A program made the position numbers and the translations under genes. A stretch of 62,629 bases of DNA, taken from contig JAIRKD010000033.1 in the NCBI GenBank assembly GCA_031260285.1, positions 1-62,629 on the forward strand, read 5' to 3'. Below are positions 1 through 62,629 of the stretch, piece after piece. Origin of the DNA: Gemmatimonadota bacterium. GTDB lineage: Bacteria > Gemmatimonadota > Gemmatimonadetes > Longimicrobiales > Longimicrobiaceae. The notes under the pieces were generated by a model, which saw nothing but the letters and a program-made list of their open reading frames with translations, was not told the DNA's origin and ran no database searches. Every line of letters begins with the position of its first letter. Position 1 is the first letter of the stretch.

Positions 1-2
1 TT

Positions 3-167
3 GCGCTTCTGCTGCTCAAGGGGCACAGCCACAAGGAGATCGCCATGATGACCGACCGGAGCGAAAGAACGGTCCGGCATCACGCAGGTGTGGTCTACGA
101 GAAGGCGGGAATGGCGGGACGGGCGGAACTGGCGGCGTTCTTCCTTCAGGACGTCACCCTGTCCTGA
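3..167 (+). CDS. LuxR/GerE-type regulator, C-terminal fragment
   Basis: This is the last 54 codons of a gene that starts left of the window, read in frame from base 3 to the TGA at 165-167. The peptide has the GerE/LuxR helix-turn-helix pattern: a GHSHKEIA segment, then SERTVRHH in the recognition helix, then YEKAGMAGRAELAAF. This fits the DNA-binding end of a NarL/LuxR-family regulator, possibly a response regulator, but the sensory or receiver part is not visible, so its signal is unknown. It converges with the oxidoreductase gene whose stop lies about 150 bases downstream. A short CGGGG/CCCCG inverted repeat lies between them, with no clear T-run. Confidence 0.75.
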   Translation, partial: ALLLLKGHSHKEIAMMTDRSERTVRHHAGVVYEKAGMAGRAELAAFFLQDVTLS

Positions 168-318
168 CCTCTACCATGGCGTAACCGCGGTGGTCCGGGG
201 AGACCCCGCCTTACAGGGGACGCCTCAGGAGGACATCAACCGGCGGAGAACTCATCCCTCAGAGAAACCCGCTTTGCCGGATACCACGCAGCCCCATCCC
301 CAAGCAACATGGCTCCCT

Positions 319-1341
319 TCACCGCCACCCGAGAGCGGGCGCTACATGGGTCAGGATGGATTCGATCACATGGGCGTTGTAATCAACTCCCAGCTGATTC
401 GGTACGGTAAGCAGCAGAGTATCCGCCTCAGCGATCGCTTCGTCTTCACTCAGCTGCCTGATGAGTACATCGGGTTCAGCGGCGTAGCTTCGGCCGAAGA
501 TCGCCCGGGTGCTGGCATCAAGCATCCCGATCCTGTCCTCTCCCTGGTTCCCCCGCCCGAAATAGGCATGATCGCGCTCATTCACCAGCGCGAAGATGCT
601 TCGGCTGACGGAAACCCGGGGCTCCCGCTCGTGGCCGGCAGCCTTCCAGGCTTCCCGGTACTCCCGGATCTGGGTGGCCTGCTGTGCGTGAAACGGGCGG
701 CCGTCCTCGTCAAACTTCAGCGTTGAGCTCTGCAGGTTCATTCCGAGCTTTGCGGCCCAGACAGCGGTTGCGTTTGACCCCGCGCCCCACCAGATCCGGT
801 CGCGCAGTCCCGGCGAATGAGGCTCGACCCGCAGGAGTCCCGGCGGGTTGGGAAACATCGGCCGGGGGTTGGGCTCCGCGAACCCCTCTCCCCGGATCAC
901 CTCCAGGAACACCTCTGCATGCTGACGGGCCATGTCCGAGTCGTCCTTCCCCTCTGACGGGGTGTACCCGAAGTAGCGCCAGCCATCAATCACCTGCTCC
1001 GGTGAGCCACGGCTGATCCCCAGCTGCAGCCGTCCCCCCGCGATCAGATCCGCCGCTCCCGCGTCTTCCGCCATGTACAGCGGGTTCTCGTAGCGCATGT
1101 CGATCACAGCCGTACCGATTTCGATCCGGCTTGTCCGCGCACCGATCGCCGCGAGCAGCGGGAAGGGTGAACCGAGCTGCCGGGCGAAGTGATGGACCCG
1201 GACGTATGCGCCATCCAGGCCCAGCTCCTCAGCCGCCACCGCCAGATCAATCGACTGCAGCAGTGCATCCTGCGCCGATCGGGTTCCGGAATGAGATGAT
1301 ACCGCCCAGTGACCAAATGAGAGGAAACCGATCTTCTTCAT
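319..1341 (-). CDS. LLM-class flavin-dependent oxidoreductase (luciferase-like)
   Basis: A 340-residue protein of the bacterial-luciferase-like TIM-barrel superfamily, which uses FMN or F420 for oxidoreduction or monooxygenation. Family features are the early strand MKKIGFLSFG, a histidine pair at residues 50-51 (VHHFARQLGSPFP), the segment SRIEIGTAVIDMRYENP (71-87) and the core RLQLGISRGSPEQ (104-116). The length is normal for the family. The ATG has only a weak ribosome site. The protein is probably cytoplasmic. The substrate cannot be told from sequence; this superfamily is functionally broad. It lies downstream of the antiporter gene on the same strand, 145 bases apart, so cotranscription is possible but not shown. 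Confidence 0.8.
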   Translation of the reverse strand: MKKIGFLSFGHWAVSSHSGTRSAQDALLQSIDLAVAAEELGLDGAYVRVHHFARQLGSPFPLLAAIGARTSRIEIGTAVIDMRYENPLYMAEDAGAADLIAGGRLQLGISRGSPEQVIDGWRYFGYTPSEGKDDSDMARQHAEVFLEVIRGEGFAEPNPRPMFPNPPGLLRVEPHSPGLRDRIWWGAGSNATAVWAAKLGMNLQSSTLKFDEDGRPFHAQQATQIREYREAWKAAGHEREPRVSVSRSIFALVNERDHAYFGRGNQGEDRIGMLDASTRAIFGRSYAAEPDVLIRQLSEDEAIAEADTLLLTVPNQLGVDYNAHVIESILTHVAPALGWR

Positions 1342-1486
1342 CTTCAGCGGATCAGAGGTGACAGGCGCTGGACGACACGAGAAACAATGGCGCGATCAGC
1401 TCAGGAGTCCCGTATTACGATACAAACCGGGGAAGAAACGTTCCCGCGGATCATTTCCGGGCCGTTCCATCCCGTCTCCCGCGCTC

Positions 1487-3214
1487 TCAACTGAGGTCAT
1501 TTCCCATCTCGGGGATGATCAACCCCACAACCGTAATTGTCCGGCCGACCATCTCCAGGACGTGAAGCATCACCCCGTCCATCTGTACCACACGTCCCGT
1601 TGCTGCATCGTTCCCGAGCCGATCGCGGATCAGCTCATCCAGTGTCATGGCACCCGGAGCCGGAAGCTCGATCCCATAGAAGTCAGCCAGATCCTCCACC
1701 GTAACCGACCCGAAGAGCGGGAACTCGGTGGTCGCGGGCAGTTCAGGATCCTTCTGCCGGCCGCGGGAGAAGACACGATCCACAAGCGGCCGTGTTTCCG
1801 AGCGCAGGACCACAAAGACATGGTCACCGGAAAGGATCATGGACGATCCGCGCGGGGGAATCAGTGTGCGCTCCCGGGAGATCATCGCCACCACAACCCC
1901 GTTGGGAAGCGAAAGCTGGCTCAGCTTGCGCCCTGCCGCGCGGGAGTCATCGCCAACCGAGTATTCGACGATCTCCGCATCCACATCATGCAGTGCCGTA
2001 ATCTCCAGCGTCACCGGCGCCTCAGGCTCGCTCTCCTCCTCCAGATCAAGCTTCCGGGTGAAGAACGCCAGCGTTGAACCCTGGACCGTCGCGGAGATCA
2101 GCACAACGAAGAAGACGATGCTGAAGAACGTCTGTCCGGGGGGAAGCCCGAAGAGAAGCGGAAAGATCGCGAGGATGATCGGAACGGACCCCCTCAGACC
2201 CACCCAGCTGACAAGCAGAGTCTCCCGCCAGTTGAAGCCGAAGGGGAGGATGAACGGAGCAACAGCAAGCGGCCGCGCCACCAGGATGAGCACGCCGGAG
2301 ATCAGCAGCCCTGGCCCGGCAACTTCCAGCAGCTGCCCCGGGGTGACCAGCAGGCCAAGAACCACAAACATCACGATCTGGCCGATCCATGCGATGGCAT
2401 CCAGGAAGCGGTCACTCGCCCGCTGGAAGACGATCCGGCTGTTGCCGATCACCGCGCCACACAGGAATACCGCGAGGAATCCACTGCCTTCCAGCGCCGC
2501 GGCGACCCCGAAGGCAAACATCCCGCAGGTCCCGGTAAGCACCGGATAGAGCCCCGCGGACTCCAGGTTGATCCGGTTGATCAGCCGTGTGGAGAGGAAG
2601 CCGACCCCCAGCCCCACCACCGCCCCGATCCCCATCTGCTGGATGAAGAACCCCAGCAGCCCCGGACCGATCTCCGCCTCCCCCCGCAGGATCTCAACGA
2701 TACCGATGGTGAGGAAGATCGCCATCGGATCGTTAAGGGCGCTCTCCATCTCCAGCAGGTGTTCCACCCGTTTGCGCAGATGAATCCCGGAAGTGCGCAG
2801 TGAGGAGAACACCGCCGCGGCATCGGTGGAAGCCACGATGCTGCCCAGCAGCGCACCCTGCAGGAGGGAGAGATCAAGGATGTACGCAGCGGCGATTCCG
2901 GTGATCGCTGAGGTAACCAGCACCCCCGCGGTTGCCAGAAGTGACGCCGGTTTCCAGACCCCCCGGATCGCGTCCAGCGGGGTCTGGATGCCACCGTCGA
3001 ACAGGATCGCGGCGAGGGCCATTGTGCCCACCGCGTGCGCGATCTCCAGGTTATGGAAGGCAATTCCGCCCGGACCACCTTCACCCGCCAGCATCCCCAC
3101 GCCGAGGAAGAGCACCAGCACCGGCACTCCCAGCCGCACCGAGAACTTGCTCGATACGATACCGACCAGGAGGAGGAGACTGCCGATCAGGATAAGATGA
3201 TCTACCAGGAACAT
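1487..3214 (-). CDS. K+/H+ antiporter of the CvrA/NhaP2 (CPA1) type
   Basis: A 575-residue membrane protein with about 12 hydrophobic segments in the first 390 residues. It carries the CPA1 antiporter motifs STDAAA (129-134), ESALNDP (157-163) and GLRGSVPI in a late membrane helix. After the membrane part comes a TrkA-C-like cytosolic domain (about 400-490), then a C-terminal domain resembling the CorC/HlyC-type transporter-associated domain, the arrangement seen in CvrA/NhaP2 K+/H+ antiporters. It probably exchanges cytoplasmic K+ or Na+ for H+ at the inner membrane. The ATG follows a GGAG about 5 bases upstream. Ion specificity (K+ versus Na+) is inferred from the architecture only. Confidence 0.85.
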   Translation of the reverse strand: MFLVDHLILIGSLLLLVGIVSSKFSVRLGVPVLVLFLGVGMLAGEGGPGGIAFHNLEIAHAVGTMALAAILFDGGIQTPLDAIRGVWKPASLLATAGVLVTSAITGIAAAYILDLSLLQGALLGSIVASTDAAAVFSSLRTSGIHLRKRVEHLLEMESALNDPMAIFLTIGIVEILRGEAEIGPGLLGFFIQQMGIGAVVGLGVGFLSTRLINRINLESAGLYPVLTGTCGMFAFGVAAALEGSGFLAVFLCGAVIGNSRIVFQRASDRFLDAIAWIGQIVMFVVLGLLVTPGQLLEVAGPGLLISGVLILVARPLAVAPFILPFGFNWRETLLVSWVGLRGSVPIILAIFPLLFGLPPGQTFFSIVFFVVLISATVQGSTLAFFTRKLDLEEESEPEAPVTLEITALHDVDAEIVEYSVGDDSRAAGRKLSQLSLPNGVVVAMISRERTLIPPRGSSMILSGDHVFVVLRSETRPLVDRVFSRGRQKDPELPATTEFPLFGSVTVEDLADFYGIELPAPGAMTLDELIRDRLGNDAATGRVVQMDGVMLHVLEMVGRTITVVGLIIPEMGNDLS

Positions 3215-3300
3215 TCAGACTCCACCGGCCGGAAGCGACCGCCCTTCTTCAGTTGTTCCCATCCTCCCCCGGCGGGATGGCCGAAGAGAGGAGACGGGGC

Positions 3301-4554
3301 TCAGAGGTCCAGTTCGCCGGCGACGAGGTCTTCCAGCGTCTCGCGGCGACGGGCAAGGCGCATTTCCCCGCCGGAGACCATGACTTCCGCGGGGCGCGGG
3401 CGCTGGTTGTACGTTGAGGCCATGGAGAACCCGTACGCGCCAGCGGTGCGAAGGACCAGCAGCTCACCCGGCTCCACCCGGGGAACATCCCGGTCAAGCG
3501 CCAGGAAGTCACCCGTTTCACAGATCGGACCCACAACGTCCACCCGGACCTCTTCACGGTCCGCGGTGGCTTCCACCGGCTCAACCGCGTGGTAACCGGA
3601 ATAATGGCTGGGCCGGAGCAGGTCGTTCATCCCCGCATCGGTAATGACAAACCGCTTTCCTCCGCCCTCTTTGAGGTAGAGGACGCGGGTCACCAGCACA
3701 CCCGCCTGGCCCACAATGTACCGACCGGGCTCAAGGACAAGGCGCAGCTCCGAGCCCTGGAGAAGCGGCAGGATGGCGTCAGCAAACGCCCGGGCACTGA
3801 TCCCCTCCCCGCCGGAATAGGAGATTCCCAGACCACCACCAACATCAAGGTACTCCAGCTGATGGCCCTGGCTGCGGAGCACATGGACAAGCTCCACCAC
3901 CTGCGCAACCGCGTCCTGATACGGCTCCACGGCCAGGATCTGCGAGCCGATATGCATATCAACACCCCGAACCCGGATTCCCGGAAGGCTGGCGGCCTTC
4001 GCATAGAGACGGGGCGCGTCACTGATCGGGATGCCGAATTTGGTCGCGGCGTGACCGGTCCGCGTATAGTGGTGAGGGGTGGGCGCATCCACCCCGGGGT
4101 TCACCCGCAGGGCAACCGGCGCCACCATGCCGGAGGCGGATGCAAGCCGGGAAAGCTCCTCCAGCTCTCCTTCCGACTCGATGTTGAATCCGTAGATCCC
4201 CGCCGAAAGTCCGGCGGCCAGCTCGTTGACGGTCTTCCCCACCCCGCTGAAGACGATCCGGTCTGCCGGGATCCCCGCAAGGCGGGCCCGGTAGAGCTCC
4301 CCGCCGGAAACGATATCCGCGCCGGCTCCGAGTTCCGCCAGTGTACGCAGAACCTCAAGGTTCCCGTTCGCCTTCACCGAGTACGCAATCAGATGCGGGT
4401 AATCACCCAGCGCACCTGACAGCTCCTCGAACCGTCTCCGGATCGCGCCGGCGCTGTAGACGTACGAGGGTGTACCCCAGCGGGCGACGATATCCGGAAT
4501 CGCTACATCCTCGCAGTGGAGGACACCATCATGTCGAACAAAGGTCTCGGCCAT
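3301..4554 (-). CDS. lysA: diaminopimelate decarboxylase
   Basis: A 417-residue PLP enzyme that decarboxylates meso-diaminopimelate to L-lysine, the last step of lysine synthesis. The fold-type III (alanine-racemase-like) barrel shows the PLP lysine in YSVKANGN (K61), the glycine-rich phosphate site DVGGGLGI, EPGRYIVG, and the C-terminal GPICETGDFLA containing the conserved active-site cysteine. The length is typical. The reading frame ends 86 bases before the antiporter start. The stretch between lysA and proS (4555-4722) shows no gene and no clear terminator. No other lysine-pathway gene is in the window. Confidence 0.95.
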   Translation of the reverse strand: MAETFVRHDGVLHCEDVAIPDIVARWGTPSYVYSAGAIRRRFEELSGALGDYPHLIAYSVKANGNLEVLRTLAELGAGADIVSGGELYRARLAGIPADRIVFSGVGKTVNELAAGLSAGIYGFNIESEGELEELSRLASASGMVAPVALRVNPGVDAPTPHHYTRTGHAATKFGIPISDAPRLYAKAASLPGIRVRGVDMHIGSQILAVEPYQDAVAQVVELVHVLRSQGHQLEYLDVGGGLGISYSGGEGISARAFADAILPLLQGSELRLVLEPGRYIVGQAGVLVTRVLYLKEGGGKRFVITDAGMNDLLRPSHYSGYHAVEPVEATADREEVRVDVVGPICETGDFLALDRDVPRVEPGELLVLRTAGAYGFSMASTYNQRPRPAEVMVSGGEMRLARRRETLEDLVAGELDL

Positions 4555-4722
4555 ACTCGGTGCTTGGCCCGGACTCCGCCGGGACGCCAGAACAGGAAAA
4601 CAGGAACAGAAGCCGCGGAATCAACCCCTCAGCCACAATCTGGATCGCCATCAGTCATCACGCCTGAATCGCAACCCGGACCATACGCTGAGTTGTAAAG
4701 CAACGACCCATCAACGGGAGGC

Positions 4723-6219
4723 TCAGTAGGATCGCGCCCAGACAACTTCCGCTGTCGCCGGCTGTCCGCAGACCACACATCCCTTCGGCGTTTCCACCGA
4801 CCGGAACTCCTCATCGGGGATCACGCGGATGGTGGCTCTGGTCTCCTCTTTCACCCGCTCCTCGCAGGACGATCCTCCACACCAGCCGGTGTAGACGAAC
4901 CCACCCGGACCCTCGATGATCTGCCGGAACTCATCATAGCTCGTCACCCCGCGGTACGAGTTGCTCTCCCTCCGCTCCCGGGCGCGCATCAGCAGCCACT
5001 CCTGGAAGTCCTCCAGTCGTGCCGGCAGCGAATTGAGAACCTCCGCTTCAGGCAGGAACTCCTTCCGGGCTTCCCCATCCGCGACCACCCGCCGGGCGAG
5101 TACCAGCTGCTGCTTCTCGATATCCTTGGGGCCCACCTCGATCCGGAAGGGCACGCCCCTGATCTCCCATTCGTAGAATTTGGCGCCCGGCGTCAGATTC
5201 CGGCGGTCGTCAACATGAGTACGAACCCCGGGGAGCGCCGCCGCCACCGAGAGCGCCTTCTCCAGCACGGTCTGCCATTCGTCGTCCTTCCGGGCGATCG
5301 GAACGATCACCACCTGGATCGGAGCGAGACGAGGGGGAATAACCAGCCCCGCATCATCGCTGTGGGTCATCACCAGACCACCCACCATCCGTGTCGAGGT
5401 GCCCCAGCTGGTGTTGTATGCGTACTCCTCCGCCCCGGATTCGGTGGCGAACTTCAGGTTGAACTGCCGCGAGAAGTTCTGGCCGAGGTGGTGTGACGTT
5501 CCTGCCTGCAGGGCGCGGTTGTCCTGCATCATCGCCTCACACGCGTACGTGTGATCCGCTCCCGGGAAGGTCTCCGAGGGAGATTTCCGACCCGTCACCA
5601 CCGGCATCCCCATCCACTCTTCCATGAACTCACGATAAACACCCAGCATCCGCCGGGACTCCTCCTCGGCCTCCTGGTGAGTTGCGTGAGCCGTATGGCC
5701 TTCCTGCCAGAGGAATTCAGTGGTGCGAAGGAAAAGCCGGGTCCGCATCTCCCACCGGACAACGTTCGCCCACTGGTTGATGAGCAGCGGCAGGTCGCGG
5801 TAGCTCTGCACCCACTTGGCGAACATCTCATAGATGATCGTCTCGGAGGTCGGGCGCACAACCAGCGGCTCCTCCAGCCGCGATTCGGGGTCCGGCACCA
5901 GACCGCCATCCGGACCGGCCTTCAGCCGTGTATGGGTGACAATCGCCATCTCCTTGGCGAACCCCTCAACGTGTTCCGCTTCCCGCGAGAGGAACGACTG
6001 GGGGATGAAGAGCGGAAAATACGCATTCTGGTGGCCTGTTTCCCGGAAACGCCGGTCGAGCTGATCACGCATGAGCTCCCAGAGCCGGTAGCCGTAGGGA
6101 CGGATCACCATACACCCGCGTACGGGTGAGTAGTCCGCCAGCTCACCACGGAGAACCACCTCGTTGTACCAGGCGCTGTAGTCCTCATCACGCCCGGTCA
6201 GCTTCTTCTCGTCAGCCAT
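4723..6219 (-). CDS. proS: prolyl-tRNA synthetase, archaeal/eukaryal type
   Basis: A 498-residue class II aminoacyl-tRNA synthetase that charges tRNA-Pro. It is the short type without the editing insertion found in E. coli-type ProS (about 570 residues). The VVRPTSET segment, class II motif 2 (around RTRLFLRTTEFLWQEGHTAH) and motif 3 (STRMVGGLVMTHSDD) are visible. They are followed by an anticodon-binding domain and a C-terminal domain with paired cysteines (CGGSSCEE and CVVCGQP) that probably binds zinc. The start sits 42 bases after the hisS stop, so the two synthetase genes are probably one transcript. Confidence 0.95.
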   Translation of the reverse strand: MADEKKLTGRDEDYSAWYNEVVLRGELADYSPVRGCMVIRPYGYRLWELMRDQLDRRFRETGHQNAYFPLFIPQSFLSREAEHVEGFAKEMAIVTHTRLKAGPDGGLVPDPESRLEEPLVVRPTSETIIYEMFAKWVQSYRDLPLLINQWANVVRWEMRTRLFLRTTEFLWQEGHTAHATHQEAEEESRRMLGVYREFMEEWMGMPVVTGRKSPSETFPGADHTYACEAMMQDNRALQAGTSHHLGQNFSRQFNLKFATESGAEEYAYNTSWGTSTRMVGGLVMTHSDDAGLVIPPRLAPIQVVIVPIARKDDEWQTVLEKALSVAAALPGVRTHVDDRRNLTPGAKFYEWEIRGVPFRIEVGPKDIEKQQLVLARRVVADGEARKEFLPEAEVLNSLPARLEDFQEWLLMRARERRESNSYRGVTSYDEFRQIIEGPGGFVYTGWCGGSSCEERVKEETRATIRVIPDEEFRSVETPKGCVVCGQPATAEVVWARSY

Positions 6220-6261
6220 TGCCTTGATCAGATAAGACCGCGCTGAAGGCGGTCGTTGTTT

Positions 6262-7560
6262 TCAGGAAAGCGAAAGCTCTTCAGGGAAGAGCGAGGTCAG
6301 GGGCACGCGCTCTTCCGTTCCGGCAGCCATATCCCGCGCAACAACAACTCCGGCCGCAACTTCGTCAGGCCCCAGAATCAGCGCCCGGCGGGCACCCATG
6401 CCGGATGCGGCCTTCAGCTGCTTCCCGACCCCGAGCGGCCGCAGCGAGTAGTCCACGGAACGTCCGGCGTCGCGCAGCGCTCTCACCAGGCGCAGCACTT
6501 CGCTCCGCTCATCCGGGGTGACGCCGATCACGTAGTCATCCACGCCGGGCGAGAGTGAAGGCAGCAGCCCCCGGTCGATCAGCAGCTCCTTCAGCACCAC
6601 GTCTCCCATCCCGAACCCGAGAGCGGGAAGGTCCGCGGGAGAGACACGTCCCATCAGATCGTCGTAGCGCCCGCCCCCGGCAATCGCGCGCAGTTCGCCA
6701 CGGACATCAAACAGTTCAAAAACGATCCCCGTGTAGTAGGCCAGACCACGCACAATCCCGAGATCGAAGCGGACAAAACGCGAGAGCCCCATCGCCTCCA
6801 GATCATCAAAAAGCTGATGCATCCGGGCGATCGGCTCACCGATCTCCTCTACACTGCCATACGCGTTGCGGACCGCATCGAAGTCACGGTGCGCAAAGAT
6901 CGCCAGCACTTCGGAAACCACCGAAGGACCAAGCCCCGCCTCCCGGGAAAGACGCTCACCCACCCCGTCCGGACCCTCCCGCTCCAGCTTGTCCACGATA
7001 TTGTAGACAAGCGAAAGCCGGTCTTCGGGAACGCCGGCATGAACCAGCAGTGCGCGCAGCAGCCGGCGGTCGGAGATGCGCGCGACAAAGTCGTCCGCGG
7101 TCAGACCAAAAGCACGGCAGACATCAATCGCGGCGGCCAGCAGTTCAACGTCAGCTCCCACCCCCTCATCACCAACAATGTCGAAGTTGAGCTGGAAGTG
7201 CTCCCGGAGCCGACCACGCTGCTGCCGTTCGTAACGGAAAAGCTGGGGGATGGCAAACCATTTGACCGGCTTCCGCATTCCACCTGCCCGGGCTCCCACC
7301 ATCCGCGCAAGCGTCGGTGTCATCTCCGGACGCAGAGCGACTTCGCGGTCTCCCTTATCCGCAAAGTTGTACAGCTGCTGCACGATCTCCGGGCCCGACT
7401 TCTCGATGTACAGTTCGGTCGGCTCAAGCGGCGGACCGTCATACTCCTGAAAGCCGTAGCGGCGGGCGACGTCACGCCACACCCGGAAAATATAGTCTCT
7501 TACCGCCAGGTCATCCGGATAGAAGTCCCGGAAACCCGGCAGTGATACGAAGTTTGGCAT
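6262..7560 (-). CDS. hisS: histidyl-tRNA synthetase
   Basis: A 432-residue class II synthetase for tRNA-His. The start is placed at the ATG giving MPNFVSLPGFRDFYPDD, the usual HisRS N-terminus. A longer in-frame form from 7677 would overlap the end of folC and adds an unlike, arginine-rich leader. Visible landmarks are ALRPEMTPTLAR (75-86), the histidine-binding signature around AGGGRYDDLMGR and a C-terminal anticodon-binding domain ending near residue 432. Dimeric cytoplasmic enzyme. It lies 76 bases after folC and 42 before proS in a leftward run of housekeeping genes. Confidence 0.95.
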   Translation of the reverse strand: MPNFVSLPGFRDFYPDDLAVRDYIFRVWRDVARRYGFQEYDGPPLEPTELYIEKSGPEIVQQLYNFADKGDREVALRPEMTPTLARMVGARAGGMRKPVKWFAIPQLFRYERQQRGRLREHFQLNFDIVGDEGVGADVELLAAAIDVCRAFGLTADDFVARISDRRLLRALLVHAGVPEDRLSLVYNIVDKLEREGPDGVGERLSREAGLGPSVVSEVLAIFAHRDFDAVRNAYGSVEEIGEPIARMHQLFDDLEAMGLSRFVRFDLGIVRGLAYYTGIVFELFDVRGELRAIAGGGRYDDLMGRVSPADLPALGFGMGDVVLKELLIDRGLLPSLSPGVDDYVIGVTPDERSEVLRLVRALRDAGRSVDYSLRPLGVGKQLKAASGMGARRALILGPDEVAAGVVVARDMAAGTEERVPLTSLFPEELSLS

Positions 7561-7636
7561 AGCCCTCGAATGTAGGCGACGGCGAGCGTGAGCGGAAGGA
7601 GGACACGGGCTGATCCGCGCCCCGGATCGTCCGGAT

Positions 7637-8983
7637 TCAGACGGGTGAAATCCCCAGATGAGCCAGAGTGTCACCAACGGTGTGTACGGAACCGGTCACC
7701 ACCACCGAACCACCTTCCGCAATCTCTCCCGCCCGTCGAAGCGCATCAGACAGATCGGCATGGAGCTCAACTTCAGGGGTGCGGGAAGCGGTCTGCGCCA
7801 GCTCTGACAACCATGTGGCGGATACGGCATCAAGATCCCAGCGGCGCCCGGGGGGAGCTGTGTCAGGGGTTGTCAGAATCAGATGATCAAACTGCCCGGC
7901 AAGGATCGGCAGCATCAGCCGCCAGTCCTTGTCGCTCAGGATGCCCACCACCCCGACCACCGGCGAAGGCAGCTTCAGGGAAGAAAGGGCTTCCACAAGC
8001 ACCCGCGAGCCCGCCGGGTTGTGAGCCACATCAAAAACCCAGACCACTCCCTCCCGATGCTCTACCTGCAGACGACCCGGCCAGCGAACACTTCTGAAGC
8101 CCGCCTCAACCGCTTTCCACTCCGGGCGGAACGCTTCGGGCAGGAGCCCCAGAACAGCCACTGCCTGGGCCACATTCCTCGCCTGATACGGGCCACGCAG
8201 CGGAACCTGGAGCAACCGCTCCCCCCAGACGGAGGAGAGGAGACCCAGTGTCAGACCATCCGGGGTGCTGAGCATCTTCCCCGGTTCTACAGGAGCTCTT
8301 TCAGGATCTCCCGCGGAAGCCCCGGCAGGAGCATCCAGCGTATGGAACGGCGCTCCCACCTCAGCCGCCCGCTCCCGGAGAACCTTCAGCGGGGCCGTCT
8401 CCCGCTCAGCGGTGACCACCGGCACCCCGGGCTTGAAGATCCCCGCTTTCTCCAGCGCGATCCGCTCAACCGTGTCCCCCAGGAACTCGGTGTGATCAAC
8501 AGCCACATTGGTTACAGCGGTTACAAGCGGGGTCAGCACGTTGGTGGAGTCCAGCCGTCCGCCCAGTCCGACTTCGACAACGGCGATCTCCACACCCGCC
8601 TCCGCAAAAGCGATAAACGCCATTGCGGTTGTCGCCTCGAAGAACGAAGCCCCCGTCTCTTCGATCGCGGGCCGGAGCCGCTCCGCGATCTCCGCGAGCA
8701 CCTCCTCGCGGATCGGGACCCCGTCAATGCGGATCCGCTCGGTGAAGGAGACCAGGTGTGGCGAGGTATAGAGCCCCGTGCGTCGACCCGCCTTCCAGAG
8801 CGCAGCCTCGCACAGCGCGGAAACGGACCCCTTCCCGTTGGTCCCGCCAATCAGTATGGAACGGAAAAGCCGGTGCGGATTCCCCGCACCGGCAAGCAGT
8901 TGTTCCGTTCTCTCCAGCCCCAGGCTGACTCCGCCGCTCACTCTCGAAAAGAGCCAGGGGGTCAGCTCATCAAGCGTCCCCAA
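7637..8983 (-). CDS. folC: bifunctional folylpolyglutamate/dihydrofolate synthase
   Basis: An ATP-dependent Mur-ligase-family enzyme that adds glutamate to dihydropteroate or folates. The P-loop is GGTNGKGS (46-53 from the start used here), with later DHTEFLGDTVERIALEKAGIF and a C-terminal ligase domain (VFDVAHNPAGS). The start is chosen as a TTG at 8983, with an AGGGA about 8 bases upstream, giving the short N-terminus normal for FolC (WLFS about 10 residues in). A longer frame from 9112 would overlap accD by 53 bases and begins with an unlikely cysteine-rich stretch. An imperfect 16-base tandem repeat (9032-9063) spans the accD stop. About 448 residues. Confidence 0.9.
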   Translation of the reverse strand: MGTLDELTPWLFSRVSGGVSLGLERTEQLLAGAGNPHRLFRSILIGGTNGKGSVSALCEAALWKAGRRTGLYTSPHLVSFTERIRIDGVPIREEVLAEIAERLRPAIEETGASFFEATTAMAFIAFAEAGVEIAVVEVGLGGRLDSTNVLTPLVTAVTNVAVDHTEFLGDTVERIALEKAGIFKPGVPVVTAERETAPLKVLRERAAEVGAPFHTLDAPAGASAGDPERAPVEPGKMLSTPDGLTLGLLSSVWGERLLQVPLRGPYQARNVAQAVAVLGLLPEAFRPEWKAVEAGFRSVRWPGRLQVEHREGVVWVFDVAHNPAGSRVLVEALSSLKLPSPVVGVVGILSDKDWRLMLPILAGQFDHLILTTPDTAPPGRRWDLDAVSATWLSELAQTASRTPEVELHADLSDALRRAGEIAEGGSVVVTGSVHTVGDTLAHLGISPV

Positions 8984-9059
8984 ATCGCGTTCCCTGATCC
9001 GTGCGCACCGCTCCGGAAAGGCCTGAAGGCGTAACCGGCTGTCTCGATAACCGGTTGTC

Positions 9060-9920
9060 TCAGGCCGCGACAGGCGTCGGCAGCCCCAGCATATGCCGCA
9101 GCATACGCGCAACCTCTTCCTTCATCTGCCGACGATCAATAATCGCGTCGAGCATTCCATGCTCCAGAAGGAACTCGGAGGTCTGGAACCCCTCCGGCAG
9201 CTCCTGCTTGATCGTCTGCTCGATCACCCTCTGGCCCGCAAACCCGATCAGGGCACCCGGCTCAGCCAGGTTTACATCCCCGAGCATCGCGTAGGAAGCC
9301 GTCACCCCGCCGGTGGTAGGATCGGTGAGGATCGAGACGAAGGGCAGCCCCGCCGCGTCCATCCGGGCCAGCACAGTGGAAGTCTTCGCCATCTGCATCA
9401 GCGAGAGGATTCCCTCCATCATCCGTGCACCCCCTGAAGCGGAGATCACGATCAGCGGCTGCTTTGCTTCCAGCGCCCGGAGCCCCGCCCGGGTGATCTT
9501 CTCCCCGACCACGGAGCCCATCGACCCGCCGATGAACGCGAAGTTCATCACCCCGAGCTGGACACCGATCCCCTCCAGGGTACCCGAAGCGGCGATCAGG
9601 GCGTCTCCCGGACCCACCTTGCGTTCAGCGCTCGCCAGACGTTCCGGATATGGCTTCAGATCCACAAAGTTGAGGGGATCCGTGGAACGAAGCTCACGGT
9701 CATGCTCCGTCCAGCTATCCTCATCCAGAAGCAGCCGAACGTACTCAGCGGCCGGAAGGCGCAGGTGGAACGAGCAGGTGGGGCACACATTCCAGTTATC
9801 CTTCAGCTTCTCCCGGTAGAGGATCTCGCCGCAGGCGGGGCACTTCTCCCAGACATCTCCGGGCAGCTCCCGCCGGGCCGTTGCCTCCAGCTTTTTTTCG
9901 GGCTTCCTGAACCAGCTCAT
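9060..9920 (-). CDS. accD: acetyl-CoA carboxylase carboxyltransferase, beta subunit
   Basis: A 286-residue subunit that, with AccA, transfers carboxyl from carboxybiotin to acetyl-CoA, the first step of fatty-acid synthesis. The N-terminal zinc ribbon has C27, C30, C46 and C49. The crotonase-like carboxyltransferase core follows, with SASGGARMMEGILSLMQM and the oxyanion-hole glycines of GGVTASYAMLGD. The length is typical. The ATG has an AGGTGA just upstream. No accA, accB or accC is in the window. It is followed within about 80 bases by folC, an accD-folC order common in bacteria. Confidence 0.95.
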   Translation of the reverse strand: MSWFRKPEKKLEATARRELPGDVWEKCPACGEILYREKLKDNWNVCPTCSFHLRLPAAEYVRLLLDEDSWTEHDRELRSTDPLNFVDLKPYPERLASAERKVGPGDALIAASGTLEGIGVQLGVMNFAFIGGSMGSVVGEKITRAGLRALEAKQPLIVISASGGARMMEGILSLMQMAKTSTVLARMDAAGLPFVSILTDPTTGGVTASYAMLGDVNLAEPGALIGFAGQRVIEQTIKQELPEGFQTSEFLLEHGMLDAIIDRRQMKEEVARMLRHMLGLPTPVAA

Positions 9921-10141
9921 GTCACCTGTCCGTTACATGTATTTCGACAGAAAGAGATCTCCCAAGACCCTCTTTCATGGCCTCGACAGCTGAAAACTCT
10001 GATAACTCCGGACAACCCCGACCCAGCCGCTTCCGGATCAATCCCCGGCAGGAGTCCGATATCCCGATTGTGTCGGGATCAGGATCTGCACCCGCCGGGC
10101 TCCTTCCGTCACTCCAGCCTCGACGGCTCTTCTATCCGGCT

Positions 10142-11389
10142 CTATCCGGCGGCTTTTGCTTCTGCCGCGATACGCTGCACCATCGCCATCGCCAGCAGGT
10201 TCACCAGCAGGAACGACCCGCCGTAGCTCACAAAGGGAAGCGGGATTCCGGTGATCGGCATCACGCCCACCGTCATGCCTGTGTTTACAAGCACGTGCGC
10301 AAACCAGCTCCCGAAGAGGCCGAAAGGAACCAGGCTCGCGAACGGGTCCGCACTGGACTCGGACGTCCTGACCAGCCGCCAGAATATGAATCCGAAGGCG
10401 AGCAGCACCAGAGCCACCCCCACAAACCCGAACTCCTCCCCGATCACGGAGAAGATGAAATCCGTATGCTGTTCGGGAAGGAACGCCAGCCGTTTCTGGG
10501 TCCCGTCCAGGAAACCTTTCCCGAAGAGCCCCCCGCTGCCGATCGCCACCTGCGACTGGATCAGGTTGTACCCCGCCCCACGAGGATCGATGGATGGATC
10601 GAGGAACACCAGGAACCGGTTCTTCTGATAGGGGGCGAGCCCCTCCCAGAGCGGCAGCGCAACCGTTCCCGCAATCACATTCGCCACCAGAATGGTCACC
10701 CCTTCCGACAGATACGGCTTGTAGACAAAGGTCAGAAGCAGGACCAGAAGAACAAAGTAGGCTCCCCAGAGCCAGACGTTGATCGAAAGGAAGAGACCCA
10801 GCACCGGACTCGCGAGGAAGAAGAGCATCGCAAGCGGGGTCCCTGCCCAGAAGAGCATCCCCAGGAGAATCGAGGTGAAGACCAGAGCGGTTCCCAGATC
10901 GGGCTGCAGCAGCACCAGCCCCATGGGAATGAGCACCACCAGAATCGGCTTCCAGAGAAGCCAGATTGTGCGGGGCGCCTCACGCCAGGAACCGAGGACC
11001 CGGGCGAGCATCAGGATGACGCCGATCTTGGAGACCTCTGCCGTCTGAATCCGCACCGGCCCCAGCACGATCCACCCGGACATGCTTTCCGCGGTCCCCG
11101 CGCCGCTGCCTACCACGAGGGTCAGCGCGAGCAGGATGAGGCATAACGCATATATCGGCTGAGCCGCCCATTCGAGCCAGATGACCGGAACCCGCATGAC
11201 AAACGGAGTTGCGATCATCGCCAGCGCGAACCAGAGCAGCTGCTGCCGCCAGAGCCCGGCAACAACGGTGCTCGGCACATCCACTACCCCGGCACTGTAG
11301 ATCATCGCCACCCCGAACGCCGTCAGACCGATCACGACGATAAAGAGGAGAGGATCGCCGAAGACGAGGCTGCGACTTCTCTTGATCAT
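10142..11389 (-). CDS. rodA: rod-shape peptidoglycan polymerase (SEDS family)
   Basis: A 415-residue inner-membrane SEDS glycosyltransferase that polymerises lipid II during cell elongation. At least ten hydrophobic segments are visible, with the SEDS hallmarks QPDLGTALVF, LIQSQVAIGSGGLFGKGF and PLPFVSYGGS. The start is the ATG giving MIKRSRSLVFGD, only 7 bases after the mreD stop; a longer frame to 11431 would run into mreD. A partner class B PBP (mrdA/PBP2) is usually encoded next to rodA but is absent here. The stop codon lies inside a perfect 10-base tandem duplication (10131-10150). Confidence 0.93.
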   Translation of the reverse strand: MIKRSRSLVFGDPLLFIVVIGLTAFGVAMIYSAGVVDVPSTVVAGLWRQQLLWFALAMIATPFVMRVPVIWLEWAAQPIYALCLILLALTLVVGSGAGTAESMSGWIVLGPVRIQTAEVSKIGVILMLARVLGSWREAPRTIWLLWKPILVVLIPMGLVLLQPDLGTALVFTSILLGMLFWAGTPLAMLFFLASPVLGLFLSINVWLWGAYFVLLVLLLTFVYKPYLSEGVTILVANVIAGTVALPLWEGLAPYQKNRFLVFLDPSIDPRGAGYNLIQSQVAIGSGGLFGKGFLDGTQKRLAFLPEQHTDFIFSVIGEEFGFVGVALVLLAFGFIFWRLVRTSESSADPFASLVPFGLFGSWFAHVLVNTGMTVGVMPITGIPLPFVSYGGSFLLVNLLAMAMVQRIAAEAKAAG

Positions 11390-11396
11390 CGCGCGG

Positions 11397-11867
11397 TCAG
11401 GTGAGAGCGCGATAGATGGTAACCGCCACAATCCCTGACGCTGCTGCGTAGAGTGCGGTTATCGGAGAGATGAGGAAGAGATAGGAAGCCCTCGCTCCGA
11501 AGAGATCGCCGGTGGCGATGAAGAGAATCACATCGTAGGCCCACTTCCCCACAAAGAGGTAGAGCGCCAGCAGAACATAGTTGTCTTCCGAGAAGACCTC
11601 ACGGGAGCGGGCTCCCATAAACGCAACGATTGTCAGCGACAGAGCGCTCGCCGCCAGTGCAGCAGGCACCAGCGCCCCTTCCAGCAGCCCCAGCAGGAAG
11701 CCTACCCCCGCGGCTACCCCGGCCGACAGACGGCGGGCGGCAAGCAGCACCGCCACAACCAGAAGGTCGGGAACCAGCTGCTGGTACCCGAGCCCGACAC
11801 GCAGCACAAAGTGAAGGACCACAAGAACCACAACCAGCCCCACACCTCCCCACCCTGCCCTGTTCAT
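11397..11867 (-). CDS. mreD: rod-shape-determining protein MreD
   Basis: A 156-residue polytopic inner-membrane protein with about five hydrophobic helices and few charged residues, as expected for MreD, the small membrane partner of MreC in the elongasome. Sequence conservation in this family is weak, so the call rests on size, hydrophobicity and its place between mreC and rodA. The stop is 7 bases before the rodA start, implying translational coupling. Confidence 0.85.
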   Translation of the reverse strand: MNRAGWGGVGLVVVLVVLHFVLRVGLGYQQLVPDLLVVAVLLAARRLSAGVAAGVGFLLGLLEGALVPAALAASALSLTIVAFMGARSREVFSEDNYVLLALYLFVGKWAYDVILFIATGDLFGARASYLFLISPITALYAAASGIVAVTIYRALT

Positions 11868-11949
11868 CGTAAAGGGTCCCCTGGTGGAGTCGGGGTTGCG
11901 CGATGCCCCGTCTCCTGGTCCAACCGGCTATCGCTCCGGCGTACAATAA

Positions 11950-13041
11950 TCATCGTGGCGCGGCGGGTTCCCCGAGCAATGCAGGGCCCGACCGGGTATC
12001 CGGAACAGCCGCGGGACGGGTCTCTGTGGCAGGCGCCGCCGGGGTGGACCGGGGTGCTGAGGCCGCGGCGGGCTGAACAGTGGATACAGCCGGTCGCGCC
12101 ACCACTTCCGTACCCGGTCCGTTCACCGCCTGTGACTCCGGAAGCTGCACCAGCGTCCCATCCACGGGCTGCTGTTCCCCGAGCCGGATCCCCCAGGACT
12201 CGGCAAGATCCTGGCCTTTGGCGGAGGAGGAATCCGAATCCCCCAGAATCAGCACGTAGTTCATCTCTGACGGGCCCACAAGCGGACGCACCAGATAGTT
12301 GCGCTGCCAGCCGTCTTCCCCGTCCGCCGGGCCGATCACCACACCGATCGGAATGCCGGTCGGGTAGACCCCACCCTGTCCTGAGGTGACAATCATCACA
12401 CCCGGGGCCAGATCCACATGGCGCGGGGTGCCCGTAAGCAGCAGTACCGGCTCCCCCGACATATCCCGCGGCTCCACGATCCCGTAGATCTCGCCGTCCA
12501 GCGTCATTGCTGAGGCGCGGAACTCCGGATGGGTCCAGTCGAGGCCGAAGGAGGTGGCGGAGTCCACATCGCGGACGAGACCGACCAGCCCCTCCGCGGC
12601 GACAATAGCCGCGCCCGGCCGCACTCCCTGATCGGAGCCGGCCGTAACCATGAAAAACGCCTCGTTCCCCCGCTCGGGGATGCGCACCACCTCCGCCGAG
12701 ACAAACCGGCGGGGAAGCCGGTCACGCAGCCCGAGCATCTCCCGGAGCTGCCGGTTCTCCGAAGCGAGTGTGGTCTGACCCACAAGGAAAGCCGCCATAC
12801 TATCGCGCTGGGCACGAAGTGTCGCGGGGTCCCCAAGGAGCGCGTTACGGTCCGCGACCCCATTCTGCATGGCGAGGACCGGGCGCAGGATTGTAGAACG
12901 GATCACACGCGCCAACTGCTCGCGCTGCGTGGTGAACATCGACAGGGCGAGCGCGAGGGCGATAAAAAGCAGGGCCAGCAGCCAGTCACGCTGGCGGCTC
13001 CGCTTGCCCCCTTCTCCCAGATACGGTCGGAATGTGCTCAG
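11950..13041 (-). CDS. mreC: rod-shape-determining protein MreC (non-AUG start likely)
   Basis: A bitopic inner-membrane protein linking MreB to the cell-wall synthases. The first ATG (12939, giving 329 residues) falls after the membrane helix. The frame stays open upstream and codes for a basic segment plus a hydrophobic helix (DWLLALLFIALALALS) that MreC needs. The only near-start codons upstream are a CTG at 13041, which overlaps the mreB TGA as CTGA with a GGAG about 10 bases upstream, and an ATT at 13050. The CTG gives 363 residues. The rest shows the coiled region (about 75-110) and the beta-rich periplasmic domain (VVRIPERGNEAFFMVTAGSDQGVRPGAAIV region). The C-terminal 80 residues are Pro/Ala-rich and look disordered. 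Confidence 0.8.
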   Translation of the reverse strand: MSTFRPYLGEGGKRSRQRDWLLALLFIALALALSMFTTQREQLARVIRSTILRPVLAMQNGVADRNALLGDPATLRAQRDSMAAFLVGQTTLASENRQLREMLGLRDRLPRRFVSAEVVRIPERGNEAFFMVTAGSDQGVRPGAAIVAAEGLVGLVRDVDSATSFGLDWTHPEFRASAMTLDGEIYGIVEPRDMSGEPVLLLTGTPRHVDLAPGVMIVTSGQGGVYPTGIPIGVVIGPADGEDGWQRNYLVRPLVGPSEMNYVLILGDSDSSSAKGQDLAESWGIRLGEQQPVDGTLVQLPESQAVNGPGTEVVARPAVSTVQPAAASAPRSTPAAPATETRPAAVPDTRSGPALLGEPAAPR

Positions 13042-14075
13042 CTCGCCAATACTCCGCGGTATTTGTTGATATCATCCAGAATCCGGCCCGCTCCGCGTAC
13101 AACGCAGGTCAGAGGCTCTTCATCCACATGGATTGGCAAATTTGTTTCCCGCGCGATCAGCTGATCCAGTCCGCGGATCAGCGCACCGCCACCTGTCATC
13201 ACAATTCCGCGGTCCACGATATCCGATGCCAGTTCGGGCGGAGTGATTTCCAGGGCGCGTCGCACCGCCTCCACAACCGCCTGGATCGGCTCCTGGATAC
13301 ACTCCCGAACTTCCTGGGAGCGGACCCTCACCGTCTTCGGGATCCCCGAAACGAGATCGCGGCCCTTCACTTCCATCTCACGCTCGTCACCCGTGCTTGC
13401 GGCTGAACCGATCTGGATCTTCACTGCCTCCGCGGTCGGCTCACCGATCATCAGGTTGTAGTTCTTCCGCATGAAGGTGACAATTGACGAATCGATTTCG
13501 TCACCACCCACCCGGATCGAGGTATCAGAAACGATACCGGAGAGGGCGATCACTGCGATCTCCGTGGTTCCGCCGCCGATATCAATCACCATATTGCCTG
13601 TCGGTGTCTCAACCGGCAGCCCGACCCCGATCGCGGCGGCCATCGGCTCCGCGACCATGTAGACTTCCTTTGCGCCCGCCGCGTGCGCGCTTGACCGCAC
13701 CGCCCGCCGCTCCAGCTCCGTAATCCCGGAAGGAACGCCAACCACGATCGTCGGCTTCAGCTTCAGAAACCGCTTTGCGGTTACGGTTTCGAGGAAGTAG
13801 CGGAGCATGATCTCGGTGATATCCACATCCGCGATCACACCGTCCTTCAAAGGTCGGACCGCGGCGATACCTTCGGGCGTGCGCCCCAGCATCCGCTTGG
13901 CTTCCAGGCCGATCCCCTTGATCTTCCCGGTTGCCTTCTCGACCGCCACGACGGAAGGTTCGTTAAGTACGATCCCTTCGCCTTTTACGTAGACAAGTGT
14001 GTTCGCCGTGCCCAGGTCGACAGCGATATCGTTGACCGGAATAAAAGCGCCGGGCATAAACCAGCGAAGAACCAT
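13038..14075 (-). CDS. mreB: rod-shape-determining actin homologue MreB
   Basis: A 345-residue bacterial actin that forms membrane-bound filaments directing lateral wall synthesis. The phosphate-1 loop DLGTANT (20-26) and phosphate-2 loop DIGGGTTE (165-172) are intact, as is the adenosine region MTGGGALIRGLDQLI. The start follows a GGGAGAG about 4 bases upstream. It is the first gene of the mreBCD-rodA run and its stop overlaps the probable mreC start. dut lies 153 bases upstream on the same strand. Confidence 0.97.
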   Translation of the reverse strand: MVLRWFMPGAFIPVNDIAVDLGTANTLVYVKGEGIVLNEPSVVAVEKATGKIKGIGLEAKRMLGRTPEGIAAVRPLKDGVIADVDITEIMLRYFLETVTAKRFLKLKPTIVVGVPSGITELERRAVRSSAHAAGAKEVYMVAEPMAAAIGVGLPVETPTGNMVIDIGGGTTEIAVIALSGIVSDTSIRVGGDEIDSSIVTFMRKNYNLMIGEPTAEAVKIQIGSAASTGDEREMEVKGRDLVSGIPKTVRVRSQEVRECIQEPIQAVVEAVRRALEITPPELASDIVDRGIVMTGGGALIRGLDQLIARETNLPIHVDEEPLTCVVRGAGRILDDINKYRGVLAS

Positions 14076-14228
14076 TTCTCTCCCGAAATCTTGCGACAGA
14101 AGTGAGCGCGGCGAGCATCACCACCTCACCGTCCTTAACAGGTACAAAGTCAAGCAAGCTACCGTCAGCACCGGGTGGCTCGCAAGCAGTGATAACCCTA
14201 AGTAACGCTTTGTCCCGGCACCCGCCAG

Positions 14229-14717
14229 CTAGATACCCGTCGAGCCGAAACCACCGGATCCCCGGGTCGTTTCCCCGAACAGCTCCACCTCTTCAACTGC
14301 TGGTGTCGCGAAGCGGGCAAAGACCATCTGGGCGATGCGCATTCCTCGCGTAACGGGCAGTGGCTCCGAGCCTGAATTCCAGAGGATCACCTTCAGTTCA
14401 CCCCGGTAATCGGGGTCGATGGTGGCGGGCGAGTTCGGCAGCGTCAGGCCATAACGGAGTGCCAGCCCTGACCGGGGTCTGATCTGGCACTCAAGGTCCG
14501 CCGGAAGCTCCATCCGCAGACCGGTGGATACAGCCCGGCGCTCGCCGGGCGCCAGAACAAAGTCCTCCTCCGCGGAGGAGACATCAAACCCCGCTGACCC
14601 CGCTGTCTGTCGAGCAGGAAGTAGCAGGTCGGGATTGTTCTCCAGGCGGATGAACCGGACCGTTCCATCGCGGACCGGATGAGTGATATCAGACATTTCC
14701 GCTTCCATTGAGGTCAC
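14229..14717 (-). CDS. dut: dUTP pyrophosphatase
   Basis: A trimeric dUTPase that hydrolyses dUTP to dUMP and PPi, keeping uracil out of DNA. All five family motifs are present: AGSAGFDV (39-46), PRSGLAL (81-87), TIDPDYRGEL (99-108), RIAQMVF (127-133) and the P-loop-like RGSGGFGSTG (152-161). The annotated GTG at 14717 gives 162 residues; ATGs at 14708 and 14696 would shorten it slightly and cannot be excluded. It starts just after the pnp terminator and so probably has its own promoter. Confidence 0.95.
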   Translation of the reverse strand: MTSMEAEMSDITHPVRDGTVRFIRLENNPDLLLPARQTAGSAGFDVSSAEEDFVLAPGERRAVSTGLRMELPADLECQIRPRSGLALRYGLTLPNSPATIDPDYRGELKVILWNSGSEPLPVTRGMRIAQMVFARFATPAVEEVELFGETTRGSGGFGSTGI

Positions 14718-14735
14718 CGCTCTTCTCTTCGCAAC

Positions 14736-14774
14736 GATAAAAAAGACGAGGACGCGCAGGTCTGCGCGTCCTCG
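14736..14774 (-). terminator. intrinsic terminator downstream of pnp
   Basis: A perfect 13-bp GC-rich stem (14747-14759 with 14762-14774, 2-base loop as drawn) is followed on the minus strand by TCTTTTTTA. It ends the rpsO-pnp transcript and separates it from dut. Confidence 0.9.
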
Positions 14775-14860
14775 AGGCCTTCTTTTCCTGCTTTCCCAAC
14801 CTGTTCGACCTTATTCATCCAACGCTGTCACCCGCCCCGGAAAGGAGCGGGTGTTCAGCT

Positions 14861-16963
14861 TCACTCGGCTGATTCGCCCGCCAGCTCAGCAAGCGCGGCC
14901 TTCCGGGAGAGGCGAAGACGGCCTTTCTCGTCAATCGAGAGAAGCTTCACCTGAATCACATCACCCTTCTTGACCACATCTTCCGTCTTGTCGGTCCGGG
15001 CTTCCTGCAGTTCGGAGATATGGCAGAGCCCCTCCGTTCCCGGAATGATCTCGACAAAGGCGCCGAAGGTTGTGGTGCTCTTCACCACGCCCTCGTAGAT
15101 CCGGCCGACTTCGGGCTCCTCGGTGATCGCGGAGATCATCTTCCGGGCGCGCTCGCCACCCTCGCCACCAGGCGAGGAGATGGTAACGGTTCCGTCGTCA
15201 TCGATGTTGATCGTAGCGCCGGTTGCCTCCTGGATGCCCCGGATCGTCTTGCCCTTCGGTCCGATCACCTCGCCGATCTTCGCCGGGTTGATGCGGATGG
15301 TCAGGATGCGCGGCGCATACTTCGAAAGCTCCGCCCGCGGCGTGACAATCGCCTTCTCCATCTCGCCGAGGATGTGGAGACGCGCCCGGTTTGCCCGCTC
15401 CAGAGCTTCACGCATGATCTCCAGCGTCAGCCCCTCGATCTTGATGTCCATCTGGATCGAGGTGACGCCGTCACGGGTGCCGGCAACCTTGAAGTCCATG
15501 TCCCCAAGCGCATCCTCAAGACCGAGGATGTCGGTGAGTACAGCAACCCGATCCCCTTCCTTGATGAGCCCCATCGCCACACCGGCGCAGGCCGCGCGGA
15601 GCGGAACACCGGCGTCCATCATCGCCAGCGACCCCGAGCAGACCGTAGCCATCGACGAGCTGCCGTTCGATTCAAGAACGTCAGAGACGATACGGATCGT
15701 GTAGGGGAAGTCCTCGTACGCCGGAAGCACCGCTGAAAGAGCACGTTCCGCAAGCGCACCATGGCCGATCTCGCGGCGGCTGGTGCCACGCACCGGCTTC
15801 GCCTCACCTGTCGAGAAGGGAGGAAAGTTATAGTGCAGCATAAAGCTCTTCGTCTGCTCAGTCAGGAAATCAACTGATTCGAAGCGCTGCTCATCCGCCG
15901 GGGTGCCCAGGGTGGCCACACCAAGCGACTGCGTCTGTCCACGGGTGAAGAGCGCGGAGCCGTGAGCACGAGGCAGAAGGCTCAGATCAACCGTGATCGG
16001 CCGGACCTCATCAAGGCCGCGACCGTCAGCGCGCACACCCCGCGAGAGGATCATCTCGCGCATCTCGGCCTTCTCGGTGTCCTTCAGCAGGCCCGAGATA
16101 TCGTAACCGAACTCCACCGCTTCCTCCTGGAACTGGGCGACCACATCGCTCTTCATCTGCGACATCGCTTCGTTCCGGGCCTGCTTCTCCCCGATCCCGA
16201 GCGCCTCGCGGATCCGCCCGCTTGCCGCGGCAACCACACGCTCACGGAAGGAGAGCCCCACTTCCTTCGCCGCCCATGCCATCTCCGCCGGGCGCTCAAC
16301 AAGGGCAAGCAGTTCGCGCTGGATCCCGATGAGTTCGCGGATTCCGTCGTGCGCGACAACCAGGCCCTCAGCAATCTCCTCCTCGGGTACTTCCAGTGCG
16401 CCACCCTCCACCATCAGGATCGCGTTCTCGGTGCCGGCCACAACGATGTCCAGATCCGAGTAATCGAGCTGCTGGAAGGTCGGGTTGAGCACCCACTGCC
16501 CCTGGATCCGCCCGATGCGGACCGCCGCAACCGGATCACGGAAGGGGATGCGGCTCAGGTTCAGTGCGAGAGAGGCACCCATCACCCCGATCACATCCGC
16601 GTCATTCTCCTGGTCCGCCGAGATCACATAAATGAAGAGCTGCGTCTCATGCAGGAACCCGTCGGGGAAAAGCGGACGGAGCGGACGGTCCACAACCCGC
16701 GCCGAAAGGATTTCCTTGTCGGAGGGACGACCTTCGCGCTTGATGTAGCCACCCGGGATCTTCCCTGCCGCGTACGTCCGCTCCCGGTATTCAACCGTAA
16801 GCGGGAAGAACGGAAGGTTCGTGGGATTATCCTGCGCGGTCGCCGTACACAGCACCATCGTCTCTCCGAACTGGACGGTGCACGACCCGTCCGCCTGCCG
16901 CGCCATCTTCCCGGTCTCAAGGATGAGAGACCGCCCCGCGAACTGCTTCTCGATTCTGGCCAT
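14861..16963 (-). CDS. pnp: polyribonucleotide nucleotidyltransferase (PNPase)
   Basis: A 700-residue phosphorolytic 3'-5' exoribonuclease of the mRNA-decay machinery. Two RNase PH domains flank an alpha-helical linker, followed by a KH domain (IGPKGKTIRGIQEATGATI) and an S1 domain (RIYEGVVKSTTTFGAFVEIIPG) near the C-terminus. The start is placed at MARIEKQFAG, the usual beginning; the frame is open further to 17095 but that extension covers the intergenic hairpins and has no similarity to PNPase. It follows rpsO, the classic rpsO-pnp order, and probably shares its transcript. The leader between the genes carries three hairpins, consistent with RNase III/PNPase autoregulation. Confidence 0.97.
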   Translation of the reverse strand: MARIEKQFAGRSLILETGKMARQADGSCTVQFGETMVLCTATAQDNPTNLPFFPLTVEYRERTYAAGKIPGGYIKREGRPSDKEILSARVVDRPLRPLFPDGFLHETQLFIYVISADQENDADVIGVMGASLALNLSRIPFRDPVAAVRIGRIQGQWVLNPTFQQLDYSDLDIVVAGTENAILMVEGGALEVPEEEIAEGLVVAHDGIRELIGIQRELLALVERPAEMAWAAKEVGLSFRERVVAAASGRIREALGIGEKQARNEAMSQMKSDVVAQFQEEAVEFGYDISGLLKDTEKAEMREMILSRGVRADGRGLDEVRPITVDLSLLPRAHGSALFTRGQTQSLGVATLGTPADEQRFESVDFLTEQTKSFMLHYNFPPFSTGEAKPVRGTSRREIGHGALAERALSAVLPAYEDFPYTIRIVSDVLESNGSSSMATVCSGSLAMMDAGVPLRAACAGVAMGLIKEGDRVAVLTDILGLEDALGDMDFKVAGTRDGVTSIQMDIKIEGLTLEIMREALERANRARLHILGEMEKAIVTPRAELSKYAPRILTIRINPAKIGEVIGPKGKTIRGIQEATGATINIDDDGTVTISSPGGEGGERARKMISAITEEPEVGRIYEGVVKSTTTFGAFVEIIPGTEGLCHISELQEARTDKTEDVVKKGDVIQVKLLSIDEKGRLRLSRKAALAELAGESAE

Positions 16964-17021
16964 TTTCCGTCGCTTCTCTTGTCGTTTTCTTCCCGCGATT
17001 GCCACGTGGGGTGCGCTCAGA

Positions 17022-17104
17022 TGACCGGATCCCCACACGCGCCGGTCACTCTCCCGGAACGGGAGTACGAAGATCGCCGCAGGGCGTATGCCCATGCGGC
17101 GATC
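17022..17104 (-). promoter_or_regulatory. pnp: three consecutive hairpins in the pnp leader
   Basis: In the rpsO-pnp intergenic region the minus-strand RNA can form, in order: a long stem of 10 plus 4 bp (arms 17095-17104 and 17072-17081, inner 17090-17093 with 17082-17085, one bulged base); a 6-bp stem (17051-17065); and a 7-bp stem (17022-17028 with 17042-17048). None is followed by a T-run, so they look like processing or control structures rather than terminators. In E. coli the pnp leader is cut by RNase III at such stems and PNPase then represses its own mRNA; the same role here is inference. Confidence 0.6.
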
Positions 17105-17229
17105 GTTATTCCACTACTTCTTACGGAACGGATGCCCCTGGAGCCGACGACACCGCACCGCGCCCCGAAAACCACGGTGCGCACGGCCCTTCGGCTGCCG
17201 CATTTCAGGCTCGCGCTCCGGTACCGTGA

Positions 17230-17490
17230 TCAGTGCCGGAGCCCCAGATCCGCGATGAGCTGACGGTACTGCTCAAGGTCGTTCCGACGGATATAATCCA
17301 GCAGGCGACGGCGCTGACCCACCATCATCAACAGCCCACGACGCCCATGATGATCCTTGTGATGCGCCCGGAAGTGGCCGGTGAGCCCATTGATGCGCGC
17401 CGTAAGGAGCGCCACCTGAACCCGCGCTGAACCACGATCGTTCTCGTGCAGCTGGTACTTCCGGATGATTTCTTCGCGATCGATCGACAT
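17230..17490 (-). CDS. rpsO: 30S ribosomal protein S15
   Basis: An 86-residue protein that binds 16S rRNA helices 20-22 early in small-subunit assembly. The S15 signature is clear: [20 protein letters not shown], then [21 protein letters not shown]. The ATG is preceded by GAGGAGG 11 bases upstream and a closer GGGG. It is first in the rpsO-pnp unit and has its own promoter and structured leader. Confidence 0.97.
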
Positions 17491-17506
17491 CTACCCCAGT
17501 GCCTCC

Positions 17507-17563
17507 TCAAGAGTCTGCGCTACTTGAAAAGCAGTGAAGCCCGCTCGGCGGTTCCGGGCGGGC
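17507..17563 (-). promoter_or_regulatory. rpsO: candidate structured rpsO leader
   Basis: Between the predicted promoter and the rpsO start, the RNA can form a GC-rich hairpin (GCCCGC at 17558-17563 on the plus strand complement pairs with 17539-17544). A second stem (17523-17527 with 17507-17511) has its 3' arm overlapping the GAGGAGG ribosome site (17502-17508). This could let S15 or the structure itself control translation. S15 autoregulation through leader structures of differing shapes is known in several bacteria; binding here is inferred. Confidence 0.45.
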
Positions 17564-17575
17564 GTACAGCTTTTG

Positions 17576-17604
17576 ATTGTAAGGCCCTGACCCCATGGTT
17601 GCAA
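17576..17604 (-). promoter_or_regulatory. rpsO: sigma-70-type promoter for rpsO-pnp
   Basis: On the minus strand TTGCAA (17604-17599), a 17-base spacer and TACAAT (17581-17576) match the housekeeping -35/-10 pattern well. It lies just after the deoC stop and about 80 bases ahead of the rpsO start, giving a leader of roughly 80 bases. Confidence 0.65.
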
Positions 17605-17633
17605 GGCCCCGGAGCTCCGGAACAGGGCAGTCC

Positions 17634-18365
17634 TCACAGCCCGGCGGGTCCGGTTGATCCGCTCACCGGACCCAGAATCGCCATTTCGGAGGAGGTCCCG
17701 ATCCGGTCCGCGCCGGCTTCAAGCATCCGGATTGCCTGTTCGCGGGTGCGGATTCCCCCGGAGGCTTTGACGCCAACGCCCTCGGGCGCAAGCCCGCGCA
17801 GGAGAGCAACAGCCTCAGGAGTGGCGCCTCCCGCCGGGTGAAAACCGGTGGATGTCTTCAGCCAGCGAGCACCTCCCTCAACCGCGGCCATGGCGGCGCA
17901 CCGGAGCCGGTCTTCATCCCAAGCAGCGGATTCAAGAATCGTCTTGAGTGCGACAGACCGGGAGCCCGCGGCTTCGTCCATCCAGAGACGGACCTCGCGG
18001 ATATGCCGGATCAGCTCCGTCCAGCACCGGTCCGCGATCAGTGCCCCGGGCAGCACAAGATCAATGTGATCCGCACCATCCTCCACGGCCTCCGTCACCT
18101 GGGCCCGCCGCGCGACGGGTGAAGCATCCCCCATCGGGAAGCAGGCAACCGTCACAACTTCGACGGATGCTCCGCAAGCCGCCACCTCCGCCACCGCCGA
18201 AGCGACAAAAGCCGGCGGAATACACACAGCCCGCACGCCCTGACCGGCCGCCTGTCTTACAAGGTCGCGAACCACCGTATCTGTAAGGCCATAGTTCAGT
18301 CTTGTGGCTTCAATCGCGCCTCCGAGGTGACCGGAATCAACGGAAGATCGCTCAAAGCTGCCCAT
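17634..18365 (-). CDS. deoC: deoxyribose-phosphate aldolase
   Basis: A 243-residue class I aldolase that cleaves 2-deoxyribose 5-phosphate to glyceraldehyde 3-phosphate and acetaldehyde in nucleoside salvage. The catalytic set is in place: Schiff-base lysine K170 (WLKTSTGFHPAGG), K200 (VGVKASGGIRT) and D102 (HIDLVLP), equivalent to E. coli K167, K201 and D102. The N-terminal ATRLNYGLT replaces the more usual DHTxL motif. The ATG has AAGGGA nearby. It lies directly upstream of the rpsO promoter and is divergent from the M28-like gene. Confidence 0.9.
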   Translation of the reverse strand: MGSFERSSVDSGHLGGAIEATRLNYGLTDTVVRDLVRQAAGQGVRAVCIPPAFVASAVAEVAACGASVEVVTVACFPMGDASPVARRAQVTEAVEDGADHIDLVLPGALIADRCWTELIRHIREVRLWMDEAAGSRSVALKTILESAAWDEDRLRCAAMAAVEGGARWLKTSTGFHPAGGATPEAVALLRGLAPEGVGVKASGGIRTREQAIRMLEAGADRIGTSSEMAILGPVSGSTGPAGL

Positions 18366-18701
18366 TATTCCCTTATCCGTTCATTTGATCGGGGAAAAAT
18401 TCCCGGGTCCGTTTCGTCCGCCTTCATCAGGATGAATCATGCAATGAATAATCAAACGTAAAACGAAGCGAAACACCGGGATGGAAGCAGCATTCAACAA
18501 CGAACCGGAAAGGAGATCCGAAGAGTCGGACAAAAAGAGGTGCGGATCAGGGATCACCCGACAACAGGAATCTTTTTCCGGGTATCCCCGCGAGCATAAT
18601 TCTGATAATTTGTCCGTACCCTGACCCACAGATCAGTTATCAGGCTCGGGGAAGACAACCAGGGCCGTTCAGTCACCGGATCACCCGGAAACCCTCTTTT
18701 C
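18366..18701. other. divergent intergenic region, deoC / M28-like gene
   Basis: 336 bases, visibly A/T-richer than the flanking genes, with no convincing coding frame. A small GGGAA/TTCCC hairpin (18392-18404) lies just upstream of deoC. Promoters for both divergent genes must be here, but I see no clear -35/-10 pair. Confidence 0.6.
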
Positions 18702-20297
18702 ATGCCGGTATCTCCAGGGATCATTTTCCGGCGATTTTTTTTGCCCCTGGTCCTTTTACTGACACCGCTCCCGGCAGGTCAGCTGGCCGGACAGGATGCG
18801 GGTGACTCCGCCCCCTGGTTCGGGCTGACCCCGCCCCGGGGTCTGGAGCCTCCTCCGATCCGTGAGGCAACCGCCCGGAGTGGCTTCAGTCCGGAAGCCG
18901 TCACGGTTCCTCCGGACGACCCCGTGGCGCCTGAACTGGCGGGGGCCCGGATCAGGCAGGATCTGCTGACGATCACCGGTTTCTCCCGTGCCAGCCGTTC
19001 ACGTGGAGACCAGCTCTGGGGGCGGGTCTCGGGCTTCCGGTCGGGTATGGAGGTGATCAGCTGGGCCGCGGATCAGTTTCGCCTGGCAGGAATCCGGGAT
19101 GTCTCGGTCCAGAGGTTCGGCGCCAGTTCAGAGATGTGGTGGCCGGAGTCCTGGGAGGTCACCCTTCTTAAGAATACGGCGTCCGGTCGGGAAAGCGCCG
19201 GTATTCCGCTCGCCTCCGCGCTCCCGGTCAGCGGGTCGACGTTATCCGGCGGACCGATCGTGGCTCCGCTGGTAGAGGTCGCCTCCAGTAACGGATTCGG
19301 CGCGGACTTCGCGACCGTGGATGTACGGGGCAAGGTGGCGGTACAGCAGATCCGGCTCTTTTCGCAGACGGAAACGGAGTGGCAGTGGGCCGGACGGCGG
19401 TCGCGCGCGCTGATCGCCCGCGGAGCCCTTGGGGTGATCAATGTTGTTGACCTGCCGGGGAATATGCACGTTCTGGAGGACGGAGGGTGCCGGGGGCTCT
19501 GCTTCAACCTGGGCAGCGCGGATGGAGAGTTTCTCCTGCGGGTGATGCGCAACGCGGCAACAGCGGGAGCTGAGGAGCCCAGGATCCGGCTGCGTGTAGA
19601 CGCTTCGCGCCGGGTGGGGATGAGGGCGGCTAACACGGTCGCGGTGATTCCGGGGAACAGCGCGGAAGCGATTGTCATCACCGCCCCCATTGACGGCTGG
19701 TTCGAGGCGGCCGGTGATCATGGCGATGCGCTCGCGGTGATGATGTCACTGGCGAGACACTTCGCGAAGGCCGAGAACAGGCCCGAACGCACCCTGGTCT
19801 TTGTCGCTTCCGCGGGACAGAACAGTCAGGGGCTGGATGGCGCGACAAACTTCGTACGGATGAACCGGGACCTTCTTCGAACCGCGGTTGCTGTGCTTGA
19901 TCTCGCCAATGTCGCCCAGTTCCGGACGGACCGGTATCCGTGGGATATTCTGCCTTCGGAAGAGACCATGACAGTACGGATCACCGGCGGCGGACAGTTC
20001 CTGGACGATGTCAGCCGGCGCGGGGTCGCCCGATATGGATTTCGCGCGCGAATCGCGCCTGACACTGGGATGGATGCTTTCGCAGATGGCCTTGTTCCCG
20101 GGGTTGCAGGCCGGACGGGCGGCTTCTCGGACGCCGGCGTCCCCGTTGTCCGGATCAGTCATGAAGGGATGCTTCTCCATACCACGGGGGATATGGTGGA
20201 AACGATTTCCACCCCGGGGCTGGAGCGTGCCGCCCGCTTTGTCGCCTATTTTGTACGACAGCTTGATACAGCGCCTGTCCGGATGATCAACCCGTGA
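18702..20297 (+). CDS. secreted M28-like protein with eroded metal ligands
   Basis: A 531-residue protein with a signal peptide (hydrophobic core about 11-25). A PA-like insert (about 185-300) and an M28/Zn-aminopeptidase fold (about 305-525) follow. The usual metal and catalytic motifs are altered: HxD reads APIDG (329-332, His to Pro), the GADDN loop reads GDHGD (338-342), and the catalytic GEE reads AGQNSQG (371-377). The late histidine motif LLHTTGD (491-497) is kept. It therefore looks like a pseudo-peptidase or a member with changed chemistry, exported to the periplasm. The intact M28 enzyme at 47612-48697 gives a direct comparison. It sits 76 bases ahead of pepF on the same strand. Confidence 0.75.
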   Translation: MPVSPGIIFRRFFLPLVLLLTPLPAGQLAGQDAGDSAPWFGLTPPRGLEPPPIREATARSGFSPEAVTVPPDDPVAPELAGARIRQDLLTITGFSRASRSRGDQLWGRVSGFRSGMEVISWAADQFRLAGIRDVSVQRFGASSEMWWPESWEVTLLKNTASGRESAGIPLASALPVSGSTLSGGPIVAPLVEVASSNGFGADFATVDVRGKVAVQQIRLFSQTETEWQWAGRRSRALIARGALGVINVVDLPGNMHVLEDGGCRGLCFNLGSADGEFLLRVMRNAATAGAEEPRIRLRVDASRRVGMRAANTVAVIPGNSAEAIVITAPIDGWFEAAGDHGDALAVMMSLARHFAKAENRPERTLVFVASAGQNSQGLDGATNFVRMNRDLLRTAVAVLDLANVAQFRTDRYPWDILPSEETMTVRITGGGQFLDDVSRRGVARYGFRARIAPDTGMDAFADGLVPGVAGRTGGFSDAGVPVVRISHEGMLLHTTGDMVETISTPGLERAARFVAYFVRQLDTAPVRMINP

Positions 20298-20373
20298 TCG
20301 GCATTACCAGGAAATTGAATATGCCCCATAAACCTCTCTTTACAGCGGACCTCCCTATGAAACGGATCCTGTC

Positions 20374-22194
20374 ATGAACGAGGTCACCCGTGAGGATCTG
20401 GAAGAGCGGTATAAATGGCGTGTTTCCGATCTGTATGAGAGTGATGATACCTGGCGGCTGGAGAAGTCCCGGATGGAGAAGGAGCTGAAAAAACTTGAAG
20501 GATATCGCGGGCGGCTTGGCGACTCCGCGACCACTCTCGCGGAAGTCCTGGAGCTGACCTTCGCGATCGACAAGGAGATCTCCCGGCTCTGGATCTACGC
20601 TCATCTGCTGCACGATGAGGATACACGCATTCCCTTCCGCCAGGGGATGTCACGGGAGATGATGGGCCTGGGTTCGGAGTTCGGCGCCGCGTCAGCATTT
20701 CTGCGACCGGAGATCCTGGGCCTTGGTGAAGAGATGATTCGCGGGTTCATTTCCACAGAGCCGCGACTTGCGGACTATCAGTCGTTTCTGGAGGACAGCA
20801 TCCGCTGGATGTCGCACACCCTGAGTGAGCAGGAGGAAAAGCTGCTCGCTCTTGCCGCGCCGATGGCCGGCTCACCCCGGGATATCTTTGACGTCTTCGC
20901 AAATGCCGACTTCCCCTGGCCGGTTGTCACGCTCACGGACGGTACCAGCGTTACGGTAACCGCAGCGCTCTATACCGACCTGCGCACCTCTTCCATCCGG
21001 GAGGACAGGGAGCGGGTGATGTCTGCCTTCATGGGCCAGCTCAGTCGTTACGGCGCAACTCTCGGAACGATGCTGGACGGCAGCCTCCGGAAGGCCATCT
21101 TTTTTGCACGGGCCCGCGGGTTCTCCTCTACGCTTGAGGCGGCGCTCTTCAACGCAAACATACCGGTCACCGTCTATACCCGGCTGATCGAGGGGGCGAA
21201 CCGGCATCTCCCGACGCTTCACCGGTACCTTGACCTGCGCCGCCGGATGCTGGGAGTGGATCGCCTTCATTACCACGATCTGTATGCGCCGCTCGTGAGT
21301 TCCGCCTCTGAACGGTACACTCCGGAGCAGGCGCGGGAGATGATCATCTCCGCGATGGCGCCGCTCGGGCAGGGATATCAGGAGGTGCTGAAGGAAGCAT
21401 TCGACAACCGGTGGATCGACTGGTACCCGACCCCCGGGAAACGCTCCGGGGCTTACAGTAACGGGGCCGCCTACGATGTTCATCCGTACATTCTTCTGAA
21501 CTATACGGGTGACTACAACGCCGTGAGTACCGTGGCCCACGAACTCGGCCATGCCCTTCACAGTCATTACGCCACGGAGAAGCAACCGTATCCGACGGCA
21601 TCCTATCCGATTTTTGTTGCGGAAGTCGCCTCCACCTTCAACGAGGTGCTTCTGCTCGACCATATGCTGGCAACCGATCCGGATGTGAATCTGCGGCTGG
21701 CGCTCCTCGGTGACTACCTGGAGACAATGCGCTCCACGCTCTTCCGTCAGGTGCAGTTCGCCGAGTTCGAGATGCAGATCCATGAGATGGCTGAGCGCGG
21801 AGAACCGATCACCGGTGATTCACTCTCCCGTATCTATCTCGAAAATACGCGGAAGTACTACGGCCATGACGAGGGGATTACGGTTGTTGACGAGAGCATT
21901 GCGCATGAGTGGAGCTATGTATCCCACTTCTACCGGGAGTTCTACGTCTATCAGTACGCTACGTCACTCTCCGCGTCGGTGACGCTCGCGGGGAAGGCCC
22001 GGGAACAGGAGCCGGGGATCATCAACCGGTACTTCGACCTCCTGGGAGCAGGAGATTCGGAATACCCGATTGATTCGCTGCGCAAAGCGGGGGTGGACAT
22101 GACAACTGACGAGCCGCTGGAGTGGGCGATGCGGGAGATGAACCGCGTAATCGACGAGATCGAGGGACTCCTCGGGGAAGACCGTCAGGCGTAA
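20374..22194 (+). CDS. pepF: oligoendopeptidase F
   Basis: A 606-residue M3-family zinc metallopeptidase that cleaves short peptides, normally cytoplasmic. The zinc site is HELGHALH with H389, E390 and H393; the third ligand glutamate lies in the following helix (FNEVLLLDHM). The helical N-terminal half and the length fit PepF. There is no signal peptide. It is followed by a strong terminator and is convergent with the TonB-dependent receptor gene. Confidence 0.95.
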   Translation: MNEVTREDLEERYKWRVSDLYESDDTWRLEKSRMEKELKKLEGYRGRLGDSATTLAEVLELTFAIDKEISRLWIYAHLLHDEDTRIPFRQGMSREMMGLGSEFGAASAFLRPEILGLGEEMIRGFISTEPRLADYQSFLEDSIRWMSHTLSEQEEKLLALAAPMAGSPRDIFDVFANADFPWPVVTLTDGTSVTVTAALYTDLRTSSIREDRERVMSAFMGQLSRYGATLGTMLDGSLRKAIFFARARGFSSTLEAALFNANIPVTVYTRLIEGANRHLPTLHRYLDLRRRMLGVDRLHYHDLYAPLVSSASERYTPEQAREMIISAMAPLGQGYQEVLKEAFDNRWIDWYPTPGKRSGAYSNGAAYDVHPYILLNYTGDYNAVSTVAHELGHALHSHYATEKQPYPTASYPIFVAEVASTFNEVLLLDHMLATDPDVNLRLALLGDYLETMRSTLFRQVQFAEFEMQIHEMAERGEPITGDSLSRIYLENTRKYYGHDEGITVVDESIAHEWSYVSHFYREFYVYQYATSLSASVTLAGKAREQEPGIINRYFDLLGAGDSEYPIDSLRKAGVDMTTDEPLEWAMREMNRVIDEIEGLLGEDRQA

Positions 22195-22265
22195 ACCGTC
22201 CACAACAGCTGTCAGATGCAGGACAGACGGTTGCGAGGAAGGGAAAGAAGGACCGGAAAGACAAA

Positions 22266-22318
22266 GGGTGATGAGGATTCCGCCAGAGCGGTCTGCTCAT
22301 CACCCTTCCTTTTTTTCT
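22266..22318 (+). terminator. intrinsic terminator after pepF
   Basis: A perfect 10-bp stem (22266-22275 with 22296-22305) is followed by TTCCTTTTTTTCT on the plus strand. It ends the pepF transcript between two convergent genes. Confidence 0.9.
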
Positions 22319-22422
22319 GCCCTGCCCTGTCCTTCCCGGCCCCGATCCGACCGGGGTCAGACCCGGTGGTCGGGTTTCAGATAAGGAACTGGGCCCGCTG
22401 CCCCCGATTCAGATCGACGCGA

Positions 22423-25155
22423 TCAGAACTCGTACCGGAGTCGGGCCAGCGCCATCCTTCCGATATCAGGAGTCCCGACAAAGCTCCGGTTCTCCGAGTT
22501 AAAGACGTTCTGCACCGAAAGCTGAACGGATGCGCCGGAGAAACGCGGCAGCTGCCAGGACATCGTCAGGTCGGTGAGTGTGGCGGACGGAACGCACGAA
22601 TCGGTGGATGCGTACTCGGTTCCGAGGCACTGCATGCCCACAAACACCCCGGAGTTCACCGGGAATTCCCCGCTGTGACGCACACGAACCTCGCCGCCAA
22701 GCCCCCGGGCATCATCCCTGTACCCGAGGGAAACACTGCCCTTCCGGGTCGCAGAGTTGAGGGTGATCAGATCAGCACCGCTGCCGAAGTGGTCATCACT
22801 TACAAACGACGCGGAGACCCGGGCGTTCCAGCCACCGATGATGACCTGTGCGGAAAGGTCCGTTCCCCAGAGCTTGATATCTCCGAAGTTCTGGTAGCTG
22901 AGAAGCAGGTCGGGCGTATCGAGATTGAACTCCGGTGAACTGACAACGCCACCAGGGATCTGGGCCATACCGGCAGCCATCTGCGCGGCTGTTGCATTTG
23001 CGACATCCGGTGGTGCCCCGCCCGCCTGGAGGAACTGGCTGATACGCTGCTGGGCGTAAGCGCCAAGTGCCGCCGGATCAAGAAGCACAAAGCCGCCTCG
23101 GGGTATCAGCGGAGAGATGAAGTTGTCACGCTGCGTATGCCAGAGGTCCGCACCCAGCAGGAGCCGCTCGCTGAAGAGTCCGGTATATCCGAGCTCCCAG
23201 GTGGTGTTGTTCGACTCACGGATCTCCGGAACATCCGGCGTGCCGGTGAACGGTGTGATCACGGAGGGCGTCAGCGGGTTGAAGCCGTACACCGCGATAT
23301 CGCCGGGAGCCTGGGAGAGCATGAACGCCTCAAACGCTGCAGCCTGCGCCTGAGAGAACGTCTGGTTTCCGGCCAGCACCGCCGCAAAGGAACGTACCTG
23401 AGACTGCCAGACGTTCTGGGCGTTCACTTCCAGCAGTGTTCCCGGTGTTGGGCCGAATGGAGAACGCATCCAGTTGTTCCCCGCATCGTCCTGGAAGCGG
23501 ATCCCGTCAACGCCCACCCCTTCCGCCCGCAGGTTGTAGCCCAGCTGGCCGAGCGTTCCGGAAATCGGACCCGCCTGCTTGTCCAGGAAAAGCTGCACCG
23601 AGCCCGGGTTCGAATATGCCCGGTTGTAGGAAGCACGGATCGTCTGTGTCTCCAGCGGTTTGAAGACCAGCGCCGCCCGGGGCGAGAAGACAACCTGATC
23701 AATCACCGAATGCCGGTCGAACCGGCCCGCGAGCACCAGCTCCAGCTTCGAGGAAAGCGCCGTCTCGGACTGAAGGAAGGCTCCGACTTCCGAATAGTTG
23801 TCGTGGTCCTCGTACCGCCCGCTGATTGTTCCGCCGGTTCGGGGTGTTGTGGCCTGGTAATCAACACCATAGATGAAGTTCTGCCGCGAAACCGGGGACC
23901 AGGCGTGCTGGAGCTGGAGAACAGCGAACCGGCTCTGATCCACCGTCGGGACGCCGTCACGAAGCGTGTAGGTATCGCCGGAGTCCGAGGTGTTCAGATA
24001 CGCCTGCGCAAACAGTCGATTCCAGTTGATGCGTGCCTGGTAATATCCATAAGCCCAATTCCGAAGCTGGGCGGCTCCCAGGCCGGTCAGCTCGATGCCG
24101 GACATCTGCGTGCTCCGCCCCGCGGAGAAAACCGCGATGGCATCGTCCGAGAGCCGCCAGTCCGCACGGGCATCCACCATCCAGCGCTCCGCGCTGAGGT
24201 CACGCTGGCCGATCGGGGAGGTCGGATCGTCAATCTTGATCCGGGCCTCCTCTTCCGTCGGATCCGTATACTCCCATTCGCGGCCCCGGAAGTACTCGGT
24301 AGAGACCTTCACACCGAGGTTTTCCGTAAGCAGACGAGCCGTCCGGGCTGAACCCTGGAAGAGGTCCCGCCCCCCGCCAGCCAAGCTGACCGACGTCCCC
24401 TGCCAGGTCAGTGGCGAGCGGGTGAAGATCTGCAGAACCCCGTTGGCCGTATTCGGGCCGTAGAGCGCCGAACCCGGACCCAGAACCACCTCCATACGTT
24501 CGATGTCGTCGTTCGACGTCGGAACCATGTAGAGAGAGTTCACCCGCAGTGAGGGAATCGCCGCGATCCGATGATCGGTGAGCGCGAGGAGGGCACCGGA
24601 GAACACGTTGTTGAAGCCGCGGGTCACGACATTGGTCGCCTGAAGCCCCTGGGATACGATATCCACCCCCGGGAGGTTGCGCAGGTGATCCGTCGGCTGG
24701 ATAACCGGTGTTTCCGCGATCTCGGCGGGGCCTACCACCTCAACCCGGGCGGGAGCGTCCAGCGCGCGCTCCTCACCACGCGAAGCGGTCACAGAAATCG
24801 GGTCGAGGTCGATCGCCCGCATCTCAAGAGCGAAGTCCGCCGTCACACCGCCACCGGCGGTCACTGTAACTCCATCCCGCCGGGTGGTTGCATATCCGGT
24901 GGTGAGCACCGTAACCGAATACCGTCCGGCTGGAAGGTTCGGGATCGAGTACCGCCCGCCGGGTCCCGTGATCACGGATGTGACGCGGTCACCCTGCGCA
25001 CTATTCACCTGCACAATCGCGGCGATGAGGGGTGCGCTTGTGTCAGCCGCGCGGACCAGGCCCGTGATGGTGCCGGTCTGTGCCTCAAGCGTCTGCCCCG
25101 CACCCGCAGCCAGAACCGCAACCAGAGCGGCCCAGATCAACAGTCGGAATCGCAT
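22423..25155 (-). CDS. TonB-dependent receptor with carboxypeptidase-regulatory-like domain
   Basis: A 910-residue outer-membrane receptor. The start is set at MRFRLLIWAALVAVLAAG, a clean signal peptide with AAGGAA upstream; a longer frame to 25209 places 18 polar residues before it. Next come a carboxypeptidase-regulatory-like beta domain (about 28-105), a plug (about 125-235: RVEVVGPAEI, LRNLPGVDIVSQG, MEVVLGPGSALYGPNTANGV) and a 22-strand-type barrel ending in an aromatic residue (RLRYEF). It imports a ligand powered by TonB-ExbBD, none of which is encoded nearby. The ligand is unknown. The upstream region carries palindromes that could be operators. Confidence 0.9.
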   Translation of the reverse strand: MRFRLLIWAALVAVLAAGAGQTLEAQTGTITGLVRAADTSAPLIAAIVQVNSAQGDRVTSVITGPGGRYSIPNLPAGRYSVTVLTTGYATTRRDGVTVTAGGGVTADFALEMRAIDLDPISVTASRGEERALDAPARVEVVGPAEIAETPVIQPTDHLRNLPGVDIVSQGLQATNVVTRGFNNVFSGALLALTDHRIAAIPSLRVNSLYMVPTSNDDIERMEVVLGPGSALYGPNTANGVLQIFTRSPLTWQGTSVSLAGGGRDLFQGSARTARLLTENLGVKVSTEYFRGREWEYTDPTEEEARIKIDDPTSPIGQRDLSAERWMVDARADWRLSDDAIAVFSAGRSTQMSGIELTGLGAAQLRNWAYGYYQARINWNRLFAQAYLNTSDSGDTYTLRDGVPTVDQSRFAVLQLQHAWSPVSRQNFIYGVDYQATTPRTGGTISGRYEDHDNYSEVGAFLQSETALSSKLELVLAGRFDRHSVIDQVVFSPRAALVFKPLETQTIRASYNRAYSNPGSVQLFLDKQAGPISGTLGQLGYNLRAEGVGVDGIRFQDDAGNNWMRSPFGPTPGTLLEVNAQNVWQSQVRSFAAVLAGNQTFSQAQAAAFEAFMLSQAPGDIAVYGFNPLTPSVITPFTGTPDVPEIRESNNTTWELGYTGLFSERLLLGADLWHTQRDNFISPLIPRGGFVLLDPAALGAYAQQRISQFLQAGGAPPDVANATAAQMAAGMAQIPGGVVSSPEFNLDTPDLLLSYQNFGDIKLWGTDLSAQVIIGGWNARVSASFVSDDHFGSGADLITLNSATRKGSVSLGYRDDARGLGGEVRVRHSGEFPVNSGVFVGMQCLGTEYASTDSCVPSATLTDLTMSWQLPRFSGASVQLSVQNVFNSENRSFVGTPDIGRMALARLRYEF

Positions 25156-25250
25156 TCGGTTCCTTGAGTGTGTAAATACCTGACAGGGAAGGTTCCCGGG
25201 GGATGCCACAGCTCCGTCCCCGATATCGGAGGGCTCCCCACGGGAGAGTC

Positions 25251-25298
25251 AGGCAGGAGAGGAAGCCCCCGAATGGTCCGGGACTTTCTCTCCTGCCT
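25251..25298. repeat. 11-bp inverted repeat upstream of the receptor gene
   Basis: Arms 25251-25261 and 25288-25298 are perfect complements, with a 26-base loop that holds a smaller CCCCG/CGGGG stem. There is no T-run on either side. It may terminate the leucine dehydrogenase transcript or form part of the receptor leader. Confidence 0.5.
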
Positions 25299-25327
25299 TA
25301 TACGGTGAATAGTCTGTTATTCAGACT
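25297..25327 (-). promoter_or_regulatory. possible promoter and operator for the TonB-dependent receptor
   Basis: On the minus strand TATAAG (25302-25297) resembles a -10 box. The -35 position 17 bases upstream (TCTGAA, 25325-25320) is poor but lies inside a palindrome AGTCTG-TTATT-CAGACT (25311-25327). A regulator bound there would block the -35 region. No cognate regulator is identified. Confidence 0.35.
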
Positions 25328-25358
25328 GATTCCGCAATAAATGACGTGAACAGTTGCT

Positions 25359-26411
25359 TCACCGTGACAGCTGCAGCTGACCGATTTCCCGGATCCGGTT
25401 CTCGGCAATGCGGTCAGCGGCCTCCGAGGTGGGGATTCCCTCCTCAGCGGAAAGCGCAAAAAGACGGGCAAGTGTGTCGTGAATCTCCCCTGCCTTACGC
25501 ATCGCCTGATCCTGGGTCCACCCCTGGATCTCTCCGTAGACGTTGATGAGGCCGCCCGCATTGATCACATAGTCCGGGGCATAGAGGACTCCCCGCTCAT
25601 GAAGGGCAACGCCGTGCCGGGGCTCTGCCAGAACGTTGTTGGCGGCGCCGGCGACAATATCCACCTTCAGGCGGGTGAGGGTGTCATCATTGATGGTGGC
25701 ACCCAGCGCGCAGGGAGCGTAGATGTTGGCTTCCACATCGTAGATCGCTGTACGGGCAACGGGTTCAGCACCGAACTCGCGCACCACCCGGGCGATCAGC
25801 TCCTCATCAATGTCGGTGACAACCAGCCGGGCGCCTTCGGTCGCGAGGTACTGGCAGACATAGTAGCCGACATGCCCGAGCCCCTGAACCGTAACCGTGA
25901 GACCGTGCAGGCTGTCTGAACCATATCTGGCCTGGGTGGCGGCCTTGATCCCCCGATAGACACCAAACGCAGTGACGGGTGAAGGATCCCCGGAGGCCCC
26001 GGAGAGGCCCGTCACATACTCCGTCTCCATGCGGACGTAATCCATGTCGGAGACCGAGGTCCCGACATCTTCCGCCGTGATGTACCGGCCGGCGAGTGTT
26101 TCGATGAAGCGGCCATGGGCGCGGAAGAGCGCTTCCCGGCGGGGGGTCCTGGGATCACCGATGATCACCGACTTCCCGCCACCGAGGTTAAGCCCGGCAA
26201 TCGCCGCTTTGTAGCTCATCCCCCGCGACAGGCGGAGCGCGTCACGGATGGCATCAGTCTCGTTGGCGTAGTTCCAGAACCGGGTTCCACCAAGAGCGGG
26301 GCCGAGGGTTGTATCATGGATGGCGATAATGCACCGGTACCCAGACGTCGGCTCGTAACAGAAGAGGAGCTGTTCGTGGCCGGTGGCCGCAACTGTATCG
26401 AAAATCTCCAT
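25359..26411 (-). CDS. leucine (branched-chain amino acid) dehydrogenase
   Basis: A 350-residue NAD-dependent enzyme that reversibly deaminates leucine, valine and isoleucine to 2-oxo acids. The start MEIFDTVAATGHEQLLFC matches the Bacillus LeuDH N-terminus and puts the substrate lysine at K68 (MSYKAA) and the catalytic lysine at K80 (GLNLGGGK), the same numbers as in LeuDH. The Rossmann motif VQGLGHVGYYVCQYL and the late segments APCALGATIND and YAPDYVINAGGLINV also match. A longer frame to 26579 adds a non-homologous leader; an ATG at 26432 is another option. With the acyl-CoA genes nearby it may feed branched-chain catabolism. Confidence 0.93.
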   Translation of the reverse strand: MEIFDTVAATGHEQLLFCYEPTSGYRCIIAIHDTTLGPALGGTRFWNYANETDAIRDALRLSRGMSYKAAIAGLNLGGGKSVIIGDPRTPRREALFRAHGRFIETLAGRYITAEDVGTSVSDMDYVRMETEYVTGLSGASGDPSPVTAFGVYRGIKAATQARYGSDSLHGLTVTVQGLGHVGYYVCQYLATEGARLVVTDIDEELIARVVREFGAEPVARTAIYDVEANIYAPCALGATINDDTLTRLKVDIVAGAANNVLAEPRHGVALHERGVLYAPDYVINAGGLINVYGEIQGWTQDQAMRKAGEIHDTLARLFALSAEEGIPTSEAADRIAENRIREIGQLQLSR

Positions 26412-26624
26412 GGTCTCGGCGAGAAAGAACATTGTTAAAAGAGAGCGATCACCCGACAGTGACGCCCGTAACCCATGTGAGCCGGGTCCACCTCTCACAC
26501 ACAGATCTCCTTCCCTCCCATCTCCCCGGAACACCGGGACGGAGGACCGGAAAGTCATGCGTGACAAAGTGCATTCCACTCGCTTTCATCACAAGCGGTC
26601 GGGTGAGATCCACTTCCCCGGCAG

Positions 26625-27491
26625 TCAGCCCGGGGGTGTCGGGTGTTCATAGAAGCCCCTTCCGGCCTTTCTTCCTGTCCGTCCCGCATCCACGTACTTC
26701 CGGAGAAGCGGGCAGGGCCGGTACTTGTCGTCACCCAGACCGGAGTGAAGCACCTCCATGATCGAGAGGCAGGTATCGAGACCGATCATATCCGCCAGTT
26801 CAAGCGGCCCCATGGGATGGTTCATTCCCGTCTTCATCACTGTATCAATCGCCTCCCGCGACGCGACGCCTTCCATAAGACAGAAAACCGCCTCATTGAT
26901 CATCAGCATCAGGAGACGGTTCGAGATGAAACCCGGATAGTCGCTGGCTTCCACCACCACTTTCCCGAGCTGTCCAGCTGTCTCCGTCACAATCCGGACC
27001 GTTTCGTCAGAAGTGCCGAGACCGCGTATCACTTCCACCAGCTTCATCAGCGGCGCGGGATTCATGAAGTGCATTCCGATCACGCGGTCCGGTTGATGGG
27101 TATGACCGGCGATTGCCGTGATGGAGATGGAGGAGGTATTGGTGGCAAGAACGGTTTCCGATGGGGCAATCTGATCCGCCTCCCGGAAAAGGCGGAATTT
27201 GAGCTCGGGGTTTTCAGTGGCGGCTTCAACCCAGAGCAGAGCGTCAGCGCCAGCGGAAAGGGAGGTGGACGGATGGATCCTGTCCAGAACACCCGCGGCG
27301 GCTTCGGCGGTCACCGTCCCCTTTTTCATCTGCCGGTCGAGGTTGGTGGAGATTGTGGAGATAGCGCGGTTGAGGATGGCGGGATCCACATCCACCAGCA
27401 CCACTTCGAAGCCACCCAGCGCGAAGGTATGAGCGATCCCGTTCCCCATCGTTCCCGCGCCGATCACGGCCACCTTTCTGATCTCCGTCAT
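26625..27491 (-). CDS. hbd: 3-hydroxybutyryl-CoA dehydrogenase
   Basis: A 288-residue cytoplasmic NAD(P)-dependent enzyme that interconverts acetoacetyl-CoA and 3-hydroxybutyryl-CoA. The N-terminal Rossmann motif is [17 protein letters not shown] (about 7-24). The catalytic-histidine segment is [17 protein letters not shown], followed by [16 protein letters not shown] and the C-terminal dimerisation domain ([18 protein letters not shown]). The length is typical. The thiolase that would supply acetoacetyl-CoA lies about 2.3 kb upstream on the same strand, suggesting a shared butanoate or beta-oxidation role. Confidence 0.93.
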
Positions 27492-27685
27492 GCGTACCCA
27501 CCCGCGTCGGAGGTTTGTTTTTCCGGCGCTTCAGGAAGTCCATCCGCCGAAGGATGAAGTCCACCCCCGGTGCCTGAGCTACGGCTGCATGGAGAGGATG
27601 AAGCGCAACAGAAGGTGGTTATCCGCGAAGAAGAAGCCAGCAGACAGATCCGTTGACCGATCCGCGTACGGGGTACGTACCGGAA

Positions 27686-28057
27686 TCACCCGCCGGACCG
27701 GAGCCAGACGATAAAGTAGATGACAAGAAGAAGGATGCCAGTGACGGTAGTCCATCCGGCGAAGTTGTAGAAAGGGCTGGCGGCGTGGCTGCGGGAAGCC
27801 TCGCGTCTTGCCTCGATCGCGGCGGTCACGGAGCCCTGTTCCGCAACCTCACGGACGCCCGGAGGGCTGAACGCAGCAGTGAACCCGGCAAGGCCGAAGC
27901 AGATCATCATCACGCCAAGCGTCCAGACCGAGAGCATCCACAGACGTCCGGCGGGTTGAACAGCGGAGAGCGCCAGGAAGTGGAAGCTGAGGGCGAGCAC
28001 CCCGCTCAGAACCAGCGAGGCAGAGACAGCGGAGATCCAGAAAGTGAGCGGTCTCAT
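27686..28057 (-). CDS. small three-helix membrane protein, unknown function
   Basis: A 123-residue protein. The start MRPLTFWISAV has a textbook GGAGG five bases upstream; the frame stays open to 28261 but that part overlaps the CPBP protease gene in another frame. Three hydrophobic helices are seen: about 6-30, 40-65 and 98-120, with a polar loop rich in Ala/Arg between the second and third. I do not recognise a family. It begins 28 bases after the CPBP protease stop, so the two are probably cotranscribed and may work together. Confidence 0.7.
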   Translation of the reverse strand: MRPLTFWISAVSASLVLSGVLALSFHFLALSAVQPAGRLWMLSVWTLGVMMICFGLAGFTAAFSPPGVREVAEQGSVTAAIEARREASRSHAASPFYNFAGWTTVTGILLLVIYFIVWLRSGG

Positions 28058-28085
28058 GAACCTCCTTCCAGAACAGCGATCCGGG

Positions 28086-28973
28086 TCACAGAAGGCCCGA
28101 TTCCCGCGCGTGCTCCAGGGTGAGGGGAGGGCCGGCCAGGGCATCCTCCGAGGGAGAAAGACGTCGGGTCCGGAGGAGCCAGACGATTCCCGCGGCAAGC
28201 ACCACTGTAGAAACCAGCCCGGCCTCGGGACCAAAATCGCCGCCGGTCCAGAGTGCGGCACCTCTCACATCACCGGAATACATCGGTGCGTCAAAAGCGA
28301 TACCACTCACCGGAAAGTCGAAGGGGCCGGCCATCACCCAGTTCCACCCGAGGTGAACGCCGGTTGCGAACCAGAGTGACAGCGTCCGCAGATAGGCGAG
28401 CGAGAGAAGGACTCCCGCCAGGAAGATATTCACCGCGGCGAGTGTGGTGATCCCCGGGTTACGGCCGTGCATAAGTGCAAAGATACCCGATGCAATCGCA
28501 ATCGCCGGCCAGACTCCGATCCATTCAACAAGCACCTGGAAGGGGTATCCGCGAAAGATCGCTTCCTCAAAAAGGGCCGAGATCGCAAAGAAGAGCAGCG
28601 TCCAGGTGAAGAACCAGATCAGCCGTACAGGGGACCCGGTATCGGGAAGGAAGCTGAAGGCGCCTGTCACAAGGAGCAGAAGAGCCGCGCCGGCAATCAG
28701 CGCACCCCCCACTCCAAAACCGGTGAGGAACCGGAGAACCGAAGACCGGCTCCGCCCGAGGCCCAGAGCGCTGGCCGGACGGTTGTCGAGCCTCATCAGG
28801 CTGATCCAGCCCGCGACAATCGCGGCCGCGGTAAGGACCAGCGTTCCGCCCCACTCCATGGAAGTGCGGGGAAGCGGCCCGATCGCCAGGCTGCCAGCGG
28901 CGGTAAGGAGGATGAAACAGAAGAGCCAGAACACCATCCGCCAGAAAGGACGGACGCGCCCGTCACTGGACAC
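28086..28973 (-). CDS. CPBP-family intramembrane metalloprotease
   Basis: A 295-residue polytopic inner-membrane protein of the CPBP/Abi (CAAX protease and bacteriocin-processing) family. The signature residues are EExxxR (E136, E137, R141 in FEEAIFRGYPFQ), a histidine in FALMHGRNP (H169) and a histidine in TGVHLGWNW (H207). About eight hydrophobic segments are visible. Members cleave prenylated or signal-like peptides within the membrane; the target here is unknown. It precedes a small membrane protein by 28 bases. Confidence 0.88.
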   Translation of the reverse strand: MSSDGRVRPFWRMVFWLFCFILLTAAGSLAIGPLPRTSMEWGGTLVLTAAAIVAGWISLMRLDNRPASALGLGRSRSSVLRFLTGFGVGGALIAGAALLLLVTGAFSFLPDTGSPVRLIWFFTWTLLFFAISALFEEAIFRGYPFQVLVEWIGVWPAIAIASGIFALMHGRNPGITTLAAVNIFLAGVLLSLAYLRTLSLWFATGVHLGWNWVMAGPFDFPVSGIAFDAPMYSGDVRGAALWTGGDFGPEAGLVSTVVLAAGIVWLLRTRRLSPSEDALAGPPLTLEHARESGLL

Positions 28974-29077
28974 CAGCGCGCGCCGGAGGGGGGTATCCTC
29001 CGGTGCGGCGCTTCCCTTCTTTCCGTTCCTCTTCCGGGGGTCCGGGTCAGGAGCCGGAATATGATTCTGTCGCCGGT

Positions 29078-29662
29078 TCAGACGCCGAACAGCGACCGGG
29101 TATGGTCACGAAGCCGACCTACCACCAGCGTCGCCACCGCCAGCTTCCCCATATCCGCAAGGAAGAAGGGCAGGAGACCCACCGAGAAAGCGGTGCTCCA
29201 CTGGGTCTGGACAGCCAGCCAGGACAGGCCGCCGGCGTAGATCGCCGCGAGGCCCACAAGCAGCGCACCGAAGTTACGGAGCATCGAGCTCCCCATCAGA
29301 CGACCGGTCACCCATGCGGCAAGCGGCGCGGCGATCAGGTACCCACCCGTCGGGCCCATCAGATAAGCCGCTCCCGCGATCGGCCCCGCAAATACCGGCA
29401 CCCCGATCACGCCGAGGGTGAGGTAGAGAATCTGGCTCGCGGCACCCAGCTGGGCGCCGAGCAGGGCACCCGCGAGGATCATCGCGAGGGTCTGGAAGGT
29501 GAAGGGCACAGCAGTTCCCGGAATCGGAAGCGCCACCTTTGCCGAGATTGCCGTAAGCACCGCGAAACTGACAACCGCCGCCACCCGGCGGGCCGGACGG
29601 CTCGCGAGGAACTCCAGCCGGCCGGCCACCGTTGTATTCGTCGTGCTCTCTGTTGTCCGCAT
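29078..29662 (-). CDS. bioY: biotin transporter substrate-binding component
   Basis: A 194-residue S-component of an ECF-type biotin importer with six hydrophobic helices. Family segments are AVLTAISAKVALPIPGTAVPFTFQTL and the later GPTGGYLIAAPLAAWVTG region. The start is set at MRTTESTTN, giving normal BioY length, with GGTGG upstream; the frame is open to 29767, but those 35 residues look non-homologous and cover a palindrome. No ecfA/ecfT (bioM/bioN) is nearby, so it either uses shared energy-coupling subunits or acts alone, as some BioY proteins do. Confidence 0.9.
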   Translation of the reverse strand: MRTTESTTNTTVAGRLEFLASRPARRVAAVVSFAVLTAISAKVALPIPGTAVPFTFQTLAMILAGALLGAQLGAASQILYLTLGVIGVPVFAGPIAGAAYLMGPTGGYLIAAPLAAWVTGRLMGSSMLRNFGALLVGLAAIYAGGLSWLAVQTQWSTAFSVGLLPFFLADMGKLAVATLVVGRLRDHTRSLFGV

Positions 29663-29723
29663 TCGATCCACCCGGGTTGATTGTCTTCCTGATTGTCGTC
29701 CTGCCCACATGTACCACGCCAGC

Positions 29724-29739
29724 GTGACTCCAGAGTCAC
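29724..29739. promoter_or_regulatory. bioY: palindrome upstream of bioY, possible operator
   Basis: GTGACTC-CA-GAGTCAC has perfect 7-bp arms 62 bases ahead of the chosen bioY start. It does not resemble the BirA operator that I know. If bioY starts at 29662 this is intergenic and a good operator candidate; the regulator is unknown. Confidence 0.4.
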
Positions 29740-29793
29740 CCTTCACAGCTCCGGGATATTCAGTCATCCGTCCGGAGAGACCACCGGACGGAA

Positions 29794-31017
29794 TCAGACC
29801 CGTTCGATCGAGAGGGCCACCGCGTCACCACCGCCGAGGCAGAGTGTCGCGAGACCTGTCTGCAGGCCACGGTCCTCCAGCGCATGCAGCAGCGTTGTGA
29901 GGATACGTGCACCGGAGGCACCGATCGGATGCCCGAGGGCAATCGCCCCGCCATTCACATTCACCCGGTCGGGGTCCCAACCGAGCTCCTTCCCGTCCGC
30001 GAGCAGCTGTACAGCAAACGCCTCATTGGCTTCGATGAGGTCGTAGCTGCCGATCTGCTTCCCTTCCCGCTCCATAAGTTTACGGACCGCGGCAACCGGG
30101 GCGAAGAACAGATCCTCCGGATCAACGCCCTGTGTTGTATAACCGGTGATCCGCGCGCGGATCGGGATGTCTCTCAACCGGGCGTACTCCTCGGAGGTGA
30201 CCACCAGCGCGCTTGCGCCATCGTTCAGGCCGGGCGCGTTACCGGCGGTCACAACCAGCTCCCCGAGCCCCTCCGGTGCATCATCCGGGAACGCCGGCTT
30301 CAGCTTTGTGAGTGACTCCAGCGAAGTATCCCGCCGGGGAGCTTCATCCTGACTGACTGTCACCGGCCCTTTCCGGGACGATACCTCAACCGGGACAATC
30401 TCACGCTCGAAGTCCCCCGCATCAATGGCCGCAACCGCCTTCCGGTGCGAATCGAGCGAAAACTCGTCCGCGGCCTGACGGGAAATCCCTGCCCGTGCGG
30501 CGGTATACTCGGCGTGGCCACCCATGTGACAGCCACCGAACGAGCACCAGAGCCCGTCATGGATGAGTGAATCCACCAGCTGCTGATTCCCGAATCGTAC
30601 ACCTTCACGGTGGCCGCGCAACAGGAAGGGCGCATTGGACATCGACTCCATCCCACCTGCAACGAGGACACTGGCGTCACCGGACCGGATCGCCCGGGCG
30701 GCAAGTGCCACTGCCTGCAACCCCGAGCCGCAGACCATGTTGATCGTGAGCGCCGAGGTCGCTGACGGGAGCCCCGCGGCCAGCGCCGCCTGTCGCGCCG
30801 GGGCCTGCCCGGTACCCGCCTGAATGACATTTCCGAGAATAACCTCCTCGATATCATCCACCGGAACCCCCGCGCGTTCAACAGCCGCGCGAACCGCGAT
30901 ACCACCGAGTTCAACCGCCGTGCGCGACGACAGTCCCCCCAGAAACCGGCCGACCGGAGTGCGCACCGCGCTTACGATCACCGCTGTGTGTGCCGGATCT
31001 CTCCCGCTCATGGGCAT
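29794..31017 (-). CDS. acetyl-CoA acetyltransferase (thiolase)
   Basis: A 407-residue thiolase that condenses two acetyl-CoA or cleaves 3-ketoacyl-CoA. The nucleophile is C96 (NMVCGSGLQA). The other catalytic residues are H363 (ALGHPIGASGARI) and C393 (TLCLGGGD), with NEAFAVQ and NVNGGAIALGHP present. The start MPMSGRDPAH has a GGGAG four bases upstream; an ATG two codons later is equally possible. A longer frame to 31122 adds an arginine-rich leader not found in thiolases. It is probably the partner of hbd in acetoacetyl-CoA metabolism. Biosynthetic versus degradative type cannot be told safely. Confidence 0.92.
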   Translation of the reverse strand: MPMSGRDPAHTAVIVSAVRTPVGRFLGGLSSRTAVELGGIAVRAAVERAGVPVDDIEEVILGNVIQAGTGQAPARQAALAAGLPSATSALTINMVCGSGLQAVALAARAIRSGDASVLVAGGMESMSNAPFLLRGHREGVRFGNQQLVDSLIHDGLWCSFGGCHMGGHAEYTAARAGISRQAADEFSLDSHRKAVAAIDAGDFEREIVPVEVSSRKGPVTVSQDEAPRRDTSLESLTKLKPAFPDDAPEGLGELVVTAGNAPGLNDGASALVVTSEEYARLRDIPIRARITGYTTQGVDPEDLFFAPVAAVRKLMEREGKQIGSYDLIEANEAFAVQLLADGKELGWDPDRVNVNGGAIALGHPIGASGARILTTLLHALEDRGLQTGLATLCLGGGDAVALSIERV

Positions 31018-31143
31018 ATTTCTCCCGGACCGCAAAGGCAACCGGCGCCGGCGCTTCCACCGACGCAAACCACCCGCACCGAGAGCGAAAGCCGGACCGC
31101 CCTGAACCCCGCCCCGCGTCATCCCGGAAATACCCCGCTGAAA

Positions 31144-32166
31144 TCAGCCGTCCTCGGGCCCGGAAGTGAAGGGTGCGCGGATCTCCGTCACCCCGTCAAC
31201 CTCAGCCACGGTCACATCTCTCCCGTGTTTCTCCGCAAAACCCCAGGGGACAACAGCGTCGTGCGTAGAGATCAGCAGCCAGCGCTCCGCAACCGCCCGC
31301 TCCAGAAGCAGGCGCTTCGACTCCAGGGTACGCAGCGGCTCCACATCGTAGCCCATGATCCAGGGCAGTGGAAGATGGGTCATCGTGGGAACCACATCCC
31401 CCATGTAACAGGCCCGGGCGTCAGCTGTACCCACCAGTACAGACTGATGGAAGGGTGTGTGGCCCGGGGTCAGGAACACCTCAACGCCCGGGACTACGGC
31501 CCCCGCGCCGGCAAGCAGGTTGAACTGCCCGGCGTTCATCACCGGATCGTAGTTGTGCGGCAGATAGCTCGCGGAAGTCCGTTCATTGGTATCATGCGCG
31601 TACTCCCACTCCCCTTTCTGCACAAAGTACCGGGCCCGGGGGAAGGAAAGCTGCAACCGGCCCTCCGCATCAAGGAAGGTATTCCCCCCCGCGTGATCAA
31701 AGTGGAGGTGGGTATCAACCACCACGGTGACATCGTCGGGGGAAAAGCCGAGAGCATGAAGTCCCGCCTGGAGGCGGTCAGCACCGGGAAGGTTCTCCGG
31801 AGGAGCGTTATCCACACCGTAGATCTTCCGGAACCGTTCGCTCTCCTTGTTTCCCAGACCGGTCTCGATCAGCACCAGCTCGTCGGGGGTCTCCACGAGA
31901 AGAGCCCGCATCGCGAGGGGGATCCGGTTTCCGGTGTCAGAAGGAATCCGGCGTTCCCAGAGCGCTTTGGGAACGATGCCGAACATCGGGCCGCCGTCCA
32001 GCCAGAGCAGGCCACTCTCGATGATGTGAAGCTTCACCTTCCCCAGCGTCAGCGACCGCGCAAAAGGCAGGTCCGCGGCACAGGAAGGTACGGTCAGAGC
32101 TGTTCCCGGAGGGTTCAGGACCGGGGACAGGGTTGTACCCGGTGGAGATGGCGCCGGCGTATTCAT
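31144..32166 (-). CDS. MBL-fold metallo-hydrolase
   Basis: A 340-residue metallo-beta-lactamase-fold hydrolase. The zinc motif HLHFDHAG gives H153, H155, D157 and H158. It is followed by PGHTPFHQSVLV, the bridging aspartate in YMGDVVPT and a final histidine in STHDAVVPWGF. The pattern resembles lactonase-like and other broad MBL hydrolases, so the substrate stays open. There is no signal peptide. Its ATG overlaps the exonuclease stop by 4 bases, so the two are translationally coupled. The first 35 or so residues are Pro-rich and look unstructured. Confidence 0.85.
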   Translation of the reverse strand: MNTPAPSPPGTTLSPVLNPPGTALTVPSCAADLPFARSLTLGKVKLHIIESGLLWLDGGPMFGIVPKALWERRIPSDTGNRIPLAMRALLVETPDELVLIETGLGNKESERFRKIYGVDNAPPENLPGADRLQAGLHALGFSPDDVTVVVDTHLHFDHAGGNTFLDAEGRLQLSFPRARYFVQKGEWEYAHDTNERTSASYLPHNYDPVMNAGQFNLLAGAGAVVPGVEVFLTPGHTPFHQSVLVGTADARACYMGDVVPTMTHLPLPWIMGYDVEPLRTLESKRLLLERAVAERWLLISTHDAVVPWGFAEKHGRDVTVAEVDGVTEIRAPFTSGPEDG

Positions 32167-33191
32167 TCGCGATCCATAGAGGTCGGGCGCGCGGTGCGCT
32201 GTGGCTGCTTTCGCCGTCCTCCACTCAGGAAGGATTCGTACGATCGCCAGCTGTTGACCCCGCTTTCCGTCAGGGTATCAAGGAAACGAAGAAGCAGTTG
32301 AGCCGTCGCCTTTGCGTCGTCGAGCGCGCGGTGATGGGTGTCCATCCCGATCCCGAAGTAGTCAGCAAGTGACCCGAGCGACCGAGAGGGAAGCTGGGGA
32401 AGCAGGCGACGGGCAACCTTCAATGTGCAGAAGCGCCGACCCAGAAGGATCCGGCCTGTCGCGCGCTCCATCTCGGCAGAAACAAAACCCCAGTCGAAGC
32501 CGACGTTATGGCCGGTGAAGATCCGACCGCCGAGGAGTTCCGCGAGCCGGGGGGCGATCTCCTCAAAAGCCGGAGCCTCCACAACGGCAGCGTCATCAAT
32601 CCCCGTAATGCGGGTGATCATCCGGGGGATCGGACGGCCGGGGTTCACCAGGCTCGAAAAACTGTCCACAATCCGACCACCGGAAACCAGAACCGCGGCG
32701 ATTTCAATCACCCGATCCCCTGTTTTGTGAGAGCCCCCGGTAGTCTCCACATCAACAACCGCCCAGTCGATCTCCGTAAACAGACCGGGGACGGGTCCGA
32801 GCGGGCCCGGCCTCCGGTACCGTCTCGGCCGGGGCGTACCCGGATCTTCCTGTGGCCCCCTGAATGAAGACCCCCCGGCATCAAAGGCAGCGTCCGGTTC
32901 GAACTCCCTCGGATCTTCGAAGTATTCCTGATCCGCTTCGTCTCCGGAGAGAGCCTCAGCGGGAGAGAGAGACCAGACCCCTGAGCCGTCCACCACAAAA
33001 CGGGGGTCCGTGCCGATCAGCGAGAATACCGCCGCCGCCGCGACACGGGGGTTCCCGCGCAGCGCCAGGATATCCTCCGCAATCCTCTCCGTGGACATCG
33101 GGCCTTCGCTGAGACGCGTCAGCAGGCGCTCCACAAGAGTGCCTGACGCGCCGAAGGAAACGCCACCACGCGAGGGCCCGGAAGCACTCAC
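32163..33191 (-). CDS. DEDDh 3'-5' exonuclease with N-terminal winged-helix domain
   Basis: A 342-residue protein. Residues about 18-78 form a helical winged-helix module resembling HARE-HTH. An acidic, Pro/Arg-rich linker follows (80-137), then a DnaQ-like exonuclease (141-310). The catalytic acids are D147 and E149 (VVDVETTGG), D233 (TGHNVGFDWGF) and H287 plus D292 (HRALDDA), so the DEDDh set is complete. The family includes the polymerase III proofreading subunit and PolC-type nucleases; the added winged helix suggests a repair or RNA-related role rather than standard DnaQ. Translation starts at a GTG with GGGAGG 8 bases upstream. Confidence 0.85.
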   Translation of the reverse strand: MSASGPSRGGVSFGASGTLVERLLTRLSEGPMSTERIAEDILALRGNPRVAAAAVFSLIGTDPRFVVDGSGVWSLSPAEALSGDEADQEYFEDPREFEPDAAFDAGGSSFRGPQEDPGTPRPRRYRRPGPLGPVPGLFTEIDWAVVDVETTGGSHKTGDRVIEIAAVLVSGGRIVDSFSSLVNPGRPIPRMITRITGIDDAAVVEAPAFEEIAPRLAELLGGRIFTGHNVGFDWGFVSAEMERATGRILLGRRFCTLKVARRLLPQLPSRSLGSLADYFGIGMDTHHRALDDAKATAQLLLRFLDTLTESGVNSWRSYESFLSGGRRKQPQRTARPTSMDRE

Positions 33192-33438
33192 GCAGCAACC
33201 TCCCGGATGAGGATTCTCTCCGGAGAAGACGAGGACCGTGCGGGGTTGAGATTCAGGAGATGCATTCCTGAAAGATAACCCGGAAGCGAAGAGGTTGGCG
33301 ATGGTCCGGGTGATGCGGGCGGGAAAAGGAATGATGAGGGCGGAAAAGACGCGGCTGTTCCGGCTCTGATTCCTCTTCCAGGGGATGGCTTCCCGATTTC
33401 TGTCTGCGGCGGTTCTCGCGGTTCCTTCCGGAAAAGTA

Positions 33439-34116
33439 CTACCGGCTGCTCAGGGCAAAGGCCAGCCCCTCCATCTCCACCACCATATCCACATTTCTCA
33501 CCGCCACGGACGCCGGGACCCGGAGCCTCACCGGCGCGAAGTTCAGAATCGCCTCCACTCCAGCCGCCACAACCCGGTCCGCCACCGCCTGCGCCGCATC
33601 CGAGGGAACGGCGATCACCACAATATCGATGTGTCGCTGACGAAGCTCCGTTTCCATGAGGCTGTCGTCCAGAATCTCACTGGAGCCCCAGAGCTGCCCG
33701 ACCTTTACGGGATCGGTGTCAAAAACCGCATCAATCTCGAAGCCCCGACGCTGGAAGTTCCGGTAGGTGAAGAGCGCGGAACCGATCTTCCCCGCCCCGA
33801 CCAGCGCAACCTTCCACCGGTGGTCCAGCCCCAGAATCTCCCGCAGGGTACGCAGCAGCTCCGCAACACTGTACCCCAGCCCCCGCTTTCCGAAGGAGCC
33901 GAACGCGGAAAGATCCTTCCGCACCTGCGCGGCGGTTGTACCCGCGCGCTCCGCGAGATCCTCACTGGACGCGGTCTCCTGACCCGTTCCCTCAAGATCC
34001 TGCAGCAGCCGCAGATAGATCGAAAGCCGACGAACGGTTGACTCCGAAATCTTCACCGCGCGAAGATCGCTGTCGTTGGATTTACCGTTCACCGGAGGCG
34101 ACCAGCGGAGAAACAA
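33439..34116 (-). CDS. rex: redox-sensing transcriptional repressor Rex
   Basis: A 225-residue NADH/NAD+-sensing repressor of fermentation and respiration genes. The N-terminal winged helix (about 25-85: TVRRLSIYLRLLQ, TAAQVRKDLSAFGSFGKRGLGY) binds DNA. The Rossmann domain starts at VALVGAGKIGSAL (103-115), with LNFAPVRLRVP later. The first in-frame start is a TTG at 34116 with no clear ribosome site; GTG codons at 34092 and 34056 would trim non-conserved N-terminal residues and are possible. A perfect Rex operator lies 53 bases upstream, indicating autoregulation. Confidence 0.95.
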   Translation of the reverse strand: MFLRWSPPVNGKSNDSDLRAVKISESTVRRLSIYLRLLQDLEGTGQETASSEDLAERAGTTAAQVRKDLSAFGSFGKRGLGYSVAELLRTLREILGLDHRWKVALVGAGKIGSALFTYRNFQRRGFEIDAVFDTDPVKVGQLWGSSEILDDSLMETELRQRHIDIVVIAVPSDAAQAVADRVVAAGVEAILNFAPVRLRVPASVAVRNVDMVVEMEGLAFALSSR

Positions 34117-34168
34117 AAGGCATTGAAACGGATCCCGAAATCCGGAAAAAACATTAAGAACGACTTCC

Positions 34169-34186
34169 TTGTGAAATCCTTCACAA
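34169..34186. promoter_or_regulatory. rex: Rex operator upstream of rex
   Basis: TTGTGAA-ATCC-TTCACAA is a perfect dyad matching the known Rex consensus (TTGTGAA, 4 bases, TTCACAA). Its position ahead of rex on the minus strand supports autorepression. Confidence 0.9.
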
Positions 34187-34229
34187 AGCTAATTCCGGGG
34201 GAAGCGGAGGTCAACCGGGGGTTCAGACG

Positions 34230-34267
34230 GAGAACAATTATGAGCCGCTTCTGTTGCGGAGAAGCGG
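34230..34267 (-). terminator. probable terminator after rsmA
   Basis: A perfect 8-bp stem (34245-34252 with 34260-34267, 7-base loop) is followed on the minus strand by CTCATAATTGTTCTC, which is only weakly T-rich. It would end the STAS-rsmA operon before the rex promoter. Confidence 0.5.
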
Positions 34268-34369
34268 TGGTTCGGGATCAGTGATGGTTCCGGAACCCGG
34301 CAGCTGACCCGGATCCGTCCCGAGAGGTCAGGTCGAAGAGGCTCGGTCCAGCGGAGGGGGAACCATGAA

Positions 34370-35275
34370 TCAATCCTGCGGTGTCAGGTGGAGCAGAGCT
34401 TCAGCGAGTTGAACGAAGGTTGTCGGCTGAAGGGTCTCCGGCCGATCGCGGGGATCAAACCCGACCCTGCGGGCGATCCCTTCAATGGTGTCGGGCGAGA
34501 GCCCATAGGCATCCCGGAGGATACGCTGGAGCTGCTTGCGGCGCTGACCGAAGGCGGCACGGGTGAGTGTACGAAGGGCGACCTCAACCTCCGGGGTCAG
34601 CCGTGGTGGCTGATGCGGAGTGATACGGATGACCGTTGAATCCACATCCGGCGCGGGGCGGAAGGCACCCCGGCCGACATTGAGGACCCGCTCGACGTCC
34701 GCCACGGCACGAACGCCAACCGCAAGCGCGCCGAATGCCTTGCTTCCCGGCTGGGCGAGGATCCGATCCGCGACTTCCCGCTGGATCATGAGCACAACCG
34801 CGCGCGGTCTCGGACGTCGCTCCAGCAGCCGGAAGATGATGGGACTGGTGATGTTATAGGGAATATTCCCGATCACCTTCAGCTGTTCGACATCTTCGGA
34901 GACGGCGTCCAGATCCACCTCCATGAAGTCTTCATGGATCACCGTGACGGAATTGTCTTCCGAAAAACGCGCGGTGAGGGCAGCGGCAAGCTGATTGTCG
35001 AGTTCCACGAGCAGCAGCCGACGGACGCGACCCGCCAGCCTCTGGGTCAGCGCGCCGCGGCCGGGACCGATTTCGAGGAGTTCATCGTCGGGACCCGGGT
35101 GGATCGCATCAGCGATTGCACGCTGGGCGTTGGGGTCCACGAGGAAGTTCTGCCCGAGCGACTTCTTCGCCACATGCCGGCTGATATCCTCCGGTGCAGA
35201 CCGGACCCGTGAGCCTCGCTCTCCGTACGGTTTCCGCCGGGAGCCTTCCTCACCCTTCCCTCTCTGTTCGTTCAC
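34370..35275 (-). CDS. rsmA: 16S rRNA dimethyladenosine transferase
   Basis: A 301-residue SAM-dependent enzyme that dimethylates A1518 and A1519 of 16S rRNA. KSLGQNFLVD (38-47), the SAM motif EIGPGRGALT (68-77) and the catalytic NIPYNI (137-142) are present. The first 35 residues are a charged extension not usual in the family. The GTG start overlaps the stop of the PP2C phosphatase gene by 4 bases (GTGA), so it is the last gene of a translationally coupled signalling operon. Confidence 0.95.
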   Translation of the reverse strand: MNEQRGKGEEGSRRKPYGERGSRVRSAPEDISRHVAKKSLGQNFLVDPNAQRAIADAIHPGPDDELLEIGPGRGALTQRLAGRVRRLLLVELDNQLAAALTARFSEDNSVTVIHEDFMEVDLDAVSEDVEQLKVIGNIPYNITSPIIFRLLERRPRPRAVVLMIQREVADRILAQPGSKAFGALAVGVRAVADVERVLNVGRGAFRPAPDVDSTVIRITPHQPPRLTPEVEVALRTLTRAAFGQRRKQLQRILRDAYGLSPDTIEGIARRVGFDPRDRPETLQPTTFVQLAEALLHLTPQD

Positions 35276-36858
35276 ACTCGGACAAGAACCATGGTGCGGT
35301 CATCCGGCGGGATCCCGTCAACACCGGTGGCGATGGAGAACAGCGACTCAATGATATCATCCAGCGGATGTTCACGCTGGCGGGCGACGTAGTCCACAAC
35401 CGCGCGCTCACCGGCACTCTGGCTGATTGCGTCGGAGAGGCCGTCGGTGAAGAGGAGGAGAAGATCGCTGTGAGGATCCCAGCCTACCGTCTTCTCGTCA
35501 TAGTCGGGGACGTCCACCAGCCCGAACGGGGGGTTGGTGACCGCCAGACGGCTGGGCGTGCCATCCGCCGGAACGACAAAGGCATGGGCATGCCCCGCGT
35601 TGGCGTAGCGCAGCTTTCCCGCAAGCGGATCAATCACACCATAGAAGAGCGTCAGGTACATCCCCGTACTTTCCAGCTCACTGATCAGTGCCTGGTGGGC
35701 GCGGCGAAGCACCTCAGCCGGCGGATTTCCTTCGGAAGCGCTGATCGATACAGCGCTCATGGTGAGGGCCATGATCAGCGCGGACCCCAGTCCGTGACTG
35801 GAAACATCACCGATCACCACCCCGAAGCGGCCACCCGAGAGCCGGAAGAGATGGTAGAAGTCTCCCCCGACGGAGTCCGCCGCGACGCATCGGGCCGCCA
35901 CGTCCGCGCGGTCGCGGAAGCGCTCGGTGGATGGAAGCAGCTTGAGCTGAAGGTCGCGGGCGATCTCCATTTCGCGGTCCACCCGCTCGCGGCGAAGGCT
36001 TTCCGCAACCAGCCGGTTGTTCTCCATCGCAGCGCCGACCTGGCTGGCGATCGCGGTGATGAGCTTGTGATCACCCGCGGAGAAGCGCTCGTTGTTCCGG
36101 CGTCCAACCAGATTGATGACCCCGATTACGCGCGCCTTCCCCTGCGGCGGGGTGTAGTGCACCGGTACTGAAAGGATCGACTCCCGGTTGATGACTCCGA
36201 AGTCCTTCGCCTCCCGGACAAAGGTGTCGTCGGGATCCAGGATGATCGACTGGCGGTTACGGAATACCGACGCGGTAATCGAGCCCGCGTCATCCAGGGA
36301 GATCGGGTTCACCCGACCTTCACCCCCAACTGCCGCGACCAACCGCAGGGTATTGAGCTCCGGATCATGAATCCAGAGAGCCGCCCGCTTCACGGCCATC
36401 ATCTCGATGATCTCCCCCAGAATTCCCCGCGCTGCCTCCTCCATCGAGATCACCGACCCGAGGATTTCGCTGATTGTATAGAGAAGGGTGATCTCCTCGT
36501 AACGTTCAGCGATCTCGCGGCCGAAGAACCGGGTTTCGTTCTGATGCCGGAGGGCTTCGCCAAGAGCAACGGCGAGGAAGGCGGCCCCACGGGCGGCTTC
36601 CTCGGCGCTTATGCCGGCCACCTCCACACAGGTTTCCGCGCCGCCCGGGTTTACGACGGGCACCGCCTCAGAGCCGGGAACAGAGGAAGCGGGCTCCCGC
36701 GTTCCGACCACCATCTCCCACCGGTTGTTCAGCCGCTGCCAGAACCAGACGTCAGCGGCGTAGAGCCGGCCGTAGACCCGCACCAGATCGCGGATCGGCG
36801 CAATCGTGGAAGCCTGCAGGCCGAGCATCGCGGCAGGAATCGGTGCCGGCGCTTTCAT
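35272..36858 (-). CDS. GAF-domain PP2C/SpoIIE-type serine phosphatase
   Basis: A 528-residue RsbU-like phosphatase that should dephosphorylate the STAS antagonist encoded upstream. Residues 1-115 are a region I do not recognise. A GAF domain (about 138-285) may sense a small ligand. A linker helix follows, then a SpoIIE/PP2C domain (about 318-528) with metal-binding acids D333 (SVGGDFYH) and D351 (GDVSSHG), a late FTDGLSDAI and the terminal DDRTMVLV. There are no membrane segments. The ATG overlaps the kinase gene stop (ATGA). Confidence 0.9.
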   Translation of the reverse strand: MKAPAPIPAAMLGLQASTIAPIRDLVRVYGRLYAADVWFWQRLNNRWEMVVGTREPASSVPGSEAVPVVNPGGAETCVEVAGISAEEAARGAAFLAVALGEALRHQNETRFFGREIAERYEEITLLYTISEILGSVISMEEAARGILGEIIEMMAVKRAALWIHDPELNTLRLVAAVGGEGRVNPISLDDAGSITASVFRNRQSIILDPDDTFVREAKDFGVINRESILSVPVHYTPPQGKARVIGVINLVGRRNNERFSAGDHKLITAIASQVGAAMENNRLVAESLRRERVDREMEIARDLQLKLLPSTERFRDRADVAARCVAADSVGGDFYHLFRLSGGRFGVVIGDVSSHGLGSALIMALTMSAVSISASEGNPPAEVLRRAHQALISELESTGMYLTLFYGVIDPLAGKLRYANAGHAHAFVVPADGTPSRLAVTNPPFGLVDVPDYDEKTVGWDPHSDLLLLFTDGLSDAISQSAGERAVVDYVARQREHPLDDIIESLFSIATGVDGIPPDDRTMVLVRV

Positions 36859-37331
36859 GCGCTTCCGCTCTCCGGCCCGCTGTGAACAAGCGTCATCCGC
36901 ACGATATTCCCGCGATCAAGAAACTCCGTCCTGTCCATGAGATGGCGGATCAGGAAAAGACCACGGCCACCGGGTGCGCCGAGGTTCTCGGGGAGAGTCG
37001 GGTCGGGGACCCGGGCGGGGTCAAACCCCGGACCCTGATCAATCACTGTCACCCGGAGATGTCCGGGCGCCAGCCTCATTTCCACCCGAACCGTTTTTTC
37101 ACGGTCAGAACGGTTACCGTAGAGGACTGCATTGACAAGTGCCTCGGTTACGCTGACCCGGAAGTTGAGGTCAAGGCGCACTCCGTCAAAGCCGAAGTCC
37201 CGGCAGCGGCCGGCGAGGTAGCTGACCACGGCTTCAACCAGGCTGAGATCGCTGGGAAGATCCATCACAAAATCAACCGATCCAGAGGCAGACGCTCTGC
37301 CCGGACGGATCGGCCGGTGGCCGCGGATCAT
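36855..37331 (-). CDS. anti-sigma-factor-type serine kinase (RsbW/SpoIIAB-like)
   Basis: A 158-residue GHKL ATPase domain protein. The N box is TEALVNAVLYGN (62-73), the G1 box DQGPGFDP (98-105) and the G2 box GGRGLFLI (121-128). In partner-switching systems such a kinase phosphorylates the STAS protein and binds the sigma factor when the antagonist is phosphorylated. No sigma factor gene is in the window, so its output partner is unknown. It lies 40 bases after the STAS gene and overlaps the phosphatase gene by 4 bases. Confidence 0.9.
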   Translation of the reverse strand: MIRGHRPIRPGRASASGSVDFVMDLPSDLSLVEAVVSYLAGRCRDFGFDGVRLDLNFRVSVTEALVNAVLYGNRSDREKTVRVEMRLAPGHLRVTVIDQGPGFDPARVPDPTLPENLGAPGGRGLFLIRHLMDRTEFLDRGNIVRMTLVHSGPESGSA

Positions 37332-37371
37332 CGGCAGGGGGATGCCAACCGGCCCCCGAAGGCAGACGGGT

Positions 37372-37704
37372 TCAGAAGCTGGAGAGCGCTTCGTCGCGAG
37401 TGTCCGAAATCTCGAACAGGGTGTCGAGCTTGGTCAGCTCAAACAGCGTACGAAGATCCTCGTTCAGATTGGAGAGGCGCAGAGCCCCACCCTGCTCCCG
37501 GATCTTCTTGGAGAGACTGACAAGAACTCCCAGACCGGACGAATCGATGTACCCGGTATTCACAAAATCGATGACAAAACGCCGCTCACCCGCTTCGAGC
37601 TCATCAAGAACCTTCTGCTTGAGGTCCTGGCGGTTCCCGACGATCAGCTGCCCATCCACATCCACCAGAACCACCCCATTCGCCTTCGACGCATGAAAGC
37701 TCAT
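37372..37704 (-). CDS. STAS-domain anti-sigma factor antagonist
   Basis: A 110-residue single-domain RsbV/SpoIIAA-like protein. The phosphorylatable serine is most likely S55 in YIDSSGLG. The start MSFHASKANG has GGGGAG five bases upstream; a longer frame to 37806 adds a poor leader. When dephosphorylated it should sequester the kinase encoded next. It is first in a four-gene run with kinase, phosphatase and rsmA. Confidence 0.92.
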   Translation of the reverse strand: MSFHASKANGVVLVDVDGQLIVGNRQDLKQKVLDELEAGERRFVIDFVNTGYIDSSGLGVLVSLSKKIREQGGALRLSNLNEDLRTLFELTKLDTLFEISDTRDEALSSF

Positions 37705-38095
37705 GACATCTCCCCAAAACGTGAGTCTATGGAAACCGGGATACCACGGGGCGGCAAGGCATATGCCACCACCGGAGCCATCGGGTTCTTGTCGCTCGCT
37801 CCGCATTCATCCCACGCGCTGATGCACGGGGATTCCATGGAAGTTAAGCATGATACCGCCGGTTGGCGATGGGAAGGGAAAGAGGGCCTGACTGACCGGG
37901 TCATGAACGAGACCGACAGCGGTCTGTCCGGCAATATTCTCCCATCTCCCGCATTTTGCCGGACCACACTTACTGGCATTTCACGGCACCTTCTCCCGAT
38001 ACGCAATGCTCAGCCGCCCCAGATTTCGTCCCGGTGGGGAACAGGTCCGTACCTCTCCCTTCGGCAACCACCACCCTGCGCATTTGATACCGCGC
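37705..38095. other. intergenic region upstream of the STAS operon
   Basis: 391 bases between the STAS start and the coaD stop. Frames present here are short and compositionally poor. A promoter for the STAS-rsmA operon must lie within it, but no clear housekeeping -35/-10 pair is visible, which would fit control by an alternative sigma factor. I see nothing else. Confidence 0.5.
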
Positions 38096-38620
38096 TCACC
38101 GTCCCGACCCCATCCCGCGCAGCCGGGTGAACACGGGTGTCGGGACAAGCCGGCTCACATCGCCGCCAAGCTCCGAGATCTCACGCACAAGTGACGCGGA
38201 AAGGAATGACTTCCGGGGATCGGGCGCCAGGAAGATGGTTTCCAGGGAGGAATCGAGTTCGCGGTTCATCAGCGCGAGCCGGAATTCGTATTCAAAGTCG
38301 CTGGAGTCACGCACCCCACGGATGATGATCCGGGCGTTGCGGCTCCGGGCGAAGTCGACGAGAAGCCCCTCAAACCCCGCAGCTTCAATCCGGGGTTCGT
38401 CATGGAAGACCTCGTTGATCATCGCGATCCGTTCCGTCGGATCAAAAAGCCCCTTCTTCGGCTGACTGGCGCGGAAACCCACGGCAACCACCACATGGTC
38501 CGCCACCGCGAGGGCGCGACGGGCCACGTCTTCATGACCCAGGGTGATCGGGTCGAATGAACCGGGGAAGATGGCAATGCGAGCTTCCCTCAAAGGAGCG
38601 TCAGCGTTCATGTGCGCCAT
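38096..38620 (-). CDS. coaD: phosphopantetheine adenylyltransferase
   Basis: A 174-residue nucleotidyltransferase making dephospho-CoA from 4'-phosphopantetheine and ATP. The PGSFDPITLGH segment (19-29) holds the T/HxGH motif, followed by RGVRDSSDFEYEF and the ATP-site SFLSASLVREI. An ATG at 38611 would give 171 residues and reduce the overlap with rsmD from 20 to 11 bases. It is the third gene of the recJ-rsmD-coaD run. Confidence 0.95.
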   Translation of the reverse strand: MAHMNADAPLREARIAIFPGSFDPITLGHEDVARRALAVADHVVVAVGFRASQPKKGLFDPTERIAMINEVFHDEPRIEAAGFEGLLVDFARSRNARIIIRGVRDSSDFEYEFRLALMNRELDSSLETIFLAPDPRKSFLSASLVREISELGGDVSRLVPTPVFTRLRGMGSGR

Positions 38621-39173
38621 GGGTTGTCAGGTCAGGATCCACCTCGGGATCCGCCATCAGAAAGGTCAGCATCGTATCACCGTACCGCTTTTCACGAGCG
38701 GGAGTCACTCCGCCCAGCCGTTCGTGGGGAGAGTGCTCGATACAGAGGATACGCGCAAAGGGACTGGCACTCCAGAGCTCGACAAGTCGGGTGGCGAACC
38801 CCTGCTCATACGGTGGGTCCGCAAAGGCGAGATCATATTCGAACGGACGGAGCGACGCCACATGGCGGATCGCGTCAACCGGAAGAACAGAGGTGGAACT
38901 GGTGTTCACTTCCAGGCTGGCGAGGTTGGCTCGCAGCGACTGAAGAGCTTTCCCTCCGGTTTCAACAAAAACCGCGCGGCTCGCCCCTCGCGAAAGTGCC
39001 TCCAGGCCAAGCGCGCCCGAACCCGCGAAGAGGTCGAGGACGCTGGCATCAGCGAGCCAGGGAGCCACCGCGCTCATCCAGGCCTCGCGCACCCGATCGG
39101 TGGTGGGCCGGGTATCGCGCCCGGGAGGCGCCGCAATCTGTCGCCCGCTCCAGACTCCTCCGACAATTCTCAT
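38601..39173 (-). CDS. rsmD: 16S rRNA (guanine966-N2)-methyltransferase
   Basis: A 190-residue SAM methyltransferase. MRIVGGVWSGRQI is the usual N-terminus. The SAM site is VLDLFAGSGALGLE (45-58) and the catalytic motif ADPPY (118-122). It overlaps recJ by 4 bases upstream and coaD downstream. The rsmD-coaD order is common in bacteria. Confidence 0.95.
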   Translation of the reverse strand: MRIVGGVWSGRQIAAPPGRDTRPTTDRVREAWMSAVAPWLADASVLDLFAGSGALGLEALSRGASRAVFVETGGKALQSLRANLASLEVNTSSTSVLPVDAIRHVASLRPFEYDLAFADPPYEQGFATRLVELWSASPFARILCIEHSPHERLGGVTPAREKRYGDTMLTFLMADPEVDPDLTTHGAHER

Positions 39174-40954
39174 GAGGCTACCCGAAGATCCACCAGAACC
39201 GCCTGCACCCCCGGTGTACCTCCGGATGACCTGCCCCGCCAGGTATCCTCATCCACCTTGAAGGCAATATCAACCCGCGAACCAACACCTCCGAGTTCGC
39301 GCAGCCGGTCACCCATCCGGAAACCGATCGCGGGCAGCATCGCACCGCTCGCGTCCTGAAGGGAGAGCTTCAGATGCTCTCCTTCCTTACCAACCAGCCG
39401 GGGAGGGGAGGCGAGTTGCACGCCTCGGGCGGCAAAGACCGGCGTCGGGTTGCCGATCCCGAATGGCTCAAAATGACGAAGGATCCGCCAGAGCTCGTGG
39501 GTGACCTCTGACAGGGCAACCTCCGCGGCAATCTCAAGTTGCGGGACCAGCTGATCCGCTTCAAGTCGCTCCCGGGCGACCTCGTTGAACGACTCGCGGA
39601 ACGCGTCTGCTTCCCCGGGCAGGAGTGAACATCCCGCCGCCATACGATGCCCTCCATAGCGGAGCAGGTGTCGTTCACAGGCGACAAACGCCTGATGCAG
39701 ATGGAAACCACGGATGGACCGGGCGCTTCCCTTCCCCTCCGTATCTCCAAGAGAGATCATGACTACAGGCCGGTGGATCTGTTCCACAACCCGGGCCGCA
39801 ACAATCCCGATGATCCCCGGGTGCCAGTTCGGGGAGGCGAGAACAACTCCGAAATCACGGGCAGGGTCGTAGCTCCTGTCGAGGAGACGGAGCGCGTCCT
39901 CAAGAGTGGCACGATCCAGCTCCTGCCGGCCACGGTTCACTCCCTCCAGCTCCGTGGCGATGCTCTCCGCCTCAGCCGGGTTCTCCGTCAGCAGGAGACG
40001 GACGGCGCGCATGGCGTCACCCATCCGCCCCGCCGCGTTGAGCCTCGGAGCAAGTGTGAACCCGATGCGGCCGGCGGTCACTCCTTCCTTCTGCTCCAGA
40101 CCGGACGCCCGGATGAGAGCCCGCATCCCGGAGTTGGGGCTGTCCTGGAGGATATCGATCCCCCAGCGCAGGAGCGCCCGGTTCTCAGCCGTCACCGGCG
40201 CCAGATCCGCGATGGTGGCAACGGCGACAAGATCCAGCAGAGGATGAAGTCGGGCCTCCGGCACACCCAGCTCCGCCGCAACCGCAAGCGCCAGCTTGTA
40301 CGCCACCCCGGCGCCGGCGAGTCCCTTGTCGGGGTACAGGCAGTCCGGCCGGTTGGGGTTGACCACCGCCAGGGCGGGCGGGAGCGTTTCACCGGGGGTA
40401 TGGTGATCGGTTACAACCACATCAATGCCCCGCGAAGAGGCAGTCCTGACCGCCTCGTGCGCTACGATCCCGCAATCACAGGTGACAATCAGCGTCGCCC
40501 CGGCTTCCTCCGCGGCCGCGATCCCGCCAACGCCCAGGTCGTATCCGTTCTCCATCCGGTGAGGGACAAAGGGGACAACCCGGGCACCCGTCATTGTCAG
40601 CGCGCGACAGAGGAGAGCGGTTGAAGAAACTCCATCCACGTCATAGTCACCATGGACAAGAATCACCTCTCCCGAGCGGACCGCTGCGGCGATCCGGCCC
40701 GCGGCGGCAGTCATTCCCGCCAGTTCAAATGGAGAGTGGATCTGACCCGCATGCGGCCGAAGGAACGCCTTGGCGGCGTCCGGTTCGGTATACCCCCGCC
40801 GGGCGAGGATCCCGCAGAGGACGCGAGGCAGACGGAGCTCGGCTGCGAGCCGGTCAATGGCCGCGGAGTCAGGTGGCTCAGCGATGATCCAGCGCGCGCG
40901 CAGCGGGGCACGGGCCGGAGGGGCGGTAATGGCGGCGGGCGCGGAAGCAATCAT
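39170..40954 (-). CDS. recJ: single-strand DNA-specific 5'-3' exonuclease
   Basis: A 594-residue DHH-family nuclease of recombination and mismatch repair. The first metal motif is HGDYDVDGVSS (101-111), the DHH motif is 183-185 (VVTDHHTPGE), and the DHHA1 domain motif GGHRMAAG and the C-terminal OB-like domain follow. The start is placed at MIASAPAAIT; the frame stays open to 41083 but the extra 43 residues look non-homologous. The ribosome site is weak at either place. It is coupled to rsmD (ATGA). Confidence 0.93.
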   Translation of the reverse strand: MIASAPAAITAPPARAPLRARWIIAEPPDSAAIDRLAAELRLPRVLCGILARRGYTEPDAAKAFLRPHAGQIHSPFELAGMTAAAGRIAAAVRSGEVILVHGDYDVDGVSSTALLCRALTMTGARVVPFVPHRMENGYDLGVGGIAAAEEAGATLIVTCDCGIVAHEAVRTASSRGIDVVVTDHHTPGETLPPALAVVNPNRPDCLYPDKGLAGAGVAYKLALAVAAELGVPEARLHPLLDLVAVATIADLAPVTAENRALLRWGIDILQDSPNSGMRALIRASGLEQKEGVTAGRIGFTLAPRLNAAGRMGDAMRAVRLLLTENPAEAESIATELEGVNRGRQELDRATLEDALRLLDRSYDPARDFGVVLASPNWHPGIIGIVAARVVEQIHRPVVMISLGDTEGKGSARSIRGFHLHQAFVACERHLLRYGGHRMAAGCSLLPGEADAFRESFNEVARERLEADQLVPQLEIAAEVALSEVTHELWRILRHFEPFGIGNPTPVFAARGVQLASPPRLVGKEGEHLKLSLQDASGAMLPAIGFRMGDRLRELGGVGSRVDIAFKVDEDTWRGRSSGGTPGVQAVLVDLRVAS

Positions 40955-41100
40955 GTGAGGGAAGGTAATCAGCGGCTTATCAGGGCTGCAACCCGAAGGA
41001 CAGATGGATATTGCCGTTGAAGACACGTCAGCCCGCAAACACCAGGGACCACGGTATGAGAGGATCCGTAGTGCTCGCGTCATGACAATCGGGGAATACC

Positions 41101-41135
41101 GGTATAAAAAGAGGACCGGATGATCTCCGGTCCTC
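41101..41135 (-). terminator. intrinsic terminator after the SusD-like gene
   Basis: A perfect 10-bp stem (41111-41120 with 41126-41135, 5-base loop) is followed on the minus strand by TTTTTATACC. A shorter T-stretch on the plus side makes it possibly bidirectional. It ends the SusC-SusD unit. Confidence 0.85.
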
Positions 41136-41222
41136 TTTATCCCTCCAAAGCTGCTTCAGAACTCTATCAGGCAACCGGGAGTCAGAAAGGAGAAACCCTC
41201 CTCCCTGACCCGGAAGTCCTGC

Positions 41223-43022
41223 TCAGTTCCCGTCAAATGGAGCATAGGTTGCCGTATTCCGGCCGGTCCGGCCTCCGTTTGTATAATTCGGGAGACCGTA
41301 CATATCCAGAACGTTCCCTGGCACCGGGAAGCTGGTGAGTGAGCCATCCGCCAGCATCCCCCACCCACGTGAATCCGCGTACGCCTGGAAGACATCCTGA
41401 CCGGCAAGCTCGATCATGCGCTCATAACGGATGGCCGTGTAGAGCGTTCCGCATTGACCGTTATCCATCCGGGGAACGCACATACCGAGCGAATCCTGCT
41501 GAACACCAGCAGTTGTGACAGGAACCAGACCGGCTGCCGTTCTCGTGGCGTTGATGAAGGGCAGCGCTTCCTCATCCCTGTTCAGTCTCACAAGGGCTTC
41601 CGCTCTCATGAGGTTGTTCTCAACGGCGGTGATCAGAGGCTGCAGACCGGCATTATTGCCTGTTACTGCCAGCTGCGCGCAACCGATACTATTCCGCAAT
41701 TTGTGACGCGACCACTGATAGGCTGAAAACAGCTCCCTGCCCCGCCCCAGATCAAATCCGTTGTTGTCTTCCCGGTAACAGGTATAGCTACCATTGGCCT
41801 GCGGATTTGGCACTCCGTTTGAGTACTGGCCGGTAATGCGCCGGTCCGGGGTGACGATATCAAAACGGGAGCGATTCCGCACCGGCGTCGCAAGCCAATT
41901 CTGGTATCCGGACCTCGCAACAGAGTCAAGCGTAGCGGTTACGTTACTACCGGTGCCTGTTACCCGAACCGCAAATGGCTGATCAGCCATTCCGATCGTA
42001 TGGTAGTTCCAGCGTCCATTCGTAGTTGCAGTTGTTGAATTATTCTGCATACGAATGAGAACCTGAGAGGTAACGGCCGGCGTCTCACTGAGTTGAACCG
42101 CGTAGTCATTACCGGCCTTCACCCCTTTCTCCGTCCAGCCCAGAATCGTATCCCAGGGGAGTGCGGCACGTTCATCCGGAGTCCTTGCCCCCAGAATCTT
42201 CAGGCGGGCCTTGAGCGTATAGGCCATCTCGGCGAGCCTGGCCTGGGTGATCGGGGCGTTTGTCAGGAACCAGGTGTTGCTCCCTGCTATCCAGGCCCGA
42301 TTTGCCGCCCATGCGGGATTTGCGGTAATTGAAATCACCGAATCCAGGTCCGCAATCGCATTCTCCAACCCCACTCTCCACGAGATCAGGTTATCCCGGG
42401 AAAACGAATAGGGATCCGTGATTGAGTCGAGATCCACCGATTCATGGAAGGTGTGGACACTGTCAAAGGCCAGTGCTGCGTACCCCCATGACCAGCCTCT
42501 TACAAATCTCGCAAACGCCTCCAGGCGATAGATATCGGTCGCCGTGTCCGCCGCAAACGCCTCCGGCTGGCTATTGATGAAACGGAGAGCATCATGAGGG
42601 AATGAGGAAACTCCCCCGATGTCCGCCCAGAAGGTGCGTGGGCCCCAATCACAGACAGTGGAACAGATAACCGCCTGATTCGGCAGAGCAGGGCGTGGTT
42701 CCAGAATATCCTTGTACTGCTGCTGGGTACCCGTGCCGGTAAGCGTGGCTGTCTGCTGCGCAGAAGTATAGATAAACGACTGCACTGAATAGCCTGCCAG
42801 CGTACTGGAGTTACCCTGGAGAACCCGGAACAGGGAGTTCCCCGCGGCAACCATCGAACCCGCTGTCGCAGACTGCACATCACGGATGTTCTTCTGGGCC
42901 TGCCGTGCAGAAGGGCTGTTTTTATTGGCAACAACCAGATCCTGACACGCAGTGGCGCCAATCGTAACAGCCGCCAACATGATCATGAACGGACGGAAAT
43001 GCCGTTCTGGTCTTGTAACCAT
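41223..43022 (-). CDS. SusD/RagB-family outer-membrane lipoprotein
   Basis: A 599-residue lipoprotein with a type II signal peptide whose acylated cysteine is C26 (TIGATAC). The rest is a helical, TPR-rich SusD-like protein with a late RYERMIELAGQDVFQAYADSRGW segment typical of the family's C-terminal part. Together with the SusC-like channel it should bind and help import a glycan or peptide ligand at the cell surface. It starts 29 bases after the SusC gene stop with a GAGG ribosome site. No glycoside hydrolase is next to it, so the ligand class is unknown. Confidence 0.9.
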   Translation of the reverse strand: MVTRPERHFRPFMIMLAAVTIGATACQDLVVANKNSPSARQAQKNIRDVQSATAGSMVAAGNSLFRVLQGNSSTLAGYSVQSFIYTSAQQTATLTGTGTQQQYKDILEPRPALPNQAVICSTVCDWGPRTFWADIGGVSSFPHDALRFINSQPEAFAADTATDIYRLEAFARFVRGWSWGYAALAFDSVHTFHESVDLDSITDPYSFSRDNLISWRVGLENAIADLDSVISITANPAWAANRAWIAGSNTWFLTNAPITQARLAEMAYTLKARLKILGARTPDERAALPWDTILGWTEKGVKAGNDYAVQLSETPAVTSQVLIRMQNNSTTATTNGRWNYHTIGMADQPFAVRVTGTGSNVTATLDSVARSGYQNWLATPVRNRSRFDIVTPDRRITGQYSNGVPNPQANGSYTCYREDNNGFDLGRGRELFSAYQWSRHKLRNSIGCAQLAVTGNNAGLQPLITAVENNLMRAEALVRLNRDEEALPFINATRTAAGLVPVTTAGVQQDSLGMCVPRMDNGQCGTLYTAIRYERMIELAGQDVFQAYADSRGWGMLADGSLTSFPVPGNVLDMYGLPNYTNGGRTGRNTATYAPFDGN

Positions 43023-43051
43023 AAGCTAAACCTCTATCCTTTATCCTGAGC

Positions 43052-46000
43052 TCAGAAGGTCAGCGTAGCGTCTACGGTCCATGTACGCGTTGGCGGGTAG
43101 CTGCTGGAATCCACCGAGTTCGCACGGGTATTCAGATCCAGTCCCTGCTCAGGATCAAAGCCGGAGAATCCGGTGATCGTGAAAAGGTTACGACCGGTGA
43201 GACCAATCTGCGCGCTGGAAATACCGAGGGAACCCAAGCCCCATCTCTCAAACTGAGCCCGATTAAAGCGGTATCCGACCTGGGCCGTCCGGAGCTTCAG
43301 ATAGTCTGCTTTCTCCACGATATAGCTGCTTCCGCCGGAACCTACAGCAACCGTGTAGTATTTGATCGGCTTCTTGAGGCCGTCCGGCTTGCCGAACTGA
43401 TCAAGCTCGACATGATTCCGCTCGCCGTTTGTGTTGCTCATCATATCCAGCTTCGCCCGATTGTTGGCAACCGCGCCTACGGCGGCGTGCAGCTGGGCAC
43501 TGAAGTTCCAGTTGCCGTAACGCACGTTGTTGATCCAGCCCAGATTCTTCGGCATGCTTTCTCCGAGGTTCTGGCGGATATCTCCATTCATCTCATCCTG
43601 CTGGAAGATCGGCATGCCCCACTCATATTCATCGCCGTTTACGGTACCGATAAAACCCCAGGTGCTGTCCTGAACGATGCCGTTGATGATGCCCTCATTC
43701 CATTTCTTGGTCCCGACCCAGACAAGCAGTCCTTCGTCGTTCACCTGGAACTGATTCTCAAATCCAACAGCACGGCCACCACGATGATCTTTCAGGTCAT
43801 TCAGCGACGTCAGGTTTCTGAAGCCGTATGTGCCGTAGACCGGCTCTCCCTGACAGTCAAAACGGTAGGTCTGGCTCGCATCGCAGGGCAATGTCCATTC
43901 AACAATTTTTACCCGCGAAAAATCAGCGGTCATCAGGCTGTTCCAGCCAACCTTCGGAGTCTGGAAGATGTTTCCTTCCAGGGAGAATTCCGTTGTATGC
44001 CCGGCAACCGCTCCCGAGTTGATGATCCGGGAATCATACCCCCAAGGCGCCGGCAGATAATTGGGAACGATCTGGTCCACGGTCTTCTGCCAGGCCTGCG
44101 TGAGGGTCAGGCCGAAGCGGGTGAACAGAATTGCATTCAGTGAAACTTCGTTTTCCGTTGTTCTTGAAGGCCTCAGATCCGGATTTCCGAGCTGCTGTTT
44201 GGTCGGAGACTCACCTGAGGACCAGACCTCATACTGATTGGCGAAGGCCGGACGCCCACCCGCCGTGCCGCGGGCAAAGCTCAGCTTGAACTCACTGACG
44301 TGAGGAAGGTTGAACCATTCTTCCTCACCCATCCGCCAGGCCGCCGCTGTACGGTAGTAGTTCTGCCAGCGCTGCCCGGATCCGAACAGCGAGCTCCCAT
44401 CGCGTCGTCCAAGCGCCGTCAGGGTATATTTTCCGGCGTAATCAAGCCCGATATCCGTCAGGTACCCTGAGGAGCGGACCTCTGTTATGTTGTTTCCCGC
44501 CGTCTGCCCGGCCGCAGAGACGGCGCTCAGGCTTGGCACTCCGGCAACGTTGAACCCTTGCCCGCGCCGCGAGGCGGTGGCTCGCTCATCCCGCTCCATA
44601 AGCCCCCGGACCGTAACGCGGGTATTCAGCGCGCCGAAATCCTTGCGGGCAGAGAGCTGGGCTTCTCCATTGAAGGTATTGTTCCAGTTATCGGCAAAAT
44701 CGATCATTCCGTCGTACGACCGTGTATTTCCGGTCCCGATATCAATCGGGGTCCCCTGGGGAAGGTACGAGGTGGTATTCTGTTCCCGCCGGTCATAGCT
44801 GAGCCGGGCGTTCCCCGAAAGCCAGAGCACAGGGCTCCAGGAGTAGTTCCCGCTGAGCAGTGTCCGGTTCTGGGTCATCTCCTGGGTACGGCTGTTCTGT
44901 GACCAGAGGGGATTCTGATACGCGATGAAGGGGTCAGGGCGCTGGAGGAAATTCCCCTCATTGTCCTTCAGAGACAGATCAAGATCCCGGGGTGTATAAA
45001 GCACAGCCGTGAAGAAGGACTGGGCCGGAGCTGTGTACACCTCATCGCGTCCATCCCGGGCATGGCTCATGGAAACGCCAAGGCTCATCGTCTCCTTGAA
45101 CCGGTGGTCCAGATTGAGACGGAGGGAGTTCCGGTAGTAACCGTCACTACCCTCAACCACACCCTGATCACCAACCCGGTTGACGCTTACAGAAAAGTTG
45201 GTACCAAGAGTGTTCTGTGAAATTGTAAAGTTGTGCGACTGGTAGATCCCCGGCCGGGTTGCGGTGGCAAGGTTGTTATAGACAATTCCCCCCGCAAACG
45301 GCTGATCATAAAACTGGACGGCAGGGTCCGTGTTCGCCGATCTGTAAATGGTATCGAGCTTGGTACCCCCGGCGTTCAGTCTGATCGCCGAGATATAGTT
45401 CGAAACACCTCTGTCAGGGTAAGCTCTGTTGTTACGGCGTGTGGTCGAAGTACTCGTGCTCAGATCAGCCCCGGACGCGAGGATATAGTCCGTGCCCGCG
45501 GCGTTAAGCGCATACGGAGTATGGTTTGTCATGTCCAGAGAGAACGTCTCTGTCAGGCCGACCTCGGTATGCAGAGAGAACTGCGTCTGTCCCTGCTGGA
45601 GGTTTGTTCCACGCTTTGTCGTAATCGCGATGACCCCGGCCGCCGCTCGCGATCCATACATCGATGCGGCAGCAGCCCCGCGGATAACCTCCATGGACTC
45701 AATATCCAACCCGTCAATCGCGCTGGTTGAGGCAACACCCGTGGGAGTTGAGCTCAGGACCACGCCGTCCACAACAATGAGTGGCGCACCACCGCCACGG
45801 AGGCTGGTGGGTGTACGGAGCACAATTGACGTGCTCGAACCAGGCTCACCGCTCCCCCGGTTCATCTGCACACCCGCAACACGGCCCTGGATGTTCTGTA
45901 CGGCGTTACCCGCAGCAACAACCGGCATCGTCTCGGCAGAGACCTTCGCAACCGAGATCGGCGAGCGGACACCTTCAACCGGGTCGATAAGGCCGGTTGC

Positions 46001-46354
46001 AACAACCGCCTGAAGCGCCAGCGCCGCCGGAGCCATGCGCACGGTGACCGACGCAGTGCCCGTCGCCCCGACAACCACGCCACCCTGAGTGCTCTGCTGG
46101 TAACCGATACGCTGGGCTACAATCGTATAGGTACCCGCCGGCACGCCGGTGAGAGTGAAAGTACCCGTTGCACTCGTAAGCGCGTTACGGGAGGTCCCCT
46201 GCAGGTAAACCTGCGCGGTGGGGATCGGTTGACCATTCCCCGAATCAACCACGGTGCCGGAAATCACTCCCGTCTGGGCGAACCCCACTGCCGGGATTCC
46301 TCCCGTCAGGAGCGCGGCGGTTACCACATATTTCCTTAAACTCTGGTAGAACAT
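43052..46354 (-). CDS. SusC/RagA-family TonB-linked outer-membrane channel
   Basis: An 1100-residue receptor with a signal peptide (cleavage near residue 26). Next come a carboxypeptidase-regulatory-like domain (about 28-110: GVISGTVVDSGNGQPIPTAQV), a plug (about 115-245: NIQGRVAGVQM, GAPLIVVDGVVL, MEVIRGAAAASMYGSRAAAGVI) and a large barrel. The GSRAAAGVI and plug patterns are SusC-specific. The start has a strong AGGAGG about 9 bases upstream. It forms a pair with the SusD-like lipoprotein that follows. Confidence 0.93.
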   Translation of the reverse strand: MFYQSLRKYVVTAALLTGGIPAVGFAQTGVISGTVVDSGNGQPIPTAQVYLQGTSRNALTSATGTFTLTGVPAGTYTIVAQRIGYQQSTQGGVVVGATGTASVTVRMAPAALALQAVVATGLIDPVEGVRSPISVAKVSAETMPVVAAGNAVQNIQGRVAGVQMNRGSGEPGSSTSIVLRTPTSLRGGGAPLIVVDGVVLSSTPTGVASTSAIDGLDIESMEVIRGAAAASMYGSRAAAGVIAITTKRGTNLQQGQTQFSLHTEVGLTETFSLDMTNHTPYALNAAGTDYILASGADLSTSTSTTRRNNRAYPDRGVSNYISAIRLNAGGTKLDTIYRSANTDPAVQFYDQPFAGGIVYNNLATATRPGIYQSHNFTISQNTLGTNFSVSVNRVGDQGVVEGSDGYYRNSLRLNLDHRFKETMSLGVSMSHARDGRDEVYTAPAQSFFTAVLYTPRDLDLSLKDNEGNFLQRPDPFIAYQNPLWSQNSRTQEMTQNRTLLSGNYSWSPVLWLSGNARLSYDRREQNTTSYLPQGTPIDIGTGNTRSYDGMIDFADNWNNTFNGEAQLSARKDFGALNTRVTVRGLMERDERATASRRGQGFNVAGVPSLSAVSAAGQTAGNNITEVRSSGYLTDIGLDYAGKYTLTALGRRDGSSLFGSGQRWQNYYRTAAAWRMGEEEWFNLPHVSEFKLSFARGTAGGRPAFANQYEVWSSGESPTKQQLGNPDLRPSRTTENEVSLNAILFTRFGLTLTQAWQKTVDQIVPNYLPAPWGYDSRIINSGAVAGHTTEFSLEGNIFQTPKVGWNSLMTADFSRVKIVEWTLPCDASQTYRFDCQGEPVYGTYGFRNLTSLNDLKDHRGGRAVGFENQFQVNDEGLLVWVGTKKWNEGIINGIVQDSTWGFIGTVNGDEYEWGMPIFQQDEMNGDIRQNLGESMPKNLGWINNVRYGNWNFSAQLHAAVGAVANNRAKLDMMSNTNGERNHVELDQFGKPDGLKKPIKYYTVAVGSGGSSYIVEKADYLKLRTAQVGYRFNRAQFERWGLGSLGISSAQIGLTGRNLFTITGFSGFDPEQGLDLNTRANSVDSSSYPPTRTWTVDATLTF

Positions 46355-46455
46355 GTTGTAGCTCCTCCTTGGATAAGAAAGCGGACTACGAACCGTACCA
46401 CTTGAAGCTCCGGGTCTCCCGATCAGGACGACCCACCGGCGAGTGATATCCTCCC

Positions 46456-46484
46456 GTTATGGTTTAACGAGGAACCGCGACCAA
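46456..46484 (-). promoter_or_regulatory. possible promoter for SusC-SusD
   Basis: On the minus strand TTGGTC (46484-46479), a 17-base spacer and CATAAC (46461-46456) form a modest -35/-10 match, giving a leader of about 95 bases before the SusC start. Confidence 0.35.
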
Positions 46485-47470
46485 CTCCAAAGCACACACC
46501 CGACCCGCGCAGACACGTGCCCCGGGAGGAGGCACTGCCTGAACACAGACAGCCATTCAGATGAGAGCCAGCATCATCTGAAATCTCTATTCATTCCGAT
46601 CAGAGCCTCTCTGACCTGCCCATCCTCTCAGAACTGCTTCGCAGAAACTCAGACCGGCTCCGAAGCACAAAGCCGTCACACTTTTTTCAACGCTGACAAT
46701 ATTTTGAAAAACCATCCGAAGAGGACTGCGATGGATGGATGGCTACCCTGATATCAGAGATCGGGAAAAGAAGAGGGAATAACCAACGGGTTGAGAACTT
46801 CTCAGAAACCGGCCCCGGGACATTCGCAACAGAGCACCCGCTTCACCAGCAGGGGAAGCAGAAAACCTCGACAGACCAGAAGTGGTGTCTATCATGGCGG
46901 CCTGGGAAAGCAGTGACCGGATTCTGAAGAGAGAACCCTGAGCAAAACGCCGGACGTCAGTTATATCTGCAGCAACTGCTTTATATGAAAAAGCCCGGAG
47001 TATCTTCAACCCGGCCCGAGGGAAGGAGCCCTCGGCACACCGGATCATTTCCGGAAATGACAGCGCAAAAGCACCTGTGGTCCTTCCGGCATGCGCTCCT
47101 CGTGGAACACATACCCGACAACTCCACCGATCTTTTGAAAGCTTGATGATGATTCCAGCACCCGGAGGGAAGCTGGAAACAGACAGGAGAAATCTGTCAT
47201 CTTTTGGATGACTTACCGCCATGACGCCAAGATAACCAGGGCATCAGAAAGCGCAAGAAGCTCCTGACCGATTTAACACGAACAGCCCTCGGTGCCTCTC
47301 TGCCCCTCTCCTTTCAGCCGGCAGGACCGGACCCTTGTCTGGTCCGTGTGTCCCGACAAGCAAGAATTATTCCCAATAGCCCTCAGCTTCCCGCCTCGAA
47401 GTCAAAAACCCGCTGCCGTATCCACGTTGATGAGCAGGAAAGCGCCCGGGGAGGGAAAGATCGGATCCAT

Positions 47471-47510
47471 CAAAAAATACGGACGCCCCGCCGGGGCGTC
47501 CGTATTTCTG
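47471..47510 (-). terminator. intrinsic terminator after the M28 lipoprotein gene
   Basis: A perfect 15-bp stem (47475-47489 with 47493-47507, 3-base loop) is followed on the minus strand by a run of T residues (47477-47472). It lies about 100 bases past the stop of the M28 peptidase gene. Confidence 0.9.
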
Positions 47511-47611
47511 TTCAGAAGACCGGCATCAGAAAATCCATACCGGCAATCCATCGTCATACTACAATCTCCGGAGACAGAACACCTCTCCCCGGACCGCGGC
47601 CATCTCCGTTC

Positions 47612-48697
47612 TCAGCGCCCCCGGGTCATGCTCCGGACCTCTGCCAGCCCCGCCGGATTCCACTTCGGGCGACCCGGCGCGTTTGCGATCTCCTGCACGG
47701 AATAGAAGATCAGCCGGGCGACACGGGCCGCTTTGTCGGGATCAATCCGGCTCACCTCGTCAGACGGCTGATGATAGTCGTTGTGGACTCCCGCGAAGAA
47801 GAACAGCGACGGAATCTCCAGCCGCGCAAAGTTGTAATGGTCGGAACGGAAGAAGAACCGTTCCTCAGGCCAGATATCGTCAGAAACCGTCAACCGGATC
47901 TCGGGGTGCTGCGCGCCGACAGCATTAACAAGCTCCCCGAGGGATGAGTATTCCTTGCCGATCACCACGATGCTGTCCGGCGAGTTCCGGCTGATCATGT
48001 CCACATTGATATCGGCCACGATGCTCGATACCGGAACCGTGGGGTTCCGGGTGAAGGCTTCCGAACCCAGAAGGCCGTGTTCCTCACCACTCACATTGAG
48101 GAAGAGGATCGACCGGCGCGGCGCGATCGGAAGGCTGGAGAGCGCCTGGGCAACCTCCAGAAGTGCAGCCGTTCCTGACGCGTTGTCGTCAGCACCGTTA
48201 TAGATCGAGTCACCCCGGACCGGCCGGCCCACGCCGACGTGATCCATATGAGCGCTGAGCACAACATACTCGTTCCGCAGCGCCGGATCGGAGCCGGGCA
48301 GAACAGCAACCACATTCGGCGCGAGAACCGGCATGGGTGGCCCTACCTGCATCGGCCTCGGGACAAACGGGTACCGCTGGATATAACTCGACGAATCACC
48401 ACGGGGCAGCAGACCGAGGCGGGTATACTCCCCTACGATATACGCGGCAGCCGTCTCCTGACCGGGGCTGGTTGTCTCCCTCCCCCGCAGTTCGTCAGAG
48501 GCCAGGAAGCTGATCCGCGAGCGCATTCCCGCCGCGGTGATCGATTCAGCGGCCCGCCGTACCGCCGCGGGACCTGACGGATTTGATGACAGATCCGGGA
48601 CCTGGGATTGCTGCCCCACCTGACAGCCGACAACCAGGAAAGGAACAACCAGAGCTGAGGTGACAAACCGGGTCAGTCGTGACGCAATCATTGGCAT
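47612..48697 (-). CDS. M28-family zinc peptidase, lipoprotein
   Basis: A 361-residue lipoprotein with a lipobox VVGC (C25), so anchored in a membrane and facing the periplasm or outside. The co-catalytic zinc site is complete: H150 and D152 (SAHMDH), D170/D171 (GADDNASG), E205/E206 (SGEEHGLLG), D233 (NVDMI) and a late histidine (NDYHQPSDE). It is probably an aminopeptidase. The start MPMIASRLTR is chosen because it gives a proper lipoprotein signal; the frame runs to 48760. It has its own terminator. Confidence 0.9.
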   Translation of the reverse strand: MPMIASRLTRFVTSALVVPFLVVGCQVGQQSQVPDLSSNPSGPAAVRRAAESITAAGMRSRISFLASDELRGRETTSPGQETAAAYIVGEYTRLGLLPRGDSSSYIQRYPFVPRPMQVGPPMPVLAPNVVAVLPGSDPALRNEYVVLSAHMDHVGVGRPVRGDSIYNGADDNASGTAALLEVAQALSSLPIAPRRSILFLNVSGEEHGLLGSEAFTRNPTVPVSSIVADINVDMISRNSPDSIVVIGKEYSSLGELVNAVGAQHPEIRLTVSDDIWPEERFFFRSDHYNFARLEIPSLFFFAGVHNDYHQPSDEVSRIDPDKAARVARLIFYSVQEIANAPGRPKWNPAGLAEVRSMTRGR

Positions 48698-48929
48698 AAG
48701 TCTCAAAGTCCGTATCAGGCCCGCGAGGACAGAGATGTAAGAAGTCTGAAAAGTATTCAATAAAACTGCCTGTAAAACCCGTAAGCCGGATGCGTATACC
48801 CTCAGACATCCTCAGCCGCAAAGGACCGGTGCAGGAACCTGACGCAGAAACCCGATGCAAAAAGCTGATGCAGGGAATCCGGTGAGGGCAACTGCGTTTT
48901 TCAGGCACTTCAGAGGTTATACCCTTCGT

Positions 48930-50231
48930 TCATCGAACGGATCTTGTCCCTCGCGTCTCCGAAGGACGTGGTGGAGAAGCAGCTCGTCCGCCGGATGAAT
49001 CTCCCGGGCGCGACACCCCGGGTGAGCCTCCGGAGCCCGACGAACCAGCGGAACCCGACGACCGCCCGTCCCGGGCAGGCGGGCTGGACCGGGGTTCAGC
49101 GGGTTGTTCTCCGGCGCGACCCGAAGTGGAGCGCGCGGATTCATCCTCCTCCGGCCGAGTTGCCGCGCGCCGGTCCGCCCCACCAGGAGCAGGCGCTGCG
49201 CCGCTTCCCGCCCCGGAGGCACGACCTTCCGGCGCCGGCACCGTACGTCCGGGCTCGCGGGCAGCTTCCGGGCCTGTTGACGGACGCGCAACAGCGGCCC
49301 CCCCCGGTTGCCTCACCCCTCCAGCGGAAGGAGCAGGCCTCGAAGGAACAGACCCCGTCGGAGTACGCGCCTGATCAACCTCACCAGCCCTCCGCTCCTC
49401 CTCATTCCGCGGAACAGCGTTACGCACAACCGGCGCGGGAGGCTCCCGGTTGCCGGAACGCGGATCATAACGATCCAGCCGCGCCAGGTAGACCCGCCGG
49501 TCTCCCGCGTACCGGACCGTATCATAGTAATACGGATTCTCTCTCAGGAAGATCTCGATCCCGCTCCCGCAGGGTCCGTAGGAGACCGTCCATCCCCAAC
49601 CGGAGCCCGGACGCCGGTTCCCGCAGGCGTAACCCGGATACCGATGAACCCCACCGACATAATAGCTGTGGTAGTCATAGCTGTACCGGACGGTTCTCCA
49701 GCGGGGGATAAGGAGATGCGTAATCTGCTCAAGCGCCAGAAACGGGTCGCCGTAGACGCTTCTCCCGGCATAGTCCCATCCCCAACCCCGGTTCAGGCCG
49801 TAGAACTGACGGAAATCAAACGGCTCGGGAGATGCGATGATATAGAGGTACCCGATCCCCTGACGGGTATTGATCAGGTTTGCCGCGGAACGGCCGCCCA
49901 GCGTCAGCCGATGCGTTCTGCCACCCCGGACAAAATGGTTGCCGCGAGGGCTGTCGGGATACAGGAAGTCAAGCGAACCATCACCGTCGATATGGATGAT
50001 CGCGACGTACGAATCCCGGGGTACCGAGTACCGGATATCGAGACGATCGCCGAAACGGTAGAAACCCGGTTCGCTCTCCAGCCAGATCCGGGTACCACCA
50101 TATCCGGCGGACGCAGGAATCAACGCGGGGGAGAAGGGTGATTCAGCCAGAGCGGGCCCGGCAACCGTGACCGAAGTCACCAGGCCAAGCACACAGCCGA
50201 ATACGTAAGTGAAGAGATTTCTCGCGTACAT
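48930..50231 (-). CDS. secreted DUF4384-like protein with long disordered tail
   Basis: A 433-residue protein with a signal peptide (cleavage near A29). Residues about 45-140 match the DUF4384 pattern of a beta domain (YSVPRDSYVAIIHIDGDGSLDFLYP, then an ASPEPF strand). A Tyr/Gly-rich middle follows (145-250). Residues 260-433 are Pro/Ser/Gly/Arg/Glu-rich low complexity, likely disordered and possibly wall- or surface-associated. The function is unknown. The start has GGAG seven bases upstream. It is divergent from mfd. Confidence 0.75.
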   Translation of the reverse strand: MYARNLFTYVFGCVLGLVTSVTVAGPALAESPFSPALIPASAGYGGTRIWLESEPGFYRFGDRLDIRYSVPRDSYVAIIHIDGDGSLDFLYPDSPRGNHFVRGGRTHRLTLGGRSAANLINTRQGIGYLYIIASPEPFDFRQFYGLNRGWGWDYAGRSVYGDPFLALEQITHLLIPRWRTVRYSYDYHSYYVGGVHRYPGYACGNRRPGSGWGWTVSYGPCGSGIEIFLRENPYYYDTVRYAGDRRVYLARLDRYDPRSGNREPPAPVVRNAVPRNEEERRAGEVDQARTPTGSVPSRPAPSAGGVRQPGGAAVARPSTGPEAAREPGRTVPAPEGRASGAGSGAAPAPGGADRRAATRPEEDESARSTSGRAGEQPAEPRSSPPARDGRSSGSAGSSGSGGSPGVSRPGDSSGGRAASPPRPSETRGTRSVR

Positions 50232-50681
50232 GGTCCAACTCCATCAAACCGCCGGAACGTTCCGGATCCGGGGCCATTCCGCGCACATCGCGGCCCGGTC
50301 CGGCATTGAGTGTTTCAACCCGATCGGAACGACCATGTTCCAGCGTCATACGCACTTGCGTCGGGAACCCCGGCTTTCCGGGTCACCGGGGAAGTGGGCC
50401 GGCATGGATCCCCTGTCCCTCCCGTTGCCCGCCCTGGTGGATTCCGCGGATACCGGATCGTGGCGCCTCGTCCGGAGTGATTCCCCTTCTTCCCTTTCTT
50501 CTTCCCCCTCTCCCCGATAGTATCGTGGGTTTCCCGAAAAACCGGTTTCCCGCTTCCACTCCGGCGAAGGATCCGTGCACCGCAAATCAGCTGAAGATCG
50601 GGCAGACCGTGAACAAAGGAACTGTGATCAGAGGGACTCTGTTGAGGGACCCTGCTCTGTTGATGGTGCGGTTGCGGCGGG
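50232..50681. other. divergent intergenic region ahead of mfd
   Basis: 450 bases between the DUF4384-like gene and mfd, with a pyrimidine-rich stretch (about 50483-50518) and a short palindrome CGATAGTATCG next to it. Both genes must be promoted from here, but no convincing -35/-10 pair was found. Confidence 0.5.
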
Positions 50682-53600
50682 ATGCGGCCGGGAGCGCCTG
50701 CCTTCTTCGATGCGGCTGTTGAGATAAGACCCGCTTTGTCACACTTCACACTTCTCGACGCGTTCCAGCGCACGGCGGGCTTCCAGGCCCTTTCCCGCGC
50801 GCTTGCCAGCTCTCCCTCCGGGGTAGCTGCTGACGGCCTGGTGGGTTCTTCCCCCGCGCTGCTCGCCGCAACGCTTGGACGCGAGCGCCCGGAACGGCTC
50901 TGGGTGGTGGTGACGGAAACGCCCGACGCCGCTGAGCATATGGTAGCGGATATCGAGTCGGTGCTGGGGGATGACACCGCGCTGCTCTACCCCCAGCATG
51001 AATCGCTTCCCTACGAAAACGCCCGATCCCATGTGGAGATCGGCGGATTGCGGGTGGAGGCGCTCGAAGCGCTGCTCACCGGACGTGCTTCCATTCTGGT
51101 CACAACCCGTCGGGCGATCCAGGAGCGTTCCCCCGCGGTGGACCGGCTGGACTCTCTGCGGGTTGAACTGACAACGGGCACCGAAACGCGTCCGTCCGAG
51201 CTTGTCGCGAAGCTGGAGGCGATGGGGTTCGAGCGGGTGAGTACGGTTGAGGAAGTGGGTCAGTTTGCCGCGCGCGGAGGCATTCTGGATGTGTTCGGAT
51301 TCGGAACGCCCGAGCCGGCGCGGGTGGAGTTCTGGGGTGACAGAATCGAGTCCATCCGTAGGTTTGATGTGCTCAACCAGCTCTCCACCGGAGAACTGCA
51401 GACGATCCACATCCTTCCCGTGGATGTACGCTTCGCACCCGCAGCAGAGGGGAACGGCCGCTCAGACTCCGAACGCCGCTCTCTTCTCTCCTATCTTCCG
51501 CCGGACACGGTACTGATCCGCATCCATGGCGAGTCGGACGAAGGGGACTGGGCCCGGACCTGGGCAGAGGTGGAACGGCTGTACGAAGCGGAACGGGCCA
51601 CGGGGTCCGGGCCCGAACCGCCCCATCAGGTGTTTGCCCCACCCCGGGATGTGATCGCCGAAGTCAGCCGCTTCCCCACGGTCTTTGTCGGCCGTGCGGG
51701 TGCGGCGGAAAATACGGGGAGTGCATGGGCGCGGGGAGCAGAGCATATCCCCTTCTCGATCGCTCCGCCGGAGGTGGTTGATCGGGATATGCCGGCGCTG
51801 GGAGAGATCCTCCGTGACGCTGGCCGCCGGGGAGAACGGACACTCATTCTCTGCGACAACGAAGGTCAGCTTGACCGCCTCCAGGAGCTGCTTACCGATC
51901 TGAAGGTGGATGCGGGGGTGACGCTGACAACCGGTTCGCTCTCCGGCGGGTTCATCCTCCGGGAGGCGGTTCCGGTCTTCCGGGTGCTTACCGACCACGA
52001 AATCTTCCGCCGGACCCGCAGGCTGCGACGCCGCCGTCAGTTCCGGGGTGGCGTGGCGCTGGAGAGCTTCGCCGCGCTCAAGCCGGGGGATTATGTGGTT
52101 CATATGGACCACGGGGTCGGTCGGTTCCGGGGGATGGAGCAGGTCCGTCTGGGTGAAGAGGTCTTCGAGACGCTGGTGATCGAATACGCCGGAGGCGAGC
52201 TGCTGCGGGTTCCGGTTCACCGGATCGATCTGATCGAACGGTGGGTCACCGACACCGACAGCGCCGCGCCTCCGAAGGTTCACAGGATCGGGGGGCGCGA
52301 CTGGTCACGGACACGGGAGAAAGCGCGGAAGGCGATAGAAGAGGTCGCCCAGGAGCTGCTTGAGCTCTACGCGGCCCGCGAATCGTCGCATGGCTATGCC
52401 TTCTCGCCGGACACCCGCTGGCAGCGGGAGATGGAATCCGCCTTCCTCTTCGAGGATACCCCCGACCAGCGGCAGGCGACGGAGGCGGTGAAGAGCGACA
52501 TGGAGTCCGTCCGCCCGATGGACCGGCTGGTTTGCGGAGATGTCGGGTACGGAAAGACAGAGGTCGCGATCCGGGCGGCGTTCAAGGCCGTCCAGGATGC
52601 CCGTCAGGTCGCGGTTCTGGTTCCCACGACCATTCTGGCGGAGCAGCATATGAACAGCTTCTCCGAACGTCTCGCCGGGTTCCCCGTCCGGGTGGAGGCG
52701 CTTTCCCGCTTCCGCACAGCCAGAGAGCAGGCGGAGGTGCTGAAAGGGCTCAGGGAAGGAACGGTTGATATTGTCATCGGTACACACCGTCTTCTTTCCC
52801 CGGACGTCGAGTTCCGGAACCTCGGCCTGATGGTTGTGGACGAAGAGCAGCGGTTCGGCGTGAAGCACAAGGAGCGGCTGAAGCAGCTGAAGACCACGGT
52901 GGATGTGCTGACGCTCACCGCCACGCCGATCCCGAGGACGCTCCAGTTCTCGCTTCTGGGGATCCGCGACATGACGCTGATCCAGACTCCGCCGCGTGAC
53001 CGGCAGCCGATCATCACCCATGTCCTGCCCTGGTCGGACGCGGTGATTGAAGACGCGATCCGCCGGGAGATGGACCGGGGCGGGCAGATCTTCCTGGTCC
53101 ACAACCGGATCGAGACGATCTACACGCTGGCGGAGCGGGTGCGGAAGCTGGTTCCGGATGCGCGCATCGAGGTGGCACACGGGCAGATGCGGGAGAAGGA
53201 GCTGGAGGAGATCATGCGCCGCTTCGTCACGGGTGAGGTTCAGATCCTGGCGGCGACCTCCATCATCGAAAGCGGCCTGGACGTTCCGAACGCCAATACA
53301 CTGATTGTGGACCGGGCGGATCATTTCGGGCTTGCCCAGCTGTATCAGATCCGCGGGCGGGTGGGCCGGTCACACCATCGGGCCTACTGCTACCTGCTCA
53401 TCCCCGAGGATATATCGGAAGACGCCGAGAAACGTCTGCGGGTGCTGGAGCACTATACCGAGCTGGGAAGCGGGTTCGGCATTGCGTTGCGGGACCTGGA
53501 ATTGCGGGGCGCGGGAAATATTCTGGGCTCGGCACAGTCGGGGTTTGTACACGCGGTCGGGTTTGACACCTACATGCGGCTGCTCGACCAGGCGGTGAAA

Positions 53601-54089
53601 CGGCTGAAGGGTGAAGCAGAAGGGCCGACGTTTGCACGCACTGAAGTATCGGTGGAGGGCGCGGCGTACATCCCTGACGACTATATTCCTGACGAAGCCC
53701 AGAAGCTGCACCTGTACCGCCGTCTGAGCGTCATCGAGTCCATCGCGGATCTGGACCGGCTGAGACACGAGTTCCGTGACCGCTACGGACCGCTGCCGAT
53801 CGAGGCCGAAACACTGCTGCAGACCGCCGCGCTCCGTCTGCTCGGCACAGAACTCGGCCTTGAGCGTATCCTAGTACGCTTCTGGGATGCCAGGCTGAAC
53901 TTCCGGGCCGGAGTTGTACCCGGGATGGCCGCTCTGCAGCGCGTTTTTGGTGAGCATCAGCTTGAAGTTGAGCTTCAGCGGACCTTCCCGCTTTCGCTCA
54001 CCCTGCATCGCCGCGGACCGGAACCGGTCGCGACGACGCTGATTGCCGCGCTCCGGACACTCGTCCGGAATCATTCCGTTGCCGCGTAG
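50682..54089 (+). CDS. mfd: transcription-repair coupling factor
   Basis: An 1135-residue translocase that removes stalled RNA polymerase from lesions and recruits UvrA. In order: an N-terminal UvrB-homology module (about 60-330), the RNA-polymerase-interacting CarD-like domain (about 465-560, GDYVVHMDHGVGRFRGM), the helicase core with Walker A GDVGYGKTE (about 619-627) and DEEQR (about 718), and the C-terminal TRCF domain. The ATG used is the first in frame; a TTG at 50736 would remove 18 non-conserved residues. Confidence 0.96.
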   Translation: MRPGAPAFFDAAVEIRPALSHFTLLDAFQRTAGFQALSRALASSPSGVAADGLVGSSPALLAATLGRERPERLWVVVTETPDAAEHMVADIESVLGDDTALLYPQHESLPYENARSHVEIGGLRVEALEALLTGRASILVTTRRAIQERSPAVDRLDSLRVELTTGTETRPSELVAKLEAMGFERVSTVEEVGQFAARGGILDVFGFGTPEPARVEFWGDRIESIRRFDVLNQLSTGELQTIHILPVDVRFAPAAEGNGRSDSERRSLLSYLPPDTVLIRIHGESDEGDWARTWAEVERLYEAERATGSGPEPPHQVFAPPRDVIAEVSRFPTVFVGRAGAAENTGSAWARGAEHIPFSIAPPEVVDRDMPALGEILRDAGRRGERTLILCDNEGQLDRLQELLTDLKVDAGVTLTTGSLSGGFILREAVPVFRVLTDHEIFRRTRRLRRRRQFRGGVALESFAALKPGDYVVHMDHGVGRFRGMEQVRLGEEVFETLVIEYAGGELLRVPVHRIDLIERWVTDTDSAAPPKVHRIGGRDWSRTREKARKAIEEVAQELLELYAARESSHGYAFSPDTRWQREMESAFLFEDTPDQRQATEAVKSDMESVRPMDRLVCGDVGYGKTEVAIRAAFKAVQDARQVAVLVPTTILAEQHMNSFSERLAGFPVRVEALSRFRTAREQAEVLKGLREGTVDIVIGTHRLLSPDVEFRNLGLMVVDEEQRFGVKHKERLKQLKTTVDVLTLTATPIPRTLQFSLLGIRDMTLIQTPPRDRQPIITHVLPWSDAVIEDAIRREMDRGGQIFLVHNRIETIYTLAERVRKLVPDARIEVAHGQMREKELEEIMRRFVTGEVQILAATSIIESGLDVPNANTLIVDRADHFGLAQLYQIRGRVGRSHHRAYCYLLIPEDISEDAEKRLRVLEHYTELGSGFGIALRDLELRGAGNILGSAQSGFVHAVGFDTYMRLLDQAVKRLKGEAEGPTFARTEVSVEGAAYIPDDYIPDEAQKLHLYRRLSVIESIADLDRLRHEFRDRYGPLPIEAETLLQTAALRLLGTELGLERILVRFWDARLNFRAGVVPGMAALQRVFGEHQLEVELQRTFPLSLTLHRRGPEPVATTLIAALRTLVRNHSVAA

Positions 54090-54091
54090 TG

Positions 54092-54117
54092 TTCCGGTGC
54101 GGAAGTTTTACCGTTTT
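54092..54117 (+). terminator. weak terminator-like hairpin after mfd
   Basis: A 5-bp stem (54092-54096 with 54100-54104, 3-base loop) is followed by GTTTTACCGTTTT. The short stem makes it doubtful. Confidence 0.35.
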
Positions 54118-54203
54118 ATCGAAGCAGAGTATTAAGTACGGTATTCAGGCAGGTAGAAGTACAGTAGAAAGCACGGCCCATACAACCCCATCCGGAGAAA
54201 GAA

Positions 54204-55637
54204 ATGACGTCCATCAGCGGCACCGGTGATCGGTGGTCCGGCTCCAACCTTCGCCGCGGGATCGCGGCGGCCGCCCTCCTCGCCATCGCGGGCTGTGACC
54301 AGTTCAGCCAGGCGATGACGAGCCACAAGGACATTCTCGCAAAAGCGGGGGGCGCCGATCTGCGGGTTCGTGAAGCCGCCGAGATGCTTGCGGCCAACGA
54401 CCAGGTCCCCGCTGACCCCGAGGTTGCCCGTGCGATCGCGGAGCTCTGGGTGGACTATCAGCTTCTCTCAACAGCTGTCGCGGAGGATTCAACTCTCGCC
54501 GCTGTGGATATCGGCTTCTTCATTGCACCGGCACGCGAGCAGATCCTGATCGGAACGCTTCGTGATCGGGTGATCAGCGTTGACACCATCTTCACGGACG
54601 CGCAGATCGCGGCACACTGGGCAGAGGAAGGTCCGGGGGCGGAGATCCGGGCACGTCATATTCTTCTTCAGACACCGGCGAACGTAACACCCGCGCAGCG
54701 CGACAGCATCCGCGCGCTTGCGGAGTCGATCCGCGCCCGGGCGGCTGGCGGCGAGTCGTTTGCACAGCTGGCGACAACCTATTCGCAGGACCCGGGTTCC
54801 GCGCAGGCGGGGGGTGATCTCGGCTTCTTCGGCCGGGGCCGCATGGTGCAGCCGTTCGAGGAAGCTGCCTTTGCACTTGAGCCGGGGCAGATCAGCCCGG
54901 TGGTGGAGTCGCCCTTCGGCTACCACATCATCCGGGTGGAAGAGCGTCGTCAGTCCGAGGTCGGTGATGAGAAGGAGCCCTTCCGTCAGTACCTCATCCA
55001 GAAGGCGGTCCAGCAGGCCGAGCTCGTCTACCTCGACTCGATGTCAACCGCCGCGAAGCTGACTGTGAATGCGGAAGCGAAGACGATCACCCGGGAGATC
55101 GCCGGTCAGCCGTCGCGTTCTCTTTCGGGTCGGCAGGGTACGCGAGAGATCGCGACCTGGAATGGTGGTTCATACACCGCCGCTGACTTCCAGCGCTTCA
55201 TCCGCGCTCAGCCGCCCGAGGTTCAGACTGCCTACGCCACGGCGACCGATGAGCAGCTGGACGCCGGCATCGAGCAGCTGATCCAGATGCAGATCCTTCT
55301 CAAGGAAGCGGAGCGTCAGGGGATTGTCATGAACGCGGAGGACGAGGCCCAGATGCGCGCAGAGGCACAGGCGATGATCAGCGAGCTGGTCACCTCAACG
55401 GGCTTCATCGAGGGAGCACGGGCGAAGGCCACGCAGGCACAGCGTGACGAGCACGTGAAGCTTCTTGTGCAGGATGTGGTCACCGGCCAGCAGCCGTTTA
55501 TTCCGCTGGGCCGTCTGGGAATTGCGCTTCGCGAGCTCTACGGGTACGAGATCAATGAGGAAGCGTTCCCGAGCGTGATCACCGAGCTGGAAGGGATCCG
55601 GGCGCAGACCCCGGCACGGGCACCGGCGGGTCAGTAA
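54204..55637 (+). CDS. parvulin-type peptidyl-prolyl isomerase, lipoprotein (PrsA-like)
   Basis: A 477-residue lipoprotein (lipobox AIAGC, C31). One parvulin rotamase domain is clear at about 147-250 (IRARHILLQTP, GGDLGFFGRGRMVQPFEEAAF, SPFGYHIIRVEER). Helical regions before and after resemble SurA/PrsA chaperone arms. It should help fold or escort envelope proteins from a membrane anchor. The start has GGAG seven bases upstream. It is followed by a second, soluble isomerase, suggesting a paired system. Confidence 0.88.
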   Translation: MTSISGTGDRWSGSNLRRGIAAAALLAIAGCDQFSQAMTSHKDILAKAGGADLRVREAAEMLAANDQVPADPEVARAIAELWVDYQLLSTAVAEDSTLAAVDIGFFIAPAREQILIGTLRDRVISVDTIFTDAQIAAHWAEEGPGAEIRARHILLQTPANVTPAQRDSIRALAESIRARAAGGESFAQLATTYSQDPGSAQAGGDLGFFGRGRMVQPFEEAAFALEPGQISPVVESPFGYHIIRVEERRQSEVGDEKEPFRQYLIQKAVQQAELVYLDSMSTAAKLTVNAEAKTITREIAGQPSRSLSGRQGTREIATWNGGSYTAADFQRFIRAQPPEVQTAYATATDEQLDAGIEQLIQMQILLKEAERQGIVMNAEDEAQMRAEAQAMISELVTSTGFIEGARAKATQAQRDEHVKLLVQDVVTGQQPFIPLGRLGIALRELYGYEINEEAFPSVITELEGIRAQTPARAPAGQ

Positions 55638-55737
55638 GCGGACAGACAGGCGAACAGGAACCGGCGCATCACCGGTACGTGGCGTGACCATTGTGCCGGT
55701 TCCGGTTCGCCAACCTCAACTGGACGGGAAGCGATCT

Positions 55738-57039
55738 ATGCGGAAATATACCTTTCTCCTGATGCTGCTGGCGGCCACTCCCCTGAGTGCGCAGCTTCCG
55801 GGTACGCCATCGGTGGGGGAGCGGCTGGCTGACCGCGTCATCGCGATTGTCGGTGATACGGCTCTCCTCAATTCGGATCTGGAGTACGAGATCAGCCAGT
55901 ACCGCGCGGCGGGCCAGCTGCCGACAGACTCCGTGGCGCTGGAAGCGGCGATCATGGAGATGTTCAACAGCAAGATTGACGATCTGGTTCTCGTCAGCGC
56001 GGCCCGCGATGCGGCAGTCTCCGTCTCCGAGGACCGGGTGAATGAGGTGACGGATCAGGAGCTTGCGCGCATCCAGCAGCAGTTCGGATCGGAGGTCGCT
56101 TTCACCCAGGCGCTGGCGAGTGAGGGAGTCACCCGCGACCAGCTCCGGCGCGACCTGGCCTCACGGGTCCGGGACCGCCAGCTCGTCCAGGACTATCTCT
56201 ATTCGCGGATGCAGAACCGGGCGCGTCCGGTGATCAGCGAAAGCGAGATCCGGGCGGCGTTCACGGAGCAGGCGGCGATGAACCTGGGTCAGCGGCCGGC
56301 AACCATTTCCTTCCGGCAGGTGATTGTCTCCCCCACGCCATCCGCCGAGGCGCGTGCAAGAGCGATCGCACGGGCGGATTCAGTACTTGAGGAGCTGCGC
56401 ACGGGGGCGGACTTTGATGTTCTCGCACGTCGCTTCTCTGACGATGCCGGCTCCCGGGAACACGGGGGAGATCTGGGCTGGTTCGGCACGGGGCGGATGG
56501 TGCCGGAGTTCGAACGCGCGGCTTTCTCCATGCGGCCGGGGAGTACCAGTGGTCTCGTGGAGACGATGTTCGGCTTCCATATCATCCGTGTGGATCGGGT
56601 GCGGGGAGCGGAGCGGCAGGCGCGGCACATTCTGATTCAGCCGGAGATCACCGCAGCGGACGTTGAGATCGCGCGGGTCCGGGCGGATTCCGTTGCCAGT
56701 GCGATCCGCGGGGGAGCTTCCATGGCGGAACTGGCGGAGCGTTACAACCTTGCCAGCGACCAGGCGTCGGTGAGCCGGGTGATCGCAGACGGGCTGCCTG
56801 GCGAGTACAGGAACGCTCTCAGCAACGCGGGCCCGAACGAACTGATCGGGCCGGTCCGGGTATCCAGCCCGCGCGGCGACCGGTGGGCGGTGTTCCGGGT
56901 GACCGAGCAGACACCCGCTGGTGAGTATACGCTGGACGATGTCCGTGATCAGATCCGCGAGAACCTTCAGCAGCAGTATCTGATCGAACAGCTGCTCTCC
57001 GATCTCAAGCAGCAGTATTACGTGGAAGTCATGCTGTGA
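55738..57039 (+). CDS. SurA-like periplasmic peptidyl-prolyl isomerase
   Basis: A 433-residue secreted protein; the signal peptide MRKYTFLLMLLAATPLSA is cleaved near AQ. An N-terminal SurA chaperone domain (about 25-180) is followed by one clear parvulin domain (about 190-290, ISFRQVIVSP, GGDLGWFGTGRMVPEFERAAF, FGFHIIRV) and a second, degenerate one (about 295-400). The start is the ATG after GGGAAG; the frame is open to 55684. Like SurA it should chaperone outer-membrane proteins. Its stop overlaps the start of the S4 gene. Confidence 0.9.
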   Translation: MRKYTFLLMLLAATPLSAQLPGTPSVGERLADRVIAIVGDTALLNSDLEYEISQYRAAGQLPTDSVALEAAIMEMFNSKIDDLVLVSAARDAAVSVSEDRVNEVTDQELARIQQQFGSEVAFTQALASEGVTRDQLRRDLASRVRDRQLVQDYLYSRMQNRARPVISESEIRAAFTEQAAMNLGQRPATISFRQVIVSPTPSAEARARAIARADSVLEELRTGADFDVLARRFSDDAGSREHGGDLGWFGTGRMVPEFERAAFSMRPGSTSGLVETMFGFHIIRVDRVRGAERQARHILIQPEITAADVEIARVRADSVASAIRGGASMAELAERYNLASDQASVSRVIADGLPGEYRNALSNAGPNELIGPVRVSSPRGDRWAVFRVTEQTPAGEYTLDDVRDQIRENLQQQYLIEQLLSDLKQQYYVEVML

Positions 57040-57317
57040 CCGATCCGGACAGCCGGCTGGATGTTGTCCTCAACCGCCTCTGTCTCACCCGCAGCCGAAG
57101 CGAAGCAAAGGCGGCGTGTGATGCGGGGGCGGTGTTCATTGATCAGCTTCCCGCCCGCGCCAGCCAGACTGTCCGGGCGGGGCAGACGGTAACATTGCGG
57201 TTCGTAAAACGTATCCTTGAAGTGCGCATCGACGCACTTCCCCCGAAGTCCATCTCCAGAAAAGCGGCACGCGACCTCTACCAGGTACTGCGCGACGAAC
57301 CCCTGGCCGATCTGTGA
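57036..57317 (+). CDS. S4-domain RNA-binding protein (HslR/RqcP-like)
   Basis: A 93-residue protein made mostly of an S4 domain (RLDVVLNRLCLTRSRSEAKAACDAG...). It resembles heat-shock protein 15 (HslR) and RqcP, which bind free 50S subunits carrying stalled nascent chains. The GTG start overlaps the SurA-like stop (GTGA), so it is translationally coupled to the chaperone gene. Confidence 0.85.
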   Translation: MTDPDSRLDVVLNRLCLTRSRSEAKAACDAGAVFIDQLPARASQTVRAGQTVTLRFVKRILEVRIDALPPKSISRKAARDLYQVLRDEPLADL

Positions 57318-57356
57318 GCGGAGCCGCTGAATCTCCGTCAACAGGCAGGACAGACG

Positions 57357-57415
57357 GGAAGGCGTCGGACAGCTGCCGGACAGACGGGTCAGCTACAGCC
57401 TTCCTGTTTCTTTTC
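57357..57415 (+). terminator. terminator or attenuator between S4 gene and pdxA
   Basis: Outer arms GGAAGGC (57357-57363) and GCCTTCC (57398-57404), with an inner AGCTG/CAGCT stem (57371-57375 with 57390-57394), are followed by TGTTTCTTTTCT. It ends only about 11 bases before the pdxA start, leaving no room for a separate promoter. Confidence 0.55.
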
Positions 57416-57426
57416 TGCATCTGACT

Positions 57427-58398
57427 GTGGACACAAATCCAGCACACAGCCGCCGGATCCGGATTGGTATCTCGCTTGGTGATCCCCGTGGAATCGGGCC
57501 GGAGGTCACCTTCAAAGCGCTTGCGCATCCGGGAATCGCGGAGGCCGCCGAGTTTCTGCTGATCGGGCCGGCTTCGATCGTACCGGACGGGCTTTCCTGG
57601 CCGCTGGAGGTTGTAGGCTCGGGGGAAACGCGGAGTGAGCTGACAAGCCCCGCAACCGCCGGCCGGGTGGCGGGTCAGGCGATCGAGCGGGGAGTTTCTC
57701 TGGCTCTCGCCGGAAAGATTGATGCGCTGGTGACAGCGCCGATCGACAAGGCCGCGTTTCATGCAGGGGGATGGCACTTCCCCGGTCACACCGAGATGCT
57801 TCAGGCACTGACCGACGCGGCTGATGTGGGGATGCTGATGGCCGCCGAGCGCACAGCGCTGGGAGCACCGCTGCGGGTGCTTCTGGCGACAACCCATCTG
57901 GCGCTCCGGGATGTTCCAGCCGCGATGACAACGGAGCTTCTGGTACGTCAGACCACACTGCTTTATCGGGCGCTTCAGAAGTGGTGGGCGATTGACGAGC
58001 CGCGGATCGCGCTCTGCGCCTTTAATCCGCACGCCTCCGATAACGGGCTTTTTGGAGATGAAGAGGCGAGGGTGATGACGCCCGCGGTGGAGGCTCTGCG
58101 CTCCGCAGGGGTTCCTCTTGTGGGTCCCATCCCTGCTGATACTGTCTTCCGCAGGTCGATTTCGGGAGAGTTTCACGCCGTGATCGCACCCTATCATGAC
58201 GTTGGCATGGCTCCGTTCAAGACGGTTGCGTTTGGCGGAGGAGTCAACGTGACGCTGGGGCTTCCCTTCCCTCGGACCAGTCCCGACCATGGAACGGCGA
58301 TCGAGATCGCGGGCCGCGGCATTGCGGATCCGGCCTCGATGGTGGAAGCAATCCAGCTGGCGATCCGTCTGACGGGCAGGAAGGACGGCGTTCGCTGA
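57427..58398 (+). CDS. pdxA: 4-hydroxythreonine-4-phosphate dehydrogenase
   Basis: A 323-residue NAD-dependent, metal-dependent enzyme of pyridoxal phosphate synthesis. GISLGDPRGIGPEV opens the fold. The metal-histidine segments are TTHLALRDV, NPHASDNGLFG and PYHDVGMAPFK, with PGHTE (H121) before them and SPDHGTA near the end. The GTG start has no visible ribosome site and sits directly behind a terminator-like hairpin, so expression may depend on readthrough or a leader switch. It overlaps holB by 1 base. Confidence 0.95.
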   Translation: MDTNPAHSRRIRIGISLGDPRGIGPEVTFKALAHPGIAEAAEFLLIGPASIVPDGLSWPLEVVGSGETRSELTSPATAGRVAGQAIERGVSLALAGKIDALVTAPIDKAAFHAGGWHFPGHTEMLQALTDAADVGMLMAAERTALGAPLRVLLATTHLALRDVPAAMTTELLVRQTTLLYRALQKWWAIDEPRIALCAFNPHASDNGLFGDEEARVMTPAVEALRSAGVPLVGPIPADTVFRRSISGEFHAVIAPYHDVGMAPFKTVAFGGGVNVTLGLPFPRTSPDHGTAIEIAGRGIADPASMVEAIQLAIRLTGRKDGVR

Positions 58399-59564
58399 TG
58401 CCACTCCCATCAATCGCCGGACAGGAGGAGTCACGCGCCCTCTTCTCACGCGCGCTGGCCAATAATTCCCTTCCCCAGTCCATTCTGATTCACGGACCCG
58501 CGGGTGTGGGAAAGGAACGCCTGGGTCTCTGGCTCGCGCAGATGATTGTCTGCCCGGCGCGTGAGGGGGGAGAGCCTTGCAGAGCGTGCAGCGCCTGCCG
58601 GATGGTGGAGCGGCTTGAGCATCCCGACGTCCACTGGTTCTTCCCGCTGCCACGTCCGGATGGTGCATCCACGCCGGAAAAGCTTGGTGAGCGGCTGGAG
58701 GAGATGCGCGCGGAGGAGCTTCAGCGGTGGCGGGAAGCTCCGCTCCGGGTGGCAGAGCACGAGAAGGCCCCCGCGCACTTCCTGGCGGCGGTACGCACAA
58801 TCCAGCGGATCGCGAGCAAGCGCCCGGCGATGGGAAGCAATGCTGTCTTTGTGATCGGAGACGCGGAGTTGATGGTGCCCCAGGAGTCGAGCCAGGAGGC
58901 GGCAAACGCGTTCCTGAAGCTGCTGGAGGAGCCACCACCGGCGGCCACAATCATACTCACTTCGTCGCAGCCCGGAGCACTTCTGCCAACCATCCGGTCG
59001 CGGGTCTTTGCGGTCCGGGCGCTGCCGGTGCCGGCGGAGGAGCTGACCCGGCTGCTGGTTGAGGGGAAAGTTGCGCCCCCGGAGCTGGCGGCAAAGGTGG
59101 TGGAGCGGGCCAGGGGCTCCGTACGCCGGGCGATTCGCGCAATCGCGGAAGTAAATGGCGCACCCGATTCCGAACGCGCGGCGGGGCGGGAGCTGCTGAT
59201 CGCGGCGCTCACCTCGGGAGCTGTGGCCCGGCTGGCTGCGGCAAATTCGCGCGCTCCCTCGGGAGGACGGTCAACACTTGCCGGGGAACTGGATTCGCTG
59301 GGCCTCTGGCTCCGGGATCTGGCGGCGGTCTGCGCGGGGAGTCGGGAACAGGTGGCGGACCCGGAGGCACTTCCGCTTCTCGATCGGGCGGTCTCGCGCC
59401 GGGGAGTCACAGCTGAAGCAGTGGTTCGTTCGATGGGGTATGTGACGGAGGCACGCGCTCTCGCTCTCGGGAATGTCAATCCTCAGCTGATTGTGGCGGA
59501 TCTGCTCGCGAAGCTGCAGAAGGAGCTGATCGGCGAAGCCGCTGCGGCGGGAAGCGCCCGATGA
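58398..59564 (+). CDS. holB: DNA polymerase III delta-prime-type subunit
   Basis: A 388-residue AAA+ clamp-loader subunit. The Walker-A-like GPAGVGKE (33-40), a zinc module with C52, C61, C64 and C67, and the SRC-type arginine segment TIRSRVFAV are present, followed by the C-terminal helical domain. The start has AGGAAGGA upstream and overlaps the pdxA stop (TGATG). Its own stop overlaps a possible 63-residue gene. Confidence 0.9.
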   Translation: MPLPSIAGQEESRALFSRALANNSLPQSILIHGPAGVGKERLGLWLAQMIVCPAREGGEPCRACSACRMVERLEHPDVHWFFPLPRPDGASTPEKLGERLEEMRAEELQRWREAPLRVAEHEKAPAHFLAAVRTIQRIASKRPAMGSNAVFVIGDAELMVPQESSQEAANAFLKLLEEPPPAATIILTSSQPGALLPTIRSRVFAVRALPVPAEELTRLLVEGKVAPPELAAKVVERARGSVRRAIRAIAEVNGAPDSERAAGRELLIAALTSGAVARLAAANSRAPSGGRSTLAGELDSLGLWLRDLAAVCAGSREQVADPEALPLLDRAVSRRGVTAEAVVRSMGYVTEARALALGNVNPQLIVADLLAKLQKELIGEAAAAGSAR

Positions 59565-59752
59565 CCGGTCCACCAATCAGCGGGAATCTGTCCGGACTCG
59601 AAATCGGATGCATCTCCGGGAAAGGGTCTCATCCGGATGAATCCCGCGATACCGGAACAACAGGCGCCATCTCTCCTGACATCCGGGGGTGGAAGAAGCG
59701 GTTCCTGGACAGATACGGTCCGGAGAAATTTATGACAGGGGGAGTTCACTGA
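59561..59752 (+). CDS. possible 63-residue protein between holB and moaC
   Basis: The ATG overlaps the holB stop (ATGA) and the stop overlaps the moaC ATG (TGATG), with GGGAAG six bases ahead. Such exact junctions at both ends suggest real translational coupling. The N-terminal half is Gly/Ser-rich; the C-terminal half (RGWKKRFLDRYGPEKF) is basic and could be helical. I do not recognise it, and its third-position GC bias looks weaker than that of its neighbours, so it may be only a coupling leader. Confidence 0.4.
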   Translation: MTGPPISGNLSGLEIGCISGKGSHPDESRDTGTTGAISPDIRGWKKRFLDRYGPEKFMTGGVH

Positions 59753-60237
59753 TGAGCAGCGAAGGATTTACACACCTCGACGCCTCCGGCCGGCCAGTAA
59801 TGGTTGATGTCGGGGATAAGGCCGTCACACGGCGGAGCGCCCGGGCGGAGGGGGTTCTGAGGATGAATCCGGCAACCGCTGAAGCGATTCTTGAGGGACG
59901 GACGAAAAAGGGTAATGTTCTCACGATCGCGGAGATCGCCGGGATCATGGGTGCCAAGCGGACCTCGGATCTGATTCCGCTCTGTCACCCGATTTCGCTC
60001 TCGTCAGCAAAGGTTGTTCTGGAGGTGGAGCCTGAACTCCCGGGGGTACGGGCGCTGGCGACGGTGGAGGTGGAGGAGCGGACGGGTGTGGAGATGGAAG
60101 CGCTGACCGCGGTTTCGGTTGCGCTGCTCACGGTCTATGACATGTGCAAATCCATGGATCGGGGGATGACAATCGAGTCAGTACGGCTGCTCCGGAAAGA
60201 GGGGGGGCGCAGCGGGGTCTGGGTGGCGGAGGAATAA
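59752..60237 (+). CDS. moaC: cyclic pyranopterin monophosphate synthase
   Basis: A 161-residue enzyme of molybdenum-cofactor synthesis, acting after MoaA. The key residues fit E. coli MoaC: K53 region (TKKGNVLTIA), LCHP (77-80), and D130 with K133 (VYDMCKSMD). GGGGGAG seven bases upstream supports the start; a longer frame to 59689 adds 21 unlike residues. No other moa, moe or mob gene is in the window. Confidence 0.95.
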   Translation: MSSEGFTHLDASGRPVMVDVGDKAVTRRSARAEGVLRMNPATAEAILEGRTKKGNVLTIAEIAGIMGAKRTSDLIPLCHPISLSSAKVVLEVEPELPGVRALATVEVEERTGVEMEALTAVSVALLTVYDMCKSMDRGMTIESVRLLRKEGGRSGVWVAEE

Positions 60238-60276
60238 GCAGGCAGGTGTCCCGTCAGGAACACTGTCATTCCCCAT

Positions 60277-60303
60277 TCCGGGATGGAAGTGTGCCATCCC
60301 GGA
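60277..60303 (+). terminator. hairpin after moaC, terminator-like without T-run
   Basis: A perfect 10-bp GC-rich stem (60277-60286 with 60294-60303, 7-base loop) lies 40 bases after the moaC stop. The following bases are only mildly T-rich, so it may stabilise or end the pdxA-holB-moaC transcript. Confidence 0.45.
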
Positions 60304-60405
60304 TCCGCATTTCGAATAAATCTCCCCGGGTGCTCCCCGAACGCAATATCCCCTCCATCTCCTGACCCCCGGGAACTGCTTTCCCCCGATGGATGTTAGG
60401 CACTT

Positions 60406-60487
60406 GAGGGAGGGTTTCCCCTCGCAGCTCCGAAATCCCCGAGGTACGGATTCCCCTGCACGCCAGCTGCGAGGAGTCCGCCTCGGG
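60406..60487 (+). ncRNA. candidate pseudoknotted leader RNA ahead of the Pmp-like gene
   Basis: Pairings visible: a 7-bp outer stem (60438-60444 with 60481-60487); directly inside it a second 7-bp stem with one G-U pair (60448-60454 with 60473-60479); a GAGGG/CCCTC stem (60406-60410 with 60419-60423); and a 9-base perfect match between 60421-60429 and the hairpin loop (60465-60473). The last would form a pseudoknot and competes with the GAGGG stem. I could not match it to a riboswitch class I know. A regulatory role is inference. Confidence 0.45.
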
Positions 60488-60589
60488 CGTTGCGCGTTCT
60501 GAGGCTGCAAAGTCCAGTCTCCGTTCTACCGGTCAGGCCGTCCTCATCCGACCCGGTGGCCGTTTCGTTTCAACGGATAGAGAATCTCA

Positions 60590-62629
60590 ATGATCATCAA
60601 GCTCTTCGATACCGTGATCGGGATGCCCGTTCCGCAACCTCCGCGGAAGATGCGGCGTTGCCGGAATTCCAGCATCACCCTGTTGATGCTGGTGTGTCTG
60701 GCAGTGCTGATAACAAACCCGCCGGATGCGCAGGCACAATATACAGTGCCCGATGGTGGAACCTTTGCCGGAGGGGGAGTGCCAGCGGCCCCGGCAGCCG
60801 GATCAACCATCGAACTGATTGGTAATGCGACGCTCAGCGCCAACATCACTGCACCCGCCGGATTGGTCGGCCTCACGATCAATGGCGCCACCGGAGGCAG
60901 CACAATCACGATCAGTAACAGGTTCCGGTTCCTGAACGGAGGTGTGGGTCAGCCGCAGACCTGGACCTTTGGCGGAGGCCCTATCACCTTCGCGGGAGAT
61001 GGGGGTGTTCAGCCGGCGCTCTATGGCGGAGTATTCAGCTCCAACGGTTCTCCCCTGACGATCAATGGTGATCTGACCGCGATCAATAACCGTACCAAGA
61101 CGGATGGTGGGGTTATCTATGCGAGCTCGGTGACCGCCACAGGCAGCATAACACTCAGGAATAACGGGGCCGGCGTTGACAGCGTTGGTTCCTTCTTCGG
61201 CGGAGGTATCTTCGCAAATCTGAATGTGGTGCTGGGAACGGATGACGGGAAGAACGTCATCATGACGGGGAATACCGCCGCGCGCACCGGTGGGGCCATC
61301 AGTTCCAACGCCGGTGCTGTGACAATCGGAAATTCCACCGGGATTGTCACCTTCAATGACAACCAGGCCTTTACGGGAAATGGCGGGGCGATCTACGCAG
61401 GCTCGATCACCAATTCCCTGGTTGACATTACAGGGAAGACCATCTCGTTCAACAATAATTTTGCGAGGGACTTCGGTGGTGCCATCTACGCTGCCGATAT
61501 CAAGCTCACAGGAGAGGTGACGGCAAACGGCAACTCGACCAGTCCCGACAACAACGCGGGCGGCGCTTTTTACGCTGCAGGTACCAACGGGGGAATCACC
61601 ATCAATGGTACGCTGGTGGCGAACAACAACCGTTCCGGTTTCGGAGCCGCGCTGGTGGCAAATGGTACAGGCGGTATTCTGGTTACCGGCGCAACCGAAA
61701 TCACCGGGAACGTCGCATCCAGGGCAGCAACCGCGGGGAACGGAGGAGCCATCAACATCGGGAATGGCGGTGTCGGCACCGTGAGGCTGGGAACAGTCAG
61801 CGGCGATGTGGTCCTCTCCAGAAATATCGCGACAGGCTCAGGAGGCGGTGTTTTCAAGAATAATGGCCGGACCGCTGAGGCCACGATGGTTTTCGGGAAC
61901 ACATCCGGAACGACGAAGATCGAGGGGAACCTGGCCGGTTATGATTCCCTCCGTGTCGCGATCGGGAATGAGACGAATAATGGCGGTGCGATCTACTCCA
62001 GCGCCCCGATACAGCTCAACGGGACCACGGTGACGCTGTCGAACAACCGTGCGGTGGGGTCGGGCGGCGCGACATATGGCGGTGCAGTGACGGTTGATGG
62101 GGTGTTCATCGTAGATGGCAACATGGCACGTCTGGGTGCCGGTGGCGCGATCTTTTCCGGCGGCTCGGTTCCGGCATCCGGCGGCCTTACAGCCAGGTCA
62201 AGCGTTTCGTTCACAAATAACATCGCGGGTGGTGGTGCCGGTGGCGCTGTCAGCACCAGCGTCACCGACTCGATTCTCCTGGCCACCAATCCCGGCAGCA
62301 CCGCCACGATGACCGGCAACCGATCGGCGAGCCATGGTGGCTTCCTCGCCGCCTCCGGCACTGGCAGCGGTGTGCTCACCATCGGGAATACAAGCGGCGC
62401 GACCACCTTCCGGAACAACCTGGCCGGCTATGACAGCCTCGGGGTGGAGACCGCAAACATCGCCGCGGGTGGAGCGATCTATTACAGCCCCAACACCGGC
62501 GGTCTGCTGACGATCAACGGCAGCCTGATCACCCTGTCGCAGAACCGGGCGACCGGTGCCGGCGGCGGTATCTACTCTCCGGCAGCCGGAGGACTTGTGA
62601 TCCATGGTCCGCTGGTCGCGGACAGCAAC
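60590..62629 (+). CDS. Pmp-like repetitive surface protein, 3' end outside the window
   Basis: An open frame of 680 codons runs from the ATG at 60590 to the window end without a stop. A signal peptide is seen with hydrophobic core at about 29-42 and cleavage after DAQA (46-49); an ATG at 60650 would begin right at the classical signal, so the first 20 residues may be an extended signal region. The rest is a Gly/Asn-rich beta-helix with GGA[I/V/F/T] motifs at 234, 265, 296, 324, 385, 465, 492, 497, 518, 551 and 627 and FxxN motifs at 255, 287, 541 and 607. This is the pattern of chlamydial polymorphic membrane proteins. A C-terminal autotransporter barrel is expected beyond the window but not seen. 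Confidence 0.8.
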   Translation, partial: MIIKLFDTVIGMPVPQPPRKMRRCRNSSITLLMLVCLAVLITNPPDAQAQYTVPDGGTFAGGGVPAAPAAGSTIELIGNATLSANITAPAGLVGLTINGATGGSTITISNRFRFLNGGVGQPQTWTFGGGPITFAGDGGVQPALYGGVFSSNGSPLTINGDLTAINNRTKTDGGVIYASSVTATGSITLRNNGAGVDSVGSFFGGGIFANLNVVLGTDDGKNVIMTGNTAARTGGAISSNAGAVTIGNSTGIVTFNDNQAFTGNGGAIYAGSITNSLVDITGKTISFNNNFARDFGGAIYAADIKLTGEVTANGNSTSPDNNAGGAFYAAGTNGGITINGTLVANNNRSGFGAALVANGTGGILVTGATEITGNVASRAATAGNGGAINIGNGGVGTVRLGTVSGDVVLSRNIATGSGGGVFKNNGRTAEATMVFGNTSGTTKIEGNLAGYDSLRVAIGNETNNGGAIYSSAPIQLNGTTVTLSNNRAVGSGGATYGGAVTVDGVFIVDGNMARLGAGGAIFSGGSVPASGGLTARSSVSFTNNIAGGGAGGAVSTSVTDSILLATNPGSTATMTGNRSASHGGFLAASGTGSGVLTIGNTSGATTFRNNLAGYDSLGVETANIAAGGAIYYSPNTGGLLTINGSLITLSQNRATGAGGGIYSPAAGGLVIHGPLVADSN

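Follow-up and report, generated by a model that had tools for sequence, protein, structure and literature searches.

The region ahead of the Pmp-like outer-membrane autotransporter gene that starts at 60590 appears, from its sequence, to be a 5' untranslated leader of about 180 nt, whose RNA would form two hairpins, a short one at the 5' end and then a long, imperfect, rod-like one (60424-60508). We favour, tentatively, the explanation that this is a static structural leader of a lineage-specific autotransporter family, duplicated along with the genes, which may guard the mRNA against decay at its 5' end, give a protein or small RNA a place to dock, or do both. It is favoured because the paralogous leader on contig C44 independently folds into a 5' hairpin and a long hairpin. 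An earlier note had proposed a pseudoknotted regulatory RNA at 60406-60487, with mutually exclusive pairings typical of riboswitches or other leader switches. The structured leader ahead of the Pmp-like gene is supported, with C44 folding alike, but the pseudoknot and the switch are not, as the loop pairing is not conserved. If the hairpin works as a leader, it would provide a handle on the control of an unusually large autotransporter set, over a dozen in 2.8 Mb, while the failure of the candidate riboswitch spares follow-up effort.

The window, the whole stretch of 62,629 nt analysed here, is contig C62 of a 2.76-Mb genome in 110 contigs, in which no 16S gene was detectable. The leader site lies between moaC (59689-60237) and the Pmp-like gene, whose product has an N-terminal signal peptide by eye. 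The genome encodes some 15 or more autotransporter beta-domains of the classical type (PF03797, 18 matches). As none of the relatives sampled at genus and family level gave a PF03797 match above the family cut-off, the autotransporter set appears to be a lineage-specific expansion or acquisition. Contigs are broken inside autotransporter genes at the end of C62 (62629), the start of C44, the end of C31 and the start of C103, as expected if repeats defeated assembly.

Table 1. Features of the leader, its gene and the related autotransporter contigs.
Feature	Position	Strand	Detail
Candidate promoter, GGGAACTG ... TTAGGC	60371-60401	+	common to C53; predicted
GAGGG copies	60406-60410 and 60410-60414	+	sequence
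Short 5' hairpin GAGGG/CCCTC	60410-60423	+	part of the minimum free energy (MFE) fold; CCCTC is 60419-60423
5' strand of proposed pseudoknot pairing, CCTCGCAGCT	60420-60429	+	in the preferred model GCAGCT is the base of the long hairpin instead
Extended rod-like hairpin	60424-60508	+	P0 base GCAGCT/GGCTGC, middle helix, P1, P2; proposed structural unit
Outer stem P1, CCCGAGG/CCTCGGG	60438-60444/60481-60487	+	7 bp
Inner stem P2, CGGATTCC/GGAGTCCG	60447-60454/60473-60480	+	8 bp, one G-U
Loop strand of proposed pseudoknot pairing, AGCTGCGAGG	60465-60474	+	pairing not conserved in C44
3' base strand of extended hairpin, GAGGCTGC	60501-60508	+	within a 13-nt block, CTGAGGCTGCAAA, identical in C44
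Pmp-like autotransporter gene	60590-62629	+	680 aa, open at contig end; Chlam_PMP repeats, E 9.6e-19
PF03797 beta-domains (genome G000)	C8, C10, C30, C31, C44, C45, C53, C59, C61, C84, C103, C105		contigs with matches

The sole near-full-length relative of the leader, C44:5403-5594, lies in the same genome ahead of another Pmp-like autotransporter, and the two loci are 76% identical over 392 nt of leader and N-terminal coding part. The frame of this C44 paralogue is interrupted by a frame change (L010 3863-4055) between two long open frames, either a frameshift or an assembly error. Two further relatives are partial: C53:31704-31745, a 42-nt core with the upstream block, directly ahead of an autotransporter, and C10:413-579, which has the upstream block and the core but lacks about 40 nt. 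The remaining autotransporter leaders in the genome show no likeness to the 60406-60487 leader. Elsewhere, a DNA search of 60 relatives gave short, weak matches at most, and neither an order-level covariance-model search (146 genomes) nor a phylum-level DNA search (395 genomes) produced a convincing leader homologue. The best covariance-model match outside the genome, in G145, runs antisense to an apparent purE coding sequence and was taken as chance; the exact core pattern had two unrelated matches in GTDB genome contigs, about the number expected by chance. A search of 146 genomes of the order with the N-terminal protein sequence gave only very weak matches outside its own genome.

All the complementarities named in the earlier note exist where it had placed them. 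Two stacked stems, the outer of 7 bp and the inner of 8 bp including one G-U, close a hairpin at 60438-60487, and the loop has a perfect 9-base complement just upstream (CTCGCAGCT, 60421-60429, with AGCTGCGAG, 60465-60473), which extends to 10 bp with 60420/60474. CCCTC and the strand complementary to the loop share 3 nt, which makes the two pairings mutually exclusive, as had been claimed. A pseudoknotted, riboswitch-like switch would draw on exactly these pairings, with the CTCGCAGCT strand joining either the hairpin loop or the GAGGG/CCCTC stem by turns. The arrangement of two stacked stems and a loop complement occurs once in the 62.6-kb window, both strands searched. Of 300 dinucleotide-shuffled versions of the 140-nt region, one has it. 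The criterion, 7 bp or more in each stem and 8 nt or more in the loop complement, was chosen after the case had been seen.

Such a switch is nevertheless very unlikely. The loop pairing keeps six of its nine pairs in C44, which is chance level (null mean 6.15), and folding with the loop paired costs 7.6 kcal/mol in stability. Helix geometry suggests further difficulties: the 10-bp and 15-bp helices, stacked, run to about 25 bp, which a linker of 8 nt could hardly bridge, and the inner stem and the loop pairing both need positions 60473-60474, which would strain any fold that formed the two in full. The earlier note had recognised no known class, and Rfam bears this out, with nothing relevant at gathering or permissive thresholds, nor at the paralogue loci. 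There is no ligand-related gene, and we found no expression platform in the leader, whether an intrinsic terminator or a sequestered ribosome-binding site. No terminator-like site was found on the + strand at 60200-60640, an intrinsic terminator or attenuator in the leader being rejected for lack of a T-tract, and the start region is about half unpaired, with no specific sequestration of the ribosome-binding site. The leader is like riboswitches and pseudoknotted leader switches in that the window sequence allows mutually exclusive pairings, but it differs from riboswitches in having no conserved pseudoknot pairing, aptamer-like conserved core, Rfam match or expression platform. The riboswitch reading does not hold and we have no evidence for one. 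Slightly less probable again is that the leaders make up a new RNA family, specific to this lineage, which would coordinately control the recently expanded autotransporters through a rod whose base strand has a competing loop partner and would form a true switch in the window copy only.

The strand assigned to the pseudoknot is more likely to be the base of the rod, because the window can form the same long hairpin as C44. The MFE structure of the C44 leader (-39.9) is a long rod closed at its base by CAGCCTC and, further 3', GAGGCTG. Its counterpart in the window can be closed alike, by pairing GCAGCT (60424-60429) with GGCTGC (60503-60508), at an energy (-40.3) equal to its MFE; this 3' segment lies outside the 60406-60487 covered by the earlier note. 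Both C44 and C53 carry a hairpin of other sequence where the window has GAGGG/CCCTC.

We compared the window with C44 against a null model that kept the list of substitutions between them and randomised their positions, with 1000 permuted sequences in each direction. From window to C44 none of the permuted sequences matched the stability of the rod, and from C44 to window 92 did. When control windows were slid along the leader and coding region, the rod element was clearest in both directions; a coding control window, 60726-60817, also scored low in both. In this one full-length paralogue the energy of the stem-loop was kept better than with the substitutions placed at random (11/1000 and 14/1000 in the two directions). 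P1 retains all seven pairs in C44, where one pair has changed on both sides (C-G to G-C) and one is G-U (permutation p about 0.04), a result favoured by an alignment gap outside P1, where an ungapped alignment of the stretch is equally natural. P2 retains five of eight pairs in register and is re-formed in a shifted register. Of the covariation in homologous leaders to which the earlier note had looked, this one paralogue shows a single compensatory pair in P1, and its loop pairing is kept at chance level. The compensatory P1 change hints that the structure has been under some constraint over and above common descent, and a structured leader is supported because hairpin energy and P1 are both kept beyond random substitution placement. 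Two full-length sequences that are paralogues of each other are weak evidence.

A serious rival, and quite a possible one, is that the folding is functionless: a hairpin that arose by chance in G+C-rich intergenic DNA and was copied when the gene was duplicated. The 85-nt fold (z = -2.2, 4 of 200 shuffles as stable) and the 61-nt hairpin (z = -3.1, 2 of 200) are more stable than most shuffles, and the wider 141-nt fold is not unusual (z = -0.9). Stability by itself is unremarkable in this G+C-rich genome, because 1-2% of the windows across the 62.6 kb equal or exceed it (about 1.4% of 61-nt and 1.7% of 82-nt windows). Leader and coding part have also diverged equally, the leader being no better conserved between the window and C44 than the adjoining coding part, and only two full-length copies exist, with no conservation in the sampled relatives. 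What chance does not readily accommodate is the energy kept beyond random substitution placement, together with the compensatory P1 pair. Counted against the static leader, in turn, are the two paralogous full-length copies, the partial retention of P2, the low-scoring coding window, the ordinary stability and the absence of the 3' half from C53 and C10.

An element acting at the level of DNA, such as an operator or recombination-associated repeat common to autotransporter loci, seems unlikely. It would consist of the core CGAAATYCCSGAGGYACGG and the block 60249-60403. The core is common to four places, with the upstream block whole or partial. The 3' half of the leader is absent from C53 and C10; the C53 core pairs with a local partner instead. 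In C53 the core is a perfect 7-6-7 inverted repeat, and C10 carries the block with no autotransporter visible before the contig ends. However, in the window the inverted repeat round the core is degenerate (2/5 positions) and its spacing is off by one base, and only three of the roughly 15 autotransporter genes in the genome have the core.

For the static leader that we prefer, promoter-like hexamers suggest that transcription would start close to 60406. TTAGGC is present in the window (60396) and in C53, and the corresponding place in C44 has TTGACA-17-TTAGGT just upstream of the leader; a scan found no consensus sigma-70 site. Because a strong intrinsic terminator (L010:2213-2243) ends the upstream autotransporter and precedes the C44 leader, the C44 gene needs its own promoter between that terminator and its start. 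An upstream ORF or coding leader (the EIPE frame, open in the window and C44) was rejected, as it lacks third-position bias: substitutions fall about 10/7/8 at codon positions 1/2/3 in a hand count of the window/C44 alignment.

Structured leaders of some abundant surface proteins act in mRNA protection or docking. Stem-loops in 5' UTRs stabilise mRNAs, for example those of vacA and recA (PMC7509114). Like these and the E. coli ompA type, the leader described here places hairpins in a long outer-membrane or surface-protein leader, with a 5' hairpin near the presumed transcript start. It differs in having no sequence relation to them and a longer rod-like hairpin. It also resembles duplicated upstream regions of paralogous surface-protein genes, in that leader and N-terminal coding part are co-duplicated, but here the compensatory change suggests some constraint on structure.

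Several features of the surrounding DNA are recorded in their own right. The intergenic block 60249-60376, 81% identical to C10:451-579 (-), follows moaC and lies upstream of a divergent gene that looks by eye like a methyltransferase; it holds a perfect 10-bp inverted repeat (60277-60286/60294-60303). The coding region contains a strong hairpin at about 60650-60709 (CAGCATCACCCTGTTGATGCTG; -33.9 kcal/mol for a 60-nt window) that is absent from the C44 paralogue. The signal-peptide region (60590-60730) matches C44 at 38/47, 34/47 and 41/47 of codon positions 1, 2 and 3, so that differences are fewest at third positions, the opposite of ordinary purifying selection.
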